A DNA stretch of 64,000 nucleotides from Amycolatopsis sp. GM8 (GTDB taxonomy: Bacteria; Actinomycetota; Actinomycetes; Mycobacteriales; Pseudonocardiaceae): the NCBI RefSeq assembly GCF_021653975.1, contig NZ_JAJKFK010000001.1, positions 1,208,863 through 1,272,862 of the forward strand, given 5' to 3'. Below the pieces are notes generated by a model that saw only the letters and a list, made by a program, of their open reading frames with translations, ran no database searches and was not told where the DNA came from. The position numbers and the translations under genes are program-made. Shown here piece after piece: positions 1 to 64,000 of this stretch (the first letter of the stretch is position 1; every line of letters begins with the position of its first letter).

Positions 1-885
1 CGGCCGGTAGACGTCGCCGTCGCGCATGTACAGGCCGAACGCGGGCTGTCCGTTCGCCCGGGTCGGGACGAGCCGCATGTCGCCGGGACCATCGGCCGGG
101 CACTGGGTGTCGATGAGCCGCGCGATGTTCTCCGCGCCCTGGTACCAGCCGATGAACGGCGGCATCTCCCAGACGGCGTCCTTGGTGAACAGCTCGACCA
201 TCGCGGTGATGTCCTTGCGCTCGAACGCGTCCACGTACCGGTCCAGCAGCTCACGCTGGTCCGCGGCGCTGGGCTCGACGACCTCTTCCTCGTGCGGGGT
301 GACCTCGGCCAGCTGCGTGCGGGCGCGCTGGAGAATGCTGTTGACCGCGGTGGTCGTCGTGTTGAGCACCTTCGCGACCTCGGCGGCGCGCCACTGCAGG
401 ACGTCACGCAAGATCAGCACGGCGCGCTGGCGCGGCGGCAGATGCTGCAGCGCGGCGATGAGCGCGAGGCGGATGGTCTCCCGGGAGGTCACGATCGCGG
501 CGGGGTCGGACTGCTCGGCGCCGACCATCGCGTCCGGCACGGGTTCGAGCCACGGCACCTCGGCCTGCTCGACCAGCTCGTCGCCGGCTTGTGCGCCCGG
601 GTTGCCGAGTCCCGTCGGCAACGGGCGTTTGCCGCGGTTCTCCAGCGCGGTCAGGCACACGCGGGTGGCGATCCGGTAGAGCCAGGTGCGCAGCGACGAA
701 CGGCCCTCGAACTTCTCGTAGGACTTCCATGCGCGCAAGTAGGTCTCCTGCACCAGATCCTCGGCGTCGTGCACCGAGCCCAGCATGCGGTAACAGTGCG
801 CGAGCAGCTCACGTCTGTACGGGTCGGCCTGACGAAGGAAATCCTCGTCGGCCGGTCTCTCGGTCAGTGTCATGGTCACCAGCAT
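1..885 (-). CDS. ECF sigma factor, SigG-like with SnoaL-like tail (partial)
   Basis: Extracytoplasmic-function sigma factor that would direct RNA polymerase to its own promoters. The N-terminal part has a clear sigma region 2 (HCYRMLGSVHDAEDLVQE) followed by GRSSLRTWLYRIATR, and region 4 around PPRQRAVLILRDVLQWRAAE. After region 4 the protein continues into a SnoaL-like domain (FTKDAVWEMPPFIGW), the arrangement of mycobacterial SigG/SigJ-type factors. The 3' end lies beyond the left edge, so about 295 codons are visible. Two in-frame ATGs are possible, at 885 and 873; a GGAG motif is well spaced for the first. No anti-sigma gene is adjacent, as expected for this class, where the SnoaL-like tail is thought to modulate activity. 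Confidence 0.9.
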   Translation of the reverse strand, partial: MLVTMTLTERPADEDFLRQADPYRRELLAHCYRMLGSVHDAEDLVQETYLRAWKSYEKFEGRSSLRTWLYRIATRVCLTALENRGKRPLPTGLGNPGAQAGDELVEQAEVPWLEPVPDAMVGAEQSDPAAIVTSRETIRLALIAALQHLPPRQRAVLILRDVLQWRAAEVAKVLNTTTTAVNSILQRARTQLAEVTPHEEEVVEPSAADQRELLDRYVDAFERKDITAMVELFTKDAVWEMPPFIGWYQGAENIARLIDTQCPADGPGDMRLVPTRANGQPAFGLYMRDGDVYRP

Positions 886-930
886 CGCCTCCACTCCGGT
901 GCCTGTACAGACCAGGCGAACCGGCGAAAC

Positions 931-1902
931 TCATCGGTGCTGGCGCGGCCGGTTTTCCGGCGGCAGGCCGCGCGCCGCTTCGGCGAGCACGCCACGTAAC
1001 CACAGATGGCCGGGGTCCTCGTCGAAGTTCGCGTGCCACCACAACTTCTCGACGATCGGCTCAGGATTGCCGGGACATTCGAGGACCCGCAGGCCCAGCC
1101 GCCCGGCGACCTGGTGTGCGAGACGCTCCTGCAGCAGCGCGACCCGGTCGGTACCGGCGACCAGGTGCGGCACCGCCTGGTAGCTCTCGACACGCACCGC
1201 GACCTGCGGCCGGATGCCGAACGTCGTGAGCTGTCGCGCGATCGGCGCGGCCGTCGGATAGCCCTGGTTGGGCTGGTAGGGCACGACCCAGAACAGGCGC
1301 GCGAGGTCATCGAGGCTGGGCTGGTCCGTGTCCAGCTCGCGGTTGGCCTCGGCGACGACGCACACCCAGCGATCGCGGAACAGCTCCGCCGACCGCAGCC
1401 CGGGGATCCGGAACCGGCCCGCCGGCGGGGCGATCATGCCGTCCATCAGGCGCACGTTCTCCTCGACGTCGGCCGCCATCGCCTCGCGCACCAGACGCAG
1501 GTGCAACCGGACCCGCGGGGCCCGCTCGTCCAGCAGCCGCGCGAGATGCTCCCCGAGCACGGCGATCGTGTAGTCGGCGACGAGCAGCGTGAACTCGCGG
1601 CGCGAAACCTTCGGATCGAAGCTCTCCCCCGCGGCGAACAGCCGTTCCGCCGCCGCGCACACGACCTCGACCTGCTCGGCGAGCTGGGTCGCGAGCGGCG
1701 AGAGCACGTAACCGCCCTTGCCGCGGACGAGCAGCTCGTCGCCGAAATGCCGGCGCAGCCGGGAGAGCGCCGCGCTCGCCGCGGGCTGGGTGACGCCGAC
1801 CCGCTCGGCCGCGCGCGTGACGTTGCGCTCCCGGATCAGCTCTCGCAGCATGACCAGGAGGTTGAGATCCAGGTTCGCCAGATGCGCCACGGGTCGATTC
1901 AT
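931..1902 (-). CDS. LysR-family transcriptional regulator
   Basis: DNA-binding regulator of about 323 aa. The N-terminal helix-turn-helix is typical (LDLNLLVMLRELIRERNVTRAAERVG, given here as LDLNLLVML then TRAAERVGVTQPAASAALSRL), and a substrate-binding co-inducer domain follows. I chose ATG at 1902 because it puts the HTH at the usual distance from the N terminus; an upstream in-frame TTG at 1926 is possible. It lies 19-43 nt downstream of the CGSC-protein operon on the same strand and may be co-transcribed with it and regulate it. That link is inference; LysR genes more often face their targets. Confidence 0.92.
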   Translation of the reverse strand: MNRPVAHLANLDLNLLVMLRELIRERNVTRAAERVGVTQPAASAALSRLRRHFGDELLVRGKGGYVLSPLATQLAEQVEVVCAAAERLFAAGESFDPKVSRREFTLLVADYTIAVLGEHLARLLDERAPRVRLHLRLVREAMAADVEENVRLMDGMIAPPAGRFRIPGLRSAELFRDRWVCVVAEANRELDTDQPSLDDLARLFWVVPYQPNQGYPTAAPIARQLTTFGIRPQVAVRVESYQAVPHLVAGTDRVALLQERLAHQVAGRLGLRVLECPGNPEPIVEKLWWHANFDEDPGHLWLRGVLAEAARGLPPENRPRQHR

Positions 1903-1945
1903 GACCGTCCGAGTGTAGGTGGACAACCGGCCGTGCGACGCACCT

Positions 1946-2182
1946 TCAGTCGTGGACGCTGCCCGGCGGGTACGTCAGGTCTATCGCCTGCTCGGGCACC
2001 TTGAGCGACTTGTGCAGGATCCCGCGCATGATGGGCTCCGGCGCCAGGCAGTCCTCGCAGGCTTCCGGGTCGGCGACCGAGATCCGCACATCCACCCGTC
2101 CGTCCACTACGGACACATCGAGCGCGTAGCCGTCCGCGGCGAGCGTCTTCCGCATCGCCTCCAGGCCGTTCGGGTCGATCAC
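1946..2182 (-). CDS. small CxxC protein, fourth gene of the UGSC operon
   Basis: Unrecognised 78-aa acidic protein. It has one CxxC motif (ACEDC, residues 41-45) in a context faintly like the C-terminal domain of NifU; that resemblance is weak. The start is taken as GTG at 2182 because it overlaps the stop of the preceding gene as GTGA and follows GGGAGG at good spacing, implying translational coupling. An ATG at 2218 would place 12 extra residues inside the upstream gene. Its position as last member of a four-gene overlapping operon with a CGSC thiol protein suggests a redox or metal-related role; this is inference. Confidence 0.7.
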   Translation of the reverse strand: MIDPNGLEAMRKTLAADGYALDVSVVDGRVDVRISVADPEACEDCLAPEPIMRGILHKSLKVPEQAIDLTYPPGSVHD

Positions 2183-3216
2183 GCTTTCCCTCCCACCGGA
2201 ACGGCTTTCCCGCTCCACAATCCGAAAACCCTTACCACCATGGACATCGCGGCATTGCGGGCGCCGGCCACCACGATCGGAAGCCGCGCCGGGTCCGGCA
2301 GGAACCGGTCGAAAACCTCGTCGTCAGCCGGGGAATCAGCCGCATGCCGGACACCGTTCTCGGTCAGCCCGTTCTTCCCCGCCCGCCGCAGATCACCGCG
2401 CCGCCGACCGACGTGCTCGACGAGCCACGCCTGCACGTCCGCCTTCGAAAACCCTTCCTTCGCCAGCATTTGCGCGTGTTCCGGGCCGAGCACCAGCCCG
2501 CACGGCGCCTCGCGGAAGATCACCGCGCCGGTCCGGGCCATGGTGTCCGCGATGTCCGTCAGCACCTGCCCGGGATCCTGCGTGTGCCGATTGTCGACGT
2601 ACTCGCAGGTGCGCAACAGCATCGCCGAAACGGCACTTGTCCCCTCGTCCAGTCCACATTCGACGGACAGCGGCTTCCACGGGCTCTCTTCCTCGTTCTC
2701 CGCGATACAGATCGACCACCGGCCCGGCAGCCCCTGTGTCGCCTGCTCCAGGACATGCGGCCGCACCCCGAACGCGTTGCGCACGATCAGCCCGATCGCC
2801 CGCGCGACTGTCGCGTTAGGACGGAAGCCCGGCCCGAACACCCCGCCGGTGCTGTTGAACCCCAGCTCAGCGCGCACCGGTCCGTTCACGACAATCAGCG
2901 GCGCCGGTCCACTCGTGCTCTGCCACCCGCCGCCGCGCGCGGCCCGGTCGCTCATCACCGCTTCGAAAGCCGCCAGCACCACCGGAAAGTACTCGGGCTT
3001 GCAGCCGGCCATCGCGGCGTTGATCGCGGCCAGTTCGACCGTGCAGTCGCGGCCGACCTGCTCGATCCGGCCGATGACCTCCTCGGGCGCACGCGAAGTG
3101 TGCGCAAGAAACTTGTCGACAAGTGACCGCGACGCGGGGACGACGGGCAACCCGTCAGTCCAGTCCTGCTCGTAGCAGTACTCGATGGCCTCCTGCGCCG
3201 CGCCCGGGTCGGTCAT
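2179..3216 (-). CDS. conserved protein encoded with UGSC-family protein
   Basis: Protein of 345 aa without a family name I can give with certainty. It contains several isolated cysteines (EYCYEQDW, GRDCTVEL, AGCKPEYF, VECGLDEG, REAPCGLV), no membrane segment and no signal peptide. The ATG at 3216 overlaps the stop codon of the upstream CGSC gene as ATGA, and its own stop overlaps the next gene as GTGA, so the three products are probably made in step. This implies a complex or pathway with the CGSC protein. An upstream extension of the frame to 3450 is a shadow inside the CGSC gene. Confidence 0.8.
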   Translation of the reverse strand: MTDPGAAQEAIEYCYEQDWTDGLPVVPASRSLVDKFLAHTSRAPEEVIGRIEQVGRDCTVELAAINAAMAGCKPEYFPVVLAAFEAVMSDRAARGGGWQSTSGPAPLIVVNGPVRAELGFNSTGGVFGPGFRPNATVARAIGLIVRNAFGVRPHVLEQATQGLPGRWSICIAENEEESPWKPLSVECGLDEGTSAVSAMLLRTCEYVDNRHTQDPGQVLTDIADTMARTGAVIFREAPCGLVLGPEHAQMLAKEGFSKADVQAWLVEHVGRRRGDLRRAGKNGLTENGVRHAADSPADDEVFDRFLPDPARLPIVVAGARNAAMSMVVRVFGLWSGKAVPVGGKA

Positions 3217-3749
3217 GGCTTCGTCAGAATGTTGACAATCTCCGGCAGGACGTCTTCGGCGCGCTTGCGCACCTCGTCGGGGTTGAGCACCGCGACCGGG
3301 TGCGCGGTTTTCGCGTAGTGGTAACCCTTCGCATCGCGCAACTCGGCCATCGCGTCCGCGGTGACGACGAACGCGTCGCTGCAAATCACCGCCGCGGGCA
3401 CCCCGTTGCGCTCGAACGCGACCCCGTCCGCGACCGCCGAAGCGCTGCACGAACCGCAGTCCCCAACGCCGGTGATCACCGCGTCGCAGCTGTCCTTCAG
3501 CTCCGCGAGCTGATCGTCGGGCACCGGCAGCGCGAACGACTTCTTCACCACCGGCTTCACGGCGGCGACCCCGTGCCGGGAGACGAGCAGCCTGCCCAGC
3601 TCGTCGAGGAACAGGGCCGCGTTCTGCTTGGTGTTGGACAGCAACCCGATCGTCGCGCCGTCGAGCCGCGCCCGCTCCCGGGTCAGGACCGCGGTCCCGG
3701 CGGACGCCGTGCGCTGCCCGCCGGTCGGGTCGAGGATCGCCTCAGGCAT
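3213..3749 (-). CDS. UGSC-family (seleno)protein homologue, Cys form
   Basis: Protein of 178 aa with the motif GVGDCGSCS (C98 and C101). This matches the family named for a (U/C)GSC motif, in which some members carry selenocysteine; here the first position is encoded by an ordinary Cys codon. The chemical role of the family is not established to my knowledge; the motif looks like a redox or nucleophilic thiol site. The start at 3749 overlaps the end of the alcohol dehydrogenase gene by 8 nt and its stop overlaps the next ATG, so it sits in the middle of a tightly coupled operon. Family assignment rests on the motif and its surroundings, not on a search. Confidence 0.65.
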   Translation of the reverse strand: MPEAILDPTGGQRTASAGTAVLTRERARLDGATIGLLSNTKQNAALFLDELGRLLVSRHGVAAVKPVVKKSFALPVPDDQLAELKDSCDAVITGVGDCGSCSASAVADGVAFERNGVPAAVICSDAFVVTADAMAELRDAKGYHYAKTAHPVAVLNPDEVRKRAEDVLPEIVNILTKP

Positions 3750-4845
3750 GCTCGATCACCCCTCGGATGTTCTTGCCCGCCAACATGTCCCGGTACCCGT
3801 CGTTGACCTCGTCCAGCCGGTACCGGTGGGTGATCAGCTCGTCGAGCTTCAGCTGCCCGGCGCGGTAGAGGTCGAGCAGCAGCGGGATGTCGTGCAGCGG
3901 GTTCGCGCCGCCGAACAGCGCGCCGTGGAATTTTCGCTGGTAGAGCGTCATCAGCGCGCCCGGCAGGTCGTACTTCCCGACGCCGGTGATGGTGACCTGG
4001 CCGTCCTTCCCGGCCAGGTCCGCGCCGGTCCGCACGACGTCGCTGGTCATGATGCCGACGGTCAGGATCACATGGTCGGCGAGCTGCCCGCGAGTCGTGT
4101 CGACGAGGAACTCCCGCGCCTGCACGGGATCGGTGAACGTGTGGGTGGCGCCGAGCTTGGCGGCCATCTCCAGTTTGAACGGCACCGGGTCGATCGCGAT
4201 CACGGTCTTCGCGCCGGCATACTGCGCGCCCTGCACCGCGTTGATGCCGACCCCGCCGATGCCGAAGATCACCACGGTCTGGCCGGCCCGCACACCCGCC
4301 GCGTACACCGCCGATCCCCAGCCGGTGGTGACCCCGCAGCCGACGAGCGCGGCCACCTCGGGCGCGATGTCCGGTTCGTAGCGCACACAGGAGGTCTCCG
4401 ACAGCACGGCGTACTCGGAGAACGTGCCGAGCACGCACATCCCGCCGAGGTCGTCGCCACCGGCGTGGAAGCGGAAGGTGCCGTCGGGCAGCTTGCCGGT
4501 GCCCGCGTTCAGGCCCGCGTCGCACAGGTTCTGCCGCCCCGTCGAGCAATACCGGCATTTGCCGCAGACCGGGATGAACGAGCAGACGATGTGGTCGCTC
4601 TCCGCCACCCGGGTCACGCCCGGGCCGGCCCGCTCGACGATGCCGGCGCCCTCGTGCCCGCCGACCATCGGCAGCCGCGCGGGCGAGTCACCTGCGCGGA
4701 TGTGGTCGTCCGAATGGCACAGGCCGGCCGCCTCGAACCGGACCAGCACCTCGCCCGCCTTCGGCTCGTCGAGCGCCAGTTCCTCGAGCTCCCACCACTT
4801 GTCCGGTCCCGCTTCCCGCAGCACCGCGGCCTTGGTCGTCACCAT
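3742..4845 (-). CDS. zinc-dependent alcohol dehydrogenase, NDMA-dependent type
   Basis: Medium-chain dehydrogenase of 367 aa, first gene of a four-gene operon. Catalytic zinc ligands are visible in GLCHSDDH and GGHEGAG, the structural zinc loop is CGKCRYCSTGRQNLC, and the nucleotide-binding loop is FGIGGVGINA. The overall sequence resembles the actinobacterial NDMA-dependent methanol/alcohol dehydrogenase group, which keeps NAD tightly bound. ATG at 4845 gives the standard MVTTKAAVL start; a longer frame to 4905 lacks family-like sequence. Likely role: oxidation of a primary alcohol or a thiol adduct that the CGSC protein handles; the pairing is inference. Confidence 0.88.
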   Translation of the reverse strand: MVTTKAAVLREAGPDKWWELEELALDEPKAGEVLVRFEAAGLCHSDDHIRAGDSPARLPMVGGHEGAGIVERAGPGVTRVAESDHIVCSFIPVCGKCRYCSTGRQNLCDAGLNAGTGKLPDGTFRFHAGGDDLGGMCVLGTFSEYAVLSETSCVRYEPDIAPEVAALVGCGVTTGWGSAVYAAGVRAGQTVVIFGIGGVGINAVQGAQYAGAKTVIAIDPVPFKLEMAAKLGATHTFTDPVQAREFLVDTTRGQLADHVILTVGIMTSDVVRTGADLAGKDGQVTITGVGKYDLPGALMTLYQRKFHGALFGGANPLHDIPLLLDLYRAGQLKLDELITHRYRLDEVNDGYRDMLAGKNIRGVIEHA

Positions 4846-4997
4846 GGTCCGATCGTCGGCCCGCGGGCAGCCGGGCTCCAGCCCGTTTCCGCCTGGTGAC
4901 AACAAGAGATCGCGGGCACGGAACAGGGCGATGTCGAATAAGCCCTGGCACGCCGTGATTGGCAGCGCGAGCGCCGAGATGATGTCAAGCTTTGGCC

Positions 4998-5390
4998 ATG
5001 ACGAACGATCGCAATGTGCTGGGCGGGGAGCTCGAACCGTGTGGCAGCGACCCCGTCACCGGGTTCTACCGCGACGGCAGCTGCACCACCGGCCCGGAGG
5101 ACCTCGGGAGCCATACCGTGTGTGCCGTCGTCACCAAGGAGTTCCTCGAGCACCAGCTCGCGGTCGGCAACGACCTGATGACCCCGCGCCCGGAGTACGA
5201 GTTCCCGGGACTGCAGGCCGGGGACCGCTGGTGCATCGTCGCGGCCCGATGGCAGGAAGCGTACGAAGCGGGCATCGCCCCGCCGGTCGTGCTGGCCGCG
5301 ACGCACGCCCGCGCGCTCGAAGTCGTGGAGCTGGAGGCGTTGCGCGAGCACGCGGCCGACGTGCCGGCGGACCCTAGCTCGCTGCTCTGA
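4998..5390 (+). CDS. DUF2237 family protein
   Basis: Cytoplasmic protein of 130 aa. It starts MTNDRNVLGGELEPC and has GFYRDGSCTTGPEDLGSHTVC and GDRWCIVAARW, the conserved blocks of DUF2237 proteins. Function is unknown. ATG at 4998 is preferred over an in-frame TTG at 4992. It is divergent from the alcohol dehydrogenase operon, with a 152-nt shared upstream region, and overlaps the convergent membrane-protein gene by 17 nt. Confidence 0.85.
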   Translation: MTNDRNVLGGELEPCGSDPVTGFYRDGSCTTGPEDLGSHTVCAVVTKEFLEHQLAVGNDLMTPRPEYEFPGLQAGDRWCIVAARWQEAYEAGIAPPVVLAATHARALEVVELEALREHAADVPADPSSLL

Positions 5391-5976
5391 TCCGGCGCCG
5401 GGTGAACTCGACGGCCCCGGCGACGAGCGCGATCGACGCGAGGAGCGCGATGATCTCGACGGCCAGGTTGTGCCGGATCGCGAAATCGGGTTCCAGCAGG
5501 CCACCCGGGTCGTCGAGCACCGCGGCCCGGGCGCCCTGGGGTTGCCGGTCGGTCGAGTCGGTGCGGATCGTGAAGGTGCCGCCCAGCGGGCACGCGACGG
5601 TGTGCACGAATCCGTAGTGCTGGTACCGCGATCGCGTGTCGACCTCTTCGCGATGGACCACCTGGCACGACTCGGTTAGCCCGAACGTGTGTAATGCGAG
5701 CCCGCGCCCGCCGACGGTGACCGCGGCGAACAGCAACGCGCTCGACGCCACCGCGATGATCAGCGCCCACCAGGGCCCGCCCGCGAACCGCACCATGCCG
5801 AGGCCGAACGCGGCGACCCCGGCGATCCCGATGACCAGCGCCGCGATGGTGCTGTGCGGCGGAAGGATGAACACCAGCGCGGCGGCGAGGATGGCCGCGA
5901 GCCCGGCCGGTGCGACCACCCGGCCGGTGCGAATTCCGATTCGCTGAGCCAAATCACCAGCCGGTGAGCCTGCCAC
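5374..5976 (-). CDS. multi-pass membrane protein, unknown
   Basis: Protein of 200 aa with about four hydrophobic segments: roughly residues 20-40, 43-60 and 66-90 near the N terminus and one near 168-188. A soluble loop of about 70 residues lies between the third and fourth. The loop contains two cysteines (ESCQVVH and TVACPLGG) that could form a disulfide outside the membrane. The layout resembles DUF3592-like proteins but I cannot assign a family. It converges on the DUF2237 gene. Codon use is typical of the region. Confidence 0.75.
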   Translation of the reverse strand: MAGSPAGDLAQRIGIRTGRVVAPAGLAAILAAALVFILPPHSTIAALVIGIAGVAAFGLGMVRFAGGPWWALIIAVASSALLFAAVTVGGRGLALHTFGLTESCQVVHREEVDTRSRYQHYGFVHTVACPLGGTFTIRTDSTDRQPQGARAAVLDDPGGLLEPDFAIRHNLAVEIIALLASIALVAGAVEFTRRRIRAAS

Positions 5977-6019
5977 CGGATAACTCTAGCCGGGAAATCC
6001 GCCCTTGTATTGTGACCGC

Positions 6020-7063
6020 GTGCACGAAGCCGGCTACTACGAGCTGCTCGGGGTGGACAGGACCGCCTCGCGGGCGGAAATCAAGTCGGCGTACCGGCTG
6101 AAGGCGCGCGCGAGCCACCCCGACGCGGGCGGTTCGCCCGCCGAGTTCCACGAGTTGCGGCAGGCCTACGAGACGCTCAGCGACCCGTACCGGCGGGCCG
6201 ACTACGACCGCGGGCTGACGCCGGTGCCCGTCCGGATCCGGCGGCGGCCACGTGAGTTCGGCGAGGACCCGTCGTTCGTCGCGACCATGCCACGGCTCGA
6301 TCCGGAAACCCTGGCGTGGTGGCATCGCGACGAGGACTGCACGTATGCGGCGGGCCCGCAACGACCGGGGCACGCGCCCGCCGCGATCCTGCTCGGCTGG
6401 CTGCTGCTCGTGGTGCTGCCGCTGACCGCCGGCTGGTTGCTGCTGACCGTCTGGTTGCTGCTCGCGACGGCGGTCGCGATCTGGCTCGTGCGGCGGCACC
6501 TGCTCGTCATCAAGGCACGCCAACGGTTCGCGACCGAGTTCGGCGGCACCGTGACCTTCGGGCGGCCAGGGGCCGACGCCGACCAGTGGGGTGAACGGCT
6601 GACCGCCGAGCTGCTCGCGCGGTACCTCACCCGGTTGCCGAGCGTGCGGATCTTCCACGGGCTCGCCTGGCCGGGCTCGGTGTTCGCCGATATCGACCAC
6701 GCTGTGCTCGCCGGGCGCCGGCTCGTGCTCGTCGAGTCGAAGACCTGGCTGCCCGGCACCTACGGCGCGGACGACGACGGCACGCTGTGGCGCGACGACC
6801 GTCTTTTCCGCGGCGGCGCGACCCGGCTCCCCGAGGCCATCGAGGCCTTCCGGGAGTTGCTGCCCGGGGTGGAGATCCGGGGCGCGCTGATCGTGTATCC
6901 GAGCCGCGCCGGCGAAGTCACCACCGAGGAGGATTTCGACCTGCCGGCGCCGCCGATGACACCGGAGCAGTTCGTGGCGGAGATCGGCGGCTGGCTCGCC
7001 GCCCAACCGTCCACTGTGGACGTCGACGTGCTGCGGCTGGTGCGTAGCCAGGTCGTTTCCTAG
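6020..7063 (+). CDS. DnaJ-domain membrane protein with NERD nuclease-like domain
   Basis: Protein of 347 aa with an unusual three-part layout. Residues 5-65 are a J-domain with the HPD motif (ASHPDAGG, 33-35). A hydrophobic pair of helices lies around 115-155. The C-terminal half (about 185-300) reads as a NERD domain, with a D...ExK pattern (FADIDHAVL then LVLVESKTW) as in PD-(D/E)xK nucleases. J-domains recruit Hsp70 and NERD domains are thought to act on DNA, but the pair at a membrane has no function I know of. GTG at 6020 is taken as start because it opens directly into the J-domain; TTG at 6005 is the alternative. Confidence 0.8.
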
Positions 7064-7329
7064 GCCACGCTCCACAGGCAGATCGGCGGCTCGCGATCTC
7101 GCTTGGCGACGTACGTGCCCTTCGACTTCACCGTGACCACGAGACCGCGCTCGCGCAGGAGCCGTGTCGCGTGGCGGGCCGTACCCAGCGAGACGCCGTA
7201 CTCGCGGGCGAGCTGACCTTCGGCGGGCAGCGGGGTGTGCGGGGCCAGCTCGCCGGATTCGATCCGGACGGCGATCAGCTTGGCGACCGTCTCGTAGAGA
7301 TAACCGGGAGCATCACGATCAAGTTCCAT
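7060..7329 (-). CDS. short GntR-family regulator (HTH only)
   Basis: Protein of 89 aa made almost entirely of a GntR winged helix ([18 protein letters not shown], then [19 protein letters not shown]). It lacks the effector domain of full GntR proteins; such HTH-only forms are common in actinomycetes. ATG at 7329 is preferred; the frame stays open upstream to 7656 but that part is antisense to the neighbouring XRE gene. It is divergent from that gene with 66 nt between them, so the two may share a control region. Its stop overlaps the end of the DnaJ-NERD gene by 4 nt. Confidence 0.85.
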
Positions 7330-7395
7330 GCGACAAAAAGTATCACGAAAACGACAAGCTGTCGCCCGGAACACGGGCGTTAAACTGCTGGTCTG

Positions 7396-7683
7396 ATGAC
7401 GGACGAGGAGCTGGGCGACGACGGGCTCGACGAGCGGTTGCGCGCGCTCGCGACCCGGCTCCGCAAGGCCCGGCGCGACCAGGACCTCAGCCAGGAGGAC
7501 CTCGCCGATCGCGCCGGCGTGTCCCGTTCGGTCGTCGCGGAACTCGAACGGTCCCGGCTCGACCAGCCGAAGCGCAAGGAGGACCCGCGCAAGCGGCCGC
7601 CGCGCAACATCACGCTCGACAGTCTCTTCCGGATGGCTGACGCGCTCGGCGTGCACCCGGCGGACCTGCTCGACGACCGCTGA
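7396..7683 (+). CDS. XRE-family helix-turn-helix regulator
   Basis: Protein of 95 aa with a Cro/CI-type HTH (RLRKARRDQDLSQEDLADRA and GVSRSVVAELERSRL). A basic linker (KRKEDPRKRPPR) and a short helical end (LFRMADALGVHPADLL) follow. The tail matches the usual last helix of this fold, so the protein looks complete. It is divergent from the short GntR gene and 79 nt upstream of dipeptidase E. Its target is not evident from the sequence. Confidence 0.88.
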   Translation: MTDEELGDDGLDERLRALATRLRKARRDQDLSQEDLADRAGVSRSVVAELERSRLDQPKRKEDPRKRPPRNITLDSLFRMADALGVHPADLLDDR

Positions 7684-7762
7684 CGCGCGTCATGGCCACG
7701 AGCCCGGGAGGCTGTGGCCGCGCTCACTGACCACAACTGATCACCCGTGATAGGCATGCCTG

Positions 7763-8479
7763 ATGCGCCTGCTGTTGCTGTCCAACTCGACCGCCCCCGG
7801 CAGGCGGTACCTCGAACACGCCGCCGACGCGGTGGCCGACGTCCTCACCGGTGTCCGGCGGCTGCTGTTCGTGCCGTTCGCGCTCGCCGATCACGGCGGC
7901 TACACCGCACAGGCCGCCCGCGCGCTCGAACCGCACGGCGTCGAGGTGGTGGGCGCGCACCAGGACGACCCGATCAAGCTGTTCAACTCCGCGCAGGCGG
8001 TGTTCGTGGGCGGTGGCAACACGTTCCGGCTGCTGCGCCAGCTCTACGCGCGCGAGCTGCTGGCCCCGATCCGCGACCGGGTCGCGCACGGCACCGTCTA
8101 CATCGGATCGAGCGCGGGCACGAACGTGGCCTGCCCGACCATCAGGACGACCAACGACATGCCGATCGTGCAGCCGCCCGCGTTCGACGCGACCGGGCTG
8201 GTGCCGTTCCAGATCAATCCGCATTACCTCGATCCGGTCGCCGGCGACACGCATATGGGCGAGACTCGCGAGGAACGGATCGAGCAGTTCCTGGAGGAGA
8301 ACGACGTGCCCGTGCTCGGCATGCGGGAAGGAACCTGGCTGCGCCGGGAGGATGCGACGCTCACCCTCGGCGGCGAGGCGGTCGGCGCGCGGCTGTTCCG
8401 GCGGGACGCCGAGCCCGAGGAGATCGATTCCGGCACCGACCTGAGCAAGCTGCTGGAAAGCGCGGGCCGCTACCGGTGA
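7763..8479 (+). CDS. pepE: dipeptidase E (alpha-aspartyl dipeptidase), family S51
   Basis: Cytoplasmic serine peptidase of 238 aa that cleaves Asp-X dipeptides. The nucleophile elbow IGSSAGTNV puts Ser at residue 117, the family His is in INPHYLDP (154), and GGGNTFRLL is the conserved glycine loop. Length fits the family (about 230 aa). A perfect short palindrome (ATCACCCGTGAT, 7740-7751) lies just upstream and may be an operator. The stop overlaps the GTG start of the DUF1015 gene, so the two are co-translated. Confidence 0.92.
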   Translation: MRLLLLSNSTAPGRRYLEHAADAVADVLTGVRRLLFVPFALADHGGYTAQAARALEPHGVEVVGAHQDDPIKLFNSAQAVFVGGGNTFRLLRQLYARELLAPIRDRVAHGTVYIGSSAGTNVACPTIRTTNDMPIVQPPAFDATGLVPFQINPHYLDPVAGDTHMGETREERIEQFLEENDVPVLGMREGTWLRREDATLTLGGEAVGARLFRRDAEPEEIDSGTDLSKLLESAGRYR

Positions 8480-9585
8480 CTGCCTGGGCGCGTGCGCTTG
8501 AGACCGGTTGGGTGGTCGACGGCGCTGTCCCCGGGCCGGACGTCGACGAGTTCGCCGAGCCGGAGGAGGTGACCGTCGCCCTCGCACGGACGCCGGGGCC
8601 GAGCCTGCTGGCGGTACAACATCCGCACCGCACGCCCGAAGCCCGCGGCCGCACGCTCACCGAAGCGCTGCCCGGCGCCCGGCGGCTGCTGGACGACCTG
8701 CTTTCCGCGTCGTACCACCAAGTCCACGACGTGGTGGCGGTGTACGAGGTGGCCGGGCGCACCATCGGCGTGCTGTGCCTGATCGATCCGGCCGCTGTGG
8801 ACGGGCAGGTGCGGCACAGCGAACAGGTCTACCCGGACATCGTGGCCGAGCGCGCGGCGATGCTGACCGGGCTCGGCCGCGCGACCAGCGCCGCGATGCT
8901 GGTCCCGATCGGCGACGGCGACCGGCTGACGGCAGTGGCGCAGCGCGCGGTGGTCGGACGCCCGCCGGCCGTGTGCACCCCGGACGCGCACCGGCTCTGG
9001 CTGGTCGGCGCCGGCCCGGCGCAGGACGAACTGCTCGCCGCCGTGCGGCATCAGCCGCTGCTGGTCGCCGACGGCAATCACCGGGTCGCGGCCGCGGCGG
9101 CCGCCGGTTCGAGCCTGCTCGCGCTGGTCACCGGAGGCCCGCGGCTGCACATCGGCGCCATCCACCGGTCGATTGTCAACAGTGGCTTGTCGGTTGTCGA
9201 CATCGCGGCGGCGTGGCGGCGGGCCGGTCTGACCGTGCGCGACGTGCCGAACCCGGAACCACCGCGCGTGCCGGGCACCGTGACCGTTCCGGCCGGCCTG
9301 CTCGTGGTACTGCCCGAGCCCGACGGGCCGCTGCCACGAATCGACCACGGCGTCGTCGAGGACCTGTTGCTCGGCAGCGCGCTCGGCCTCGACCCGGAAG
9401 GCCCGCACGTGCGCGTAGTGCCCGAGGGCCACGACCCCGGCCCGGGCGTCGACGCGCTCCTGCAGCTCGCCCCGGTGCCGCTCGCGGACGTCCTGGCGGT
9501 GCACGAGCAGGGACGGCTGATGCCGCGCAAGAGCACCTACTTCACGCCGAAACCGCGCAGTGGCCTACTGATCGCCCAGCTTTGA
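8476..9585 (+). CDS. DUF1015 family protein
   Basis: Protein of 369 aa. The conserved DUF1015 blocks are visible: LLVADGNHRVAAA in the middle (ADGHHR in most members, here with Asn for the first His) and the C-terminal MPRKSTYFTPKPRSGLL. Function is unknown; the family has been linked loosely to HTH and serine metabolism genes. GTG at 8476 overlaps the pepE stop (GTGA), implying coupling. The 3' end overlaps the convergent DUF2127 gene by 21 nt. Confidence 0.85.
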   Translation: MTAWARALETGWVVDGAVPGPDVDEFAEPEEVTVALARTPGPSLLAVQHPHRTPEARGRTLTEALPGARRLLDDLLSASYHQVHDVVAVYEVAGRTIGVLCLIDPAAVDGQVRHSEQVYPDIVAERAAMLTGLGRATSAAMLVPIGDGDRLTAVAQRAVVGRPPAVCTPDAHRLWLVGAGPAQDELLAAVRHQPLLVADGNHRVAAAAAAGSSLLALVTGGPRLHIGAIHRSIVNSGLSVVDIAAAWRRAGLTVRDVPNPEPPRVPGTVTVPAGLLVVLPEPDGPLPRIDHGVVEDLLLGSALGLDPEGPHVRVVPEGHDPGPGVDALLQLAPVPLADVLAVHEQGRLMPRKSTYFTPKPRSGLLIAQL

Positions 9586-10419
9586 CCCCGGTAGCACCCG
9601 GGCCAGCGCGGGCCAGCCGACGTCATGCGCCCGTTCCGCGGCTTCCGCACGACCTCCGCCCCGCACCCCGAACAGCCGTTTCGCGTAGAGCAGGTAGATC
9701 ACCACGGCCAGGTTGATCAGCAGCGTGAGGATTTTCAGCGCACTGACCCGCTGCGTGAGCTCGTAGACCTCCGGCACCAGCAGCACCGCCGTCGCCACGA
9801 ACGTCAGGTACTCCGCCCACCGCTTGCCCAGCCACAGCCCGATCGCCTCGGCACCCTCCAGTACCGCATATCCCGCGACCACCGCGCCGACCAGCCATAA
9901 CGTCGACGGCCGGACGTTGAGCAACCTCGTCACCTCGCCGAGCATGCCGGTACCGGAGCTGCCGGTGCGCCCGCCGAGCGCGCCCTGCAACGCGTCCAGG
10001 GCGCGGTAGAAGGACCCGGTCAGATCCTGCCGCTCGCGCGCGAAGACGAAGATGCCGACGGCCAGCGCCCCGAGCACCGCGAAGTGCAGGACGCGGTCCA
10101 GCGCGATCAGCCGCAGCACGTACAGATCGCGAAGGGGCTTGCCGCGCAACGGCAACTCCACCTCGTCGCGCCCCGGCACCTGCTCCTGGCTGGGCTTTTC
10201 GGGCAGCGGCAACGGGATCCAGCTGTCGCAGCGCAGGCACCGGTGCCACCGCAGCCCGTCCCGCTCGCGCACGACCATCGCGTCCTCGGCCCGGACCCGG
10301 GCGGCGTCCCGGCCGATGAGCTGGTGCCCGCTTCGCGCACAGCCCAGCAGCTCGTAGTGCAAACGGCGGCGCCGGGATCCGGCACCTGGCGGGACAAGGA
10401 GCTCGTCTTCGCTGGTCAC
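9565..10419 (-). CDS. DUF2127 family membrane protein
   Basis: Protein of 284 aa. The first 80 residues are soluble and contain a possible zinc site (WHRCLRCDSW). The rest holds about four membrane segments with typical DUF2127 phrases (LRLIALDRVLHFAVLGALAV, LEGAEAIGLWLGKRWAEYL, LVPEVYELTQR). Role unknown. ATG at 10419 is in frame with the CxxC-containing head; upstream in-frame extension lacks support. It faces the small Cys-rich gene at 10601 across 181 nt, which contain a 10-bp perfect palindrome (CGTGTACACG, 10450-10459). Confidence 0.85.
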   Translation of the reverse strand: MTSEDELLVPPGAGSRRRRLHYELLGCARSGHQLIGRDAARVRAEDAMVVRERDGLRWHRCLRCDSWIPLPLPEKPSQEQVPGRDEVELPLRGKPLRDLYVLRLIALDRVLHFAVLGALAVGIFVFARERQDLTGSFYRALDALQGALGGRTGSSGTGMLGEVTRLLNVRPSTLWLVGAVVAGYAVLEGAEAIGLWLGKRWAEYLTFVATAVLLVPEVYELTQRVSALKILTLLINLAVVIYLLYAKRLFGVRGGGRAEAAERAHDVGWPALARVLPGSKLGDQ

Positions 10420-10600
10420 TGTGGCAGATTAAGCCAAAGGTGCTCGTCACGTGTACACGGCGAAAACCCCGGTCTGCAAATTGCAGAATTGGTCGGTTTC
10501 AGTGAGCGAATCGCCAGTTTGCTACATTCCGGTGACGACCCTCGGCTCCGCCGCCCGGAGCCCCTTATGCTGCAGACAGTCGAGAAACCGGATGGTAATC

Positions 10601-10828
10601 ATGGCCGCTCGCACTGATTTCGCCCCCGGAGACACTTGTTTCGCCTGTCTCGTTCCCAGAGAACAGACACCGGAGAACGAAGAATGGTGTTTCGACAGGC
10701 ACAATAGGCCGCTCTGTGGCCAGTGCGCACGTGACGAATGCATTATCCACGAACCCTGGACCGACGAATTCCCCGACGTGGAATTCCTGCCGCGACGTGG
10801 CGGCGAACTCATGCACAGCCTTCCCTGA
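10601..10828 (+). CDS. small cysteine-rich protein, possible zinc ribbon
   Basis: Unrecognised 75-aa acidic protein. It carries two cysteine pairs, FACLVP with EEWCFDRH and LCGQCARDEC, which together could bind one or two zinc ions as in HNH-like or treble-clef folds. Start taken as ATG 10601; ATG 10592 in the same frame is also possible. The cysteine content and high acidity make a real small protein more likely than a chance frame. A GGCTCC/GGAGCC hairpin lies about 50 nt upstream. It stands alone between DUF2127 and paaX-like genes. Confidence 0.6.
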   Translation: MAARTDFAPGDTCFACLVPREQTPENEEWCFDRHNRPLCGQCARDECIIHEPWTDEFPDVEFLPRRGGELMHSLP

Positions 10829-10909
10829 CGCACCATCCTGTCGCAACCGGCCGCACCCACGCGGTATAACGTGGGTCGACCGACCACCGGCGACGGGAGG
10901 TGATGGCTG

Positions 10910-11767
10910 ATGGGGGATGCCGCGGCACGCCCCACGGTGAGCAGGCGACGCGAAGTCAGCCACACGAGCGCCCGCTCGTTGCTGATGACCGTGCTCGGTG
11001 AATTCGTGCTTCCCCGCGGGCGCCCGGTCTGGACGTCCACGCTCGTCGACGTGCTCGCCGTGTTCGGCGTCGAGGAGAAGTCCGCGCGGCAAGCGCTCGC
11101 CCGCACCGCGGCCGAAGGCTGGCTGGTGTCCGAACGCGTCGGCCGGCGGGTGCGCTGGTCGCTCACACCGCCGGGGCGGCGGCTGCTCACCGAAGGCGCC
11201 GCGCGGATCTACGGCTTCGGCCGGGACGGCGGCGAGTGGGACGGGCGCTGGCTGATGCTGCTCGTGTCGGTGCCGGAGTCCAAGCGGGATCTGCGGCACA
11301 GCCTGCGAACGCGGCTGACGTGGGCGGGTTTCGGTTCGCCGACGCCCGGCGTGTGGATCAGCGCGGACACCACCAGACAGGACGAAGCGGACGACATCGT
11401 GCGTGCGCTCGAACTCGACCGCGAGGCGATGTCGTTCGTCGCTTCGTACGGCCAGATCGGCGACGAGGACGCGATGGTCTCGCGCGCCTGGGATCTGAGC
11501 GCGCTCGAGGAGCGGTACGAAGGTTTCATCGACGAGTTCACCGGTCTGAACCCGGCGACCGGCGGCGAGACGCTGCAGGCGCAGACCCGGCTGGTGCACG
11601 AATGGCGCCGCTTCCCGTTCCTCGATCCGCAGCTGCCGGTCCGGCTGCTGCCGGCGAACTGGAGCGGCGTGCAGGCGTCGGAGTTGTTCCACCGCAAGCA
11701 TGTCGAGTGGCGGGCCACCGCGCAGCAGCACTGGGATCTGCTGACGGCCGAAGAAGAAGCGGCCTAG
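10910..11767 (+). CDS. PaaX-family transcriptional regulator
   Basis: Protein of 285 aa. An N-terminal winged helix (VDVLAVFGVEEKSARQAL) is followed by the PaaX central and C-terminal domains (WDGRWLMLLVSVPESKRDLR, TWAGFGSPTPGVWIS, HEWRRFPFLDPQLP). PaaX proteins repress aromatic-acid pathways and respond to CoA thioesters such as phenylacetyl-CoA. ATG 10910 has GGGAGG nine bases upstream. The next gene on the strand is a StyA-like monooxygenase 118 nt away, so this protein may control it; no paa genes are in the window. Confidence 0.9.
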   Translation: MGDAAARPTVSRRREVSHTSARSLLMTVLGEFVLPRGRPVWTSTLVDVLAVFGVEEKSARQALARTAAEGWLVSERVGRRVRWSLTPPGRRLLTEGAARIYGFGRDGGEWDGRWLMLLVSVPESKRDLRHSLRTRLTWAGFGSPTPGVWISADTTRQDEADDIVRALELDREAMSFVASYGQIGDEDAMVSRAWDLSALEERYEGFIDEFTGLNPATGGETLQAQTRLVHEWRRFPFLDPQLPVRLLPANWSGVQASELFHRKHVEWRATAQQHWDLLTAEEEAA

Positions 11768-11885
11768 ATCTCCCTCATTCTTGCCTGTTTCTCCCTAACG
11801 CGGTAAGGTGTTCGAATATCGAGCCACGAGCATTGTTCTGGCTCAATTTCCGCATCATCGCCGGCGTGAGGATTTCGGACCGAAG

Positions 11886-13124
11886 ATGTCATCAATGGCG
11901 GGAATCGGAATCGTCGGAGCCGGTATCGCCGGTCTGCATCTCGGGCTGCTGCTGCGCCGGCACGATGTTCCGGTCACGATCTACAGCGACCGCGACGCGG
12001 AACAGATCGGCAGCGGGCGAATGCTCAACAGCGTCGCGCACCACCACGCGACGATCGAGCGCGAGCAGGCACTGGGCGTCGATCACTGGCCGGACGAGGA
12101 ATACCACTACTTCGGCCACCATCATTACCTCGGCGGCGGGCCACAACCGTTGGTGTTCCCGGGTTTCTTCACCGCCCCGTCGCGGGCGATCGACTACCGC
12201 ATCTACTTGCCGGCCCTGCTGGCGGACTTCGTTTCCCGCGGCGGCGAGTTCGAGGTGCGGCCGGTGCAGGCGGCCGACGTGAGCACGCTTTCCGAGCGGC
12301 ACGAGCTGGTCGTGATCGCTTCCGGCCGCGGGAACATGAGCGCGATTTTCCCGCGCCGGGCGGACAAATCTCCTTACGACACACCACAACGCAAGCTGTG
12401 CGTCGGGTTGTACGAAGGCGTCGCGCCGTCGGATCCGCGCGGGGTCACGATGAGCGTGGCGGCCGGGCAGGGCGAGCTACTCGAAATCCCGATCTACTCC
12501 TCGGCCGGGCACGTCACCGCATTGCTGTTCGAGAACGTGCCGGGCGGCGAGCTGGAAATGCTCGCCGAAATCAGTTACGACGACGACCCGGTGGGTTTCG
12601 AGAAGACCATTCTGGACATGACCCGGAAATACCATCCGGCGACGTTCGAACGCATCGACCCGGCGGCGTTCCATTTGACGGGTCCGCTCGATCTTCTGCA
12701 GGGCGGCGTGCTGCCATCGGTCCGCGAGGATTACGCGCGCCTGCCGAACGGCCGTTATGTCGTGGCGCTCGGCGACGCGCATGTCGTCGTGGACCCGGTG
12801 ATCGGCCAGGGCGCGAACTGCGCTTCGTATTCGGCCTGGGAACTCGGGCACGCGATCGTCGAGGACCCCGCGTTCGACGAGCGGTTCTGCCAGAAAGTGG
12901 CCGACCGGCGGCGCAACCGCGTGCACGCGACTGCGGACTGGACCAATCTGATGATCAGCGCACCCCCGCCGCCGCACCTGCTGCGGATGTTCGGCGCGAT
13001 GGCGCAGAACCAGGCCGTGGCCGACGAGTTCACGGAGAACTTCAGCTACCCCGACCGCCAGTGGGACCACCTCGCCACCGCGGACCGGGTCGCCTCATAC
13101 CTGGCCCGCCACGGCATGGCCTGA
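11886..13124 (+). CDS. StyA-like FAD monooxygenase (styrene/indole monooxygenase family)
   Basis: FAD-dependent epoxidase subunit of 412 aa. The dinucleotide loop is GIVGAGIAGLHLGLLLR, followed by SGRMLNSVAHHHATIERE and the family block YHYFGHHHYLGGGPQP; the second FAD motif is ALGDAHVVVDPVIGQGANC. These match StyA, which uses FADH2 from a separate reductase (StyB) to epoxidise styrenes or indoles. No StyB gene is in the window. Start at ATG 11886 or 11898; both sit just before the FAD loop. The neighbour upstream is PaaX-like and downstream is an epoxide-hydrolase-like gene, together suggesting aromatic alkene metabolism. Confidence 0.85.
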   Translation: MSSMAGIGIVGAGIAGLHLGLLLRRHDVPVTIYSDRDAEQIGSGRMLNSVAHHHATIEREQALGVDHWPDEEYHYFGHHHYLGGGPQPLVFPGFFTAPSRAIDYRIYLPALLADFVSRGGEFEVRPVQAADVSTLSERHELVVIASGRGNMSAIFPRRADKSPYDTPQRKLCVGLYEGVAPSDPRGVTMSVAAGQGELLEIPIYSSAGHVTALLFENVPGGELEMLAEISYDDDPVGFEKTILDMTRKYHPATFERIDPAAFHLTGPLDLLQGGVLPSVREDYARLPNGRYVVALGDAHVVVDPVIGQGANCASYSAWELGHAIVEDPAFDERFCQKVADRRRNRVHATADWTNLMISAPPPPHLLRMFGAMAQNQAVADEFTENFSYPDRQWDHLATADRVASYLARHGMA

Positions 13125-13180
13125 CGCGCACGCCGGAAGGCGCGCCCGGAACTGTCGGACCCGCCGGTTAGGGTTCGGAC

Positions 13181-14011
13181 GTGACCGAGCACCTGAGCAT
13201 TCCCACCCCGGCCGGCTCCTTCGACGCGATCGCCGCCGGGCCCGCCGACGGGCGGCCTGTCCTGCTGCTGCACGGGTTTCCGGAGGCGTCGATCTCCTGG
13301 GACTACACGGTGGCGGTGCTCGGTGACCGCGATTTCCGTGCCATAGCGCCGGATCAGCGCGGCTACTCGCCGGACGTGCGGCCCGCGGCGGTCGCCGAGT
13401 ACGGCATCGACTCGCTCGTCGGAGACGTGCTCGCGATCGCCGACGAGCTGGGCTGGAGCCGGTTCGACCTGATCGGGCACAACTGGGGCGGCGCGGTCGC
13501 GTGGTGGACGGCGGCCGAGCACCCCGAGCGGCTGCGCAGCCTGAGCGTGGTCTCCACGCCGCACCCGGGCGCGCTCGGCGAGGCGCTGCGCACCGACGAG
13601 GACCAGCAGCTGCGCTCCCAGTACATGCGGGACTGGCGCGAGGGCAGCACCGAGCGCCGGATGCTCGCGAACAACGGCGAAGCGCTCCGCCGCATGTTCG
13701 AGTGGCGGGTCGGCCAGAGCCGGGTCGACGAGTACCTCCAGCGCATGTCCGAGCCGGGCGCGCTCACCGCGGCGCTCAACTGGTACCGCGCTTCGCGGCC
13801 AGCCGGGAAGATCGCCAAGGTGGAGGTGCCGACGCTGTACGTGTGGAGCACCGAGGACGTCGCCTTCGGCTCCACCGCGGCCTTCGCCACCGAGCAGTGG
13901 GTGACCGGCGCGTACTCGTTCCAGATGCTGGAGGACGTGAGTCACTGGGTGCCCGAGGAGGTGCCGGAGGTGCTCACCGGCATGATCCTGGCCCACCTGA
14001 CAGGCAGGTGA
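13181..14011 (+). CDS. alpha/beta hydrolase, epoxide-hydrolase-like, Asn at nucleophile
   Basis: Protein of 276 aa with the epoxide hydrolase/haloalkane dehalogenase layout: LLLHGFPEAS (oxyanion), the nucleophile elbow LIGHNWGGAVAW, an acid near STEDVAFG (D226) and the catalytic His in EDVSHWVPEE (H255). In these families the elbow is GHDWGG with Asp as nucleophile; here the codon is AAC, Asn101. The enzyme may be inactive, or a different chemistry may apply. GTG start at 13181, 56 nt after the StyA-like gene, so co-transcription is possible and it could act on the epoxide product. Everything else about the fold looks intact. Confidence 0.85.
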   Translation: MTEHLSIPTPAGSFDAIAAGPADGRPVLLLHGFPEASISWDYTVAVLGDRDFRAIAPDQRGYSPDVRPAAVAEYGIDSLVGDVLAIADELGWSRFDLIGHNWGGAVAWWTAAEHPERLRSLSVVSTPHPGALGEALRTDEDQQLRSQYMRDWREGSTERRMLANNGEALRRMFEWRVGQSRVDEYLQRMSEPGALTAALNWYRASRPAGKIAKVEVPTLYVWSTEDVAFGSTAAFATEQWVTGAYSFQMLEDVSHWVPEEVPEVLTGMILAHLTGR

Positions 14012-14050
14012 CGCGCCCGAATTGTCGGTGCCTCGCGTTACCGTCCCGCC

Positions 14051-14470
14051 ATGGCATATGACTTCCAAGTGACCGTGGACAGCGCGAATCCGCACACGCT
14101 CGCCGACTGGTGGGCCGACGCGCTGGGCTGGGACGTCGAGCCCAGCAACGAGGAGTTCATCCGGCGCATGGTCGCCGAGGGGCACGCCCGGGACGAGGAC
14201 ACGATGACGCACCGCGGGGTCCTCGTCTGGCGGGTGGGTCAGGCGATCCGGCACCCGGAATCCCGTCGGCGCGTGCTGTTCCAGCTGGTGCCCGAGCCCA
14301 AGACGGTGAAGAACAGGGTCCATCTGGACGTCGCGGTCGGCGAGAACCGCGAGGCCGAGGTGGAGCGGCTGACCGGGATGGGCGCGAAGGTCGTGTACCG
14401 CGGGCAGCAGGGACCGTACAGCTGGGTGACGATGACGGACCCGGAGGGGAACGAGCTCTGTCTGCAGTGA
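14051..14470 (+). CDS. VOC superfamily (glyoxalase-like) protein
   Basis: Protein of 139 aa with one betaalphabetabetabeta module pair: VTVDSANPHTLADWWADALG at the start, VHLDVAV in the centre and VTMTDPEGNELCL at the end. These are the usual positions of metal ligands in glyoxalase/bleomycin-resistance proteins. Substrate unknown. ATG at 14051 lies 39 nt after the hydrolase stop, same strand. It converges on the PhyH gene with a 4-nt gap. Confidence 0.85.
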   Translation: MAYDFQVTVDSANPHTLADWWADALGWDVEPSNEEFIRRMVAEGHARDEDTMTHRGVLVWRVGQAIRHPESRRRVLFQLVPEPKTVKNRVHLDVAVGENREAEVERLTGMGAKVVYRGQQGPYSWVTMTDPEGNELCLQ

Positions 14471-14474
14471 GAGG

Positions 14475-15236
14475 TTATCGGTGAAGGCCGTTGAGTACGG
14501 CCCGGGCGACCGGACTCGGTTGCTCGTCTTGCAGATCGAGGGGTTCCTTGGCGCCCAGAGGTGGTTGAGCCATGAATCGGGGCGTGCGCCCGCGGTGCGG
14601 CTGAGCGGCGTGCACCAGGAACGGGTGGCACAGGTAAACGTCGCCGAGGGTGCCTGTCGCCAGCGTGACAGCTCGATGCTCGGATGCCGGGACGGCGTCC
14701 TGGCACAGCGCCATCCACTCGCGCCCTTCGTCACCGTAGGTTTCGAGCAGCGGGGGCACGTCCAGATGGGAGCCGATGCGGATCCGCGTCGGCGCGTCGT
14801 CGGGGCCGATCTCCGAGAACAGGAACAGCATCAACAATGCGCGCTCCCGGGAGCGGAGGTTGAGTCTGTTCTCGCCCTGCGGTCCGGCGTAGCTCGCCTC
14901 CACATGCCACCCGTCGTCGCCGGGTTCTTCGCCGCTGGGGAAGCGCACCGGAAAGGTGCCGAGTCCGACGCGCGGAACCCAGCGCCCCGGGCCGACCAGC
15001 TGGTCGAACGCCTCGTGCAGCACGGCGGTGGTGCCGGCTTCCTGGAACGGGGGCGTCGCGAAACCGCCCAGCCGCACGACCGGTTTGGTCCAGGTGGCCG
15101 GATCTTCCCGTGAGCATCCGGTGGCCGCCCACAGTTCGTCCAAGCAGCGTTCGCCGGCCTCGACGGGAAAAGCCCGTTCGAGCTTGACGAAGCCATCGGT
15201 GACGAACTGCTCGACCTGCCCAGCGGTGAGCGACAT
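14475..15236 (-). CDS. phytanoyl-CoA dioxygenase (PhyH) family protein
   Basis: Probable Fe(II)/2-oxoglutarate oxygenase of 253 aa. Iron ligands fit DGWHVEASY (His and Glu or Asp two residues on) and the distal His in HAAQPHRGRTPR, whose Arg would bind 2-oxoglutarate. The N terminus (LTAGQVEQFVTDGFVKLE) is typical of PhyH proteins. I chose ATG 15236; ATGs at 15245 and 15272 are in frame upstream. The first ligand pair is HxE rather than the common HxD, which is unusual but known in related enzymes. Substrate not predictable. Confidence 0.82.
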   Translation of the reverse strand: MSLTAGQVEQFVTDGFVKLERAFPVEAGERCLDELWAATGCSREDPATWTKPVVRLGGFATPPFQEAGTTAVLHEAFDQLVGPGRWVPRVGLGTFPVRFPSGEEPGDDGWHVEASYAGPQGENRLNLRSRERALLMLFLFSEIGPDDAPTRIRIGSHLDVPPLLETYGDEGREWMALCQDAVPASEHRAVTLATGTLGDVYLCHPFLVHAAQPHRGRTPRFMAQPPLGAKEPLDLQDEQPSPVARAVLNGLHR

Positions 15237-15302
15237 GCGAGACATGCTCGCGAAGCACGAATGGGACGGCAAGGCATTTTCCGGCGCCCGCGGCGGTGCG
15301 GC

Positions 15303-16943
15303 TCAGCGGCCGATCGCCCGGTACCACCGCGGCGAGGTGTTCAGCGGCGGCTTCAGGCTCGCCCGCACCACGAGGACGTTCGGTTCGTCGGCGCGCACGA
15401 ACTCGCCCAGCAGCCGGCGGAAGGCGCGGCCGAAGCCTTTGACCTCGTCGGCGTGCACCCCGAACGAGCGGGCCAGGCCGACGAAGTTCGGCGTGTGCAG
15501 GTCCACGCCGCGGTGCGGCACCCCGGCCCGGTCCTGGTCGAACCGCAGCATGCCGTACCCGCCGTCGTCCACGATGATCACGGTCACCGGCAGCGACTCT
15601 TGCGCCAGCGTGGCCAGGTCACCGCAGGCGTAGAGGAAACCGCCGTCGCCGCTGACGCACACGACGCGACCCGGACCGCCGGCCGCCGCCCCCAGCGACG
15701 CCGGGAAACCGAACCCGGTCGTGCCCCAGCCCATCGGGTAGGCGAACCGGCGCGGCGCGCCCGCCCGCAGATAGCCGCCGGCCCAATATCCGGCGATGCA
15801 CATGTCCGCCACGACCACCGCACCCTCGGGCAGCGTTTCCTCCAGCGTGCCAAGGAAATCCGCGGCCTGCGGCTCGTCCGCGCGCATCCGCCTGCGCACC
15901 AGCGTGTCGAGACTCCGCAGCCGGGTGGCCAGATCGGACAGGCCGGGCCGCGGCGCCAGGCCGGTGACCAGCTGGCTCACCACGTCCCGGGCGTCGCCGA
16001 CCAGCGTCACATCAGGCTGGTAGTTCTTGGCCGCGTCCTTCGGGTCGACGTTCACCGCGATCAGCTTCGGCGGCTTCGGCATCAGCCAGTTCTGCGTCAT
16101 CGGCCCGTCGAAGTCGGTGCCGACACCCAGCACGACGTCGGCCTCGTCCCACAGCGCGCCGATCTCGGGCGCGTGCACCGGCGTCGGCGCGGCGCAGGGG
16201 TGGGTCGGCGGCAGTAGCCCGCGAGCGGCGAACGTCGTGAGTACCGGCGCGGCCAGCCGCTCGGCCAGCTCACCGATGACGGGACCCGCCTCGGCCCGGA
16301 CCGCGCCGCCGCCCGCCCAGATGACCGGGCGTTCCGCGCCGGACAGCAGCGCCCGCGCGTAGTCGAGATCGGCGATGTCGACGGCGGCGAACCGTTCCGT
16401 CCGGTCCGACTCCGGCGCCCGTTCCGTTTCGGCACTGAGGAAATCGGCCGGGATGCCGACGTACACCGGGCCGGACTGCGGCTCCCGCGCCAGCCGGGCG
16501 GCCCGCTCGATCGCCGGGGCGATCTCCCGCGGCGACTCGACGGTGGTCGCGGACTTGGTGACGGGGGCGAACAGTGCGGCCTGGTCACTGGTCTCGGACA
16601 GCACGCCCCGAACGATGTTCTGCCGCCGCAGCGTCGACGGGATGTCCGTGGCGATCACCAGTACCGGCGAGGCCGAGGCCATCGCCTCGCCGATCGCGCC
16701 CAGGGTGTTCGCGGCGCCGGGCCCGGTGGTGACGACGGCGACGCCCAGTTTGCCGGTCGCGCGTGCATACCCGTCCGCCGCATAACCGGCGGTCTGCTCG
16801 TGCCGGACCCCGAACAACCGGACGCCGCTACCCGCCACGGCCTCCCAGATCGGGAGGGTGTGCTCACCCGGCAGACCGAACGCGACATCGGCACCGAGCG
16901 CGGCGAGCACGTCAACCAGGTGTTGCGCGCCGGTCTTGTTCAC
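15303..16943 (-). CDS. thiamine-diphosphate enzyme, acetolactate-synthase-like
   Basis: Protein of 546 aa with the three TPP-enzyme domains. The Glu that activates TPP is in GVRHEQTAGYAADGYAR, and the cofactor site is GDGGFLYACGDLATLAQ followed by VDDGGYGML. The usual NN of the GDG...NN motif reads DD here, a variant seen in some paralogues. There is no small-subunit gene beside it, so it is unlikely to be the biosynthetic acetolactate synthase and more likely a 2-oxoacid decarboxylase or related ligase. It ends 30 nt upstream of the region facing the PhyH gene on the same strand. Confidence 0.85.
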   Translation of the reverse strand: MNKTGAQHLVDVLAALGADVAFGLPGEHTLPIWEAVAGSGVRLFGVRHEQTAGYAADGYARATGKLGVAVVTTGPGAANTLGAIGEAMASASPVLVIATDIPSTLRRQNIVRGVLSETSDQAALFAPVTKSATTVESPREIAPAIERAARLAREPQSGPVYVGIPADFLSAETERAPESDRTERFAAVDIADLDYARALLSGAERPVIWAGGGAVRAEAGPVIGELAERLAAPVLTTFAARGLLPPTHPCAAPTPVHAPEIGALWDEADVVLGVGTDFDGPMTQNWLMPKPPKLIAVNVDPKDAAKNYQPDVTLVGDARDVVSQLVTGLAPRPGLSDLATRLRSLDTLVRRRMRADEPQAADFLGTLEETLPEGAVVVADMCIAGYWAGGYLRAGAPRRFAYPMGWGTTGFGFPASLGAAAGGPGRVVCVSGDGGFLYACGDLATLAQESLPVTVIIVDDGGYGMLRFDQDRAGVPHRGVDLHTPNFVGLARSFGVHADEVKGFGRAFRRLLGEFVRADEPNVLVVRASLKPPLNTSPRWYRAIGR

Positions 16944-16998
16944 TCGACCAGGTTAGGCCCACACGCAGCGGAGCCACTGTGGGTGGGTGTCCTACGCG

Positions 16999-17831
16999 CT
17001 ACCACTGCGGCGAAAGGGTCTCATCAGCGGGCGGCGGGCCCCGTGGGGTGCCGTCGCCGAAGGGCCGCCCGCCCAGCGACTCGCGCCCGTGCGCCGTGGC
17101 CCAGGCCGAGAGGTCCGGACCTTTCGGCACGATCCGGGTCGGGTTGATCCGCTCGTGCACCTGGTAGTAATGCCGCTTGATGTGGTCGAAGTCCACGGTG
17201 TCGCCGAAACCGGGGGATCACCGAGGCGGACATCCGGTTGTTCACCACGCTCGTCCGGTTCGACGCCGTGTACCACAGGCATTTCAATCGCGTCGTCGTA
17301 AGCGGACTGCTTCGTCGCGAACCCGGCTTCGTACACCGCCGCGTTCACATCCCGGTACACCGCCCGATTGATCTCGTCGATCTCGTCCCGGTGCTTTTCG
17401 GGATACAGATCAGGCGCGCCCGGCGGGTGATAGTGCGTCCATTCGGTGGAAAAATCGAGGGTGATCTGCGGGTAGTCGTTGGTCACGAGCTTGCCGCTCG
17501 GAATGTCGACCACCGCGGGCACGCTGATGCCGCCGTCGTACGCCTCGGCGAGAAAACGTATGCCCAGCACGGGATCCCGGTTGCCGGGGTCGAGGGTGAA
17601 CCGCCAGCTGCGCTCGTCCTGGATCGGGTCGGCGACCGCGACCGAGATGGCCTGCTCCAGCCCGAGCAGCCGGCGCACCACCAGGCCGCGGCTGGCCCAA
17701 GGGCAGGCCCGGCTCACCACGAGCCGGTACCGGCCGGGCTCCACCGGCCAGCCGTCGCGCCCGTCCTCGGTGATCCGCGCGGCGAAATGGTTCGGCGCCC
17801 GGACATACCGCCCACTGTCGCGATCGGTCAT
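16999..17831 (-). pseudogene. glutathionyl-hydroquinone-reductase-like GST, broken by internal inversion
   Basis: The N-terminal part (17831 to about 17293) is a normal GST of the glutathionyl-hydroquinone reductase group, with the thiol site SRACPWASRG and DIPSGKLVTNDYPQIT. The C-terminal part (about 17213 to 16999) is also normal (GDTVDFDHIKRHYYQVHERI) but in another frame. Between them, where about 70 family residues should lie, there are only some 75 bp, and these encode the expected middle motif on the opposite strand. The gene therefore cannot make a whole enzyme. Codon quality of the two ends is still good, so the damage looks recent. In actinomycetes such enzymes may use mycothiol. 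Confidence 0.85.
17217..17288 (+). other. inverted fragment of the GST gene
   Basis: Read on the plus strand this 72-bp piece encodes ITEADIRLFTTLVRF followed by DAVYHRHFN, the conserved core of the C-terminal domain of glutathionyl-hydroquinone reductases. It lies inside a GST gene that runs on the minus strand, so the piece has been flipped. Roughly 22-25 residues of family sequence are missing on each side of it. Confidence 0.85.
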
Positions 17832-17890
17832 GCCACCACCGTAGATGGGCCTAGCATTGAGCGAAACCGCTGCGCGAGAGGTGGACGACC

Positions 17891-19240
17891 ATGGCACTGA
17901 TGCCCTTCACCGACTCGATGTTCCTTCTCGTCGAAAGCCGCGAACATCCGATGCATGTGGGCGGCCTGCAACTGTTCCGCAAACCCGATGGCGCCGGCGA
18001 CGATTTTCTGCGCGGACTGCGCGAAGATCTGCTCAAGGCCGACGATGTGCCGCCGCTGTTTCTGCGCCGGCCCGCGCGGCCGGTCAACACGGCCGGCTAT
18101 CTCGCGTGGACACAGGAGTCGGAGATCGATCTCGACTATCACTTCCGGCATTCGGCGCTGCCGCAGCCGGGCCGGATCCGCGAGCTGCTGGAGCTGACCT
18201 CCCGGTGGCACGGCACGCTGCTCGACCGGCACCGTCCGCTGTGGGAGATCCATCTCGTGGAAGGCCTGCAGGACGGCCGCTTCGCGATGTACAACAAGAT
18301 CCATCACGCGCTGATGGACGGGGTCTCCGCGCTGCGGCACATGCAGAGCACGCTCAGCGACGACCCGGATGATCACGACTGCCCGCCGCCGTGGGGCACG
18401 CGCCACGAGTCCCGCGAAAAGTCCGCGCAGGCGCCGCGGTCCGTCGTGAAGACCCTCGAACAGCTCGCGGGGCTGGCGCCGGTCGCGGTCAAGGTGGCGA
18501 ACGAGGCGTTCCGCGAACACACGCTGACGCTGCCGATGCAGGCGCCGCGGACGATGTTCAACGTGCCGATCGGCGGCGCCCGCCGGTTCGCCGCGCAGTC
18601 CTGGCCGGTGTCACGGGTGCGCGCGATCGCGGCGAAGACCGGCACCTCGCGCAACGACGTCGTGCTCGCGATGTGCGCCGGCGCGCTGCGCGACTACCTC
18701 ATCGAACAGAGCGCCCTGCCCGACGCGCCGCTCATCGCGATGGTGCCGGTGTCGATGCGCGACAAGACCGAGACCGAGTCCGGCGGTAACCAGATCGGTG
18801 CGCTGCTGTGCAACCTCGGCACCGACAAGGCCGACGCGGCGGCGCGCCTGACGACGATCAACCAGTCGATGCGCGACGCGAAGCGGATCTTCAAGGAGCT
18901 GACGCCGATCCAGGCGCTGCTGCTGTCCGGGCTCAACGTGGCGCAGCTGGGCGTCTCGGCGGTGCCCGGGGTTGTCAACAATACGCGGCCGCCGTTCAAC
19001 CTGGTGATCTCGAACGTGCCGGGCCCGCGCAAGCAGATGTACTGGAACGGCGCGCATCTCGACGGGATCTACCCGGCGTCGGTGCTGCTGGACGGGCAGG
19101 CGCTGAACATCACGCTCACCAGCAACAGCGACAACCTCGACTTCGGCATCACCGGCTGCCGCCGCAGCGTCCCGCACCTGCAGCGGCTGCTGCTGCACCT
19201 GGACACCGCGCTCAGCGAACTGGAGGCCGCCGTCGCCTGA
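17891..19240 (+). CDS. wax ester synthase/diacylglycerol acyltransferase (WS/DGAT)
   Basis: Acyltransferase of 449 aa that forms triacylglycerol or wax esters from acyl-CoA. The catalytic motif HHALMDG is at residues 138-144, and the family motifs PLWEIHLVEGL, NDVVLAMCAGALR and FNLVISNVPGPR are present. Length fits the family. It appears intact, although both neighbours are rearranged pseudogenes. ATG 17891 begins the standard MALMPFTDSMFLLVESREHPM-type head. Storage-lipid formation of this kind is widespread in mycolic-acid and Pseudonocardiaceae actinomycetes. Confidence 0.95.
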   Translation: MALMPFTDSMFLLVESREHPMHVGGLQLFRKPDGAGDDFLRGLREDLLKADDVPPLFLRRPARPVNTAGYLAWTQESEIDLDYHFRHSALPQPGRIRELLELTSRWHGTLLDRHRPLWEIHLVEGLQDGRFAMYNKIHHALMDGVSALRHMQSTLSDDPDDHDCPPPWGTRHESREKSAQAPRSVVKTLEQLAGLAPVAVKVANEAFREHTLTLPMQAPRTMFNVPIGGARRFAAQSWPVSRVRAIAAKTGTSRNDVVLAMCAGALRDYLIEQSALPDAPLIAMVPVSMRDKTETESGGNQIGALLCNLGTDKADAAARLTTINQSMRDAKRIFKELTPIQALLLSGLNVAQLGVSAVPGVVNNTRPPFNLVISNVPGPRKQMYWNGAHLDGIYPASVLLDGQALNITLTSNSDNLDFGITGCRRSVPHLQRLLLHLDTALSELEAAVA

Positions 19241-19289
19241 CGTGGTGTCCCGGATAACCGGTTGACGCCCGCCGGGCGCACTCTCCACA

Positions 19290-20363
19290 ATGGCCGGAGT
19301 GAATTCCTTGCGGCACAGGGACTTTCGCCGGCTGCTGACCGGGCGCACGTTCGGCGAGCTGGGCAACGCCGTGGCACCGGTAGCACTCGCGTTCGCGGTG
19401 CTCGACCTCACCGGTTCGGCCGCCGATCTCGGGATCGTGGTCGGCGCGAGGTCGGTCGCGAGCGTGCTGCTGGTGTTGTTCGGCGGGATACTCGCGGACC
19501 GGCTGCCGCGCTCGGTCATCCTGCAGGGCACGGAGGTCGCCGCCGCGCTCACCCAGGCGGCGATCGCCATCAGTGTCCTTTGTGGATTCGCGTCGATCCC
19601 GTTACTGGTCGTGCTGAGCATGGCGAACGGCGCCCTCGCGGCGATCTCGATCCCCGCGGCGTCCTCGCTGACCCCGCAGACCGTGCCGGAAACCCAGCTG
19701 GCGCAAGCGAACGCGTATCTCCGCGTCGGCGCGAACCTCGGCCGCTTCACCGGCGCCGCACTCGGCGGTGTGCTGGTCGCGAGCCTAGGCCCCGGCTGGG
19801 CGATCGCGGTCAACGCCTCGCTGTTCCTGTGCGCCGCAACGAACTGCGCATGCGTCAGCAGGGCCAGCGGAACGGCGTCGAACACGACGATCGCAACACC
19901 GATGAGCAGCGCGCCCCGGCTCCCAGCGTGCCGCGAGCAGACCGCCGATCGTGTGTGCCGCCAAGATGAAACCCCAAGCCTCCCGGCCGAACGTGCCGTC
20001 CGCGGCCAACGGGCCGAGCACCTGCTGCGCGCCGACGTTCACCTCGTTGACGACACAGAACAACTTCCCATGCTGGCGGCGGCTTTCGTCAACGGGGTCG
20101 CGATCGAACTGTCCACCGTGGCGTGGGATGTGTCGCTGCAGGAGAACATCCCGGCCGACCGGCTCGCCCGCGTCTACTCCTACGACATCCTCGGCTCGAT
20201 CGTGGCGCTGCCCGCGGGTGCCATCGCGCTCGGCCCGCTCGCCGCGCGTTTCGGCACGGAGGCCACGCTCACCGGCGGCGCGATCCTGATCACCACCGCC
20301 ACGGTGGCGGCACTGCTGAGCCGCGATGTCCGCACCCTGTCACGGAAACCGGTACCTGCCTAA
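19290..20363 (+). pseudogene. MFS transporter with an inverted internal segment
   Basis: The first 185 or so codons are a normal EntS-like MFS half (LRHRDFRRLLTGRTFGELG, FGGILADRLPRSV), and the last 100 are normal too (VNGVAIELSTVAWDVSLQEN, RVYSYDILGSIVALP). Between about 19841 and 20066 the plus strand encodes Cys/Arg-rich nonsense, while the minus strand encodes the expected middle of the transporter. About 40 residues of the central loop are also missing. The plus frame happens to stay open, giving a 357-aa chimera that cannot fold as a transporter. Related proteins are about 410 aa. Confidence 0.85.
19843..20062 (-). other. inverted fragment of the MFS gene
   Basis: The minus strand encodes FCVVNEVNVGAQQVLGPL, GREAWGFILAAHTIGGLL and, after a 2-nt frame slip near 19915, VAIVVFDAVPLALLTHAQF. 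These are transmembrane helices 7-9 of the same transporter whose ends run on the plus strand. The frame slip and a small in-frame loss within the segment suggest further decay after the flip. Confidence 0.82.
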
Positions 20364-20743
20364 GCAGCGAACGTACGCAGCCCGGCGGCGATCTCCGGCA
20401 CGTCGATCTCCCCTGTCGCGGCCGCGAGCACGAGCTTCTCCGCGCCGTCGACATCGAGCGCCTCGCCCAGCCGCTGACCGTTGACCTCGAGGAAGACCCA
20501 GGCGCTCGCCCACGCGGCCCGCTTGTTCCCGTCGACCAGACAATGGTTACGCACCAAGGAATGCAGCAGGGCAGCGGCCTTCGTGAACAGGTCCGGATAG
20601 GCGTCCTGCCCGAAGACTGTCACGGACGGGCGCGCGACCGCCGCCGCGAGCAGGCCGAAGTCACGCACCTCGACCGGACCACCCACCGCGACCCCGGTCG
20701 CCGTCAGGACGTCCTCGACGTCGAGGTAGTACGGCTCGCGCAC
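20360..20743 (-). CDS. Doc-type toxin (Fic fold)
   Basis: Death-on-curing family toxin of 127 aa. The Fic core motif is NHCLVDGNKRAAW (residues 66-78), matching HxFxDGNKR with Leu for Phe. Doc proteins phosphorylate EF-Tu and stop translation. GTG start at 20743 overlaps the TAG stop of the upstream antitoxin gene by one base, typical for co-expressed toxin-antitoxin pairs. The 3' end overlaps the damaged MFS gene by 4 nt. Confidence 0.9.
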   Translation of the reverse strand: MREPYYLDVEDVLTATGVAVGGPVEVRDFGLLAAAVARPSVTVFGQDAYPDLFTKAAALLHSLVRNHCLVDGNKRAAWASAWVFLEVNGQRLGEALDVDGAEKLVLAAATGEIDVPEIAAGLRTFAA

Positions 20744-20943
20744 TACCGCGCCAGTCGCTCGTTGAGCTCCTCGCTGATCCCGGCGACCCGGGCCGCCGCC
20801 TCGCGGACCAGGTGCTTGCGGGAGGACACAACCGACACCACCGCGTCATGCGCCACCGCCTTGAGCGACCTGCCCTCGCGGTCGGCGGTCATGCGGAGGT
20901 CGGCCATCTCCTCATCGGTGAACTGCAGGTTGAGCGCCGTCAT
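20743..20943 (-). CDS. antitoxin of the Doc pair, ribbon-helix-helix-like
   Basis: Protein of 66 aa. The first half (MTALNLQFTDEEMADLRMTA, then EGRSLKAVAHDAVVSVV) resembles a MetJ/Arc ribbon-helix-helix DNA-binding module, and the tail (VAGISEELNERLAR) would cover the toxin. It is the first gene of the pair. Upstream, between 20944 and 20976, is a short A/T-richer stretch with repeated GGTACC-like bases (CCAAGGTACCAAATCCGGTACCAG region) that may be the autoregulated promoter. Confidence 0.85.
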   Translation of the reverse strand: MTALNLQFTDEEMADLRMTADREGRSLKAVAHDAVVSVVSSRKHLVREAAARVAGISEELNERLAR

Positions 20944-20976
20944 ATCCCCAAGGTACCAAATCCGGTACCAGGCATG

Positions 20977-22374
20977 CTAGCTATCCGTGGCCAGCCTGCT
21001 CGGCCGCACCGGCCGGATCTCCTCCAGGAGCTTCGCCACCGCCAGCACGAGGTCGTCCGAGTGCCGCGGCCCGACGATCTGCAGCCCGACCGGCCGTCCG
21101 CCCTCGGTCAACCCCACCGGCACGCTGATCGCCGGCTGCTGGGTCATGTTGAACGGGTAGGTGAACGGCGTCCACTCCGGCCAGCTGGACAGGCCACTGC
21201 CCGGCGGCACCTCGTGCCCGGCTTCGAACGCCGTGATGCCGACGGTCGGCGTGATCAGCACGTCGAACCTGGTGTGGAACTCGCCCATCAGGATGCCCAG
21301 CGCGGCCCGCTCGGCGTTCGCCGCCAGGTAGTCCGCGGCCGAGAAAGTCTTGCCCTGCTCCCAAACCCGGCGCAGCCCCGGGTCGATCTTCGCCTCGGAA
21401 CCGGGCGGGAACGTGTTCAGCCACTGCGCCGCACCGGTCGACCACAGCACGTCGAACGCGTCCTTCGGGTCGGTGAAACCCGGGTCGGTCTCCTCGATCC
21501 GCAGCCCGGCGGCATCCAGCGCGTTGACGGCCGAGCGCACGATCTGCGCGACCTCCGGGTCGACCTTCGCATAGCCCAGCGTCGGTGAGAACGCGGCGAT
21601 GAGCCCGCGCACGTCACGCCGGACCGCCTCGCGGTAGGCGCTGATGAGCGGCGGCAGCGCGGCCGGGTCACGGTGATCGGGCAACGCGAGCACGTCCAGC
21701 ATCAGCGCGACATCGTCGACCGACCGCGCCATCGGCCCGGCGTGCGAAAGCGGTCCGAACGGGCTCGCCGGGTACAGCGGGATGCGGCCGTGCGTCGGCT
21801 TGAGGCCGACGATGCCGCAGAACGCCGCCGGGATCCGCACCGAGCCACCGCCGTCGGTACCGACGCTCAGCTCGCCCATCCCCGCCGCGACCGCCGCCGC
21901 GCTCCCGCCGCTGGAACCGCCGGAGGTCAGCGACGTGTCCCACGGGTTCCGCGTGACACCGGTCAGCGCACTGTCGGTGACGCCCTTCCAGGCCAGCTCG
22001 GGCGTCGTCGTCTTGCCCAGCAGCACCAGCCCGTTCTCGCGCAGCCGTGCGGTGACCGGACTGTCGACATTCCACGGCTGGTCCGGGTCGATGCAGGTCG
22101 AGCCACGCAGCGTCGGCCAGCCCTGGGTGAGGAACATGTCCTTGATGGAGGTCGGCACCCCGTCCAGCCAGCCGATCGGATTCCCTTCGCGCCAACGGGT
22201 TTCCGAGGCTTTCGCGCCTTCGAGCGCGACCTCGCGGTCGACCAGGCAGTAGGCGTTGACCTCACCGTCCCGCTCCTCGATCGCGCGCAAAGCCGCTTCG
22301 GTGGCCTCCACCGGCGACAGCTCACCGGTCGAGTAGGCGGCGACGAGCTCACTCGCCGTCAACAGGGTGGTCAT
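20977..22374 (-). CDS. amidase, amidase-signature family
   Basis: Hydrolase of 465 aa with the Ser-cisSer-Lys triad: Lys78 in GVPTSIKDMF, Ser154 in SGGSSGGSAAA and Ser178 in GTDGGGSVRIP. This family cleaves amides, ureas and aryl or fatty amides. ATG 22374 lies 8 nt after the stop of the 2-hydroxyacid dehydrogenase gene on the same strand, so the two share a message that starts at the operator near 23388. The substrate may be an amide that feeds the nearby racemase/isomerase and dehydrogenase steps; that is inference. Confidence 0.92.
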   Translation of the reverse strand: MTTLLTASELVAAYSTGELSPVEATEAALRAIEERDGEVNAYCLVDREVALEGAKASETRWREGNPIGWLDGVPTSIKDMFLTQGWPTLRGSTCIDPDQPWNVDSPVTARLRENGLVLLGKTTTPELAWKGVTDSALTGVTRNPWDTSLTSGGSSGGSAAAVAAGMGELSVGTDGGGSVRIPAAFCGIVGLKPTHGRIPLYPASPFGPLSHAGPMARSVDDVALMLDVLALPDHRDPAALPPLISAYREAVRRDVRGLIAAFSPTLGYAKVDPEVAQIVRSAVNALDAAGLRIEETDPGFTDPKDAFDVLWSTGAAQWLNTFPPGSEAKIDPGLRRVWEQGKTFSAADYLAANAERAALGILMGEFHTRFDVLITPTVGITAFEAGHEVPPGSGLSSWPEWTPFTYPFNMTQQPAISVPVGLTEGGRPVGLQIVGPRHSDDLVLAVAKLLEEIRPVRPSRLATDS

Positions 22375-22382
22375 CTTGCTCC

Positions 22383-23360
22383 TCAGTGCCCCGACGGCAC
22401 ATAGCCCAACTCTTTGTCCACGACATTACGAAGCGGCCGGTCAGTGTGCCAGCGCGCGAAGTTGTCCGCGAACACCTCGACCAGCGTGTTGCGCCAGCCC
22501 GCGAAGTCGCCCGACATGTGCGGCGAGACCAGCACGTTCGGCAAGGTCCACAGTGGATGATCCGACGGCAGCGGCTCGGTCTCGAAGACGTCCAGCGCGG
22601 CGCCGGCGAGCTGCCCGTCGCGCAAGGCCGTGACCAGGTCACTCGTGACGACCAGCTCCCCGCGGCCAACGTTGACGAACCGCGCCGACGGCTTCATTAC
22701 GGCGAACGCGGCCGCGTCGAACATGCCCTTGGTCTGCTCGGTCAGCGGCGCGACGGCGACCACGTAGTCGAACCCGGGCAATGCCCGGACGAGATCGGCG
22801 GACGCGTGCACGGTGCCGAAGTCCGGATCGTCCTCGCGGGCGCGGCGCCCCATCCCTGCGACCGCCATCCCGGCGGCCCGCAGCATCCGGGCGATCGCCC
22901 GCCCGATCGGGCCGGTGCCGACCACGAGCGCGCGGCGGCCCGCGATCCGCTCGCTCTCCCGATGCTGCCAGCGACGTTCGCGCTGCAGGTCGATCGAACG
23001 GGGCAGGTCCTTGGCGAAGGCGATCACCACGCCGAGCACGTACTCGGCGATCGAGTCGTCGAAGACGCCACGCGAATTGGTCAGGACCACGTCGCTCTCA
23101 CACAGTTCGGGGAACATCACCAGGTCGACGCCGGCGCTCGCGGTGTGCACCCAGGAGATCCGGTCCGCGGCGGCCCAGGCGCCCGGCACGGCGGTGGACA
23201 GGAAGTCGTAGACGAACAGCGCATCGGCTCCGCGCAGCGCGCCGGGCAGACCCCCGTCGTCGGTGTAACGAACGTCCGCCACGGATTCGATGGAGTTCAT
23301 GTCCGGGGGGTGCTGGGCACCACACAGCACCGCCAATACCGGCGTCTTCGGCCCTACCAC
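22383..23360 (-). CDS. D-2-hydroxyacid dehydrogenase
   Basis: NAD(P)-dependent dehydrogenase of 325 aa. The nucleotide loop is GTGPIGRAIARM, the catalytic Arg is in VNVGRGELV and the catalytic His in VLVSPHMSGD; HTASAGVDL is the substrate loop. It would interconvert a 2-oxoacid and a D-2-hydroxyacid. GTG at 23360 is taken as start because the frame upstream runs into the promoter; this puts the start within 30 nt of the operator, suggesting a short or absent leader. It is divergent from the first racemase-like gene and followed by the amidase. Confidence 0.88.
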   Translation of the reverse strand: MVGPKTPVLAVLCGAQHPPDMNSIESVADVRYTDDGGLPGALRGADALFVYDFLSTAVPGAWAAADRISWVHTASAGVDLVMFPELCESDVVLTNSRGVFDDSIAEYVLGVVIAFAKDLPRSIDLQRERRWQHRESERIAGRRALVVGTGPIGRAIARMLRAAGMAVAGMGRRAREDDPDFGTVHASADLVRALPGFDYVVAVAPLTEQTKGMFDAAAFAVMKPSARFVNVGRGELVVTSDLVTALRDGQLAGAALDVFETEPLPSDHPLWTLPNVLVSPHMSGDFAGWRNTLVEVFADNFARWHTDRPLRNVVDKELGYVPSGH

Positions 23361-23361
23361 G

Positions 23362-23399
23362 TTGACACGGTATGAGTCGCTCGTATGATTGTCAACAAT
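23362..23399. promoter_or_regulatory. promoter with GntR/FadR-type operator
   Basis: On the plus strand TTGACA (23362-23367) is followed after 16 nt by TATGAT (23384-23389), a near-consensus vegetative promoter for the racemase-like gene. The -10 overlaps ATTGTCAACAAT (23388-23399), a palindrome that fits the TxGT-NN-ACxA consensus of FadR-subfamily GntR regulators. On the minus strand the same palindrome supplies a TTGACA for the divergent dehydrogenase-amidase genes. The likely ligand-controlled repressor is the GntR/FCD protein encoded at 24926. Confidence 0.75.
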
Positions 23400-23451
23400 C
23401 CGAGGGTCCACCCCGGAGGCCTTCTTCCATGCGTTACTTCGGAGCCGAGCC

Positions 23452-24192
23452 TTGGATCTGGATTTCCCTGCCTTCGACGGGCCGCTGGCCCAGCGGGGCA
23501 TCGGCATCATCGCCCCGTTCGACCTGGCGCTGGAGCGAGAGCTCTGGCGGTGGGTTCCGATGGAGGTGTCACTGCACCTGGCCCGGACCCCGTATGAACC
23601 GGTCCCGGTGAGCATGGAGATGGCGCAGCTGGTGAGCAACAGCGCGCACCTGGCCGCCGCAACCCGCGACGTGCTGCACGTCGAGCCCGAAGTGGTCGCC
23701 TATCTGTGCACTTCGGGCAGCTTCGTCAACGGCATCGACTACGAACGCTCGCTGTGCAAGGCGATCTGCGACGCCGGCGCGCCGGACGCGGTGACCACCT
23801 CGGGCGCGCTCGCCGAGGTGCTGCACCAGCTCGACGTGCACCGGGTCTCCGTGATCACCCCGTACGACGCGGACCTGACCGGGAAGCTGCACGACTTCCT
23901 CGCCGAGATGCACGTGGAAACCCTGTCCAGCGAACATCTCGGACTCGGTGGCGGCATCTGGAAGGTCAGCTACCGGACGATCGCCGAGCGCATCTTCAGC
24001 GCGGACCACCCCGACGCCGAGGCGATCTTCGTCAGCTGCACGAACCTGCCCACCTACGACCTGATCGAGCCGCTGGAGGTCGCGCTCGGCAAGCCCGTGC
24101 TGACCGCCAACCAGCTGACCATGTGGGCCTGCCTGAAGAGAATGGAGCTGCCGATCGTCGGTCCCGGAAAATGGCTCAAGGACGTATCGTAG
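23452..24192 (+). CDS. maleate isomerase / Asp-Glu racemase family protein, two-Cys form
   Basis: Protein of 246 aa. Two cysteines sit where this family needs them: Cys86 in YLCTSGSFVNG and Cys196 in FVSCTNLPTYD, like the Cys pair of maleate cis-trans isomerase. Family members act on dicarboxylates, hydantoins or arylmalonates. TTG at 23452 is chosen because GGAG lies 7 nt upstream and the head then reads MDLDFPAFDG; an earlier TTG at 23389 lies within the operator. A second family member follows after 29 nt. Confidence 0.8.
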   Translation: MDLDFPAFDGPLAQRGIGIIAPFDLALERELWRWVPMEVSLHLARTPYEPVPVSMEMAQLVSNSAHLAAATRDVLHVEPEVVAYLCTSGSFVNGIDYERSLCKAICDAGAPDAVTTSGALAEVLHQLDVHRVSVITPYDADLTGKLHDFLAEMHVETLSSEHLGLGGGIWKVSYRTIAERIFSADHPDAEAIFVSCTNLPTYDLIEPLEVALGKPVLTANQLTMWACLKRMELPIVGPGKWLKDVS

Positions 24193-24193
24193 G

Positions 24194-24205
24194 ATTGTCA
24201 ACAAC
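24194..24205. promoter_or_regulatory. second TTGTCAACAA operator
   Basis: ATTGTCAACAAC lies between the two racemase-like genes, 17 nt upstream of the second start, and matches the site at 23388 in 11 of 12 bases. A TAGGAT that could serve as a -10 directly abuts it, in the same register as TATGAT does at the first site. Outer bases CGTAGG (24188) and CCTACG (24205) add an offset inverted repeat. Confidence 0.65.
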
Positions 24206-24221
24206 CTACGTTGGAGGTCAG

Positions 24222-24929
24222 GTGCCGACTGTCGGTTTCATCTACCCGGACCATGCCGCCGAGGACGACTACCCGCTCGCCGAGCAGCTGCTGGGCGAGC
24301 GGTTCTCGCTGCCCGTCGAGCACATCTACGGCACCGACCTGCACGCCGTGCCCGAACTGCTCGACCTGGGCAGCGAACAGCGGCTCGCCGAGGGAGCCGC
24401 GCTGCTGGCGAAGCACAAGCCGGACGCGGTGGTGTGGGCGTGTACGAGCGGCAGTTTCGTCTACCAGTGGGCCGGCGCGCACGAGCAGGTCGAGAAGCTC
24501 GCGGCCGCGGCGGGTAAGCCGGCATCGAGCACCTCGTTCGCTTTCGTGCGAGCAGCGGAAAAGCTGGGCCTGAAGCGGGTCGCGGTCGCGGCGAGCTACC
24601 CCGATGACGTGGCCCGGCTGTTCGTCGAATTCCTGGCCCGGGGCGGGGTGGAAATCGTCGCGATGTCCAGTGAGGACATCGACACCGCGGCGGAGGTCGG
24701 CCGGCTCGCACCCGAGGCCGTCATCGAGCTCGCGGTCGGCCACGATCATCCGGACGCGGACGCGGTCCTCATCCCGGATACTGCGATGCGCACACTGGGT
24801 GTGCTCGGCACAATCGAAGAACGACTCGGCAAGCCAGTGCTGACGGCCAACCAGGTGACCATCTGGGAGGGCCTGCGGCTGGCGGGCGAGGTGCCCGAGT
24901 CGGACAGACTGGGGGCGCTTTTCCGATGA
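24222..24929 (+). CDS. maleate isomerase / Asp-Glu racemase family protein, one-Cys form
   Basis: Protein of 235 aa, a paralogue of the preceding gene product. It keeps the first active-site Cys (Cys74 in VWACTSGSFVYQ) but has Asp186 in VLIPDTAMRT where the second Cys should be. A racemase or isomerase needing two thiols could not use the standard mechanism, so it may be a decarboxylase-like or otherwise altered enzyme, or a partner of the first. GTG at 24222 follows GGAGG. Its stop overlaps the GntR start (ATGA). Confidence 0.8.
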   Translation: MPTVGFIYPDHAAEDDYPLAEQLLGERFSLPVEHIYGTDLHAVPELLDLGSEQRLAEGAALLAKHKPDAVVWACTSGSFVYQWAGAHEQVEKLAAAAGKPASSTSFAFVRAAEKLGLKRVAVAASYPDDVARLFVEFLARGGVEIVAMSSEDIDTAAEVGRLAPEAVIELAVGHDHPDADAVLIPDTAMRTLGVLGTIEERLGKPVLTANQVTIWEGLRLAGEVPESDRLGALFR

Positions 24930-25600
24930 CCATAGCCAAAATCGAACCGGTGAGCCGCGAGTCGACCGCCGCGATCATCGCGCGCCAGCTGCGTGCGGCG
25001 ATCATGAACGGCTCGCTGCCGCCGGGTGCGCAGCTGGGCGAGGCCGAGCTGGCCGGCCAGTTCCAGGTTTCGCGCGGCCCGCTGCGTGAAGCGATGCAGC
25101 GGCTCGTGTCGGAGGGGTTGCTGCGCAGCGAGCGGCATCGCGGGCTGTTCGTGATCGATCTGGAGCCCGCGGACATCCAGGACATCTATTCGTCGCGGAT
25201 GGCCATCGAGCGCGCGGCCGTGAGCCGGATCCTGGGCAACGGCACCTGCGCCAAGGCCGCCGACCTGCTGGACGAGGTCGTGCAGGAGATGGCCACCGCG
25301 ACGAAGGCCGAGGACTGGGACGCGGTTTCCGACGCGGACACCCGGTTCCACGAGGTGCTGGTGTCGGCCTCCGGCAGCAAACGGCTCGAGCGCATGACGC
25401 GGACGCTGCTGATCGAGACGCGCATGTGCCTGTCCGTGCTGCAGAACACGTATGACAAGGACGAAGAGCGCGTGACCGAACACAAGCACCTCACGAAGGC
25501 GATCCGGGCGGGCGACGAGGCGGTGGCGCTGGCGGTGCTGCAGATGCACATGGAAGACGCCGTACGCCGTCTCGCCCCGGGGAAACCGCTCTTCGCGTAA
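24926..25600 (+). CDS. GntR-family regulator, FCD (FadR) subfamily
   Basis: Regulator of 224 aa. The winged helix is at the N terminus (AIIARQLRAAIMNGSLPPG, VSRGPLREAMQRLVSEGLL) and the all-helical FCD effector domain follows (DADTRFHEVLVSASGSKRL, TEHKHLTKAIRAGD, MHMEDAVRRL). FCD regulators sense small carboxylates and often bind a metal through Asp/His residues like those seen here. The gene is translationally coupled to the racemase-like gene, so it is controlled by the operators at 23388 and 24194 that it probably binds, giving autoregulation. Confidence 0.92.
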   Translation: MTIAKIEPVSRESTAAIIARQLRAAIMNGSLPPGAQLGEAELAGQFQVSRGPLREAMQRLVSEGLLRSERHRGLFVIDLEPADIQDIYSSRMAIERAAVSRILGNGTCAKAADLLDEVVQEMATATKAEDWDAVSDADTRFHEVLVSASGSKRLERMTRTLLIETRMCLSVLQNTYDKDEERVTEHKHLTKAIRAGDEAVALAVLQMHMEDAVRRLAPGKPLFA

Positions 25601-26162
25601 CCCCGCGGCGGGTGCCGTCGATCTTGGTGCGTGCGCCCACCACTCGTCCTGCCGGCGGCGTGTCTCCTGACCGCTTGCGCCGCCGAAACCGCAACGCCGC
25701 CGGCGGCGTGCTCGCCTCGTCCATAGCTGCCAACCGCCGCCCCGGTACACAGCCGCGATCTGGTGCACGAACATGTTGTCCCGCTTCGCCGGGTTGGCGT
25801 ACCACTTCGCCTGCGCGGCTCCCGAGATCCCGGCGTCGGCGAGCTCCGCGACTCCGCATGGGGTGCCCAGCGACGGACCGTGGTCTCGGTCTTGAGGACC
25901 GGAACGATTGACCGTCGCGCAGGCGCCCGGGGGCACGGCGAGTTGGCCACGATGATCTACGCGGAGGTGATCTCCACTGCCGTCGCGAGGGCCAAAACCG
26001 AGCTGTCCCAACGGATGCCGGGTCTCGTCGCCACCCTGGAATTGGTCTTGACCCGCGACGCTTGACTCATTCCCGGCCGCCATTTGCCCGTCGCTGACGG
26101 GCGGCGACCGCCGTATCTTTCGTCAGGGAACGCCTCGGCTCGACGACGTCCGGAGGGCACCC
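25601..26162. other. intergenic region with gene remnants
   Basis: No intact gene. On the minus strand about 25715-25862 encodes a protein-like stretch (AELADAGISGAAQAKWY, then NMFVHQIAAVYRG and WQLWTR) without a start or stop that fits. On the plus strand 25952-26065 encodes 37 residues (MIYAEVISTAVARAK, then QRMPGLVATLELVL) ending in TGA. Both read like pieces of real genes rather than chance frames, and they lie on opposite strands. No parent family was recognised. Confidence 0.4.
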
Positions 26163-27494
26163 ATGACGGTTGGCCGCACCGAAGAACCAGCGTCCCAGGC
26201 GGGCACTTCCGCCGTTTCCGGTTCCCTGCGGGCACAACGGCGCCGGATCCTGCTCTCGGGCACGATCGGCACCACCATCGAATGGTTCGATTTCCTGTTG
26301 TACGGGCTGATCGCGCCCGTCGTCTTCGAACCGCTGTTCTTCCCCAGGGCCAACGAACTGGTCGGCACCGTGGCGGTGTTGAGCACATTCGCGATCGGCT
26401 ACGCGGCCCGCCCGCTGGGTGGCGCGTTCTTCGGGCATTTCGGTGACCGCGTCGGCCGCAAGCCCGTCATGTTCGCCACGCTGATCCTGATGGGCGCGTG
26501 CACCACGCTGATCGGCCTGCTGCCCAGTTACGCGACAATCGGTGTAGCGGCGCCGATTCTGCTGACGTTCCTGCGGTTCGTGCAGGGCATCGCGCTCGGC
26601 GGCGAAACCGTGGGCGCGGTCATCATGGCGACGGAGGGCGCGCCGCACGGCAAGCGCGGCGGCTACGCCGGGTTCATCCAGGTCGGCGCCGCGGCCGGTT
26701 CCGTGCTGGCCGCGCTGTCGGCGAGTCTCGTGGCCGGCATGGGCGACGACGCGCGATTGTCCTGGGGCTGGCGGATTCCGTTCCTGTGCAGCGCCGTGCT
26801 GGTGATCGTCGGCGTGTATGTGCGTGCCAAGATCGACGAGTCGGCGGTGTTCAAGGCCGCGACGAAGACCGCCGTGAAGCGGGTACCGCTCCTGGCCGCG
26901 CTACGCGCCGAACCGCGGGCGTGCATCACGGTTTTCCTTTGCACCATCGCGGAAACGAGCATGCTGCAGCTGTTCACTGTCTACATTCTGGTGTACGGCA
27001 AGCAAGTACTGCATCTCGAGAGCGCGGTCATGTTGCAGGGCGTGCTGATCGGTAACATCGTCGGCATCTTCTCGACCCCGTTGTTCGGCCGCCTGTCGGA
27101 TTTCATCGGCCGCAAGGTGATGCTGGCGTCGTCGCTGATCATCGGGGTGCTGTACGTGCTGTTCGTGTTCTTCCCGTTGCTGCGTACGCACGACCACACA
27201 CTCGTCGTGCTGGCCATCGCGATCCCGCCGGCGCTGATTCAGACCCTGCTGTTCTCCACCGAAGGCAGCTTCTACGCCGAACTGTTCCGCGACGCGGCCC
27301 GCCGCTTCTCCGGACTCGGTGTCAGCCGCCAACTCGGTGGCGTGCTCGGCGGATTCTTCCCCCTGATCGCGACCTCACTGGTGGCCGCCAGCGGTTCGAT
27401 CTGGTCGGTGATCTGGTACTACACGGGGATTTCCGCGATCTCGCTGACCGCCGTGCTGTCGGCCCGCGAAACGAGCCGCGAAACCCTGGCCTAG
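26163..27494 (+). CDS. MHS-family MFS transporter
   Basis: Metabolite:H+ symporter of 443 aa with about 12 membrane helices. The family signatures TIEWFDFLLYGL, GDRVGRKPVMFATL and LRFVQGIALGGETVGA are present, and a second GRLSDFIGRKVML loop lies between the halves. MHS proteins import carboxylates such as citrate, ketoglutarate, proline or shikimate. Its place inside the catabolic island suggests it imports the pathway substrate. No TTGTCAACAA operator is seen immediately upstream, so it may have its own promoter within the 25.6-26.16 kb gap. Confidence 0.92.
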   Translation: MTVGRTEEPASQAGTSAVSGSLRAQRRRILLSGTIGTTIEWFDFLLYGLIAPVVFEPLFFPRANELVGTVAVLSTFAIGYAARPLGGAFFGHFGDRVGRKPVMFATLILMGACTTLIGLLPSYATIGVAAPILLTFLRFVQGIALGGETVGAVIMATEGAPHGKRGGYAGFIQVGAAAGSVLAALSASLVAGMGDDARLSWGWRIPFLCSAVLVIVGVYVRAKIDESAVFKAATKTAVKRVPLLAALRAEPRACITVFLCTIAETSMLQLFTVYILVYGKQVLHLESAVMLQGVLIGNIVGIFSTPLFGRLSDFIGRKVMLASSLIIGVLYVLFVFFPLLRTHDHTLVVLAIAIPPALIQTLLFSTEGSFYAELFRDAARRFSGLGVSRQLGGVLGGFFPLIATSLVAASGSIWSVIWYYTGISAISLTAVLSARETSRETLA

Positions 27495-27631
27495 TGGGTG
27501 TGCCAGCGGCCTGCGAATACCCGATTGGCGTGGATGCTGCCCGCTTGGTATTCTTCTCTCATCGCCCCTGCCACTAGGCGGGGGAAGTGGGCCCAGGTGC
27601 GCGACCGGACGGTCGCTGCCTGGGTCTCGCG

Positions 27632-28156
27632 CTATCTGGACAAGGGTCCGATATCCGTGACTCGGTCGACCATCAGTTCGATCCGGCGCCGCCAGTCGCC
27701 ACCCGCGCCCCAAGCCCACGCGACGGCATCCGCGACCCACGTACACGGCTCGGTCGAAGAGGGCATGTGCTCATACGTCAGGCTGTGTTCTCCGGCGAGT
27801 GCACCCGCGATCACCGAACGGTCGCGCGCGTTGCCCGCGGCATCTCGAGAATCCAGGACCAGCCTGGTCGCTTGAATCGGTAGTGCATCCGTCACGATCC
27901 GGCCGAGAAGCGCGCACCGGACGAGTTCGTTGTTCCCTTTTCCGGTATAGACCCACGCTTTGATCTCTGCCGCGGCGAGCCGCGATATAACCAACTTTCG
28001 TCGGGAATCCGTCTCCTTGTTGAAATGGACGCGGCGCTCACCGGGGAGCAGCAATCCGCGCAGCATGGTGCGGGTGCGGTGGAGCTGGGCAGGCGAAAGA
28101 ACGGCGGCGGCCAGCAGATAACCACCCCGTTGGGATTCGTCGACGAACAGGTGCAT
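27632..28156 (-). CDS. DUF3800-like protein
   Basis: Protein of 174 aa. The head MHLFVDESQRGGYLLAAAV has the FVDES motif and hydrophobic strand of DUF3800/RNase H-like proteins, and HFNKETDSRRK and PDAVAWAW-like ADAVAWAWGAGGDW follow in family order. Catalytic role uncertain. Its use of A/T-ending codons is higher than in neighbours, hinting at a separate origin. After the TAG stop the same frame stays open for 47 further codons down to a TAG at 27493, overlapping the end of the MHS gene. Confidence 0.65.
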   Translation of the reverse strand: MHLFVDESQRGGYLLAAAVLSPAQLHRTRTMLRGLLLPGERRVHFNKETDSRRKLVISRLAAAEIKAWVYTGKGNNELVRCALLGRIVTDALPIQATRLVLDSRDAAGNARDRSVIAGALAGEHSLTYEHMPSSTEPCTWVADAVAWAWGAGGDWRRRIELMVDRVTDIGPLSR

Positions 28157-28204
28157 CCGGAAAGCATCCCAGAGGGCACCGACAGTAATCCGCGTTCGTC
28201 CGCG

Positions 28205-29266
28205 TCACAAAAGGGCGACCGTATCCGCAATGGCGTTGCCCAATTCTGCGGTTGTCGCCTTGCCGCCGAGGTCTGGGGTGGCCACCTCGCCTGCGGCGAG
28301 CACGGCTTCGACAGCCGTCGCGACGGCGCGCGCGGCGGCGGTTTCGCCGAGGTGGTCGAGCAGCATGGAACCCGCGAGGATCTGCGCCACCGGGTTCGCG
28401 ATCCCTTGCCCCGCAATGTCCGGGGCGCTGCCGTGCACGGCCTCGAACATCGACGGATACGTGCGCTCGGGGTTGATGTTGCCCGACGGCGCCATGCCGA
28501 GCCCGCCGGTGACCGCCGCGGCGAGGTCGCTCAGGATGTCGCCGAACAGGTTCGACCCCACCACCACGTCGATCCGCTCCGGCTGCTGCACCATCCGCGC
28601 CGCGAGCGCGTCGATATGGCACTGTTCACTGTGGACTTCCGGGTACCCGGCGGCGATCTCCGCGAAGATCTCGTCCCAGAACGGCATCGTGTGGATGATC
28701 CCGTTCGACTTGGTCGCCGAAACCACCCGCCCCGTACGGGTTTTCGCCAGTTCGAAGGCATAGCGGATGATCCGCTCGACGCCGACCCGGGTGAACACCG
28801 ACTCCTGCACCGCGAATTCGCCCGCGCCCGAACCCTGCCGGCCCCCGATCCGCGAGTACTCCCCTTCGGAATTCTCCCGGACGATCACCATCTCCAGGTC
28901 TTCGGCCGTGCGCCCGGCGAGCACCGAGCTGGTGCCCGGCAGCAACCGCACCGGGCGCAGGTTCACGTACTGCGCGAACGCCCGGCGTACCGGAATCAGC
29001 AGCCCCCACAGGGAAACATGGTCCGGCACGCCGGGGAAACCGACCGCGCCGAGCAGAATCTGGTCGAACTCCGCGAGCCGCTCGATCCCGTCCTCTGGCA
29101 TCATCGTGCCGGTCTTGGCGTACCGCTCACAGCTCCAGTCGAACTCCGTCCACTGTAGACCGAATCCGTACCGTGCCGCCGCGCGGTCGAGCACCTTGCG
29201 TGCCTCGATCTGGACGTCGACACCGATACCGTCACCGGGAATGCTCGCGATGCGGTAATCACTCAC
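28205..29266 (-). CDS. tartrate/D-malate dehydrogenase-type enzyme
   Basis: Beta-decarboxylating dehydrogenase of 353 aa, of the isocitrate/isopropylmalate superfamily. MSDYRIASIPGDGIGVDV, YVNLRPVRLLPG, VIVRENSEGEY and FEAVHGSAPDIAGQG are visible, the last two being substrate and metal sites. The sequence is closest in feel to TtuC/DmlA tartrate-malate dehydrogenases. ATG 29266 overlaps the stop of the aldehyde dehydrogenase gene (ATGA), so the two enzymes are coupled and share the operator-controlled promoter near 30776. Confidence 0.9.
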   Translation of the reverse strand: MSDYRIASIPGDGIGVDVQIEARKVLDRAAARYGFGLQWTEFDWSCERYAKTGTMMPEDGIERLAEFDQILLGAVGFPGVPDHVSLWGLLIPVRRAFAQYVNLRPVRLLPGTSSVLAGRTAEDLEMVIVRENSEGEYSRIGGRQGSGAGEFAVQESVFTRVGVERIIRYAFELAKTRTGRVVSATKSNGIIHTMPFWDEIFAEIAAGYPEVHSEQCHIDALAARMVQQPERIDVVVGSNLFGDILSDLAAAVTGGLGMAPSGNINPERTYPSMFEAVHGSAPDIAGQGIANPVAQILAGSMLLDHLGETAAARAVATAVEAVLAAGEVATPDLGGKATTAELGNAIADTVALL

Positions 29267-30726
29267 AGTGCGACCGCCACGTACTTGATCTCCAGGAACT
29301 CGTCGATCCCGACCGATCCGCCCTCACGGCCCAGCCCCGACTGCTTCACGCCGCCGAACGGCGCGGCCGGGTTCGACACGATGCCCTGGTTCAGCCCGAT
29401 CATGCCGGCGTCCAGGTTCTCCGACACCCGCAGCGCGCGCTTGAGATCGTTCGTGAACAGGTAGCTGACGAGCCCAAACTCGGTGTCGTTCGCCGCGGCG
29501 ACAGCTTCCTCTTCGGTGTCGAACACCGAAATCGGCGCCACCGGGCCGAAAATCTCCTCGCTCGCCATCCGCGCGTCCGCCGGCACGTCGGTGAGCACGG
29601 TGGCTTGGTAGAAGTGCCCGGGACCGTCCACAGTGGCCCCACCGGTGAGCACCTTCGCGCCGCGATCGGCCGCGTCCTGCACGAGTTCGGTGACCTTCCG
29701 GACCGCGTCGGTGTCGATCAGCGGGCCGACCACGACGCCTGGTTCGGTGCCGGGACCCATCGGCAGCGCGGACATACGCTCGGTGAGGCGGCGCGCGAAC
29801 TCGTCGGCGATGCCGCGCTGCACGTAGAACCGGTTGGCCGCGGTGCACGCCTCGCCGATGTTGCGCATCTTCGCCTGCATCGCGCCCTCGATCGCTGCAT
29901 CGAGGTCGGCGTCGTCGAACACCACGAACGGCGCGTTGCCGCCGAGCTCCATCGACGTGCGCAACACCTTGTCCGCGCACTGTTCCAGCAGCTTGCGCCC
30001 GACCGCGGTGGACCCGGTGAACGACAGCTTGCGCGCGCGGCCGTCCCGGATGAGCGGCTCCATCACGCCACCGGGGTCGGACGTGGTGACCACGTTGAGC
30101 ACCCCGGCCGGCAGGCCGGCTTCGGCGAGGATCTCCGCAAGGGCGAGCATCGACAGCGGGGTCTGCTCGGCGGGCTTGATCACCATCGTGCAGCCGGCCG
30201 CGATCGCCGGGCCGATCTTGCGCCCGCCCATGGCCATCGGGAAGTTCCACGGCGTGATCAGCAGGGTCGGACCGACCGGCTGCCGGGTGACGAGGAACCG
30301 GCCGTTGCCGTTCGGCGCGACCTGGTAGCCGCCGTCGATGCGCACGGCCTCCTCGGAGAACCACCGGAAGAACTCGGCGGCGTAAGCGATTTCGCCCTTC
30401 GCCTCGGCCAGCGGCTTGCCCATCTCGAGCGTCATCAGCAGGCCGAGTTCCTCGGCGCGCGCATTGAGGAGCTCGTACGCGCGGCGAAGAATTTCGCTGC
30501 GTTCGCGCGGCGCGGTGCGGCCCCACTCCGCCTGCGCGGCAACGGCGGCGTCGAGCGCGGCCTTGCCGTCCTCGGGCGTCGCGTCGGCGACCTCGCACAG
30601 TTTGCTCGCAGTGGCCGGATCTTCGACAGCGAACGTCCTGCCTCCGGCGGCAGGCACCCACTTGCCACCGACGAACAGCTCCTTGTGCACGGCTTCGACC
30701 ACACTGACGGCACTGGTCTCGCTCAC
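29263..30726 (-). CDS. succinate-semialdehyde dehydrogenase-type aldehyde dehydrogenase
   Basis: NAD(P)-dependent aldehyde dehydrogenase of 487 aa. Catalytic Cys is in GEACTAANRF, the general base Glu in SMELGGNAPFV and the cofactor Lys in MVIKPAEQTPLS; TPWNFPMAMGGRKIGPA is typical of GabD enzymes. GTG at 30726 has GGAGG 5 nt upstream and gives the normal family length; the frame to 30816 crosses the operator. It is divergent from a class III aminotransferase, the usual pairing for GABA or beta-alanine breakdown, where the aminotransferase makes the semialdehyde that this enzyme oxidises. Confidence 0.92.
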   Translation of the reverse strand: MSETSAVSVVEAVHKELFVGGKWVPAAGGRTFAVEDPATASKLCEVADATPEDGKAALDAAVAAQAEWGRTAPRERSEILRRAYELLNARAEELGLLMTLEMGKPLAEAKGEIAYAAEFFRWFSEEAVRIDGGYQVAPNGNGRFLVTRQPVGPTLLITPWNFPMAMGGRKIGPAIAAGCTMVIKPAEQTPLSMLALAEILAEAGLPAGVLNVVTTSDPGGVMEPLIRDGRARKLSFTGSTAVGRKLLEQCADKVLRTSMELGGNAPFVVFDDADLDAAIEGAMQAKMRNIGEACTAANRFYVQRGIADEFARRLTERMSALPMGPGTEPGVVVGPLIDTDAVRKVTELVQDAADRGAKVLTGGATVDGPGHFYQATVLTDVPADARMASEEIFGPVAPISVFDTEEEAVAAANDTEFGLVSYLFTNDLKRALRVSENLDAGMIGLNQGIVSNPAAPFGGVKQSGLGREGGSVGIDEFLEIKYVAVAL

Positions 30727-30745
30727 TTCAGCCTCCGCTGTTGTT

Positions 30746-30795
30746 TTGCGCCTCGTCGTGGGCCATGCTATGCATATTGTCAACAATCTACAACC
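30746..30795. promoter_or_regulatory. divergent promoter region with TTGTCAACAA operator
   Basis: ATTGTCAACAAT (30776-30787) is identical to the site at 23388. For the aminotransferase, TTGCGC (30746-30751) and TATGCA (30769-30774) are 17 nt apart and the operator follows the -10. For the minus-strand aldehyde dehydrogenase, TTGTAG (30795-30790) and TAGCAT are 17 nt apart with the operator between them. A bound repressor would therefore shut both directions. Confidence 0.7.
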
Positions 30796-30814
30796 CGCGT
30801 CGAGGAGTAGCTTC

Positions 30815-32071
30815 ATGGCTCAGCTCTCACCTCTACTCAAGCAAGCCACTCCCGTCGTCGTCGACCATGGCGAGGGCGCTTACCTGTATGACGTCGAGGG
30901 CAACCGGAACCTCGACTTCACCGCCGGCATCGGCGTCACCAGCACCGGCCACTGCCACCCGAAGGTCGTGCGCGCCGCGCAGGAGCAGATCGGCAAGCTC
31001 ATCCACGGCCAGTACACGACCGTGATGCACCAGCCGCTGCTGAAGCTCGTCGACAAGCTCGGGGACGTCCTGCCTTCCGGGCTGGACTCACTGTTCTTCG
31101 CCAACTCCGGCAGCGAAGCCGTCGAGGCGGCGCTTCGCCTCGCCCGCCAGGCGACCGGGCGGCCGAACGTGATCGTGTTCCAGGGTGGCTTCCACGGTCG
31201 CACCGTGGCGGCCGCGAGCATGACCACCTCGGGCACCCGGTTCAGCGCCGGCTTCTCGCCGCTGATGTCCGGCGTGCACGTCGCGCCGTTCCCGTACGCC
31301 TACCACTACGGCTGGGACGAGCAGACCGCGACGAAGTTCTGCCTGCGGGAGCTGGACTACCTGTTCGCGACCGGCACCGCCCCCACCGAGACCGCCGCGT
31401 TCTTCATCGAGCCGGTCCTCGGCGAAGGCGGCTACGTGCCGGCGAACACCGAATTCATGCAGGGCCTGCGCGAGCGCGCCGACGAGCACGGCATCGTGCT
31501 CGTGCTCGACGAGATCCAGACCGGCTTCGGCCGCACCGGAAAGTACTGGGGCCATGACCACTTCGACATCCGGCCCGACGTCGTGACCATCGCGAAGGGT
31601 CTGGCCAGCGGCTTCCCACTGTCGGGCATCGCGGCCTCGCAGGAGCTGATGGCCAAGGCGTTGCCCGGTTCGCAGGGCGGCACCTACGGCGGCAACGCCG
31701 TGTCGTGCGCCGCGGCAGTGGCCACCTTGGAGGTCATCGAAGAGGAGGGCCTGGTCGCCAACGCGGCGGCCCGCGGGCGCCAGTTGCTCGAAGGTGCCCG
31801 GCTGATCGGCGACAAGACCCCCGAAATCGGCGACGTGCGCGGCCTCGGCCTGCTCGTCGGCTCCGAATTCACCACCTCCGACGGCAAGCCCGACAACGCG
31901 ACCGCGCAGGCCGCGCAGCGGGAGGCCGCGCGGCGCGGACTGCTGATGCTCACCTGCGGTGCGTACATGAACGTCGTCCGGATGATCCCGCCGCTGGTGG
32001 TCAGCGCCGAACAGATCGACGAGGCACTCGGCATCTGGGCCGAGACCGTCGCCGCCGTCAGCAAGAACTAA
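30815..32071 (+). CDS. class III aminotransferase (GabT/ArgD-like)
   Basis: PLP-dependent aminotransferase of 418 aa. The cofactor Lys is in TIAKGLASGFPLSG, VLDEIQTGFGRTG holds the PLP Asp, and FANSGSEAVEAALRLAR and FHGRTVAAASMT are family blocks. The paired aldehyde dehydrogenase suggests an omega-amino acid such as GABA or beta-alanine as donor. ATG 30815 has GAGGAG 8 nt upstream. The next gene (DUF3830) starts 9 nt after its stop with its own AAGGAGA, so both are on one message. Confidence 0.93.
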   Translation: MAQLSPLLKQATPVVVDHGEGAYLYDVEGNRNLDFTAGIGVTSTGHCHPKVVRAAQEQIGKLIHGQYTTVMHQPLLKLVDKLGDVLPSGLDSLFFANSGSEAVEAALRLARQATGRPNVIVFQGGFHGRTVAAASMTTSGTRFSAGFSPLMSGVHVAPFPYAYHYGWDEQTATKFCLRELDYLFATGTAPTETAAFFIEPVLGEGGYVPANTEFMQGLRERADEHGIVLVLDEIQTGFGRTGKYWGHDHFDIRPDVVTIAKGLASGFPLSGIAASQELMAKALPGSQGGTYGGNAVSCAAAVATLEVIEEEGLVANAAARGRQLLEGARLIGDKTPEIGDVRGLGLLVGSEFTTSDGKPDNATAQAAQREAARRGLLMLTCGAYMNVVRMIPPLVVSAEQIDEALGIWAETVAAVSKN

Positions 32072-32079
32072 GGAGAACC

Positions 32080-32580
32080 GTGGCCCGCTACATCACGATC
32101 AGCCTCGACAAGCGCGGCGTGTCCTGCCGGGCCGTGCTGCTCGACCGGGAGGCGCCGCGTACCTGCGAGGCGGTGTGGAACGCCCTCCCGCAGAGCGGCT
32201 CTGCCTATCACGCGAAATACGCGCGGAACGAGGTGTACACCCTGGTCCCGCCATTCGCGGAGCCGAAACCGGGACGCGAGAACCCCACAATCACCCCTAT
32301 TCCGGGCGATGTCGTCTATTTCGGTTTCGAAGCATGGGAAATCGGTAACCCGGCATACGGTTACGAGGATTCCAGTGAGGCGCACAGCGATCAGGGCGCG
32401 ACCGACCTGGCAATATTTTACGGGCGAAACAATCTCTTGATCAACGGGGACGCCGGCTGGGTGCCCGGCAACGTTTTCGCCACGATTGTCGAAGGCCTCA
32501 CCGAAATGGCGGCAGCGGCCCAGGATCTGTGGCTGCGCGGGGTCGAGGGGGAAACGCTGTCCTTCGCACGTGTGGAGTGA
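32080..32580 (+). CDS. DUF3830 family (cyclophilin-like fold) protein
   Basis: Protein of 166 aa with phrases typical of DUF3830: APRTCEAVWNALP, GDVVYFGFEAWEIGNP, and TDLAIFYGRNNLL. The fold is cyclophilin-like and these genes tend to sit in catabolic clusters, but no reaction is known to me. GTG at 32080 is 9 nt after the aminotransferase stop with AAGGAGA as ribosome site. A terminator follows directly, making this the end of the aminotransferase operon. Confidence 0.75.
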   Translation: MARYITISLDKRGVSCRAVLLDREAPRTCEAVWNALPQSGSAYHAKYARNEVYTLVPPFAEPKPGRENPTITPIPGDVVYFGFEAWEIGNPAYGYEDSSEAHSDQGATDLAIFYGRNNLLINGDAGWVPGNVFATIVEGLTEMAAAAQDLWLRGVEGETLSFARVE

Positions 32581-32593
32581 CCACGGCCACGCG

Positions 32594-32630
32594 GGGTGAA
32601 GGTCGCCGGCACCGGCTTCCTTCACCCTTT
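32594..32630 (+). terminator. rho-independent-like terminator after DUF3830
   Basis: GGGTGAAGG (32594-32602) pairs with CCTTCACCC (32619-32627), followed by TTT. It closes the aminotransferase-DUF3830 operon. Confidence 0.75.
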
Positions 32631-32865
32631 CGCGTGAACTAGGCCAGATCACCAATCGCGCCAACGCTTTCACCCGTTCGAGAGCGCGTGGCGCCTGGAT
32701 GCCGCATCAAGATCGCCATAACCGCATGTCACTGATTCGGGTGGGACTACCGGCAGTGCGGCATCACGACCGGGTCACCCCCGCGCTAAAACCCGAAAGT
32801 GTTACGTGTCTAAGCTGAAGGGATTTCAGCGCCAAACGGTATTGCGTACCGGACGCGGTGACGGC

Positions 32866-32954
32866 TCGTTGACAACGGATCGGCATGGGTGGAAATCTCG
32901 TCCTCGCTTTCGAAAGCAAGGGCACATTCGCAATGTACCGATTCCGTTAAGGAG
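32866..32954 (+). promoter_or_regulatory. putative control region of the 28-codon gene
   Basis: TTGACA at 32869-32874 lies inside TCGTTGACAA (32866-32875), which satisfies the TxGT-NN-ACxA FadR consensus but is only partly like the island's other sites. A perfect 12-bp palindrome GCTTTCGAAAGC is at 32906-32917. AAGGAG at 32949-32954 is a perfect ribosome binding site, 8 nt before the ATG at 32963. The -10 is not obvious. Confidence 0.45.
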
Positions 32955-32962
32955 CAACACCC

Positions 32963-33049
32963 ATGCACGCCTACTGCTTCCACTACTGCCACGACATTCT
33001 CACCGGTGCCGTGGCGCACCTGGCGCACTTCCTCGGCTGGCTGATCTGA
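32963..33049 (+). CDS. 28-residue His/Cys-containing peptide
   Basis: Not a family I recognise. The peptide begins MHAYCFHYCHDIL and continues TGAVAHLAHFLGWLI: two Cys and five His in the first 22 residues, then a hydrophobic C-terminal half that could form a short amphipathic helix. Support for a real gene is unusually strong for its size: perfect AAGGAG 8 nt upstream, G/C-ending codons throughout most of the frame, an isolated position with a terminator on each side, and a candidate promoter. It could be a regulatory, metal-binding or membrane-active peptide, or a leader peptide; the strong terminator directly after it allows attenuation of the GlcD gene downstream. Confidence 0.6.
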   Translation: MHAYCFHYCHDILTGAVAHLAHFLGWLI

Positions 33050-33066
33050 TCCGCGAATAGCCTGAC

Positions 33067-33110
33067 GCGGGGCCGGGACCGAATTGGCGCGGCCCGGCCC
33101 CGCACCTTTT
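33067..33110 (+). terminator. strong terminator after the 28-codon gene
   Basis: GCGGGGCCGGG (33067-33077) pairs perfectly with CCCGGCCCCGC (33093-33103), followed by ACCTTTT. The 15-nt loop can add CGCGG-type contacts. Confidence 0.85.
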
Positions 33111-33223
33111 CCCGACCGAACCGGCGGCCGCGGTCGTCCGTGCACCGGTTCGCGCCGCGAGGACCCCGTGCACCACGCCGTACTACGCTGCGACAAACGG
33201 CAGTGTGGTTCAGGAGAGGCGGG

Positions 33224-34606
33224 GTGCACGTCATGGGAGACGTCGCGGCACGGTTCGCCGGGATCGTGGGCGCAGGCAACCTGCTCACCGGTGACCAGGT
33301 GGGCGAGGACTACGCGCACGACGAGTCGCTCACCTGCGAGCCCCGCAAGCCCGCCTACGTGGCCAAACCGGGCAGCGCCGAGGAGGTCTCGGCGCTGCTG
33401 ACTGCCGCTGCCGAGCACCAGGTTCCGGTCACCGCACGTGGCTCCGGCAGCGGGTTGTCCGGCGCGGCCCGGCCGCGGACGGATGGTCTACTCATTTCGT
33501 TCGAGCGCATGAACAAGGTGCTCGAAGTCGACTCGGGGAACCAGGTCGCGGTCGTCCAGCCCGGGGTCACGCTCGCGGAACTGGACGAGAAGACCGCCGC
33601 CGCGGGGCTGGCGTACACGGTGTACCCCGGCGAGCTGAGCGCGAGCGTCGGCGGCACGGTGGGTACCAACGCGGGCGGCATGCGCGCGGTGAAGTACGGC
33701 GTCACCCGGCACAATGTCCTTGGCCTGCAAGCGGTTCTGCCCACCGGGGAGATCATCCGCACCGGTGGCAAGACGTCGAAGATCTCGACCGGTTACGACC
33801 TCACCCAGCTGATCATCGGCTCGGAAGGCACGCTCGCGCTCGCCACCGAGGTGATCGTCAAGCTCTACCCGCGGCTCGCGCACGGCGCGACGCTGCTCGC
33901 CCCGTTCAACGACCTGACGCAGGTCATGGAAGCCGTTCCGGTGATCCTCGCCAGCGGGCTGACGCCGAACATCCTCGAGTACATCGACAATCTCACGATG
34001 GCCGCGATCAGCTACAACGAGCAGCTCTCGCTCGGTGTGCCGGACGAGATCCAGCAGGCGACGCAGGCGTATCTGGTGGTGGGCCTGGAAAACCGGGACG
34101 CCGACCGCCTCGATGGCGATGTCGCTCGCGCCGGGGAGCTGCTGTCCGAGCTGGGGGCCGCGGACGTCTACGTGCTCGACGGTGGCTCCGCGCGGAAGCT
34201 GATCGAGGCGCGGGAAAAGGCTTTCTGGACGGCGAAGGCCGCCGGCGCGGACGACGTGATCGACGTTGTCGTGCCACGCTCGGAAATGCCCGGTTTCCTT
34301 GCGAAGACACGGGAACTGGCGCTCGCCGCCGAGTCGGGCGCGATCGGGTGCGGCCACGCCGGCGACGGAAACGTGCATCTGGCGATCTTCTGCAAAGATC
34401 CGGAAAAACGGCGCCGGTTGCTGCACGACATCTTCGCCGCCGGAATGGCCGTCGGTGGTGCGATCTCGGGTGAGCACGGTATCGGCGCGGCCAAGCAGCA
34501 ACACTTCCTCGACCTCGAAGATCCGGCGAAGGTCGCGTTGATGCGGCGCGTCAAGCAGGCTTTCGATCCCACGGACATTCTCAACCCCGGCGTCCTTTTC
34601 GGTTAG
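33224..34606 (+). CDS. FAD-linked oxidase, GlcD/D-lactate dehydrogenase type
   Basis: Flavoprotein of 460 aa that oxidises a 2-hydroxyacid. The FAD-binding PCMH domain has VPVTARGSGSGLSG and PGELSASVGGTVGTNAGG, and the C-terminal substrate domain ends with GCGHAGDGNVHLAIF and GAISGEHGIGAAK, with metal-binding His residues. GTG at 33224 has AGGAG 7 nt upstream; ATG at 33233 is less well placed. Only 7 nt separate it from the next gene, a TPP enzyme, so both are co-transcribed. A 2-oxoacid made here could be decarboxylated by that enzyme. Confidence 0.93.
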   Translation: MHVMGDVAARFAGIVGAGNLLTGDQVGEDYAHDESLTCEPRKPAYVAKPGSAEEVSALLTAAAEHQVPVTARGSGSGLSGAARPRTDGLLISFERMNKVLEVDSGNQVAVVQPGVTLAELDEKTAAAGLAYTVYPGELSASVGGTVGTNAGGMRAVKYGVTRHNVLGLQAVLPTGEIIRTGGKTSKISTGYDLTQLIIGSEGTLALATEVIVKLYPRLAHGATLLAPFNDLTQVMEAVPVILASGLTPNILEYIDNLTMAAISYNEQLSLGVPDEIQQATQAYLVVGLENRDADRLDGDVARAGELLSELGAADVYVLDGGSARKLIEAREKAFWTAKAAGADDVIDVVVPRSEMPGFLAKTRELALAAESGAIGCGHAGDGNVHLAIFCKDPEKRRRLLHDIFAAGMAVGGAISGEHGIGAAKQQHFLDLEDPAKVALMRRVKQAFDPTDILNPGVLFG

Positions 34607-34613
34607 GAGCAGA

Positions 34614-36167
34614 ATGAACGGCGCGCAATCCCTGATCCGCACTCTCGTCGACGCCGGTGTCGACGTGTGCTTCTCCAACCCCGGCACGTCGGAGATGCAC
34701 TTCGTCGCCGCGCTCGACTCGGTGCCGGAAATGCGCGGTGTGCTTTGCCTGTTCGAAGGTGTCGTCACCGGCGCGGCCGATGGTTATGCCCGCATAGCCG
34801 GAAAGCCGGCGGCGACGTTGCTCCACTTAGGACCCGGGCTCGGCAACGGCCTGGCGAACCTGCACAACGCCCGCCGCGCGCACACGCCGATCGTCAACGT
34901 CGTCGGGGATCACGCGACGTACCACAAGAAACTCGACGCTCCGCTGGAGTCGGACATCCCAGCGCTCACGGGCTGGCTACAGGGCTGGTCGCGCGAGCCG
35001 GGCAGCACCGCCGATGTCGGCGCGGACGCGGCGGCTGCCGTTGCCGCGTCGATGGACCCGCCCGGCCGCGTGGCCACGCTGGTCCTGCCCGCCGATGTGT
35101 CGTGGGGCGATGGTGGTACCACGGTCGCCCCGATCCCGCCGCGCGCACCGCATCCGGTTTCGGCCGCGACGGTCAAGTCGGTCGCCGAGGTCCTCCGGTC
35201 GGGCGAGCAGGTTTCGCTGCTGATCGGTGGGCCCGCTTGTCATGAAGCGGGTCTGCGCGCGGTCAGCCGCATCGCCGCCGCGACGGGCGCCAAGCCGTTG
35301 ATCGAAACGTTCCCGGCCCGACTCGAACGCGGTGCGGGCCTGCCGAACATCGAACGGCTCGGTTACCTGGCCGAGCAGGCTTCCTATCAGTTGACCGGCA
35401 CGAAGCACCTGATCGTCGTGGGCACGAAGTCGCCGGTTTCGTTCTTCGCCTACCCCGGCAAGCCAAGCGACTTGGTGCCCGAAGGTGCCCAGGTGCACAC
35501 GCTTGCGGAGCTCGACCACGATGTCGTCGGTGCCCTCGAAGCCCTTGCCGACGAGGTTGCGCCCGATGCCGAACCGGTTTTGCAGGAACCGGCCCGCCCC
35601 GCGCTGCCGAGTGGCCCGCTCACCGCCCAGAACTGGGTCGAGGTGATCGGTGCCGTCCTGCCGGACAACGCGATCATCTCCGATGAGGCCAACACTTCCG
35701 GCGTGCTTCTGCCCGCTGCCACCGCAGGCGCCCCGCGGCACGATGTGCTGACCCTGACCGGCGGTGCCATCGGCCAGGGCCTCCCGGTGGCCACGGGCGC
35801 CGCCATCGCCGCCCCGGACCGTCCCGTGATCGCGCTCCAGGCGGACGGCAGTGCGCTGTACACGATCTCCGCACTGTGGACACACGCGCGGGAAAACCTC
35901 AACGTGACGACGGTTGTACTGAACAACCGCGCTTACGCCATCCTCCGCATGGAACTACAACGAGTCGGTGCGGAAACCAATGGCGTCAAAGCAAATGAGC
36001 TGCTGGACCTCTCGCGCCCAGACATGGACTTCGTCAAGATCGCCGAAGGCATGGGCGTCCCCGCCACAAGGGCCACCACCGCAGAAGACCTGGCCGCACA
36101 ACTTCAAGCAGCACTGTCGGAGCCCGGCCCACACCTAATCGACGCCATCATCCCCCCACTAATGTAA
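34614..36167 (+). CDS. TPP-dependent 2-oxoacid decarboxylase / acetolactate-synthase-like enzyme
   Basis: Protein of 517 aa. VCFSNPGTSEMHF and LCLFEGVVTGAADGYAR mark the PYR domain with its catalytic Glu, and QADGSALYTISALWTHARE with VLNNRAYAI is the TPP site (ADG...NN). The N terminus (NPGTSEMHF) is more like benzoylformate-decarboxylase-type enzymes than biosynthetic IlvB. No regulatory subunit is nearby. Likely substrate is the 2-oxoacid produced by the GlcD-type oxidase encoded just upstream; this is inference. Confidence 0.9.
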   Translation: MNGAQSLIRTLVDAGVDVCFSNPGTSEMHFVAALDSVPEMRGVLCLFEGVVTGAADGYARIAGKPAATLLHLGPGLGNGLANLHNARRAHTPIVNVVGDHATYHKKLDAPLESDIPALTGWLQGWSREPGSTADVGADAAAAVAASMDPPGRVATLVLPADVSWGDGGTTVAPIPPRAPHPVSAATVKSVAEVLRSGEQVSLLIGGPACHEAGLRAVSRIAAATGAKPLIETFPARLERGAGLPNIERLGYLAEQASYQLTGTKHLIVVGTKSPVSFFAYPGKPSDLVPEGAQVHTLAELDHDVVGALEALADEVAPDAEPVLQEPARPALPSGPLTAQNWVEVIGAVLPDNAIISDEANTSGVLLPAATAGAPRHDVLTLTGGAIGQGLPVATGAAIAAPDRPVIALQADGSALYTISALWTHARENLNVTTVVLNNRAYAILRMELQRVGAETNGVKANELLDLSRPDMDFVKIAEGMGVPATRATTAEDLAAQLQAALSEPGPHLIDAIIPPLM

Positions 36168-36216
36168 AAAAAGACCGCCACCCAGCACCAAAACGCAACC
36201 ACCAACACCGCCCACA

Positions 36217-36334
36217 CCCTCCCCCACCCCGATCCCAAGCCGCCCTTGCGGATGGGGGAGTTCGTCAAGGTACTCTTTCCCGCCTTGACGAACTCCCCCA
36301 TCCGCGAACACTCACAGATCGGGGCGGGGGAGGG
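36217..36334. repeat. nested long palindromes, intergenic
   Basis: Inner arms 36248-36270 and 36283-36305 are perfectly complementary over 23 bp around a 12-nt loop. Outer arms 36217-36234 and 36317-36334 match over 18 bp with one mismatch. Together they could form a 118-nt hairpin or cruciform. The size exceeds a normal terminator, though it may also end the TPP-enzyme message. Short frames through it are not genes. Confidence 0.85.
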
Positions 36335-36483
36335 TTCACCCGGCGAGGGCGCTCCGCGCCCGGCCCCCGTAGTCCGGCAGGGCATCAGCCGCAGGTTCAA
36401 AGACAAAAGATCAAAAGAATGCCTCGCCGGCGGGCTGGCTCCGGGATGAGGGGCCCAGGGGATCTCACCTTTTCGAGGTGGTT

Positions 36484-36637
36484 GAGTTGGGTGGTCATCC
36501 CGTCGCCTGCGGTTTTCGAATATCACTTTGACCGGCGGCCGCAAGCTTTGGTCTGTACACGCGAGTACCGGCGCAGGTTGCGGCCACCGCCCAAAGTGAT
36601 CGTTCCGGTTTCAGGCGACGGGATGACCACCCAACTC
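36484..36637. repeat. 154-bp inverted repeat with 26-bp perfect ends
   Basis: Arms 36484-36509 and 36612-36637 are perfectly complementary over 26 bp. Inside, CACTTTG with GGCCGCAA (from 36524) and TTGCGGCC with CAAAGTG pair again, so nearly the whole element can fold. No flanking direct repeat is evident. Could be a small non-autonomous element, a structured RNA or a genome-wide palindromic repeat. No coding sequence is seen. Confidence 0.8.
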
Positions 36638-36657
36638 TTACCGTGGGCTTGCGCCGC

Positions 36658-37293
36658 CTATGCCTGGCCGCAGACCACTGTGGTCAGTAGGTGTTTTGCG
36701 CCTGCGCGTAGTTCGTCCAGTGCTGTTTCCGAGCCGCTCAGGAACCGTAGTAAGGCTTGCTCGAAAAGCCCGTCAAAAAAGGCGTATGCCATTGGGGGTG
36801 GGCAGACGGGGTCGCGGCCGGACAGGTCGGCGTAGCGGCTCACGATGCGCCAGATCATCTCCTGCAGGCCGCCGTCGATCTCCGCGACGTCGGTCCGGAA
36901 AGTTTCTTCGAACAGTGACTGCGCACGCAGGTCATACCAGAGGCGATGCATGAACGCCTCTTCCTTCAACGTCGCGGCGAGGCCGTCGCCGAACTCCACC
37001 GCCAACTGCTCGGGGCTCTCGGCGGTATCGACAATCCCGTCGTACCGCAGCACGCAGTGCGCCTTGTACTGACGCACACAGTAAGTAATCAGCTCGACCT
37101 TGTCGCGAAAATAATAGTGCAGCGTGCCGTGCGAGAACTCGGTGTGCTGCGCGATCTCCCGCAGGCTCGTCCGAGCGTAACCCCGCTCCGCAAGCGTTTG
37201 CAGGGCACCCTCGGCCAGCAGTCGACGGCGTTCCTCGAACTTGTCGACCTGTCTTCGCGCGATCCGGTCGAGCCCATCGGCGGGCTGGGTCAC
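36658..37293 (-). CDS. TetR-family regulator
   Basis: Regulator of about 211 aa. The HTH is ALQTLAERGYARTSLREIAQ followed by TEFSHGTLHYYFRDKVELI, and the C-terminal ligand domain is helical. GTG at 37293 or 37299 fits best with the AAGG upstream; the frame open to 37485 crosses the operator region. It is divergent from a truncated acyl-CoA-synthetase-like gene, with an operator cluster between them, so it probably represses itself and that gene in response to an acyl ligand. Confidence 0.9.
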   Translation of the reverse strand: MTQPADGLDRIARRQVDKFEERRRLLAEGALQTLAERGYARTSLREIAQHTEFSHGTLHYYFRDKVELITYCVRQYKAHCVLRYDGIVDTAESPEQLAVEFGDGLAATLKEEAFMHRLWYDLRAQSLFEETFRTDVAEIDGGLQEMIWRIVSRYADLSGRDPVCPPPMAYAFFDGLFEQALLRFLSGSETALDELRAGAKHLLTTVVCGQA

Positions 37294-37361
37294 GGTCACC
37301 TTTCCGGCCGAAGGTACGGATTGGACACCACTGACGGTAGCCCACTTCAGCGACGTTGGTC

Positions 37362-37406
37362 GACTGTCCAGGTTTCTCTGGACGACTGTCCAAGAAAATC
37401 TTGACA
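37362..37406. promoter_or_regulatory. operator cluster between tetR and AMP-ligase genes
   Basis: GACTGTCCA occurs twice, at 37362-37370 and 37384-37392, 22 nt apart (two helical turns). Each copy also joins a palindrome: TCCAG-N6-CTGGA (37367-37382) and TGGAC-N4-GTCCA (37379-37392), and CAAGA-AAA-TCTTG follows. TTGACA at 37401-37406 may be a -35 for the plus-strand gene. The arrangement suits cooperative binding of two TetR dimers. Confidence 0.6.
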
Positions 37407-37469
37407 CTCGTCCAGAGGATGTCGCACGGTGGTGGTCCGCAAGGGCAGTTCCCGGAAGGACGCCAGTTG

Positions 37470-38663
37470 ATGTCGCTCGCCGCATACTTGGACAAGGGTG
37501 CGTCGCTCGGCCTCAACGCACCCTGTCTCACCCTCGGCGGGAAGTCGTGGACCTACGGCCAGGTCGTCGACCTCAGCCGGGCAGTCGCCCGCGCGCTGCG
37601 GCGAGCGGGCGTCCAGCCCGGTGACAAGGTGGGGATCCTTTCGGCCAACGACCCGGCCGCATTCGCGTCCGTGTTCGGCATCGCTCGCGCCGGCGCCGTG
37701 TGGTGCCCGATCGCTTCCTGCGAGGGCGCAGCCGAAAAACGGGAGCTGCTCGACCTGTTCGACTGCACGGTGTTGCTCTATCAAAGCCGTTTTGCCGCAC
37801 AGGTCATGGAAATCGCCGACGAGCTGCCACAGTTGACGACGCTCGTGGAGTTCGGCAGAGACTTCGCGTCCTGGACAGCGAAAGCCGCCTGGGATCTGTT
37901 CGTGGAAGCCGGTTCGCCCGACGGCGTCGTCGCGATCATGGGTACCGGCCGCACAAGAGGCGTTCAGCTCACCGACCGCAACTTCGAGACGATGACGGCC
38001 ATCACCCTGATGAGCTATCCGTTCGACAGTCGGCCGGTTTACCTGGCGCTGGCCCCGCTGACAAAGGCCGCGGGTCTGCTGTGTTTTCCGGTGATGGCGC
38101 ACGGCGGCGAGATCGTCATGATGCCCGAGCCGGATATCGGCGAGTTCCTTCGTCTGATCGAGCGGCATCACGTCACGCACACATTCCTGCCGCCGACGCT
38201 GATCTACCAGCTGCTACGCCATCCGAAACTGGACACGACCGAACTCGGGTCGCTGCAATGCTTCTGGTACGACGCGGCAGCGATGTCCCTGGCCCGCCTG
38301 GAAGAAGCGCTGACGCGCATCGGGCCGGTGATGGCGCAACTGTTCGGGCAACCCGAGGCGCCGATCACAGTGTCCACAATGGCCCCATCGCAACACTTCA
38401 CTGTGGACGGTGCGATAGACAACGAACGGCTGTCCTCGGCGGGCCGGCCTTCTCCCCTGGTCACCGTCGCCATCATGGACGACAAGGGCCGCCTGCTCGA
38501 ACCAGGTGAACGCGGCGAGATCGTGGTCCGCGGGTCACTCGTGATGGCCGGCTACTACAAGAATCCCGAGGCCACGGCGAAAGTTTCGGCGCACGGCTGG
38601 CATCACACCGGCGACATCGGCTACCTGGACGACGAGAACTTCCTCCACCTCGCCGGTTATTAG
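37470..38663 (+). CDS. truncated acyl-CoA synthetase-like (AMP-binding) protein
   Basis: Protein of 397 aa; normal relatives have about 500. The fold is clear (LDKGASLGLNAPCLTLGGKSWTYG split as SWTYGQVVDLSRA, LFGQPEAPIT, GWHHTGDIGYLDDENF), but it stops at the hinge right after that last motif, so the C-terminal domain with the catalytic Lys is absent. The adenylate-binding loop normally TSGTTGxPKG reads IMGTGRTRGVQL (residues 156-167), without the usual Pro-Lys. A strong terminator follows 5 nt after the stop. It is either a pseudogene with intact frame or a substrate-binding protein. ATG 37470 follows GGAAGGA. Confidence 0.8.
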   Translation: MSLAAYLDKGASLGLNAPCLTLGGKSWTYGQVVDLSRAVARALRRAGVQPGDKVGILSANDPAAFASVFGIARAGAVWCPIASCEGAAEKRELLDLFDCTVLLYQSRFAAQVMEIADELPQLTTLVEFGRDFASWTAKAAWDLFVEAGSPDGVVAIMGTGRTRGVQLTDRNFETMTAITLMSYPFDSRPVYLALAPLTKAAGLLCFPVMAHGGEIVMMPEPDIGEFLRLIERHHVTHTFLPPTLIYQLLRHPKLDTTELGSLQCFWYDAAAMSLARLEEALTRIGPVMAQLFGQPEAPITVSTMAPSQHFTVDGAIDNERLSSAGRPSPLVTVAIMDDKGRLLEPGERGEIVVRGSLVMAGYYKNPEATAKVSAHGWHHTGDIGYLDDENFLHLAGY

Positions 38664-38667
38664 ACAT

Positions 38668-38710
38668 GGGCTTGGTTGCCCGGGTGCAGGGGACCCGGGC
38701 AACCAAGCCC
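38668..38710. terminator. bidirectional terminator
   Basis: GGGCTTGGTTGCCCGGGT (38668-38685) pairs perfectly with its 18-bp complement at 38693-38710 around a 7-nt loop. It lies between the stops of the convergent AMP-ligase-like and fadB genes and can serve both. Confidence 0.85.
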
Positions 38711-38715
38711 AGCAG

Positions 38716-40854
38716 TTACTCGAAGATCTCGCCGCTCTCCGCCTTCTTCACCAGGCTCTCCGGCGGCAGGAACTGGTCACCGTACCGTTCCGCCAATTCC
38801 CGTGCCCGGGCTACGAAACCCTTCAGGCCGCCCTCGTACTGGTTCATGTACTGCACGACACCACCGGTCCACGCCGGGAAACCGATGCCGAAGATCGACC
38901 CGATGTTCGCGTCCTGCACCGAAGTCAGCACGCCCTCGTCGAAGCATTTCACCGTCTCCAGCGCTTCGGCGAACAACATCCGCTCCTGCAGATCCTTCAA
39001 CGGCACCTGCGCGCTGCCGGAGTTGAACGCCTCCCGGAGCCCCGGCCACAGGCGAACACGTTTGCCATCAACGTATTCGTAGAAACCGGCCCCCGTGGAA
39101 CGGCCCTTGCGGTCGAACTCGTCGATCATCCGGTCGACCACGAACTCCGACGGGTGCGCGTGCCAGGTACCACCGGCGGCCTCGACCGCCGCGCGAGATT
39201 CCTTACGGATCTTCTGCGGCAGCGTCAGTGTCAGTTCGTCCATCAACTGCAGCGGCGGCGCCGGGTACCCGGCCTGCGAACCGGCCTGCTCGATCGAAGC
39301 CGGCTCGACACCCTCGCCCAGCGCGGCGACCGCCTCGTTGATGAACGTGCCGATGACCCGCGAGGTGAAGAAGCCACGGCTGTCGTGCACGACAATCGGC
39401 GTCTTCTTGATCTGCAAGGTGTAGTCGAAGACCTTGGCGAGCGTGGCATCCGAGGTCTTCTCACCACGGATGATCTCCACGAGTGGCATCTTGTCCACCG
39501 GCGAGAAGAAGTGGATACCGATGAAGTCTTCCTGCCGCTGCACACCCTGCGCCAGACCGGTGATGGGCAGCGTCGACGTGTTCGAGCCGAGCACCGCATC
39601 CGGGTTCACGATGTTCTCGATCTCGCCGAACACCTTGTGCTTGAGGTCCTGGCTCTCGAACACGGCCTCGATCACGAAGTCGACGCCCGCGAAATCCGCC
39701 GGGTCGGCGGACGGCTTGATGCGCGCCAGCAGCGCGTCCGACTTCTCCTTCGTGGTCTTGCCCCGGGAAAGCGCTTTCTCCTCCAGCTTGACCGCGTAGC
39801 CCTTGCCCTTTTCGGCGCCCTCGAGCGACACGTCCTTGAGTACGACGTCGATCCCGGCCTTCGCCGAGACATACGCGATCGCCGCGCCCATCATCCCGGC
39901 ACCGAGCACACCGACCTTCTTCGCGGTGTACTTCTCGAAACCATCAGGCCGGGAGCCACCGGAATTGATGTGCTGCAGATCGAAGAAGAACGCCTTCGTC
40001 ATGTTCTTCGCGACCTGCCCGATCGCGAGGCTGACGAAGTACCGCGTCTCGATCTTCGTCGCGGTGTCGATGTCGACCTGGGAACCCTCGACCGCGGCAG
40101 CAAGAATCGCGCGCGGCGCGGGCATCGGCGCGCCCTTGAGCTGCTTGCGCAGGTTCGCCGCGAACGACGGGTTCGACGGTGTGCCACCGGGAATCTTGTA
40201 GCCCTTGACATCCCACGGCTGCACGGCCTCGGGGTTGGCTTTGATCCACTCTTTGGCCTTCGGCAGCAGTTCGTCCACAGTAGACACTAGCTCGTGCACC
40301 AGGCCGAGTTCCCGCGCCTTCGCGGGCTGGTACCGCTGCCCCTGCCCGAGCCAGTTCAGCACCGCGTTCTGGATACCCACCAGCCGCACGGTCCTGGCGA
40401 CGCCGCCACCGCCGGGCAGCAGACCGAGGCTGACCTCCGGGAAGCCGATCTGCGCGCCGGGCACGTCCGCGACGATCCGGTGCTGCGCGGCCAGCGCGAT
40501 CTCCAGGCCACCGCCGAGCGCGGCGCCGTTGATCGCGGCGACGACGGGCTTGCCGAGCGTCTCCAGCCGGCGCAGCTGCCCCTTCAGCTCGTTGGTGCTG
40601 TTGGTGAGCTCCTCGGCGTGCGCCGGCGTCGCCCGGATCAGGTCGTTGAGGTCACCGCCCGCGAAGAACGTCTTCTTCGCCGACGTGATCACCACCCCGG
40701 TGATCGAGTCCTTTTCGGACTCCAGCCGGTCGACGGTCTGCGCGAAGGACTCCCGGAAATCGGCGTTCATCGTATTCGCCGACTGGTTCGGATCGTCCAA
40801 TGTGAGCACGACGATACCGTCGGAGTCCTTGTCCCACTTGATGGTCTTGGTCAT
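38716..40854 (-). CDS. fadB: fatty acid oxidation complex subunit, enoyl-CoA hydratase/3-hydroxyacyl-CoA dehydrogenase
   Basis: Bifunctional beta-oxidation enzyme of 712 aa. The N-terminal crotonase domain has [14 protein letters not shown] and [16 protein letters not shown] with the conserved Glu in [15 protein letters not shown]. The dehydrogenase half begins with [19 protein letters not shown] and has [16 protein letters not shown] and [11 protein letters not shown]. It hydrates enoyl-CoA and oxidises the hydroxyacyl product. ATG 40854 (or GTG 40860, overlapping the thiolase stop) makes it the second gene of the fadA-fadB operon. Length matches mycobacterial FadB. Confidence 0.95.
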
Positions 40855-40856
40855 GC

Positions 40857-42068
<1,212 letters not shown>

Positions 42069-42092
42069 ACCGACGGCCCTTCCTTGATTCAG

Positions 42093-42136
42093 GCTAATCG
42101 CTACTAACATAATCCGCCCATATCCGCAGGTGTCAA
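42093..42136 (-). promoter_or_regulatory. fadAB promoter with TetR-like operator
   Basis: On the minus strand TTGACA (42136-42131) is followed after 17-18 nt by ATTATG/TTATGT (about 42113-42107). Just downstream lies GTTAGTAGCGATTAGC (42108-42093), an imperfect palindrome of the GTTAG-N6-TTAGC kind. A repressor bound there would block the start point. Confidence 0.65.
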
Positions 42137-42177
42137 CTGTTTGCGGCGTGATCTGGAACGGCTATCGTGGGCTCACC

Positions 42178-43362
42178 ATGCAGCATTCCCGAAGCCGTCA
42201 GGGCGACCGCAGGAACCAGCTGGCCGCGATCGCGGCCGAGCTGTTCCGCGCCCGCGGGTACCACGGGGTCGGCATCAACGACATCGCCGCCGCGGCCGGG
42301 ATCACGGGCCCGGCGCTGTACCGGCACTTCGCGGACAAACAGGCCGTGCTCGCGTACGTGCTGCTGTCCGGCGTACGCGACATCGAGGTCGAGACGACGA
42401 CAGCGCTGTCCTCACTGGAGAAGCCGAGTGGCTTGCAGGTCGACCGGCTGCTGAACCGGATCGCGACGGCGTCGGTCGAACGCCGGGAGGTCGCGGCGCT
42501 GTGGCGCTGGGAGGGGAAACATCTCGCCGCGCAGGACCAGCGCGAGATCGGGAAGCGCTCGTCGACGATCCTGACCGCGTGGGCGAAGGTCCTGTTGGAG
42601 ATCCGGCCGGAGCTCGCCGCCACCGACGCCGAGCTGCTGTGCTGGGCCGCACTGAGCGTGTTCGGCAGTGTGTCCGTGCACCACACCACGGTGGCCAGAC
42701 GCCGGTTCGTGCAGTTACTCAGCGAACTGGCCAAGCGCGTGCTGAGCGCCGACCTCCCACCTGCTTCGGACGTCCCGTCGCGAGTGCCCGCCCTGGGCAT
42801 CGGCACACCGCCGTCACGGCGCGAGCAGCTGCTGTCCGCGGCCACGGATCTGTTCCGGCAGCACGGTTTTCACGACGTGAGCATGGAAGACATCGGCGCC
42901 GCCGCGGGCATCGCCGGGCCGAGCGTGTACCGGCACTTCGCCAGCAAGGCGAGCTTGATCCACGCGATCGCCCGCCGCGCCGCCGACCGCCTCACGCTCG
43001 GCGCCGACGAGGTGCTGCGCGACAGCTCGGACGAGCGGGAAGCGTTGCGGCGCCTGGTTTCCTCGTACGTCCAGACACTCACCGGATCCGGCGAACTGGT
43101 CGTGTCGTTCTCCATCGACGGGGTGAACCTGGCCGATAAGGAGCGCGCCGAACGGGTGAGCGTGCAACGCGACTACGTCGCGCGCTGGGTGAACCTGCTC
43201 CGCGCCATCCAGCCCGCGCTGAGCCCGCGCGAAGCCAAGATCATCGTGCACGCGGCGCTGACGATCGCGAACGACCTGGTCCGCACGCGGCGGCTCAACG
43301 CGCGCCCGAACCTCCCCGCGGAGCTGGAAACGTTGTTGCGGGCCGTGCTGCAGTTGGCCTGA
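42178..43362 (+). CDS. double TetR-family regulator (two complete TetR units fused)
   Basis: Protein of 394 aa made of two TetR proteins in tandem. The first HTH is AAELFRARGYHGVGINDIAA with GITGPALYRHFADKQAV, and the second, from about residue 218, is ATDLFRQHGFHDVSMEDIGA with GIAGPSVYRHFASKASL. Each is followed by its own helical ligand domain. A single chain could thus bind one operator as a built-in dimer. ATG at 42178 with no leader is likely. It is divergent from fadA, so it is the probable regulator of fadAB and perhaps of the acyl-CoA dehydrogenase genes downstream. Confidence 0.9.
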   Translation: MQHSRSRQGDRRNQLAAIAAELFRARGYHGVGINDIAAAAGITGPALYRHFADKQAVLAYVLLSGVRDIEVETTTALSSLEKPSGLQVDRLLNRIATASVERREVAALWRWEGKHLAAQDQREIGKRSSTILTAWAKVLLEIRPELAATDAELLCWAALSVFGSVSVHHTTVARRRFVQLLSELAKRVLSADLPPASDVPSRVPALGIGTPPSRREQLLSAATDLFRQHGFHDVSMEDIGAAAGIAGPSVYRHFASKASLIHAIARRAADRLTLGADEVLRDSSDEREALRRLVSSYVQTLTGSGELVVSFSIDGVNLADKERAERVSVQRDYVARWVNLLRAIQPALSPREAKIIVHAALTIANDLVRTRRLNARPNLPAELETLLRAVLQLA

Positions 43363-43383
43363 CGGACCGCCGCCCTCCATGTT

Positions 43384-43403
43384 AACCTACTGGCGAGTAG
43401 GTT
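43384..43403. promoter_or_regulatory. operator upstream of the acyl-CoA dehydrogenase pair
   Basis: AACCTACT-GGCG-AGTAGGTT is a perfect inverted repeat with 8-bp arms, 21 nt upstream of the GTG at 43425. It is the size and spacing of a TetR-family site. The double TetR encoded just upstream is the nearest candidate to bind it. Confidence 0.7.
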
Positions 43404-43424
43404 CCGGTCTGATAGGAGTGCGAC

Positions 43425-44744
43425 GTGGGAACACCCCAGCGCAAGCGAGACCTGATGGGCGCCGGTCTCGCCGCACTGACCAAGCTCGCCGGCAGCAGGA
43501 CGCTGGCCCGGGCTGGTTTGCGCGTGCCGGTGCAGAACCTGGTCGGCGCGGCGACGAAGGGCGGCTTCCGCGCGGCGGGCGCAGCGTCGCGGGTCTTCTC
43601 ATCCGCGCGCGTGTCCGGCGATCCGGCGAGGCCCGCGGCCCCGGCGGACAAGGACCTGTTCGATCTGACGCCCAGCGAAGAACAGCAGATGATCGTGGAC
43701 ACGGTGTCGGAATTCGCGGCCGAGCAGTTGCGCCCCGCCGCAGCCGAGGCCGACGCGAAGCTGTCGCCGCCGGACGGGCTGCTCACGCGTTCGGCTGAAC
43801 TCGGCGTCACCCTGATCGGTATTCCGGAGGAGCTCGGCGGCGCGGGCGCGGAGCGGTCCGTCGTGACGAGCGCGCTGATCGCGGAAGCACTGGCGCACGG
43901 CGATCTCGGGCTGGCGGTGGCCGTGCTGGCGCCGTCGGCGGTGAGCACGGCGCTCGTGCTGTGGGGCGACGCGCAGCAGCAGGCCGACTACCTGCCGGCG
44001 TTCGTCGGCGAGAACGTGCCGGCCGCGGCGCTGGCGCTGCAGGAGTCGCGGCCGCTGTTCGACCCGTTCAAGCCCGCGACCCGCGCCCGCCGGACACCGT
44101 CCGGATACCAGCTGGACGGCGTGAAATCGTTGGTACCGCGGGCCGTGCAGGCGGAGCTGTTCGTCGTCTCGGCCGATCTCGAAGGCCGCGGGCCCGCGCT
44201 CTTCCTGATCGAGTCGTCGACGGCCGGCGTGTCGGTCGAGGCCGAGCCCGCGATGGGCCTGCGTGGCGCGGCGACCGGGAAACTGTTCCTGGACAAGGTG
44301 AAAGTCCCTGCGGGCGCACTGCTCGGCTCCCCGGACACGTTCGCCGACGTGGTCCGCCTTTCGCGTCTGGGCTGGGCGGCGCTCGCGACCGGGACCGCGA
44401 AAGCCGTGCTGGACTACGTGATCCCGTACGTCAACGAACGGACGGCGTTCGGCGAGCCGATCAGTCACCGGCAGGCGGTGGCGTTCTCGGTCGCCGACAT
44501 CGCGATCGAACTCGAAGGGATGCGCCTGGTGACGTTGCGCGCGGCCGCGCGGGCGGAGCAGGGCAAGCCGTACGCGCGGGAGGTCGCGCTGGCGCGGAAA
44601 CTCGCCGCGGACAAGGGAATGCGGATCGGCAGCGCCGGCGTGCAACTGCTCGGCGGGCACGGGTTCGTCAAGGAGCATCCGGTGGAGCGGTGGTATCGCG
44701 ACCTGCGCGCGGTCGGCATCGCCGAAGGCGTCGTCCTTCTCTAG
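43425..44744 (+). CDS. acyl-CoA dehydrogenase family protein with N-terminal extension
   Basis: Flavoprotein of 439 aa. About 75 N-terminal residues rich in Ala, Arg and Gly precede the dehydrogenase fold, which begins near LFDLTPSEEQQMIVDTVSEF. VTLIGIPEELGGAGAE, AALALQESR and GVQLLGGHGFVKEHP are visible, and Glu in GIAEGVVLL lies near the usual catalytic position. The FAD-site phrase normally reading LTEPxxGSD is ALQESRPLFDP here, so activity may differ. GTG 43425 follows AGGAG. It is 12 nt upstream of a second family member, suggesting a heteromeric enzyme as in mycobacterial FadE pairs. Confidence 0.88.
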   Translation: MGTPQRKRDLMGAGLAALTKLAGSRTLARAGLRVPVQNLVGAATKGGFRAAGAASRVFSSARVSGDPARPAAPADKDLFDLTPSEEQQMIVDTVSEFAAEQLRPAAAEADAKLSPPDGLLTRSAELGVTLIGIPEELGGAGAERSVVTSALIAEALAHGDLGLAVAVLAPSAVSTALVLWGDAQQQADYLPAFVGENVPAAALALQESRPLFDPFKPATRARRTPSGYQLDGVKSLVPRAVQAELFVVSADLEGRGPALFLIESSTAGVSVEAEPAMGLRGAATGKLFLDKVKVPAGALLGSPDTFADVVRLSRLGWAALATGTAKAVLDYVIPYVNERTAFGEPISHRQAVAFSVADIAIELEGMRLVTLRAAARAEQGKPYAREVALARKLAADKGMRIGSAGVQLLGGHGFVKEHPVERWYRDLRAVGIAEGVVLL

Positions 44745-44756
44745 AAAGGGTTTGCT

Positions 44757-45962
44757 GTGATCAACCTCGAACCACCGAAGAAGGCCGGCGCCCTGATCAA
44801 CCAGGCGTACCAGGCCGCGTCGCAGGTACTGCGCCCGATCTCGCGGAAGTACGACCGGGCGGAGCACGCGTATCCGAAAGAGCTGGACATGTTCGCCGCG
44901 GTGCTCGACGGGCTGAACTCGTCGGGCCAGGGCGGCGCGGGCGCGGCGGGCGTCCGGCGAGAATCTTCCGCGAAAGACTCTTCCGGCAACCGCAACGGCG
45001 GCAATCTGAGGACGGTCCTCGGCACCATCGAAATGTGCTGGGGTGACGTGGCTCTGCTGTTGTCGATGCCGCGGCAGGGCTTGGGCAACGCGGCGATCGC
45101 GTCGGTGGCGAACGACGAGCAGCTGGCGCGGTTCGGCAAGCTGTGGGCGGCGATGGCGATCACGGAGCCGGACTGCGGCTCCGACTCGGCGGCGATCACC
45201 ACCACGGCGGTCGAAGACGGTGACTCCTATGTGCTCAACGGCGAGAAGATCTTCGTGACGTCGGGCCAGCGCGCGGATGCCGTGGTGGTTTGGGCCACTT
45301 TGGACAGATCGGCCGGACGCGCGGCGATCAAGTCCTTTGTGGTCGAAAAGGGCACGCCGGGCTTCGAAGTCGTTCGCCTCGAACACAAACTCGGCATCCG
45401 CGCGTCCGACACCGCCGTGCTACGGTTCGAGAACTGCCGGGTACCCAAGGAAAACCTGCTGGGCTCGGCGGAGGTCGACACCAAGAAGGGCTTCGCGGGG
45501 GTCATGCAGACCTTCGACAACACCCGCCCTTTGGTGGCCGCGATGGCGATCGGCGTGGCGCGCGCGGCACTGGAGGAGACCGCGCGAATCCTGGCCGACG
45601 CCGGTGTCGTGGTGGACTACGACAAGGCGGCCAACATCCAGCACGCCGCGGCCGCCGCGTACCTGGAATTGGAAGCCGACTACGAGGCTGCGTACCTGCT
45701 GACCTTGGAGTCGGCCTGGATGGCCGACAACCGCAAACCGAACTCCCTGCAGGCTTCCATGGCAAAAGCGAAGGCGGGACGGTCCGTTGTGGACATCACG
45801 CTGCGCTGTGTCGAGCTGGCTGGTGCGTATTCGGAGGAGTCGTTACTGGAGAAGTGGGCCCGCGACGCGAAGATCCTGGACATCTTCGAAGGGACACAAC
45901 AGATCCAGCAGCTGATCGTGGCACGCCGCGTGCTGGGGAAGACGTCCGCGGAACTGAAGTAG
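44757..45962 (+). CDS. acyl-CoA dehydrogenase
   Basis: Flavoprotein of 401 aa. AMAITEPDCGSDSAAITTTA is the flavin-site block, VLNGEKIFVTSG the beta domain, and the C terminus has KILDIFEGTQQIQQLIVARR, where the Glu is the likely catalytic base. It introduces a double bond into an acyl-CoA with transfer of electrons to ETF. GTG 44757, AAAGGG upstream. With the preceding gene it may form an alpha2beta2 pair acting on bulky substrates such as side chains of sterols; substrate is inference. Confidence 0.92.
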   Translation: MINLEPPKKAGALINQAYQAASQVLRPISRKYDRAEHAYPKELDMFAAVLDGLNSSGQGGAGAAGVRRESSAKDSSGNRNGGNLRTVLGTIEMCWGDVALLLSMPRQGLGNAAIASVANDEQLARFGKLWAAMAITEPDCGSDSAAITTTAVEDGDSYVLNGEKIFVTSGQRADAVVVWATLDRSAGRAAIKSFVVEKGTPGFEVVRLEHKLGIRASDTAVLRFENCRVPKENLLGSAEVDTKKGFAGVMQTFDNTRPLVAAMAIGVARAALEETARILADAGVVVDYDKAANIQHAAAAAYLELEADYEAAYLLTLESAWMADNRKPNSLQASMAKAKAGRSVVDITLRCVELAGAYSEESLLEKWARDAKILDIFEGTQQIQQLIVARRVLGKTSAELK

Positions 45963-45966
45963 CTCC

Positions 45967-46191
45967 TCAGCGGTGCTCGTTGCCCTCTTCTTCGCGTGGC
46001 GACCGCAGCGGATCCGCATCCCAGTCGATCGGTCCGGACCCGAGCGCTCCCTGCGACCGCCGGGCGCCCCAGCGGGGCATCCGGATCCGGCGTTCGCCGC
46101 CGCGGCCGCGATCACGGATGTCGACGACCGCGGCGGCCACTAACAGCGCCACGATCACCACCCCGATGACGATCCACATTGTCACCATCAC
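45967..46191 (-). CDS. small single-span membrane protein
   Basis: Protein of 74 aa: residues 2-24 are one hydrophobic helix (MVTMWIVIGVVIVALLVAAA), followed by a basic, Arg-rich cytoplasmic tail and an acidic end. No family recognised. ATG at 46191 or 46188. It follows the PhaC-like gene by 16 nt on the same strand and converges on the acyl-CoA dehydrogenase gene. The sharp hydrophobic/basic layout supports a real protein. Confidence 0.6.
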   Translation of the reverse strand: MMVTMWIVIGVVIVALLVAAAVVDIRDRGRGGERRIRMPRWGARRSQGALGSGPIDWDADPLRSPREEEGNEHR

Positions 46192-46207
46192 GCACCCCCA
46201 AGCGCGC

Positions 46208-47245
46208 TCAGCTCACAAACGAGTCGATGTGTGCCCAGGTGGTCGTGCGTGCGCGACGGCCGGTGAGCACACCCAAGTGTCCACCCGGCGCGACTTCGAA
46301 GTCCACCCTCGGCGACGACGGCAATAACCCCGTCAGCCGCCCGACCGCGCGACGTGGCGCGATGGTGTCGTTCTCGCCGGCGATGACCAGTACCGGGACC
46401 CGCACGCCGGACAGTGAGATGACCCGGCCGCCCAGTTCCAGTTCGCCGTCCGCGAGATCGTTCGCGCGGAAGAACCGGTGGTACAGCTGGCCGAAGGTGC
46501 GGCCGGGGTAGGCCATCATGTTGTCCATGAAATGGTCCACCGCCTCGAGCTGCGCGAGAAAATCGCGATCGTCGAGGTTGCGCAGGATCGCCAGCGGTTT
46601 CGTGATCTCCTTGTCGATCCCCGTCGCCCAGAATACCCGGCCGACCACATAGGACGGTGCGCCGCCGAGCAGCCGGTAGAACGGGGTGAGCAGATGCCCG
46701 CCGGTCGCGGCGACGAGCGGGCGGAACGGGGCGATCAGCGGGATCGCGGTGAAATCCACCGGCGACGCGATCGTCACCAGCGACGAGATCGGCAGCGAAG
46801 GCTGGTCGGCCGCGGTCAGCAGCGAGAACAACCCGCCCAGGCACCAGGCGACCACCTGCACGTCCTGCCCGCCCGCGTCCTCGCTCACCTTCCGGATCGC
46901 GCGCGGCAGCACCTCCTCGATCCAGTGCTCCACGCCGAGCCGCCGGTCGGCGAACGCGACCGCGCCGTAGTCCACAAGGTACGTCTGCCGCCCCTGGTCG
47001 ACCAGGTGCTCGGCCAGGCTGCAGCCACGCCGCAGGTCGAAGCACAGCGCCGGCGCGGCGAGCGGCGGCACCAGCAGGATCGGCGGACCCGACGAGCCGC
47101 CGTGAAACCGGTACACCGACCGGTTCGGGCCCTGGTCGATCAGCGTGCGGGGCATCGGCCGCAGGTCCGCCAGCCCGCCCCGGCACTTGCCGACCACGTT
47201 CGCCGCCGCGGCGGCGAGGCTGACCGGGGACAACGAAACACTCAA
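46208..47245 (-). CDS. PhaC-like alpha/beta hydrolase
   Basis: Protein of 345 aa with the fold of polyhydroxyalkanoate synthases and related acyltransferases. PILLVPPLAAPALCFDL is the oxyanion region, the nucleophile elbow is VVAWCLGGLFSLL with Cys in place of Ser as in PhaC, the acid lies in IAGENDTIAPRRA and the His in APGGHLGVLTGRRA. It is shorter than true PhaC (about 560 aa) and lacks its N-terminal region. No PHA genes are adjacent. A thioester-based acyl transfer or hydrolysis is likely, substrate unknown. Confidence 0.85.
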   Translation of the reverse strand: MSVSLSPVSLAAAAANVVGKCRGGLADLRPMPRTLIDQGPNRSVYRFHGGSSGPPILLVPPLAAPALCFDLRRGCSLAEHLVDQGRQTYLVDYGAVAFADRRLGVEHWIEEVLPRAIRKVSEDAGGQDVQVVAWCLGGLFSLLTAADQPSLPISSLVTIASPVDFTAIPLIAPFRPLVAATGGHLLTPFYRLLGGAPSYVVGRVFWATGIDKEITKPLAILRNLDDRDFLAQLEAVDHFMDNMMAYPGRTFGQLYHRFFRANDLADGELELGGRVISLSGVRVPVLVIAGENDTIAPRRAVGRLTGLLPSSPRVDFEVAPGGHLGVLTGRRARTTTWAHIDSFVS

Positions 47246-47320
47246 GACCGCCGCACCTTTGCTTCGCGCTGCGTATGCGCGAATTGCGCCCGCGCGATCA
47301 CCTTACCCCGGCGGCCGGTC

Positions 47321-47455
47321 TTACAGCGCCGTGAGAATCCGCCGCGAGTTCGTCGAGCTCGAGCGGACTTTCGCGTGCGGGCGCTCGGCTTGCAGTACTT
47401 TGGCCACGAGCCGGCCCGCCTCGCCCTCGGTCTTCACCTCGATCGGTATAATCAT
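47321..47455 (-). CDS. possible 44-residue protein
   Basis: Small open frame beginning MIIPIEVKTEGEAGRLVAKV and ending in RRILTAL. Codon use is plausible and the amphipathic head looks protein-like, but no ribosome binding site is clear. The start overlaps a palindrome with a perfect TATAAT for the opposite strand, so the region could instead be only the SARP gene's upstream region. It sits alone in the 302-nt gap between the PhaC-like and SARP genes. Confidence 0.35.
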   Translation of the reverse strand: MIIPIEVKTEGEAGRLVAKVLQAERPHAKVRSSSTNSRRILTAL

Positions 47456-47461
47456 ACCGAT
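47442..47461. promoter_or_regulatory. palindrome with TATAAT upstream of the SARP gene
   Basis: ATCGGTAT-AATC-ATACCGAT is a perfect 8-4-8 inverted repeat. A consensus TATAAT (47447-47452) lies across its centre, about 95 nt upstream of the GTG at 47548. A repressor binding here would cover the -10. No good -35 is visible, suggesting an activator or alternative sigma factor. Confidence 0.6.
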
Positions 47462-47547
47462 ATTTCATCGCAGGGGACCGGGCGCGGCAACGCCGCGGAA
47501 CGGCTTACGTATGGTCTGTGTGAACAGCATTCAATGGAGACCACGCC

Positions 47548-50391
47548 GTGCCCGATACGCCGCCCCGAAGGATCTGGCGCTTCAGGCTGCTCGGCCGATT
47601 CTCCGTCGCGGCTGACGGCGAGGCGGTGAGCATCCGGTCGAAGCTGCACCAGACCCTGCTCGCGACCCTGCTCGCCCATCCCAACCAGGTGGTGCCCGCC
47701 GACGATCTCGTCGACGCGATCTGGCAGCGCCGGCCGAAGAACGCCAGCAACAGCCTGCACGTGCTGGTCAAACGGTTGCGCGCGGCGCTCGGTGACGCCG
47801 ACCGGATCCGCGCCGAGTCCGGCGGCTACCGGATCGTCATCGCCGAGGACGAGCTCGACATGCTGGAGTTCACGTCGCTGCTGTCGTCCGCGAGGAACGC
47901 CGGGGACCAGCTCGCCGAGCGTGAGTGCCTCGCCGCCGCGCTCGCCCTGTGGACCGACGGGCTCGCGCCGCCGCCGCTCGCCGAGCGCGATCTGACCGAA
48001 CTCGACGAGCTCCGGCTGACCGCGCTGAGCCGGCGGATCGCGCTGGACCTGGAGACCGGACGTGAGGCCGAGGCCGTCCCCGAACTGCGCCGGCTGACCC
48101 AGCGGTACCCGCTGCGCGAGGGCTTCTGGGCGCAGTTGATGCGCGCCCTCTACCAGGCGGGTTCGCAGGCGGAAGCGCTTGCGGTGTATGCCCGCGCTCG
48201 CGCCGAGCTGGCCGACGAACTCGGCGTGGAACCCGGCGTCGAACTGCGGGAGCTGTACGCCGCGGCGCTGTCAGCCGACGGCTCCGGCGGGTGGGCGCCG
48301 GTGTGCCAGCTGCCGTCCCGGATCGACGACTTCGTCGGCCGCGACGACACGCTGGCCCGCCTCGAACACCTGCTGGAACCCGGCGAGGCGACGCGGGTCG
48401 TGGTCGTGTGGGGCCAGCCGGGGGTCGGTAAGAGCACCCTCGCCGTGCAGGCCGCGCACCGGCTGCGCGACCGCTATCCGGACGGTCAGTGGTTCGCCGC
48501 GCTCTACGACCGGCACGCCGGCCGGACCTCCGCGCACGAGCTGCTCGAACAACTGCTGCTCGCCAGTGGGTTGCCGGCCGGGCAGATCCCGGCGCAGACG
48601 GGTGCGCGCTCGGCGGCCCTGCGCGCCCGGCTCGCCGACCGCCGGGTGCTGCTCGTGCTGGACGACGCCGGAGAGTCCGCGCAGATCGAGCCCGCACTGC
48701 CCGGGACCGGCCGCTGCGCGGTACTGGTGACCTCCCGCCGGTCCCTGCTCGACCTGCCGAACGCGCGCCGTACCCGGATCGAACCGCTGCGCGGGGACAG
48801 CGGGCTGCAACTACTCGGGCAGATGATCGGCGCGGACCGGGTCGAGGCCGAACGGGCCGACGCGGACGAACTCGTCCGTCTGTGCGGCGCGCTGCCACTC
48901 GCCTTGCGGATCGCGGGCGCGCGCCTTTCGCTGCGGCCGGAGGCCCGGTTGAGCGCGCTGGTGCAACGCCTGCGCGACGAGCGGACCCGGCTCGACGAGC
49001 TGGCCGTCGAGGGGATGGAGGTCCGCGCGAGCCTGACCCTGAGCTACCGCGGGCTCAACCCGGGCGCGCAGGAAGCCTTACGCCGCACGGCAATCCTGCC
49101 GCGGACGGGATTCCCGGCGTGGGCGCTCGGCGCGGTCACCGACGGTGGGGACGGCGAGCGGCTGATCGAGGCGCTGACGGCGTCGGCATTGCTGGAGCCG
49201 TGTGGGGGCGACGAAATCGGGCAGACTCGTTACCGCACCCACGACCTTGTCGCGCTGTACGTGCGGGATCTGGCCGGCGAGGAGGAGCAGGTGCCGTCGT
49301 TGCGCCGGCTACTCGACGTGTTGCTCGCGCGCGGTGAAGAGGTCTATCGCGAAGCCTCGCGGTGGACGGAAGAGCTGCAGCCGTACCAACCTCCGGGCGC
49401 GGTACCGTCCGAAGTGGACTTGCCACCGCTCGAATGCCCGGCCGAATGGGCGAGGGCCGAGCGGAACCTGCTGCTGGCCGTGATCGACCAGGCGTGCTCG
49501 GCGGGCTGGCATGCCGACGCCGCGCGGCTGGCGGATCTCGTCATCCCGGCGCTGCACCTGGGCGGCGGCTTCGATCAGCTGGTCGCGATCCGGCAGCGGA
49601 TCGCGGAGGCGGCGCGTGCGGCCGGTGACGAGCTCGTCGCGTGGCGTGCGGACTACGGGCGCGCGGAGGCTTCGCTGGCCGAAGACGTCGCCGAGTCCGA
49701 GCGGACTTTCGTGGCCTGCGCGGAAGCTTTCGAGCGGCTGGGCGCGACGACCGAGCTGGTGTTCAGCCTGACGGGTGTGACGTTCTGCCGGATGATGCGC
49801 AACAAACCCGATCTCGAGACCGCCGAACGTGCGCTGCGGATCGCCGAAACCGGCGAGGACCGGATCGCGTACTGCACCGCCGCCCGCACCCTCGCGCAGG
49901 TGCTGCAGCAGCACGACCGGACGCGGGAAGCGGTGTGGCTCCTGAAGAAGACCAGTCGGGAGGCCGCGACGCTCAACGTCGGGTCCCTCAGCTCGGGCCT
50001 GTATCGCGAGCTGGCCCGCGCGGCGTTGCTGCTGGGCGACATCGAGACCGCAGCGGCCGCGTGTGCGGACGCGGCGCCGCTGCTGAGCGAAAATCCGCAC
50101 GACGAGGGCTGGTTGCTGCAGCTGCGCAGCCGGATCGAGACGGCGCAGAACCGGTTCACCGAAGGCGCCGAGTCGGCGCGCCGGTCGCACGAGATCTTCA
50201 CCGACCTCGGCGACCGGCGGGCGGCGGCGAGTTCGTTGATCTGGCTGGCGGATGCCTTGTGGCGCTGCGGTGAGCACGCGGAGGCGGCCACCCTCGCCGA
50301 GCAGGCACGGGACGCGCTGGAGGCGATGGGCTCGACGATCCTCGCGCCGCAAGCGGAACGGATCCTGGCCCAGGCGACGCGCAGCGCCTGA
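47548..50391 (+). CDS. SARP/AfsR-type regulator: winged helix, BTAD, NB-ARC, TPR
   Basis: Large regulator of 947 aa. An OmpR-like winged helix (WRFRLLGRFSVAADGEAV, LVDAIWQRRPKNASNSL) is followed by a BTAD domain to about residue 250, an NB-ARC ATPase with Walker A GQPGVGKSTLA near 289 and Walker B RVLLVLDDAG, and a C-terminal helical TPR-like half. AfsR-like proteins bind direct repeats near promoters and switch on secondary metabolism after ATP-dependent assembly. No biosynthetic cluster is in the window, so the target lies elsewhere or is the fatty-acid genes around it. GTG at 47548. Confidence 0.93.
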   Translation: MPDTPPRRIWRFRLLGRFSVAADGEAVSIRSKLHQTLLATLLAHPNQVVPADDLVDAIWQRRPKNASNSLHVLVKRLRAALGDADRIRAESGGYRIVIAEDELDMLEFTSLLSSARNAGDQLAERECLAAALALWTDGLAPPPLAERDLTELDELRLTALSRRIALDLETGREAEAVPELRRLTQRYPLREGFWAQLMRALYQAGSQAEALAVYARARAELADELGVEPGVELRELYAAALSADGSGGWAPVCQLPSRIDDFVGRDDTLARLEHLLEPGEATRVVVVWGQPGVGKSTLAVQAAHRLRDRYPDGQWFAALYDRHAGRTSAHELLEQLLLASGLPAGQIPAQTGARSAALRARLADRRVLLVLDDAGESAQIEPALPGTGRCAVLVTSRRSLLDLPNARRTRIEPLRGDSGLQLLGQMIGADRVEAERADADELVRLCGALPLALRIAGARLSLRPEARLSALVQRLRDERTRLDELAVEGMEVRASLTLSYRGLNPGAQEALRRTAILPRTGFPAWALGAVTDGGDGERLIEALTASALLEPCGGDEIGQTRYRTHDLVALYVRDLAGEEEQVPSLRRLLDVLLARGEEVYREASRWTEELQPYQPPGAVPSEVDLPPLECPAEWARAERNLLLAVIDQACSAGWHADAARLADLVIPALHLGGGFDQLVAIRQRIAEAARAAGDELVAWRADYGRAEASLAEDVAESERTFVACAEAFERLGATTELVFSLTGVTFCRMMRNKPDLETAERALRIAETGEDRIAYCTAARTLAQVLQQHDRTREAVWLLKKTSREAATLNVGSLSSGLYRELARAALLLGDIETAAAACADAAPLLSENPHDEGWLLQLRSRIETAQNRFTEGAESARRSHEIFTDLGDRRAAASSLIWLADALWRCGEHAEAATLAEQARDALEAMGSTILAPQAERILAQATRSA

Positions 50392-50427
50392 CGCCGTGTT
50401 CGCCGGTCGCGTCGGCGTGTTGGCCGC

Positions 50428-50846
50428 GCGGGCGGCAAAGTCACCGACGGGAGGGCAAACTCACCGACGCAGGCGGCCAACACGCCCGGGGGCAAGCTCA
50501 CCAACGCAGCGGGCCAACCCACCGACACGGGCGGCCACCGCAGCCACGCAGGCGGCCGCCCCACCGGCGCGGGCGGCAAAGTCGCCGATGCGGGCGGCAA
50601 ACCCACCAACGCAGGCAGCCAACACGCCAACGCAGGCAGCCACCCCACCGACACCCGAGGCCACCCATCGACACGGGCGGCCAACTCACCGACGCAGCGG
50701 GCCAATCCACCGACGCAGGCAGCAAACTCACCGACGCAGGCGGCCAACACGCCCGCGCAGGCAGCCAACCCACCGACGCAGCGGGCCAACTCACCGACGC
50801 GGGCGGCCAGCCCACCGACGCAGGGGGCCAACACGGCCGCGCGGGA
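50428..50846. repeat. degenerate 21-bp tandem repeat array
   Basis: About 20 units of roughly 21 bp, consensus near GCGGGCGGCCAACTCACCGAC, in the gap after the SARP gene. The period of 21 equals seven codons, so long frames stay open on both strands and encode 7-residue repeats rich in Ala, Val, Cys and Gly on the minus strand. No start with a ribosome site was found, so I do not call a gene. Units vary at a few positions only. Confidence 0.8.
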
Positions 50847-50989
50847 CGGCAGACACGGCGGCGGTGAAATGTCAGCGGGGTGTCAGCGGGGGTTTGGGAT
50901 CATCTCGGCGGGGCTGGACCGTGCCTTGGGGGTCGGCCCAGCGAACGTTGCAGTCGGGCGGCGCCAGCGCCGTCGCCGCCGGACTTCAA

Positions 50990-51067
50990 CCTCAGCGAAG
51001 GCCCAGCTCCCAAAACCTCAGCGCAAGCTCAGCTCCGGGAACCTCAGCGCAAGCCCAGCTCCCGGGC
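50990..51067. repeat. three 26-bp copies of the fadE 3' end
   Basis: Copies at 50990-51015, 51016-51041 and 51042-51067, each beginning CCTCAGCG. The last copy is the real end of the acyl-CoA dehydrogenase gene (codons for ELGLR and the stop); the other two follow its stop. On the minus strand each copy repeats GAGCTGGGCTTGCGCTGA with a few changes. Confidence 0.85.
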
Positions 51068-52195
51068 GATGAGCATCCGCTGGATTTCGCTCGTTCCCTC
51101 GCCGATCTCCAGGATCTTCGCGTCGCGGTAGAACCGGCCGACGGGGAACTCGTTCATGAAGCCGTAGCCGCCGAAGATCTGCGTCGCGTCGCGGGCGTTG
51201 TCCATGGCCGCGTTGGAGGACACCAGCTTCGCGATCGAGGCCTCCTTCTTGAACGGCTCGCCGCGCAGCATCTTCGCCGCCGCTTCGTAGTACGCCAGCC
51301 GCGCGGTGTGCGCCCGCACTTCCATGTCCGCGATCTTGAACTGAATGGCCTGGTAGGCCCCGATCCGGCTGCCGAACGCCTCACGCTCGCCGGCATACCG
51401 CAGGCACTCGTCGACACAACCCTGCGCCAGCCCGACGCTCAGCGCGGCGATCGCGACCCGGCCTTCATCCAAAGTGGACAAGAACTGCGCATACCCGCGA
51501 CCCCGTTCCCCGAGCAGGTTCTCGGCCGGCACCCGACAGTCCGAAAAGGACAGACCGTGCGTGTCGGAGGCGTTCCAGCCCACCTTCGAATACTTCGGCT
51601 CGACCGTGAAGCCCGGCGTACCCGACGGCACGATGATCGCCGAAATCTCCTTGCGGCCATCGTGCTGCCCCGTCACGGCGGTAACCGTCACCAGACGCGT
51701 GATATCCGTGCCCGAGTTGGTGATGAACGACTTGCTGCCGTTGATCACCCACTCCTCGCCGTCGAGCTTCGCCGTCGTGCGGGTGGCGCCCGCGTCGGAC
51801 CCACCGCCCGGCTCGGTCAGGCCGAACCCGGCCAGCGCCTCGCCCGCACACAGCGCCGGCAGCCACCGTTCGCGCTGTTCCTTGCTGCCGAAGCGAAAGA
51901 TCGGCATCGCACCGAGCGAGACCCCGGCCTCCAGCGTCACCGCGACCGACGAGTCGACCCGCGCCAACTCCTCCAAAGCGAGGCACAGCGCGAAATAGTC
52001 CCCGCCCATCCCGCCGAACTCCTCTGGGAACGGCAGCCCGAACAAGCCCATCCGGCCCATCTGCGCCACCAGGTCGTACGGGAACTTCTCGCGTTCGTAG
52101 AACTCGCCGATCACCGGCGCGACCTCGCTCTGGGCGAAGTCGTGCACCGTCTTTCTCAACGCCTCGTACTCTTCGGGCAGTCTGAAGTCGATCAT
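51044..52195 (-). CDS. acyl-CoA dehydrogenase of the accD1-accA1 operon (isovaleryl/branched-chain type)
   Basis: Flavoprotein of 383 aa. [20 protein letters not shown] is the flavin-binding block, [13 protein letters not shown] the beta-domain, and [20 protein letters not shown] the C-terminal block with the catalytic-side Glu. It lies third in an operon with carboxylase subunits, the order of mycobacterial accD1-accA1-fadE19, so a role in leucine or related branched-chain acyl-CoA breakdown is likely. ATG 52195 overlaps the accA stop (ATGA). The last codons are repeated twice after the stop. Confidence 0.93.
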
Positions 52196-54117
52196 CTCTC
52201 AGCCTCCGGGGTCACCACGGCCAGGGTTTCGTCCAGCGCGACCTGTTGGCCCGCCTGGACACGTAGTTCACTCACCACACCGTCGACGGGTGCGACCACG
52301 GTGTGCTCCATCTTCATCGCCTCCACCACGACCAGCGGCGCGCCGGCCGCGACCGGCTCGCCCGCCGACACCTTGACCACCAGCACGGTCCCGGGCATCG
52401 GGCTCACGACGGGCCCGCCTTCGATCGTTTCCCCATGCGCGGCAAGCAGGTTCGGCCGTTCGCGGATCGCGACCGCGCGACCGTCGCGGGCGAGCCAGTC
52501 CCCTGCCCGCAGGTACCGGCGGAACTCGCCGGCGCGATGCACTTCGAGCCGGTTTCCCAGGCGTCGTGCGGAAACCTCCACCGCGGGGCCGTCATCGACG
52601 GTGACCGACGCGCCTTCGACCCGCACGAGCGCCTCGGTTTCCCCGGCCTGCAACCGCATCGTCACGCCACCCGGGCCGCCCAGCCGCCAGCCGGTCGGCA
52701 CGTCCCACGGGTCCACCACGTCACCCACGGGCTGCAGGCCGATCACCCGGTCCAGCGCAGCCGCGACGAAGAACTCCTCGGGGACCTCGCCGGAAACCAG
52801 GGAATCCAGCCGCCGCTCGACCAGTTCGGTGTCCAACTGTCCGCTTTGGACGTCCGGGTCCGCCAACAGTGCCCGCAGGAACGAGACGTTCGTGGTCAGC
52901 CCGAGCACGGCGGTGCCGGCCAGCGCGCGGTCGAGCCGGTGCAGCGCCGCCGCCCGGTCCGGGCCCCACGCGATCACCTTGGCCAGCATCGGGTCGTAGT
53001 CCGAGCCGACGACGGTGCCCGGCCGCAACCAGGAATCGACCCGGGCCCCGGCGGGTTCGGCCAATTCGAGCACCGTGCCCCCGGTGGGGATGAATCCGCG
53101 ACTGGGATCCTCCGCGTACACCCGTGCCTCGATCGCATGCCCGTTCAAGTGGATGTCTTGCTGGGTAAGGGAAAGTGGCTCGCCGGCGGCGATCCGCAGC
53201 TGCCACGCTACGAGGTCGAGCCCGGTCACCAGCTCGGTCACCGGATGCTCGACCTGCAGCCGGGTGTTCATCTCCATGAAGAAGAACTCGTCCGGTGCCT
53301 TGTCCGACACGATGAACTCGACCGTGCCCGCGCCGGTGTATCCGACCGACCGCGCGGCCTCGACGGCGGCCGCGCCCATCCGCTCGCGCGTCGCCTCGTC
53401 GAGCAGCACCGACGGCGCCTCTTCGATGATCTTCTGGTGCCGCCGCTGCAGGCTGCACTCGCGCTCGCCGAGGTGCAGCACCGTGCCGTGCGCGTCGGCG
53501 AGCACCTGGATCTCGATATGCCGCGGCGTGGTGACGAAGCGTTCCAGCAGCAGCCGGTCGTCACCGAAGGCCGAGCGAGCCTCGCGTTGCGCCGACTCGA
53601 CCGCCGCGGCGAGGTCCGCCGGGTCGGTCACCAGCCGCATACCCTTGCCGCCCCCGCCCGCGGACGGCTTGAGCAGCAGCGGGTAACCGACCTCGCCGGC
53701 GGCCGCGGCGAAATCGTCCACATCGGACAGGCCGGGGACGACGGGGACACCGGCGGCCGAGACGGTCGCCTTGGCGTGGATCTTGTCGCCCATCGCCTCG
53801 ATCGCCTCGGCGGGCGGGCCGATGAACACCAAACCCGCGTCCGCACAAGCCCGGGCGAATCCGGCGTTTTCGGCGAGGAACCCGTACCCCGGGTGCACCG
53901 CCTGCGCCCCGGTTTCGAGCGCGGCCCCGACTATGTCCGAAGTGGACAGATAGCCCGAGATCCGGACCGCGATGTCGGCGTCGTGCACATGCCGCGCGTC
54001 GGCGTCCGCGTCGCTATACACCGCGACCGAGCGGACGCCCAGCTCGCGCAGCGTACGGATGACCCGGACGGCGATCTCACCGCGGTTGGCAACCAGAACT
54101 GCGTTGAACACGCTCAT
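52192..54117 (-). CDS. accA1: biotin-dependent acyl-CoA carboxylase alpha subunit
   Basis: Alpha subunit of 641 aa carrying biotin carboxylase and biotin carrier. [19 protein letters not shown] opens the biotin carboxylase domain, [14 protein letters not shown] is the ATP loop, and [16 protein letters not shown] the active-site block. The carrier motif EAMKMEH near the C terminus is the biotinylation site. It carboxylates biotin for the beta subunit encoded just upstream; the ATG at 54117 overlaps that gene's stop. The pair probably acts on methylcrotonyl-CoA. Confidence 0.95.
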
Positions 54118-55700
54118 CACATCCTGAAGACGCCGTAGCCGACGGGTTCGAGCGGCGCGTTCGCCGCGACGGACAGGGCGAGCCCGAGCACCGTGCGGGT
54201 GTCCGCCGGGTCGATCACGCCGTCGTCCCACAGCCGCGCCGTCGAGTAATAGGGATTTCCCTGTTCCTCGTACTGCGCCCGAATGGAATCCTTGAACTCT
54301 TCCTCGCCCTCGGCGTCCCGGCGGACCGCCGAAAGCACCGAAGCGGCCTGCTCGCCGCCCATCACGGAAATCCGGGCGTTGGGCCACATCCACAGAAAAC
54401 GCGGCGAATAGGCGCGGCCGCACATGGAATAGTTGCCGGCGCCGAACGAACCGCCGATGATCACGGTGAACTTGGGTACCCGCGCGCAGGCGACGGCGGT
54501 CACCATCTTCGCGCCGTGCTTGGCGATCCCGCCGGCCTCGTACGCCTTGCCGACCATGAACCCGCTGATGTTCTGCAGGAACACCAGCGGAATCGAGCGT
54601 TTGTCGCACAGCTCGATGAAATGCGCGCCCTTCATCGCCGATTCGGAGAACAGCACGCCGTTGTTCGCGATGATGCCCACGGGATGCCCGTGGATATGCG
54701 CGAAACCGGTGACCAGCGTGGCCCCGTATTCCTTCTTGAACTCCGCGAACCGGCTGCCGTCGACGATCCGGGCGATCACCTCGCGCACGTCGTATGGGGT
54801 GCGGGAATCCGTTGGCACCACACCGTAGAGCTGCCGCGGGTCGACCGCGGGCTCTTCGGTGGGCAGCACGTCCCACGGCCGCGGGCCGCGCGGGCCGAGG
54901 GTCGACACGATGGACCGGACGATCTGCAGCGCGTGCGCGTCGTCGTTGGCCAGGTGGTCGGTGACACCGGACTGGCGGGCATGGACGTCGCCGCCGCCCA
55001 GTTCTTCGGCCGTGACGACCTCGCCGGTCGCCGCCTTCACCAGCGGCGGGCCACCGAGGAAGATCGTGCCCTGGTTGCGGACGATCACGGCCTCGTCGCT
55101 CATCGCCGGCACGTACGCGCCGCCCGCCGTGCACGAGCCGAGGACGGCGGCGATCTGCGGGATACCGCGCGCGGACATGGTCGCCTGGTTGTAGAAGATG
55201 CGGCCGAAATGCTCCCGGTCGGGAAACACCTCGTCCTGCCGGGGCAGGAAGGCACCGCCGGAGTCGACCAGGTAGATGCACGGAAGGTTGTTGTGCAACG
55301 CCACTTCCTGCGCGCGCAGGTGCTTCTTGACGGTCATCGGGTAGTAGGTGCCGCCCTTGACCGTGGCGTCGTTCGCGACGATCACGCATTCGCGGCCGGA
55401 AACCCGCCCGATTCCGGTGATGATGCCGGCCGCGGGGGCCTCGTCGCCGTAGAGGCCGTTCGCCGCGAGCGGCGACAGTTCGAGAAAAGGTGAGCCCGCG
55501 TCGAGCAGGGCGTCGACCCGGTCGCGCGGCAGCAGCTTGCCGCGTTCGACGTGCCGGGCGCGGGACTTCTCCGGCCCGCCCAGCCTGGTCGTCGCGAGCC
55601 GTTTGCGCAGGTCCTCGACGACCTCGGCGTGCGAGGTGACGTTGCGCGTGTAACCCTCGCTCCGCGGGTCCGCGGCGGTGGTGAGCGTCGGTGTGTCCAT
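54117..55700 (-). CDS. accD1: acyl-CoA carboxylase beta subunit (methylcrotonyl-CoA type)
   Basis: Carboxyltransferase of 527 aa. [39 protein letters not shown] and the C-terminal [10 protein letters not shown]-like [18 protein letters not shown] with [18 protein letters not shown] fit the beta subunit of methylcrotonyl-CoA carboxylase. It transfers CO2 from carboxybiotin to the acyl-CoA. It is first in the operon; ATG 55700 lies 10 nt after a double operator that matches the site in front of the nearby TetR gene. Confidence 0.95.
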
Positions 55701-55709
55701 ACCAGCCCA

Positions 55710-55755
55710 AGTTAGTCGTCGTTAACTCCGGTTTCGATGTTAACGACGACTAACT
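55710..55755. promoter_or_regulatory. double TetR operator upstream of accD1
   Basis: Two inverted copies of GTTAGTCGTCGTTAAC at 55711-55726 and 55739-55754 form a perfect 17-bp-arm inverted repeat with a 12-nt spacer. Each copy matches GTTAGCGGTCGCTAAC, upstream of the TetR gene at 56697, in 13 of 16 bases. It may also act as a terminator stem for the SGNH gene, which ends 14 nt away. Confidence 0.75.
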
Positions 55756-55768
55756 GAGCTGTCCAGTG

Positions 55769-56557
55769 CTAGAGCGCCCCGGTGAAGGTGGCGTAGTAAC
55801 CGCTGGCCTGACCGGTCGCGGTCGGGTGATAGGACTCGTCGACGGGCCAGGTCACGCTGTTGAGCCAGGCCGAGCCGGAACAGATCTCGTGGCCGGTGAA
55901 GGCGGGGCGGACGTCGGCGAAGGTGAAACCGGCGTTCGCGGCCTCCTTGGCGATGGTGACGTCGAGCGCGTCCGCACCACCGTTGATGTAGCCGCGGGAG
56001 GTGTCGGACAGACCGACCGAGCAGGAGCCGCCGATCTTGTAGAAGTGCGGGTAACCGAGCACGACGACCGTCGCGCGCGGAGCCTTGCCACGGATCGCGC
56101 TGAACACGTTGTCCAGCAGGCCGGGCAGGCTGGTGTGCACGAAGTTGACCGCGTTGTCGACCGCGGACTTGCAGCCCGAGTCGCCGCCGAGGATGCAGTT
56201 CTCCATCACGCTGGTGAACCCGGCGTCGTTGCCGCCGACGCTGATCGACACGAGGCTGGTCGACGAGCTGAGCGCGGAGACCTGGCTGTTGAGCACGTCC
56301 GTGGTCTTCGCGCCCGAGCAGGCCTGGAAGCTCAGCGAAGCGCCGGTGGCGTTCTTGTACAGCTCGGGGTAGGCCTTCGCGCTGCGCTTGCAGCTATTGG
56401 AGTCGAGATAGGACCCGGCGCCGACGCCGGAGGAGTAGGAATCGCCGAGTGCTACGTAGTTGATGGTCGCCGCACCGGCGACCGCGGTCAGGCCGAGCGT
56501 CGCCAGGACCACGGCGACGATGACTGTCAGGGATCTCATGGCTGCACGTACGGACAT
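55769..56557 (-). CDS. secreted SGNH/GDSL esterase-lipase
   Basis: Exported hydrolase of 262 aa. A signal peptide (residues 1-29: basic MSVRAAMRS, hydrophobic VIVAVVLATLG, cleavage near AGAA) precedes the SGNH fold. Ser40 is in ALGDSYSSGVGAG, block III Asn in SVGGNDAGF and the Asp/His pair in VDESYHPTATG. Six cysteines suggest disulfides. It resembles Streptomyces secreted lipases of this fold. ATG at 56557 has AAGGG seven bases upstream; an upstream ATG at 56614 would disturb the signal peptide. Confidence 0.93.
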   Translation of the reverse strand: MSVRAAMRSLTVIVAVVLATLGLTAVAGAATINYVALGDSYSSGVGAGSYLDSNSCKRSAKAYPELYKNATGASLSFQACSGAKTTDVLNSQVSALSSSTSLVSISVGGNDAGFTSVMENCILGGDSGCKSAVDNAVNFVHTSLPGLLDNVFSAIRGKAPRATVVVLGYPHFYKIGGSCSVGLSDTSRGYINGGADALDVTIAKEAANAGFTFADVRPAFTGHEICSGSAWLNSVTWPVDESYHPTATGQASGYYATFTGAL

Positions 56558-56658
56558 CTCAGGCCCTTCTGTGAGTGACAGACCGCCTCTAGATGTAGCA
56601 AGGTCAGCCTTCACGAGGACCCGCCGTTAGTCGGTAAGAAGGTAACGAGACGGCGAAC

Positions 56659-56674
56659 GTTAGCGGTCGCTAAC
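56659..56674. promoter_or_regulatory. TetR autoregulatory operator
   Basis: GTTAGCG-GT-CGCTAAC is a perfect palindrome 22 nt upstream of the TetR start at 56697, with TAGCAT as a possible -10 just after it. A half-site GTTAGTCGGTAAG lies at 56626-56638. Confidence 0.75.
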
Positions 56675-56696
56675 TGGCACCCGATAGCATGACGGG

Positions 56697-57284
56697 ATGT
56701 CGAGCACGACCCCGCTGGTCAACGGCGAGAAGGCAAGCCGTCGCGAGCAGATCCTCACCGCGGCCGCCGAACTGTTCGCCCAGCACGGGTTTCACGGGGT
56801 CGGCATCGACGACATCGGGGCGGCCGTGGGCATCTCCGGTCCCGCGCTGTACCGCCACTTCCGCAGCAAGGACGCGATGCTCGGCGAGATGCTGAGCTCG
56901 ATCAGCCAGTTCCTGTTCGACGGCGGTAACGCCCGGGCCGACGCGACCGAGGACCCGGAGCGGGTGCTGGCGGAACTGGTGGACTTCCACGTGAACTTCG
57001 CGCTCTCCCAGCCCGCGCTGATCACCGTGCAGGAGCGGGATCTCGCCAACCTCACCGATGCCGACCGCAAGCAGGTCCGCGCCCTGCAGCGGCGGTACGT
57101 CGAGGTGTGGGTGCGCGCGATCCGCGACGCGGTGCCCGGGGTGAGCGAGCGCCGTGCGCGCTCAGCCGCACACGCCGTGTTCGGTTTGATCAACTCGACG
57201 CCGTACAACCGCTATCTGGATGACACCGAACTGGCGGACCTCCTGCGCCGGCTAGCACTGGGTGCGTTGCACGCGCTCGGCTGA
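56697..57284 (+). CDS. TetR-family regulator, likely of the accD1-accA1-fadE operon
   Basis: Regulator of 195 aa. HTH: AAELFAQHGFHGVGIDDIGA, then GISGPALYRHFRSKDAM. The C-terminal domain contains LVDFHVNFALSQPALITVQE, typical of TetR proteins that control acyl-CoA pathways in actinomycetes. The operator in front of its own gene matches two sites in front of accD1, so it probably represses both and responds to a branched-chain acyl-CoA. ATG 56697. The SGNH gene lies between the regulator and operon and may be controlled too. Confidence 0.92.
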   Translation: MSSTTPLVNGEKASRREQILTAAAELFAQHGFHGVGIDDIGAAVGISGPALYRHFRSKDAMLGEMLSSISQFLFDGGNARADATEDPERVLAELVDFHVNFALSQPALITVQERDLANLTDADRKQVRALQRRYVEVWVRAIRDAVPGVSERRARSAAHAVFGLINSTPYNRYLDDTELADLLRRLALGALHALG

Positions 57285-57507
57285 CTCACCCGATTTTCCC
57301 ACTAGCGCAATGCTTTTTCACCACGCGGCCGGCTCGCACCGCTGCGGGTTCTGAGGTGGTTCCTGGCGAGGACAGCGCCGACGTGGTGTATCGGCATACA
57401 TGAGGAGGCGATCCCGGAGCCAGGAGCCGCCTCAGGTTCTGCCACCCGCACCGCCACCCAAACGTTCTCTAGCGCGGATGCCACCCCCCTGGTGTTTGAT
57501 GGGGTGC

Positions 57508-57990
57508 GTGACTAGCGGGCCGAACGTGGTGGCGAAGGCGCAACGCGCCCTCGTCGCGATGCGGCTTGGGCGGGACGACGAGGCGCTCGACCAGGTGGCG
57601 CCGTCCGCGGCCGACGAACCCGGCCGCACGGCCGAGATGCGCGAGCTGATGCTGCTGCTGTTCGGCGAGTGCAGCACGATGGTGTCCGTACTCGGGGACG
57701 GCGGCAGCGCGCCGGTCAAGGTGCAGGTCTTCGACGAAGCCGGTGAAGAAGTGCCGATCGACCAGGCCGACCCACCGGTCCGCACGGCCGTGCGGACGCT
57801 GCTCGCCGAGGTGCACGGCAACACCGAAGCCGCCGAGGAACAGGTTGAGATCGCGCTCGCCAGCGCCGCGCCCGACGAGGTGGACAGCCTTGTCCTGCAA
57901 GCACTGCGCTGGACGATCCGGCTGTCCACCGAATGCCTCGACCGCGACCTGCCCGTCACCGAATGGGTGCACGACGCGCTCGCCGACTGA
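57508..57990 (+). CDS. conserved actinobacterial protein, unknown
   Basis: Acidic helical protein of 160 aa, not a family I can name. VAKAQRALVAMRLGRDDEAL looks TPR-like at the start, and the rest alternates helices with a short strand region (PVKVQVFDEAGEEVPID). No Cys-pair, membrane segment or signal peptide. GTG 57508 is preferred; ATG 57499 is possible; the frame to 57400 is Pro/Arg-rich and unlikely. It faces metX, 22 nt apart tail to tail. Confidence 0.7.
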   Translation: MTSGPNVVAKAQRALVAMRLGRDDEALDQVAPSAADEPGRTAEMRELMLLLFGECSTMVSVLGDGGSAPVKVQVFDEAGEEVPIDQADPPVRTAVRTLLAEVHGNTEAAEEQVEIALASAAPDEVDSLVLQALRWTIRLSTECLDRDLPVTEWVHDALAD

Positions 57991-58012
57991 GCAGGTCTGG
58001 ACAATTCGGGCG

Positions 58013-59146
58013 TCAGCCCAGCAGGGATTTCACCAGCGCGGCGATCTGCAGGGTCTCGATCAGGAAGGAATCGTGCCCGTACGGCGAGGAAATCACCACC
58101 GCGTCCCCGGCGCCGGGGATGCCCGCCGCCAGGTCGTTCGACTGGTACAGCGGGTACAACCGGTCACTGTCCACTCCGGCCACCACCGTGCGCGCCGTGA
58201 TCCGGGAAAGCGCTTCCCCGACGCCGCTGCGGTCCCGGCCGACGTCGTGGGTGTTCATCGACTCCGTCAGCAGCAGGTAGCTGTTCGCGTCGAACCGCCG
58301 GACCAGCTTGTCCGCATGATGGTCCAAATAGGACTCGATCGCGAACCGCTCGTCGGCGGCTGACTGCCGGCGGCGGCCGAAGCGCCGGCCCAGCTCCGGT
58401 TCGCTGCGGTAGGTCACATGCGCGATCCGCCGCGCGATACCGAGCCCGCGGTGCGGCCCGTCGCCCGGCGCGGCGTCGTAGTAGTCGCCACCGCGCCAGC
58501 CCGGATCGGACCGGATCGCGTGCAGCTGCGGCGAAGCCCACGCGATCTGCTCCGCCGAAGCGGCCGCCGGCGCGGCGACCACGAGCAGCGACTCCACACG
58601 CGCGGGCAGCGTCACGGCCCATTCCAGGGCGCGCATCCCGCCCATCGAACCGCCGACCACCAAGGCCCATCGCTCGATGCCCAGCGCATCGGCCAGCTCC
58701 GCCTCCGCGTGTACTTGATCACGCACGGTCACCTGCGGAAACCTGCTGCCCCAAGGCTTTCCGTCCGGATCGGGCGAAGCGGGGCCGGTCGTGCCCTGGC
58801 AGCCGCCGAGGATGTTCGGCACCACGACGAACAGTTCGCTCGTGTCGAGCGCGCGGCCGGGCCCGATCAGTCCGTCCCACCAGCCGGGCGTGGGATGGCC
58901 CGGTCCGGCCTCGCCCGCCGCGTGCGAGTCACCGGTCAGCGCGTGCTCGATCAGCACCGCGTTGGACGCGTCGGAGTTGAGCCGGCCCCAGGTCTCGTAG
59001 GCGAACGTGTAGGCGGGCAGTACTCCCCCCGCATCCAGGCGCAACGACCGGTCCACCGGGAGCCACTGCCGTCGTCCCCGCGGATCTCCTGGCCGCCACG
59101 CACCGGTGACGGGCGGGAGGCCGGCTGGCGCCGCCTTGCTCGTCAT
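58013..59146 (-). CDS. metX: homoserine O-acetyltransferase
   Basis: Methionine biosynthesis enzyme of 377 aa that acetylates homoserine using acetyl-CoA. The nucleophile Ser167 is in VVGGSMGGMRALEW, LTGDSHAAG and NILGGCQGTTGPAS are family blocks, and the Asp/His of the triad are in VAGVDSDRLYP and SPYGHDSFLIE. Length is normal. The partner metY is usually next to it in actinomycetes but is not in the window. No SAM-type riboswitch was recognised upstream. It is divergent from the FAD monooxygenase gene with about 100 nt between. Confidence 0.95.
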   Translation of the reverse strand: MTSKAAPAGLPPVTGAWRPGDPRGRRQWLPVDRSLRLDAGGVLPAYTFAYETWGRLNSDASNAVLIEHALTGDSHAAGEAGPGHPTPGWWDGLIGPGRALDTSELFVVVPNILGGCQGTTGPASPDPDGKPWGSRFPQVTVRDQVHAEAELADALGIERWALVVGGSMGGMRALEWAVTLPARVESLLVVAAPAAASAEQIAWASPQLHAIRSDPGWRGGDYYDAAPGDGPHRGLGIARRIAHVTYRSEPELGRRFGRRRQSAADERFAIESYLDHHADKLVRRFDANSYLLLTESMNTHDVGRDRSGVGEALSRITARTVVAGVDSDRLYPLYQSNDLAAGIPGAGDAVVISSPYGHDSFLIETLQIAALVKSLLG

Positions 59147-59208
59147 GAAGACCGACGGTAGTCACACCCCGCCCACCGGCCCAACCGCTCCCAGTCGCTG
59201 AAAACCTC

Positions 59209-59238
59209 TTGACGACTAAATCTCTTAGATTCTAAGAT
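59209..59238 (+). promoter_or_regulatory. promoter and palindromic operator of the FAD monooxygenase
   Basis: TTGACG (59209-59214) and TAAGAT (59233-59238) are 18 nt apart. A perfect 15-bp palindrome TCTTAGA-T-TCTAAGA (59223-59237) covers the spacer and -10. The ATG at 59246 is 8 nt after the -10, so the message is probably leaderless. The stretch is much richer in A/T than its surroundings. Confidence 0.7.
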
Positions 59239-59245
59239 ACTTTTC

Positions 59246-60817
59246 ATGAGCGAAGAACAGACGGACGTGCTGATCACAGGCGCCGGGCTGGCCGGCCTCA
59301 CGGCAGGGATGTTCCTTGCCCAGCAGGGGGTTTCGGTCTTGGTCGTCGAGCGGCATCCGGGCACGTCACTACATCCACGGGCGTCGGGCCAGACGCCCAG
59401 AACCATGGAGCTGTACCGCTGGGCGGGCATCGACGGCGAGGTGCTCGGCGTCAGCAAGCGCGCCTCGCAGGGGCTGCGCATCACGATCGCGTCGAGCCTC
59501 GGCGGCCAGGTCTTCCACCGGATCCTCGAAGACATGTCGGAGCTCGACCTCAGTGCGGCGACCGGGGTGCCCTGGGGGATGGCCGGGCAGGACGTCGTCG
59601 AGCCGATCCTGCTCGCCCGCGCCCAGAAGTTCGGGGCCCAGGTCCGGTTCTCCACGACACTGGTCTCCTTCGAGCAGGACGATGACGGGGTCACCGCGGA
59701 GCTGTCGGACGGCCGGCGGATCCGGGCGAAGTACCTGGTCGCGGCCGACGGCGGGCGCAGCGGAATCCGCGAGCAGCTGGGCATCCCGGTCGACGGGATC
59801 GGCGCGATCGGCCATTCGATCGGCGTGGTCTTCGAAGCCGACCTCGGCGACCGGCTGACGCCGGACGTCACCGACCTCTACTACCTGCAGAACCCGCGGT
59901 TCACGGGCGCGCTGGTGAACACGGACGTGCCGGGCCGCTACGTCTTCGCCACCGACTACCACCCCGAGCGCGGCGAGACCGCCGACGACTACCCGCACGA
60001 GCGGCTGGTCGAGCTGATCCGCGTCGCGACGGACTTGCCCGAGCTGGAGCCGGAGATCCGCTGGACCGGCGCGTGGGAGATGGCGGCGCGGGTGGCGCGG
60101 CGGTTCCGGTCCGGGCGGGTGTTCCTCGCCGGCGACGCGGCGAAGGTGACCCCGCCGACCGGCGGCATGGGCGGCAACACCGCGGTCGGCGACGGGCACG
60201 ACCTGGCGTGGAAACTCGCCGCCGTGCTGCGCGGCGAGGCCGGTCCTGGCCTGCTCGACACCTACGACGCGGAACGGCGGCCGATCGCGCAGCTGGTGGT
60301 GAACACGTCGCTGCACAATGCGAAACAGCGGATGGCGCCTGAGCTGGACCTGTCCGGTGTCGGCGAGCCGGTCGACCAGACCGCGCTGACGCTGGGCTTC
60401 CGGTACCGCTCGACGGCCGTCCGGACCGAAGACGACGACGCGCGCCCGACGGAAAACCCGAACCAGCCCAGTGGCCGGCCCGGTTTCCGCGCCCCGCACG
60501 TGCCGATCGTGGTCGACGGCGTACCCAAGTCCACTGTGGACCTGCTCGGCCGCGGCTGGGTCCTGCTGGCGAACGGTCCACAGTGGACGTCGGCGGCACG
60601 GGAGGTGTCGGCGTCGACCGGTGTCCCGCTCACCTGCCTGGAAGTCGGCACCGACTTCGGCGACCCGGAAGCGCTTTTCGCCGCTCGCTACGGGCTGGAG
60701 CCCGGCGGGATGAGCCTGATCAGGCCGGACGGCATCGTCGCCTGGCGCACGACGGGCCCGATCGAGGACCCCGCCGGCAGGCTCTGGGACGTACTGGGCG
60801 ACCTGCTCAGCCGTTAG
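59246..60817 (+). CDS. FAD-dependent aromatic-ring monooxygenase (group A)
   Basis: Flavoprotein hydroxylase of 523 aa. The FAD loop is LITGAGLAGLTAGMFLAQQG, the DG motif is LVAADGGRSGIREQLG and the GD motif RVFLAGDAAKVTPPTGGMG, with a C-terminal thioredoxin-like tail as in phenol and polyketide hydroxylases. It would use NADPH and O2 to hydroxylate an aromatic compound or polyketide, or inactivate an antibiotic. No MarR/TetR gene is next to it, yet its promoter has a clear operator, so a distant regulator is likely. Confidence 0.92.
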   Translation: MSEEQTDVLITGAGLAGLTAGMFLAQQGVSVLVVERHPGTSLHPRASGQTPRTMELYRWAGIDGEVLGVSKRASQGLRITIASSLGGQVFHRILEDMSELDLSAATGVPWGMAGQDVVEPILLARAQKFGAQVRFSTTLVSFEQDDDGVTAELSDGRRIRAKYLVAADGGRSGIREQLGIPVDGIGAIGHSIGVVFEADLGDRLTPDVTDLYYLQNPRFTGALVNTDVPGRYVFATDYHPERGETADDYPHERLVELIRVATDLPELEPEIRWTGAWEMAARVARRFRSGRVFLAGDAAKVTPPTGGMGGNTAVGDGHDLAWKLAAVLRGEAGPGLLDTYDAERRPIAQLVVNTSLHNAKQRMAPELDLSGVGEPVDQTALTLGFRYRSTAVRTEDDDARPTENPNQPSGRPGFRAPHVPIVVDGVPKSTVDLLGRGWVLLANGPQWTSAAREVSASTGVPLTCLEVGTDFGDPEALFAARYGLEPGGMSLIRPDGIVAWRTTGPIEDPAGRLWDVLGDLLSR

Positions 60818-60841
60818 CTTCTGGCGCCGTATGCTGCGCAA

Positions 60842-62353
60842 ATGGTGTCAGTTCGCAGCGTCGTCGAGCGGGTCGGCCCGACGCTGCTGCACGCGGTGTC
60901 GGTGCCCGACGCGTGCCCGGCGGTGGCCGACGTGGTGATCGCCGAGCCCGGGGTCGCGGTGTCCGTCGCGGCGGGCGACCTGGTGCTGGGCGTCGCGGCG
61001 GCGAACGCTGACGAAGCAGCTGCGCTCGTCTCGCACAGCGCGGAGCGCAAGGCCGCCGCGGTGCTGTTGAAACCGCCGCTCGCGATGAAACCGACCGTGC
61101 GGCGCGCGGCGCAGACGGCGGACATCGCGCTGATCGAGGTCCATGCGGCAACGGCGTGGGCGCAGCTGGTTTGGCTGCTACGCACGGTCCTCGACGCCGA
61201 CGACGATGCGGTCGGCGACTCGGGTCCGGGCGACCTGTTCCGCCTCGCCGACGTGGTCGCCTCGGTGGTCGACGCGCCGGTCACAATCGAGGACACGAAC
61301 TCGCGCGTGCTCGCCTACTCCGCGCGTCAGGACATCACCGACCCCGCGCGGGTGTCCACGATCATGGGCCGGCGCATCCCGGACGACGTGCTCGCGCGGT
61401 TCCGGTCGCGCGGGGTGTTCCGCGAGCTTTCCCGCGGCAGGCAGACGGTTTTCGTGCCCGCACAACGGGATGGCACGCTGCCGCGGCTGATCGTGCCGAT
61501 CCGGATGGGCGGCGAGCTGCTCGGCTCGATGTGGGCGGTGGTGACCGGTCCGGTGCCCGACGAGCGGGCGGCCGCCTTCGCCGACACCGCACCGGTGGTC
61601 GCGCTGCACCTGCTGCGCCGCCGGGCGCATGCGGACGCCCAGCGCCGCGCGTCGGCGGAGCTGCTGCGGGGTCTGCTCGAAGGGAAAGTGGAGGCACGTA
61701 AGGCGATCGCCGAGCTGGAGCTGTCCGAGGAGCCGCACCGGGTGGTCGTCGTGGACGCGCCGGGCGAGGGGCTGCGACTGGCCCTGCTGGAACGGATCTC
61801 GCAAGGCATCGGACCGCGACCGGTCGCGACTGAGCTCGGCAGCCTGCTGTACGCGATCGTGCCGGACGGCGACGGCCCCGGGTCGTGGCCGCAGCTGCGA
61901 AAGGCGTTGGCGGGCCTAGACGCGCGGGTCGCGGCGGGCAGTCCGGTGGGGATCGGCGAGCTGACCCGGTCCCGCGCAGAGGCCGAGGAGACGCTTGGTC
62001 TCGTGCGCGCGGGGCTGCTGGACGGGAACGTCGGCAGCTACGACCGCGCGTGGACCGCGCTGGTCCTGCACCGCGCGGCGACGGCGGCGGACCGGGCCCG
62101 GATCTCGGAGGTCGGCCCGCTGGAAACGCTGCGGGCGCACGACGTGGCCAACCACACGGAGTACCTCGGCACGCTGTACGAATGGCTCCGCTTCCCCGGC
62201 GATCCACGCGCGGCGGCCAAGGCGCTTCGCATTCACCCCAACACTTTCCGGTATCGCATGCGGCGGCTGCTGGAGCTGGTGCCGCTGGATCTGGACGATC
62301 CGGACGTGCGGCTGGCACTGATCACGCAACTCGTCGCGCTCCGGTGGTCGTGA
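60842..62353 (+). CDS. PucR/CdaR-type transcriptional regulator
   Basis: Regulator of 503 aa. An N-terminal PucR-like domain and a GAF-like middle (VVSVVDAPVTIEDTNSRVL region) are followed by the C-terminal PucR HTH (LYEWLRFPGDPRAAAKAL, IHPNTFRYRMRRLLEL). Family members control purine, amino-acid or sugar-acid use. Start ATG 60842, 24 nt after the monooxygenase stop. The MOSC gene begins within 21 nt of its stop, so the three may share a transcript. Confidence 0.9.
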   Translation: MVSVRSVVERVGPTLLHAVSVPDACPAVADVVIAEPGVAVSVAAGDLVLGVAAANADEAAALVSHSAERKAAAVLLKPPLAMKPTVRRAAQTADIALIEVHAATAWAQLVWLLRTVLDADDDAVGDSGPGDLFRLADVVASVVDAPVTIEDTNSRVLAYSARQDITDPARVSTIMGRRIPDDVLARFRSRGVFRELSRGRQTVFVPAQRDGTLPRLIVPIRMGGELLGSMWAVVTGPVPDERAAAFADTAPVVALHLLRRRAHADAQRRASAELLRGLLEGKVEARKAIAELELSEEPHRVVVVDAPGEGLRLALLERISQGIGPRPVATELGSLLYAIVPDGDGPGSWPQLRKALAGLDARVAAGSPVGIGELTRSRAEAEETLGLVRAGLLDGNVGSYDRAWTALVLHRAATAADRARISEVGPLETLRAHDVANHTEYLGTLYEWLRFPGDPRAAAKALRIHPNTFRYRMRRLLELVPLDLDDPDVRLALITQLVALRWS

Positions 62354-62373
62354 GCCCGGCCTACGATGGACCG

Positions 62374-63090
62374 ATGTTCTCCGGATCCGTGGCGCAGCTG
62401 CATCGCTGGCCGGTCAAGTCGTTGCGGGGCGAGGAAGTCGACGCCGCGCGGTTCGACGACCGGGGTATGGCCGGCGACCGCGCGCACGCGCTGATCGACC
62501 TGCGCCCGAAGCGTGCGGGCAAGGTGCTCACGGTGCGCCAGAACCAGGAACTGCTGTCCTGGCGCGGTAGCTATCCCGGAGGGCCCGAAGAACCGCCGAC
62601 GCTGTCCGCCCCGGACGGCACCGAATGGTCGTGGCGCGACCCGGCGCTGCCTGCCGCACTGAGCGAATCCCTTGGCCTGCCACTGGAACTGCGCGCCGAG
62701 GAGGGTCAGCAAGATCGCGGACCGACCGTGCTCGTGACGGTCGAGGCCTCCCGCCAGGCGCTCGAGAACGAACTGGGCGGGCCGGTCGAGCTGGCCCGGT
62801 TCCGCCCGAACCTGCACGTGGACCTCGACGCCCCTGCCTTCGCCGAACAGGACTGGGGCGAGGGCACGGCGATCACCGTCGGCGACGTGGTGCTGGAGAT
62901 CGTCGGCGCGCGGGCCGGCCCGTGCATCCGCTGCGCGGTACCGAGCTGGGACCCGGCCGGCCGCGAGCGGTGGCCGAAGCTGCAGACCTGGATCATCGAG
63001 CAGCACGAGAACAAGTTCGGCCTGATCATGCGCGTGACCAGGCCCGGCACGATCCGCACCGGCGACGCCGTCTGGGCGCGGCCCGCGTAG
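62374..63090 (+). CDS. MOSC-domain protein
   Basis: Protein of 238 aa with an N-terminal beta-barrel (SVAQLHRWPVKSLRGEEVDA) and a MOSC domain (FRPNLHVDLDAPAFAEQDWG, GARAGPCIRCAVPSWD) whose single Cys in GPCIRCAV binds molybdenum cofactor in related proteins such as YcbX and mARC. It would reduce N-hydroxylated compounds or handle sulfur. ATG 62374 is used; GTG 62350 overlaps the PucR stop (GTGA) and is an alternative. Two nucleotides separate its stop from the convergent quinone-reductase gene. Confidence 0.9.
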   Translation: MFSGSVAQLHRWPVKSLRGEEVDAARFDDRGMAGDRAHALIDLRPKRAGKVLTVRQNQELLSWRGSYPGGPEEPPTLSAPDGTEWSWRDPALPAALSESLGLPLELRAEEGQQDRGPTVLVTVEASRQALENELGGPVELARFRPNLHVDLDAPAFAEQDWGEGTAITVGDVVLEIVGARAGPCIRCAVPSWDPAGRERWPKLQTWIIEQHENKFGLIMRVTRPGTIRTGDAVWARPA

Positions 63091-63091
63091 C

Positions 63092-64000
63092 TCAGGGCAC
63101 CAGCAGGGTTTTGCCGATCGTGGCGCGGGTTTCGATCGCGCGGTGGGCGTCGGCGGCGCGGTCGAGCGGGAAGCGCTGGCCGATCACCGGGGTCAGGCGA
63201 CCGGTGGCCCCGTCCTCCAGCGCGCTCTCGGTGAAGGCACGCAAATCCTCCGGGGTACCGGAGATGCCGCGGCGGATGGCGACGCCGCGTGCGGCCGCGT
63301 CGTCGTCCGACACCGGGGTCCACGCGCCGCTCGCCAGGCCGTACACGACCATCCGGCCGCCGGGCTCGAGCAGCGGGAACGCGGTGGCCCCGAGTTCGCC
63401 TCCCACCCCATCGAAGACGACGTCGACCTGCCCCACCTCCGCTGCCCAGCCCGCGGCCGAATAGTCGACCACCCGATCGGCGCCCAGGTCCGCCGCGACC
63501 GCGCCCTTGCGCGGCCCTCCCGCGGCGGCGACCACCTTCGCCCCGGCGTGCTCGGCCAGCTGCACCAGCAGGCTCCCGACCCCGCCGGCCGCCGCCAGGA
63601 CGAGCACGCGCTCCCCCGCACCCACTGTGGCGGCCCGCATCAGCAGTTTGGCTGTCCGGCCGTCAGCCAGTAGGGCGACCGCGGCGTCCAGCGCGAGCCC
63701 GTCGGGCACGATCAGCGGCGACGCGGCGGGCACGACCGCTTGTTCGGCGTAACCGCCGGTCCCGCCGGTGCTGGCCACGACCTGCTGACCGACCAGGTCG
63801 TGGTGGACGCCCGCGCCGACGCTGGTGATCACCCCGCCGACCCCGTTACCGGGAATGACCGGCGGCTGGACCTGGAAGGGGTTCATCCCGCCGGACCGGA
63901 ACTGGGTCTCGACGAAGGTGATGTTGGCGAATGTCACGGCGATCAGGGCCTGCCCAGGACCCGGTACCGGATCGGGTGCTTCGCCGGGCTGCAGCACGTC
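63092..64000 (-). CDS. zinc-free medium-chain reductase, quinone oxidoreductase type (partial)
   Basis: NADPH:quinone reductase-like protein; 302 codons are visible and the start lies beyond the right edge. VIPGNGVGGVITSVG is the family substrate block and VLAAAGGVGSLLVQLAEHAG the NADPH loop. The zinc ligands of alcohol dehydrogenases are absent. The C terminus (FPLDRAADAHRAIETRATIGKT) is complete. It probably reduces quinones or enones. Confidence 0.9.
   Translation of the reverse strand, partial: DVLQPGEAPDPVPGPGQALIAVTFANITFVETQFRSGGMNPFQVQPPVIPGNGVGGVITSVGAGVHHDLVGQQVVASTGGTGGYAEQAVVPAASPLIVPDGLALDAAVALLADGRTAKLLMRAATVGAGERVLVLAAAGGVGSLLVQLAEHAGAKVVAAAGGPRKGAVAADLGADRVVDYSAAGWAAEVGQVDVVFDGVGGELGATAFPLLEPGGRMVVYGLASGAWTPVSDDDAAARGVAIRRGISGTPEDLRAFTESALEDGATGRLTPVIGQRFPLDRAADAHRAIETRATIGKTLLVP

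What the first reader, a model, noticed from the sequence alone, without database searches (positions are those of the whole stretch)
16999..20363. Two inversion-with-deletion scars on either side of an intact WS/DGAT gene
Two unrelated genes 1.5 kb apart show the same rare lesion: an internal segment flipped and neighbouring sequence lost. Two independent events this close are unlikely by chance. A local process such as replication-fork template switching, a fragile site, a recombination system acting on short palindromes, or an assembly problem limited to this stretch should be considered. The gene between them is undamaged.
Basis: inference. Interest (0 to 1): 0.75.

Follow-up and report, generated by a model that had tools for sequence, protein, structure and literature searches.

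The report
Three clustered flipped-and-trimmed gene fragments
Three neighbouring genes of a soil bacterium each carry a short stretch that is turned around while sequence beside it is missing, which looks like imperfect repair of broken DNA rather than a new genetic system.

Summary
In this Amycolatopsis genome the GST-like gene has 72 bp reversed (w17216-17287) in place of 211 bp found in two relatives. The MFS gene has ~223 bp reversed (w19839-20061), with ~123 bp lost on one side. A third scar was not in the finding: a lipoprotein-like gene (w~25619-26056) with its middle reversed. All three lie within 8.7 kb. 18 of 18 congeners have the unflipped GST. In 862 kb aligned to one relative no other convincing flip was found, so genome-wide low quality is unlikely. 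Junctions of scars 1 and 2 look near-blunt with 1-3 unassigned bases, and flip ends lack inverted repeats. That disfavours palindrome-directed inversion. It fits Ku/LigD end joining with recapture of a local fragment, a scar type reported in Streptomyces; the genome encodes Ku and LigD-type domains. Remnants show little decay, so the events are recent, or an artefact of an assembly with short-read traces. Only reads can decide. The kind of lesion is known. Only the clustering is unusual, and it is modest when counted against similarly broken genes (about 1 in 35).

The parts
17289..17831 (-). 5' part of GST-like gene (333 aa in G006); lacks 21 bp that seven relatives have
   Evidence: Pfam GST_N_2 20.8 bits, below its cut-off; the intact G006 protein hits GST_C_2 at 54.8 bits, over the cut-off
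17216..17287 (+). scar 1: 72-bp piece of the GST-like gene in reverse orientation
   Evidence: opposite-strand match in 18 of 18 congeners and in 35 of 59 named loci
16999..17215 (-). 3' part of GST-like gene, in another reading frame than the 5' part
   Evidence: no Pfam hit of its own
17891..19240 (+). intact WS/DGAT (wax ester synthase/diacylglycerol acyltransferase) gene between scars 1 and 2
   Evidence: TIGR02946 483.8 bits, over the cut-off; PF03007, PF06974
19308..19837 (+). 5' part of MFS transporter gene
   Evidence: MFS_3 71.3 bits; 80-86% identity to five relatives
19839..20061 (-). scar 2: ~223-bp middle piece of the MFS gene in reverse orientation; lacks 12 and 2 bp present in relatives
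20065..20363 (+). 3' part of MFS gene, in the same frame as the 5' part (open frame 19290-20363 runs through)
   Evidence: MFS_1 18.9 bits, below its cut-off
25619..25723 (+). 5' (lipobox-like) part of lipoprotein-like gene
   Evidence: z 3.5 and 5.7 against two relatives, the weakest of the pieces
25733..25876 (-). scar 3: middle piece of the lipoprotein-like gene in reverse orientation (DNA matches between w25743 and 25902)
   Evidence: z 9.2 to 11.8 against three relatives; DNA matches in G006 and G016
25931..26056 (+). 3' part of lipoprotein-like gene
   Evidence: z 6.6 and 6.8 against two relatives

Best explanation
Three recent, real break-and-rejoin scars in dispensable genes. In each, DNA broke inside a gene, up to ~200 bp was lost beside the break, and non-homologous end joining (Ku/LigD) sealed the gap while recapturing a 70-220 bp piece of the local DNA in reverse orientation (geometry deletion-inversion-deletion; scar 2 nearly one-sided). 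Shown: the geometry, near-blunt junctions at scars 1 and 2, absence of the scars from the relatives compared, presence of Ku and LigD-type domains. Inferred: that breaks occurred, that Ku/LigD did the joining, and that the sequence is physically real. Not known: whether the three were one episode.
For: Geometry against many relatives (scar 3 against G006, G007, G016). Junctions of scar 1: A|B abuts without overlap, B|C has 1 unassigned base. Scar 2: near-blunt A|B, ~3 unassigned bases at B|C. Ku family: 2 matches over the cut-off (one full, one partial); LigD_Prim-Pol: 5 matches over the cut-off. In Streptomyces ambofaciens, induced breaks gave deletions of 191 to 23,591 bp, a single non-templated base or 1-4 nt fill-in in 40% of scars, microhomology of 1-6 nt in 50%, and in three clones an inserted fragment, two of them (42 and 83 bp) from close by (PMC5869714, passages read). 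Bacterial LigD polymerase domains add bases without template on blunt ends (PMC7072297, passages read). Against a general assembly fault: no other convincing flip in 862 kb, 0 in G006 v G016 at score 36, no N in the window.
Against: A very short released fragment (72 bp) seems unlikely to be kept (my judgement). Remnants show ordinary pN/pS (GST 5' 0.15 v 0.14 among relatives, GST 3' 0.26 v 0.23, MFS 5' 0.22 v 0.22, MFS 3' 0.45 v 0.38), so there is no independent proof that the genes are dead in nature. Junctions are read against relatives ~80-90% identical, so overlaps of 1-3 bp could be missed; at scar 2 A|B the BLAST boundaries overlap by up to 7 bp with one relative (L023). Scar 3 junctions cannot be resolved. 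Reversed capture is my extension: the word 'inversion' occurs 0 times in the main text of the Streptomyces paper.
Confidence: 0.47

Rival explanations
1. Replication template switching (four-point model, order 1-3-2-4): the polymerase jumps to the other strand, copies a stretch backwards, and jumps back further on.
For: The geometry is the 1-3-2-4 class, which replaces a larger region by the reverse complement of a shorter one (PMC7954356, passages read). The flipped MFS piece has more change than its 5' part (15 of 223 private sites v 13 of 518; pN/pS 0.50 v 0.33 among relatives), as error-prone synthesis might give. One relative suggests up to 7 bp overlap at scar 2 A|B.
Against: No clear homology at the junctions and no inverted repeats at the flip ends; no strong hairpins at breakpoints of scars 1 and 2. 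The raised change in the MFS middle is partly seen in relatives too (G016 17 of 237 v 19 of 517).
Confidence: 0.22
2. Artefact of a short-read assembly: chimeric reads or misjoined small contigs at local coverage holes.
For: The assembly has a 10-N run in long poly-G at C1:712853-712862, which looks like a short-read trace. Remnants show almost no decay. None of the relatives compared shares the scars.
Against: No other convincing flip in 862 kb aligned; one N run in 1.2 Mb and one poly-G place. Scar sites have ordinary G+C (0.66, 0.70, 0.69 v mean 0.69); no strong hairpins at scars 1 and 2. Overlap-based joining would leave longer overlaps at the junctions (general knowledge, not tested). The flipped MFS piece lacks 12 and 2 bp of its own.
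Confidence: 0.26
3. Site-specific or palindrome-directed DNA inversion (invertible switch).
For: Short segments inside genes are reversed.
Against: No inverted repeats at the flip ends (p 0.23, 0.45, 0.82); sequence is lost beside the flips; three unrelated genes.
Confidence: 0.03

Closest known systems
Mutagenic end-joining scars of induced double-strand breaks in Streptomyces ambofaciens (PMC5869714, passages read)
   Same: Deletion, joint with few or no shared bases and 1-4 added bases, small piece of nearby DNA captured in some clones; an actinobacterium with end joining
   Different: Here in natural genes, pieces 72-223 bp, reversed, three scars in 8.7 kb; cause not observed
1-3-2-4 short template-switch events in great ape genomes (PMC7954356, passages read)
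   Same: Replacement of a region by the reverse complement of part of it
   Different: Much sequence is lost here, and no homology is seen at the switch points; bacterium
Microinversions between human and chimpanzee (PMC8755829, passages read)
   Same: Short reversed DNA segments
   Different: Those are 17-33 nt, mostly pure and flanked by inverted repeats; these are longer, with losses and no such repeats

Membership tests
Ku/LigD end-joining scar with fragment capture | Host encodes Ku and LigD | tested here: met
   2 Ku matches (one partial) and 5 LigD_Prim-Pol matches over cut-off in G000; ligase domains not tested
Ku/LigD end-joining scar with fragment capture | Loss of DNA at the site with a small insert from the neighbourhood | tested here: met
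   for scars 1 and 2; protein level for scar 3
Ku/LigD end-joining scar with fragment capture | Junctions blunt or with 1-6 nt microhomology, often with 1-4 added bases | tested here: met
   scars 1 and 2, with up to 7 bp overlap at one junction with one relative; scar 3 not resolvable
Ku/LigD end-joining scar with fragment capture | Formation depends on Ku/LigD | not testable with these tools
   needs an experiment
Template switch, order 1-3-2-4 | Geometry A, reverse complement of B, C | tested here: met
Template switch, order 1-3-2-4 | Inverted repeats or microhomology at switch points | tested here: inconclusive
   none clear, but relatives are only 80-90% identical; repeats tested in the G000 sequence, not in an ancestor
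Recombinase-driven invertible segment | Flanking inverted repeats | tested here: not met
   (scar 3 ends only approximate)
Recombinase-driven invertible segment | Both orientations in the population; recombinase gene nearby | not tested
   no reads; recombinase genes not searched for
Assembly artefact | Pattern found widely in the assembly | tested here: not met
   862 kb aligned, about 11% of the genome
Assembly artefact | Reads contradict the sequence | not testable with these tools
   no reads held

The most novel reading that the evidence does not exclude
A single local shattering episode: several breaks in one ~9 kb stretch of a bacterial chromosome, rejoined by end joining so that surviving fragments were re-laid in random orientation, a small bacterial counterpart of chromothripsis. 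The multi-piece remnants elsewhere on the contig (in order, not flipped) would be captures in the original orientation.
Probability: 0.12. Interest if true: 0.65.

Novelty: new member of a known kind. Interest (0 to 1): 0.33.

Why it matters
If real, these are natural examples of the deletion-plus-fragment scars reported after induced breaks in an actinobacterium, and they show a route by which genes are lost in pieces. Three within 9 kb would let one ask whether such scars arise in bursts. If artefact, they are a caution that a draft consensus can carry reversed gene pieces without any N.

Tried and rejected
Fourth flip candidate w36208-36333 (score 36, shuffle max 16): rejected, because its core is a dispersed hairpin element found at 3 places in 1.2 Mb of G000 and 3 in 1.2 Mb of G006. 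Candidate at C1:426095-427168 (score 32, shuffle max 25): long and weak, left open and not counted. At the same lower threshold the G006/G016 comparison also gave one (34 v 26). Four more opposite-strand matches near the diagonal (66-68% identity) lie inside stretches that align directly in both genomes, so they are not flips; the G006/G016 control had three near-diagonal matches of 63-73%, not looked at.

Locus-wide control: 1711 pairs of relatives, 1638 usable, 2837 gaps tested, 3 hits. The best (A. deserti v A. thermalba, 54 v 30) is an intergenic repeat region; the other two (38 v 23, 36 v 24) were not looked at.

The first protein flip filter missed the GST scar; corrected after checking known positives. 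The corrected filter does not flag scar 3, where the G006 gene itself reads in two frames. One search used a wrong frame for the G016 protein and wrong picks for others; repeated, where the L189 pick was still wrong and was not used.

Decay tests gave mixed results. MFS private changes fall at codon positions 1+2 in 25 of 33 v 124 of 239 pooled over five relatives (post hoc), but pN/pS of the MFS ends is ordinary. GST 10 of 15 v 71 of 143, not telling.

One search found one alignment spanning a single junction in L080 (A. antarctica) and one in L041 (A. eburnea); one search shows that these are one-sided extensions and that neither covers both junctions. Most of those 59 loci do not reach scar 3, so for it they say little.

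Paper searches on intragenic inversions, template switching in bacterial genomes, microinversions and end joining in Streptomyces listed no report of clustered del-inv-del scars in a bacterium, as far as titles and starts of abstracts tell (for, 10 of 12 listed). Passages only were read of five papers.

Full report
What the window is. The window lies at C1:1208863-1272862 of an 8.16 Mb, 22-contig genome. The nearest named relatives of its WS/DGAT protein are Amycolatopsis: A. pithecellobii 88%, A. sacchari 86%, A. alkalitolerans 86%, A. bartoniae 85%.

The two reported scars. In the GST-like gene (minus strand) w17216-17287 matches the opposite strand of relatives, the flanks the normal strand. 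The flanks are 211 bp apart in G006 and G016 against 72 bp here. 18 of 18 congeners carry the unflipped order. Of 59 named loci, 35 have both flanks and 35 have the middle on the opposite strand (counted separately), and none covers both junctions of the scar in one alignment. In the MFS gene w19839-20061 is reversed. Against A. alkalitolerans 123 bp are missing on the left and 2 bp on the right. Of 59 loci, 31 have both flanks and 27 have the middle on the opposite strand. The reading frame from 19290 to 20363 stays open through the flip. The WS/DGAT gene between is intact.

A third scar. A comparison of C1:640001-1440000 with G006, and of part of it with G016, turned up w25743-25902 in reverse orientation. 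It lies in a lipoprotein-like gene without Pfam hit that G006, G007 and G016 carry in the forward direction at the corresponding place. Protein comparison places the first part forward (w25619-25723, z 3.5 and 5.7), the middle reversed (w25876-25733, z 9.2 to 11.8 in three relatives) and the end forward (w25931-26056, z 6.6 and 6.8), matching residues ~7-44, 78-124 and 187-226 of ~228. So roughly 100 and up to 190 bp are lost on the two sides (inferred from those residues). The gene also reads in two frames in G006, so it is probably dispensable.

How unusual. C1:240001-1440000 was compared with G006: 862 kb aligned, 131 gaps tested. Five reversed gap segments scored 32 or more: the three scars, one dispersed hairpin element and one weak case. 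Four other opposite-strand matches near the diagonal lie inside directly aligned DNA. The protein scan placed 898 of 1069 G006 proteins and flagged two genes, the GST and the MFS. Controls: G006 v G016, 305 kb aligned, 46 gaps, 0 at score 36, and 1 weak at score 32; corrected protein filter 0 both ways, 300 of 351 and 360 of 707 placed. Three points fall within 8.7 kb of 862 kb with P 2.8e-4. But flips can be seen only in broken genes. The same stretch has 5 internal-deletion remnants in G000, among them the GST, against 1 in G006 in the reverse comparison and 0 in the 305 kb of G016. With the MFS and lipoprotein genes that makes 7, and the three neighbours being the flipped ones has chance 1/35 (my arithmetic, after the fact; 16 other partial genes and 16 with an inner stop in G000 are left out). 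The four non-flipped remnants keep their pieces in order (one also has a 60-bp inverted match at 774069-774126 overlapping a direct one).

Junctions. Five relatives were laid at scar 1 and three at scar 2. Scar 1 A|B abuts without overlap; B|C has one unassigned base. Scar 2 A|B is near-blunt (with L023 the BLAST boundaries overlap by up to 7 bp), and B|C has about three unassigned bases. In the G000 sequence inverted repeats at the flip ends are no better than at random places of equal spacing (p 0.23, 0.45, 0.82). Folding of four relatives at the breakpoints of scars 1 and 2 is unremarkable, 10th to 90th percentile.

Age and artefact. pN/pS of G000 against five relatives is close to that among relatives: GST 5' 0.15 v 0.14, GST 3' 0.26 v 0.23, MFS 5' 0.22 v 0.22, MFS 3' 0.45 v 0.38. 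It is higher in the flipped pieces: MFS 0.50 v 0.33, and the short GST piece 0.12 v 0.07. So the lesions are recent on this branch or not real. Small deletions private to G000 lie in the same genes: 21 bp in the GST, 12 and 2 bp in the MFS. The assembly has one 10-N run inside poly-G at C1:712853-712862, which looks like a trace of short-read sequencing. Scar sites have ordinary G+C.

Mechanism. End joining with recapture of a local fragment explains loss, reversal, near-blunt joints and filler bases in one step. Ku and LigD-type domains are encoded. Scars with local inserts of 42 and 83 bp were reported after induced breaks in S. ambofaciens (PMC5869714, passages); reversed orientation is my extension. 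Template switching of order 1-3-2-4 (PMC7954356, passages) gives the same geometry and remains the main biological rival.

Limits. Only ~11% of the genome was aligned. No reads or second strain were available. Relatives are 80-90% identical, so 1-3 bp homologies cannot be judged. Absence of scar 3 elsewhere rests on a few relatives.

Noticed in passing
w36208-36333; also G000 C1:648621 and C1:887490: Dispersed hairpin element (GTCAAGG ... CTTTCCCGCCTTGAC) at 3 places in 1.2 Mb of G000 and 3 in 1.2 Mb of G006, in either orientation.
   Followed up: partly
G000 C1:712779-712911 (outside the window): Poly-G stretches around a 10-N run between inverted copies of a short sequence; looks like short-read failure at a hairpin.
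   Followed up: partly
G000 C1:773.0-774.6 kb, 1097.8-1099.4 kb, 1104.0-1105.9 kb, 1376.0-1376.8 kb: Gene remnants kept in order with inner parts lost, three of them as several pieces of 34-194 bp; 5 internal-deletion remnants in G000 (these four and the GST) v 1 in G006 over the same 862 kb.
   Followed up: partly
w20360-20943: Fic/DOC family gene (PF02661) with a small upstream gene directly beside the broken MFS gene; looks like a toxin-antitoxin pair. In G006 my gene finder called one shorter fused frame here.
   Followed up: no
L026 8477-8860 and L027 6627-7050: In A. deserti and A. thermalba the gap before the amidase gene, where G000 has the MFS gene, holds imperfect repeats matching each other in reverse orientation.
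   Followed up: partly
w14475-15236: Gene with a weak PhyH hit below the cut-off, absent at this place in G006, with a low coding score for its length.
   Followed up: no
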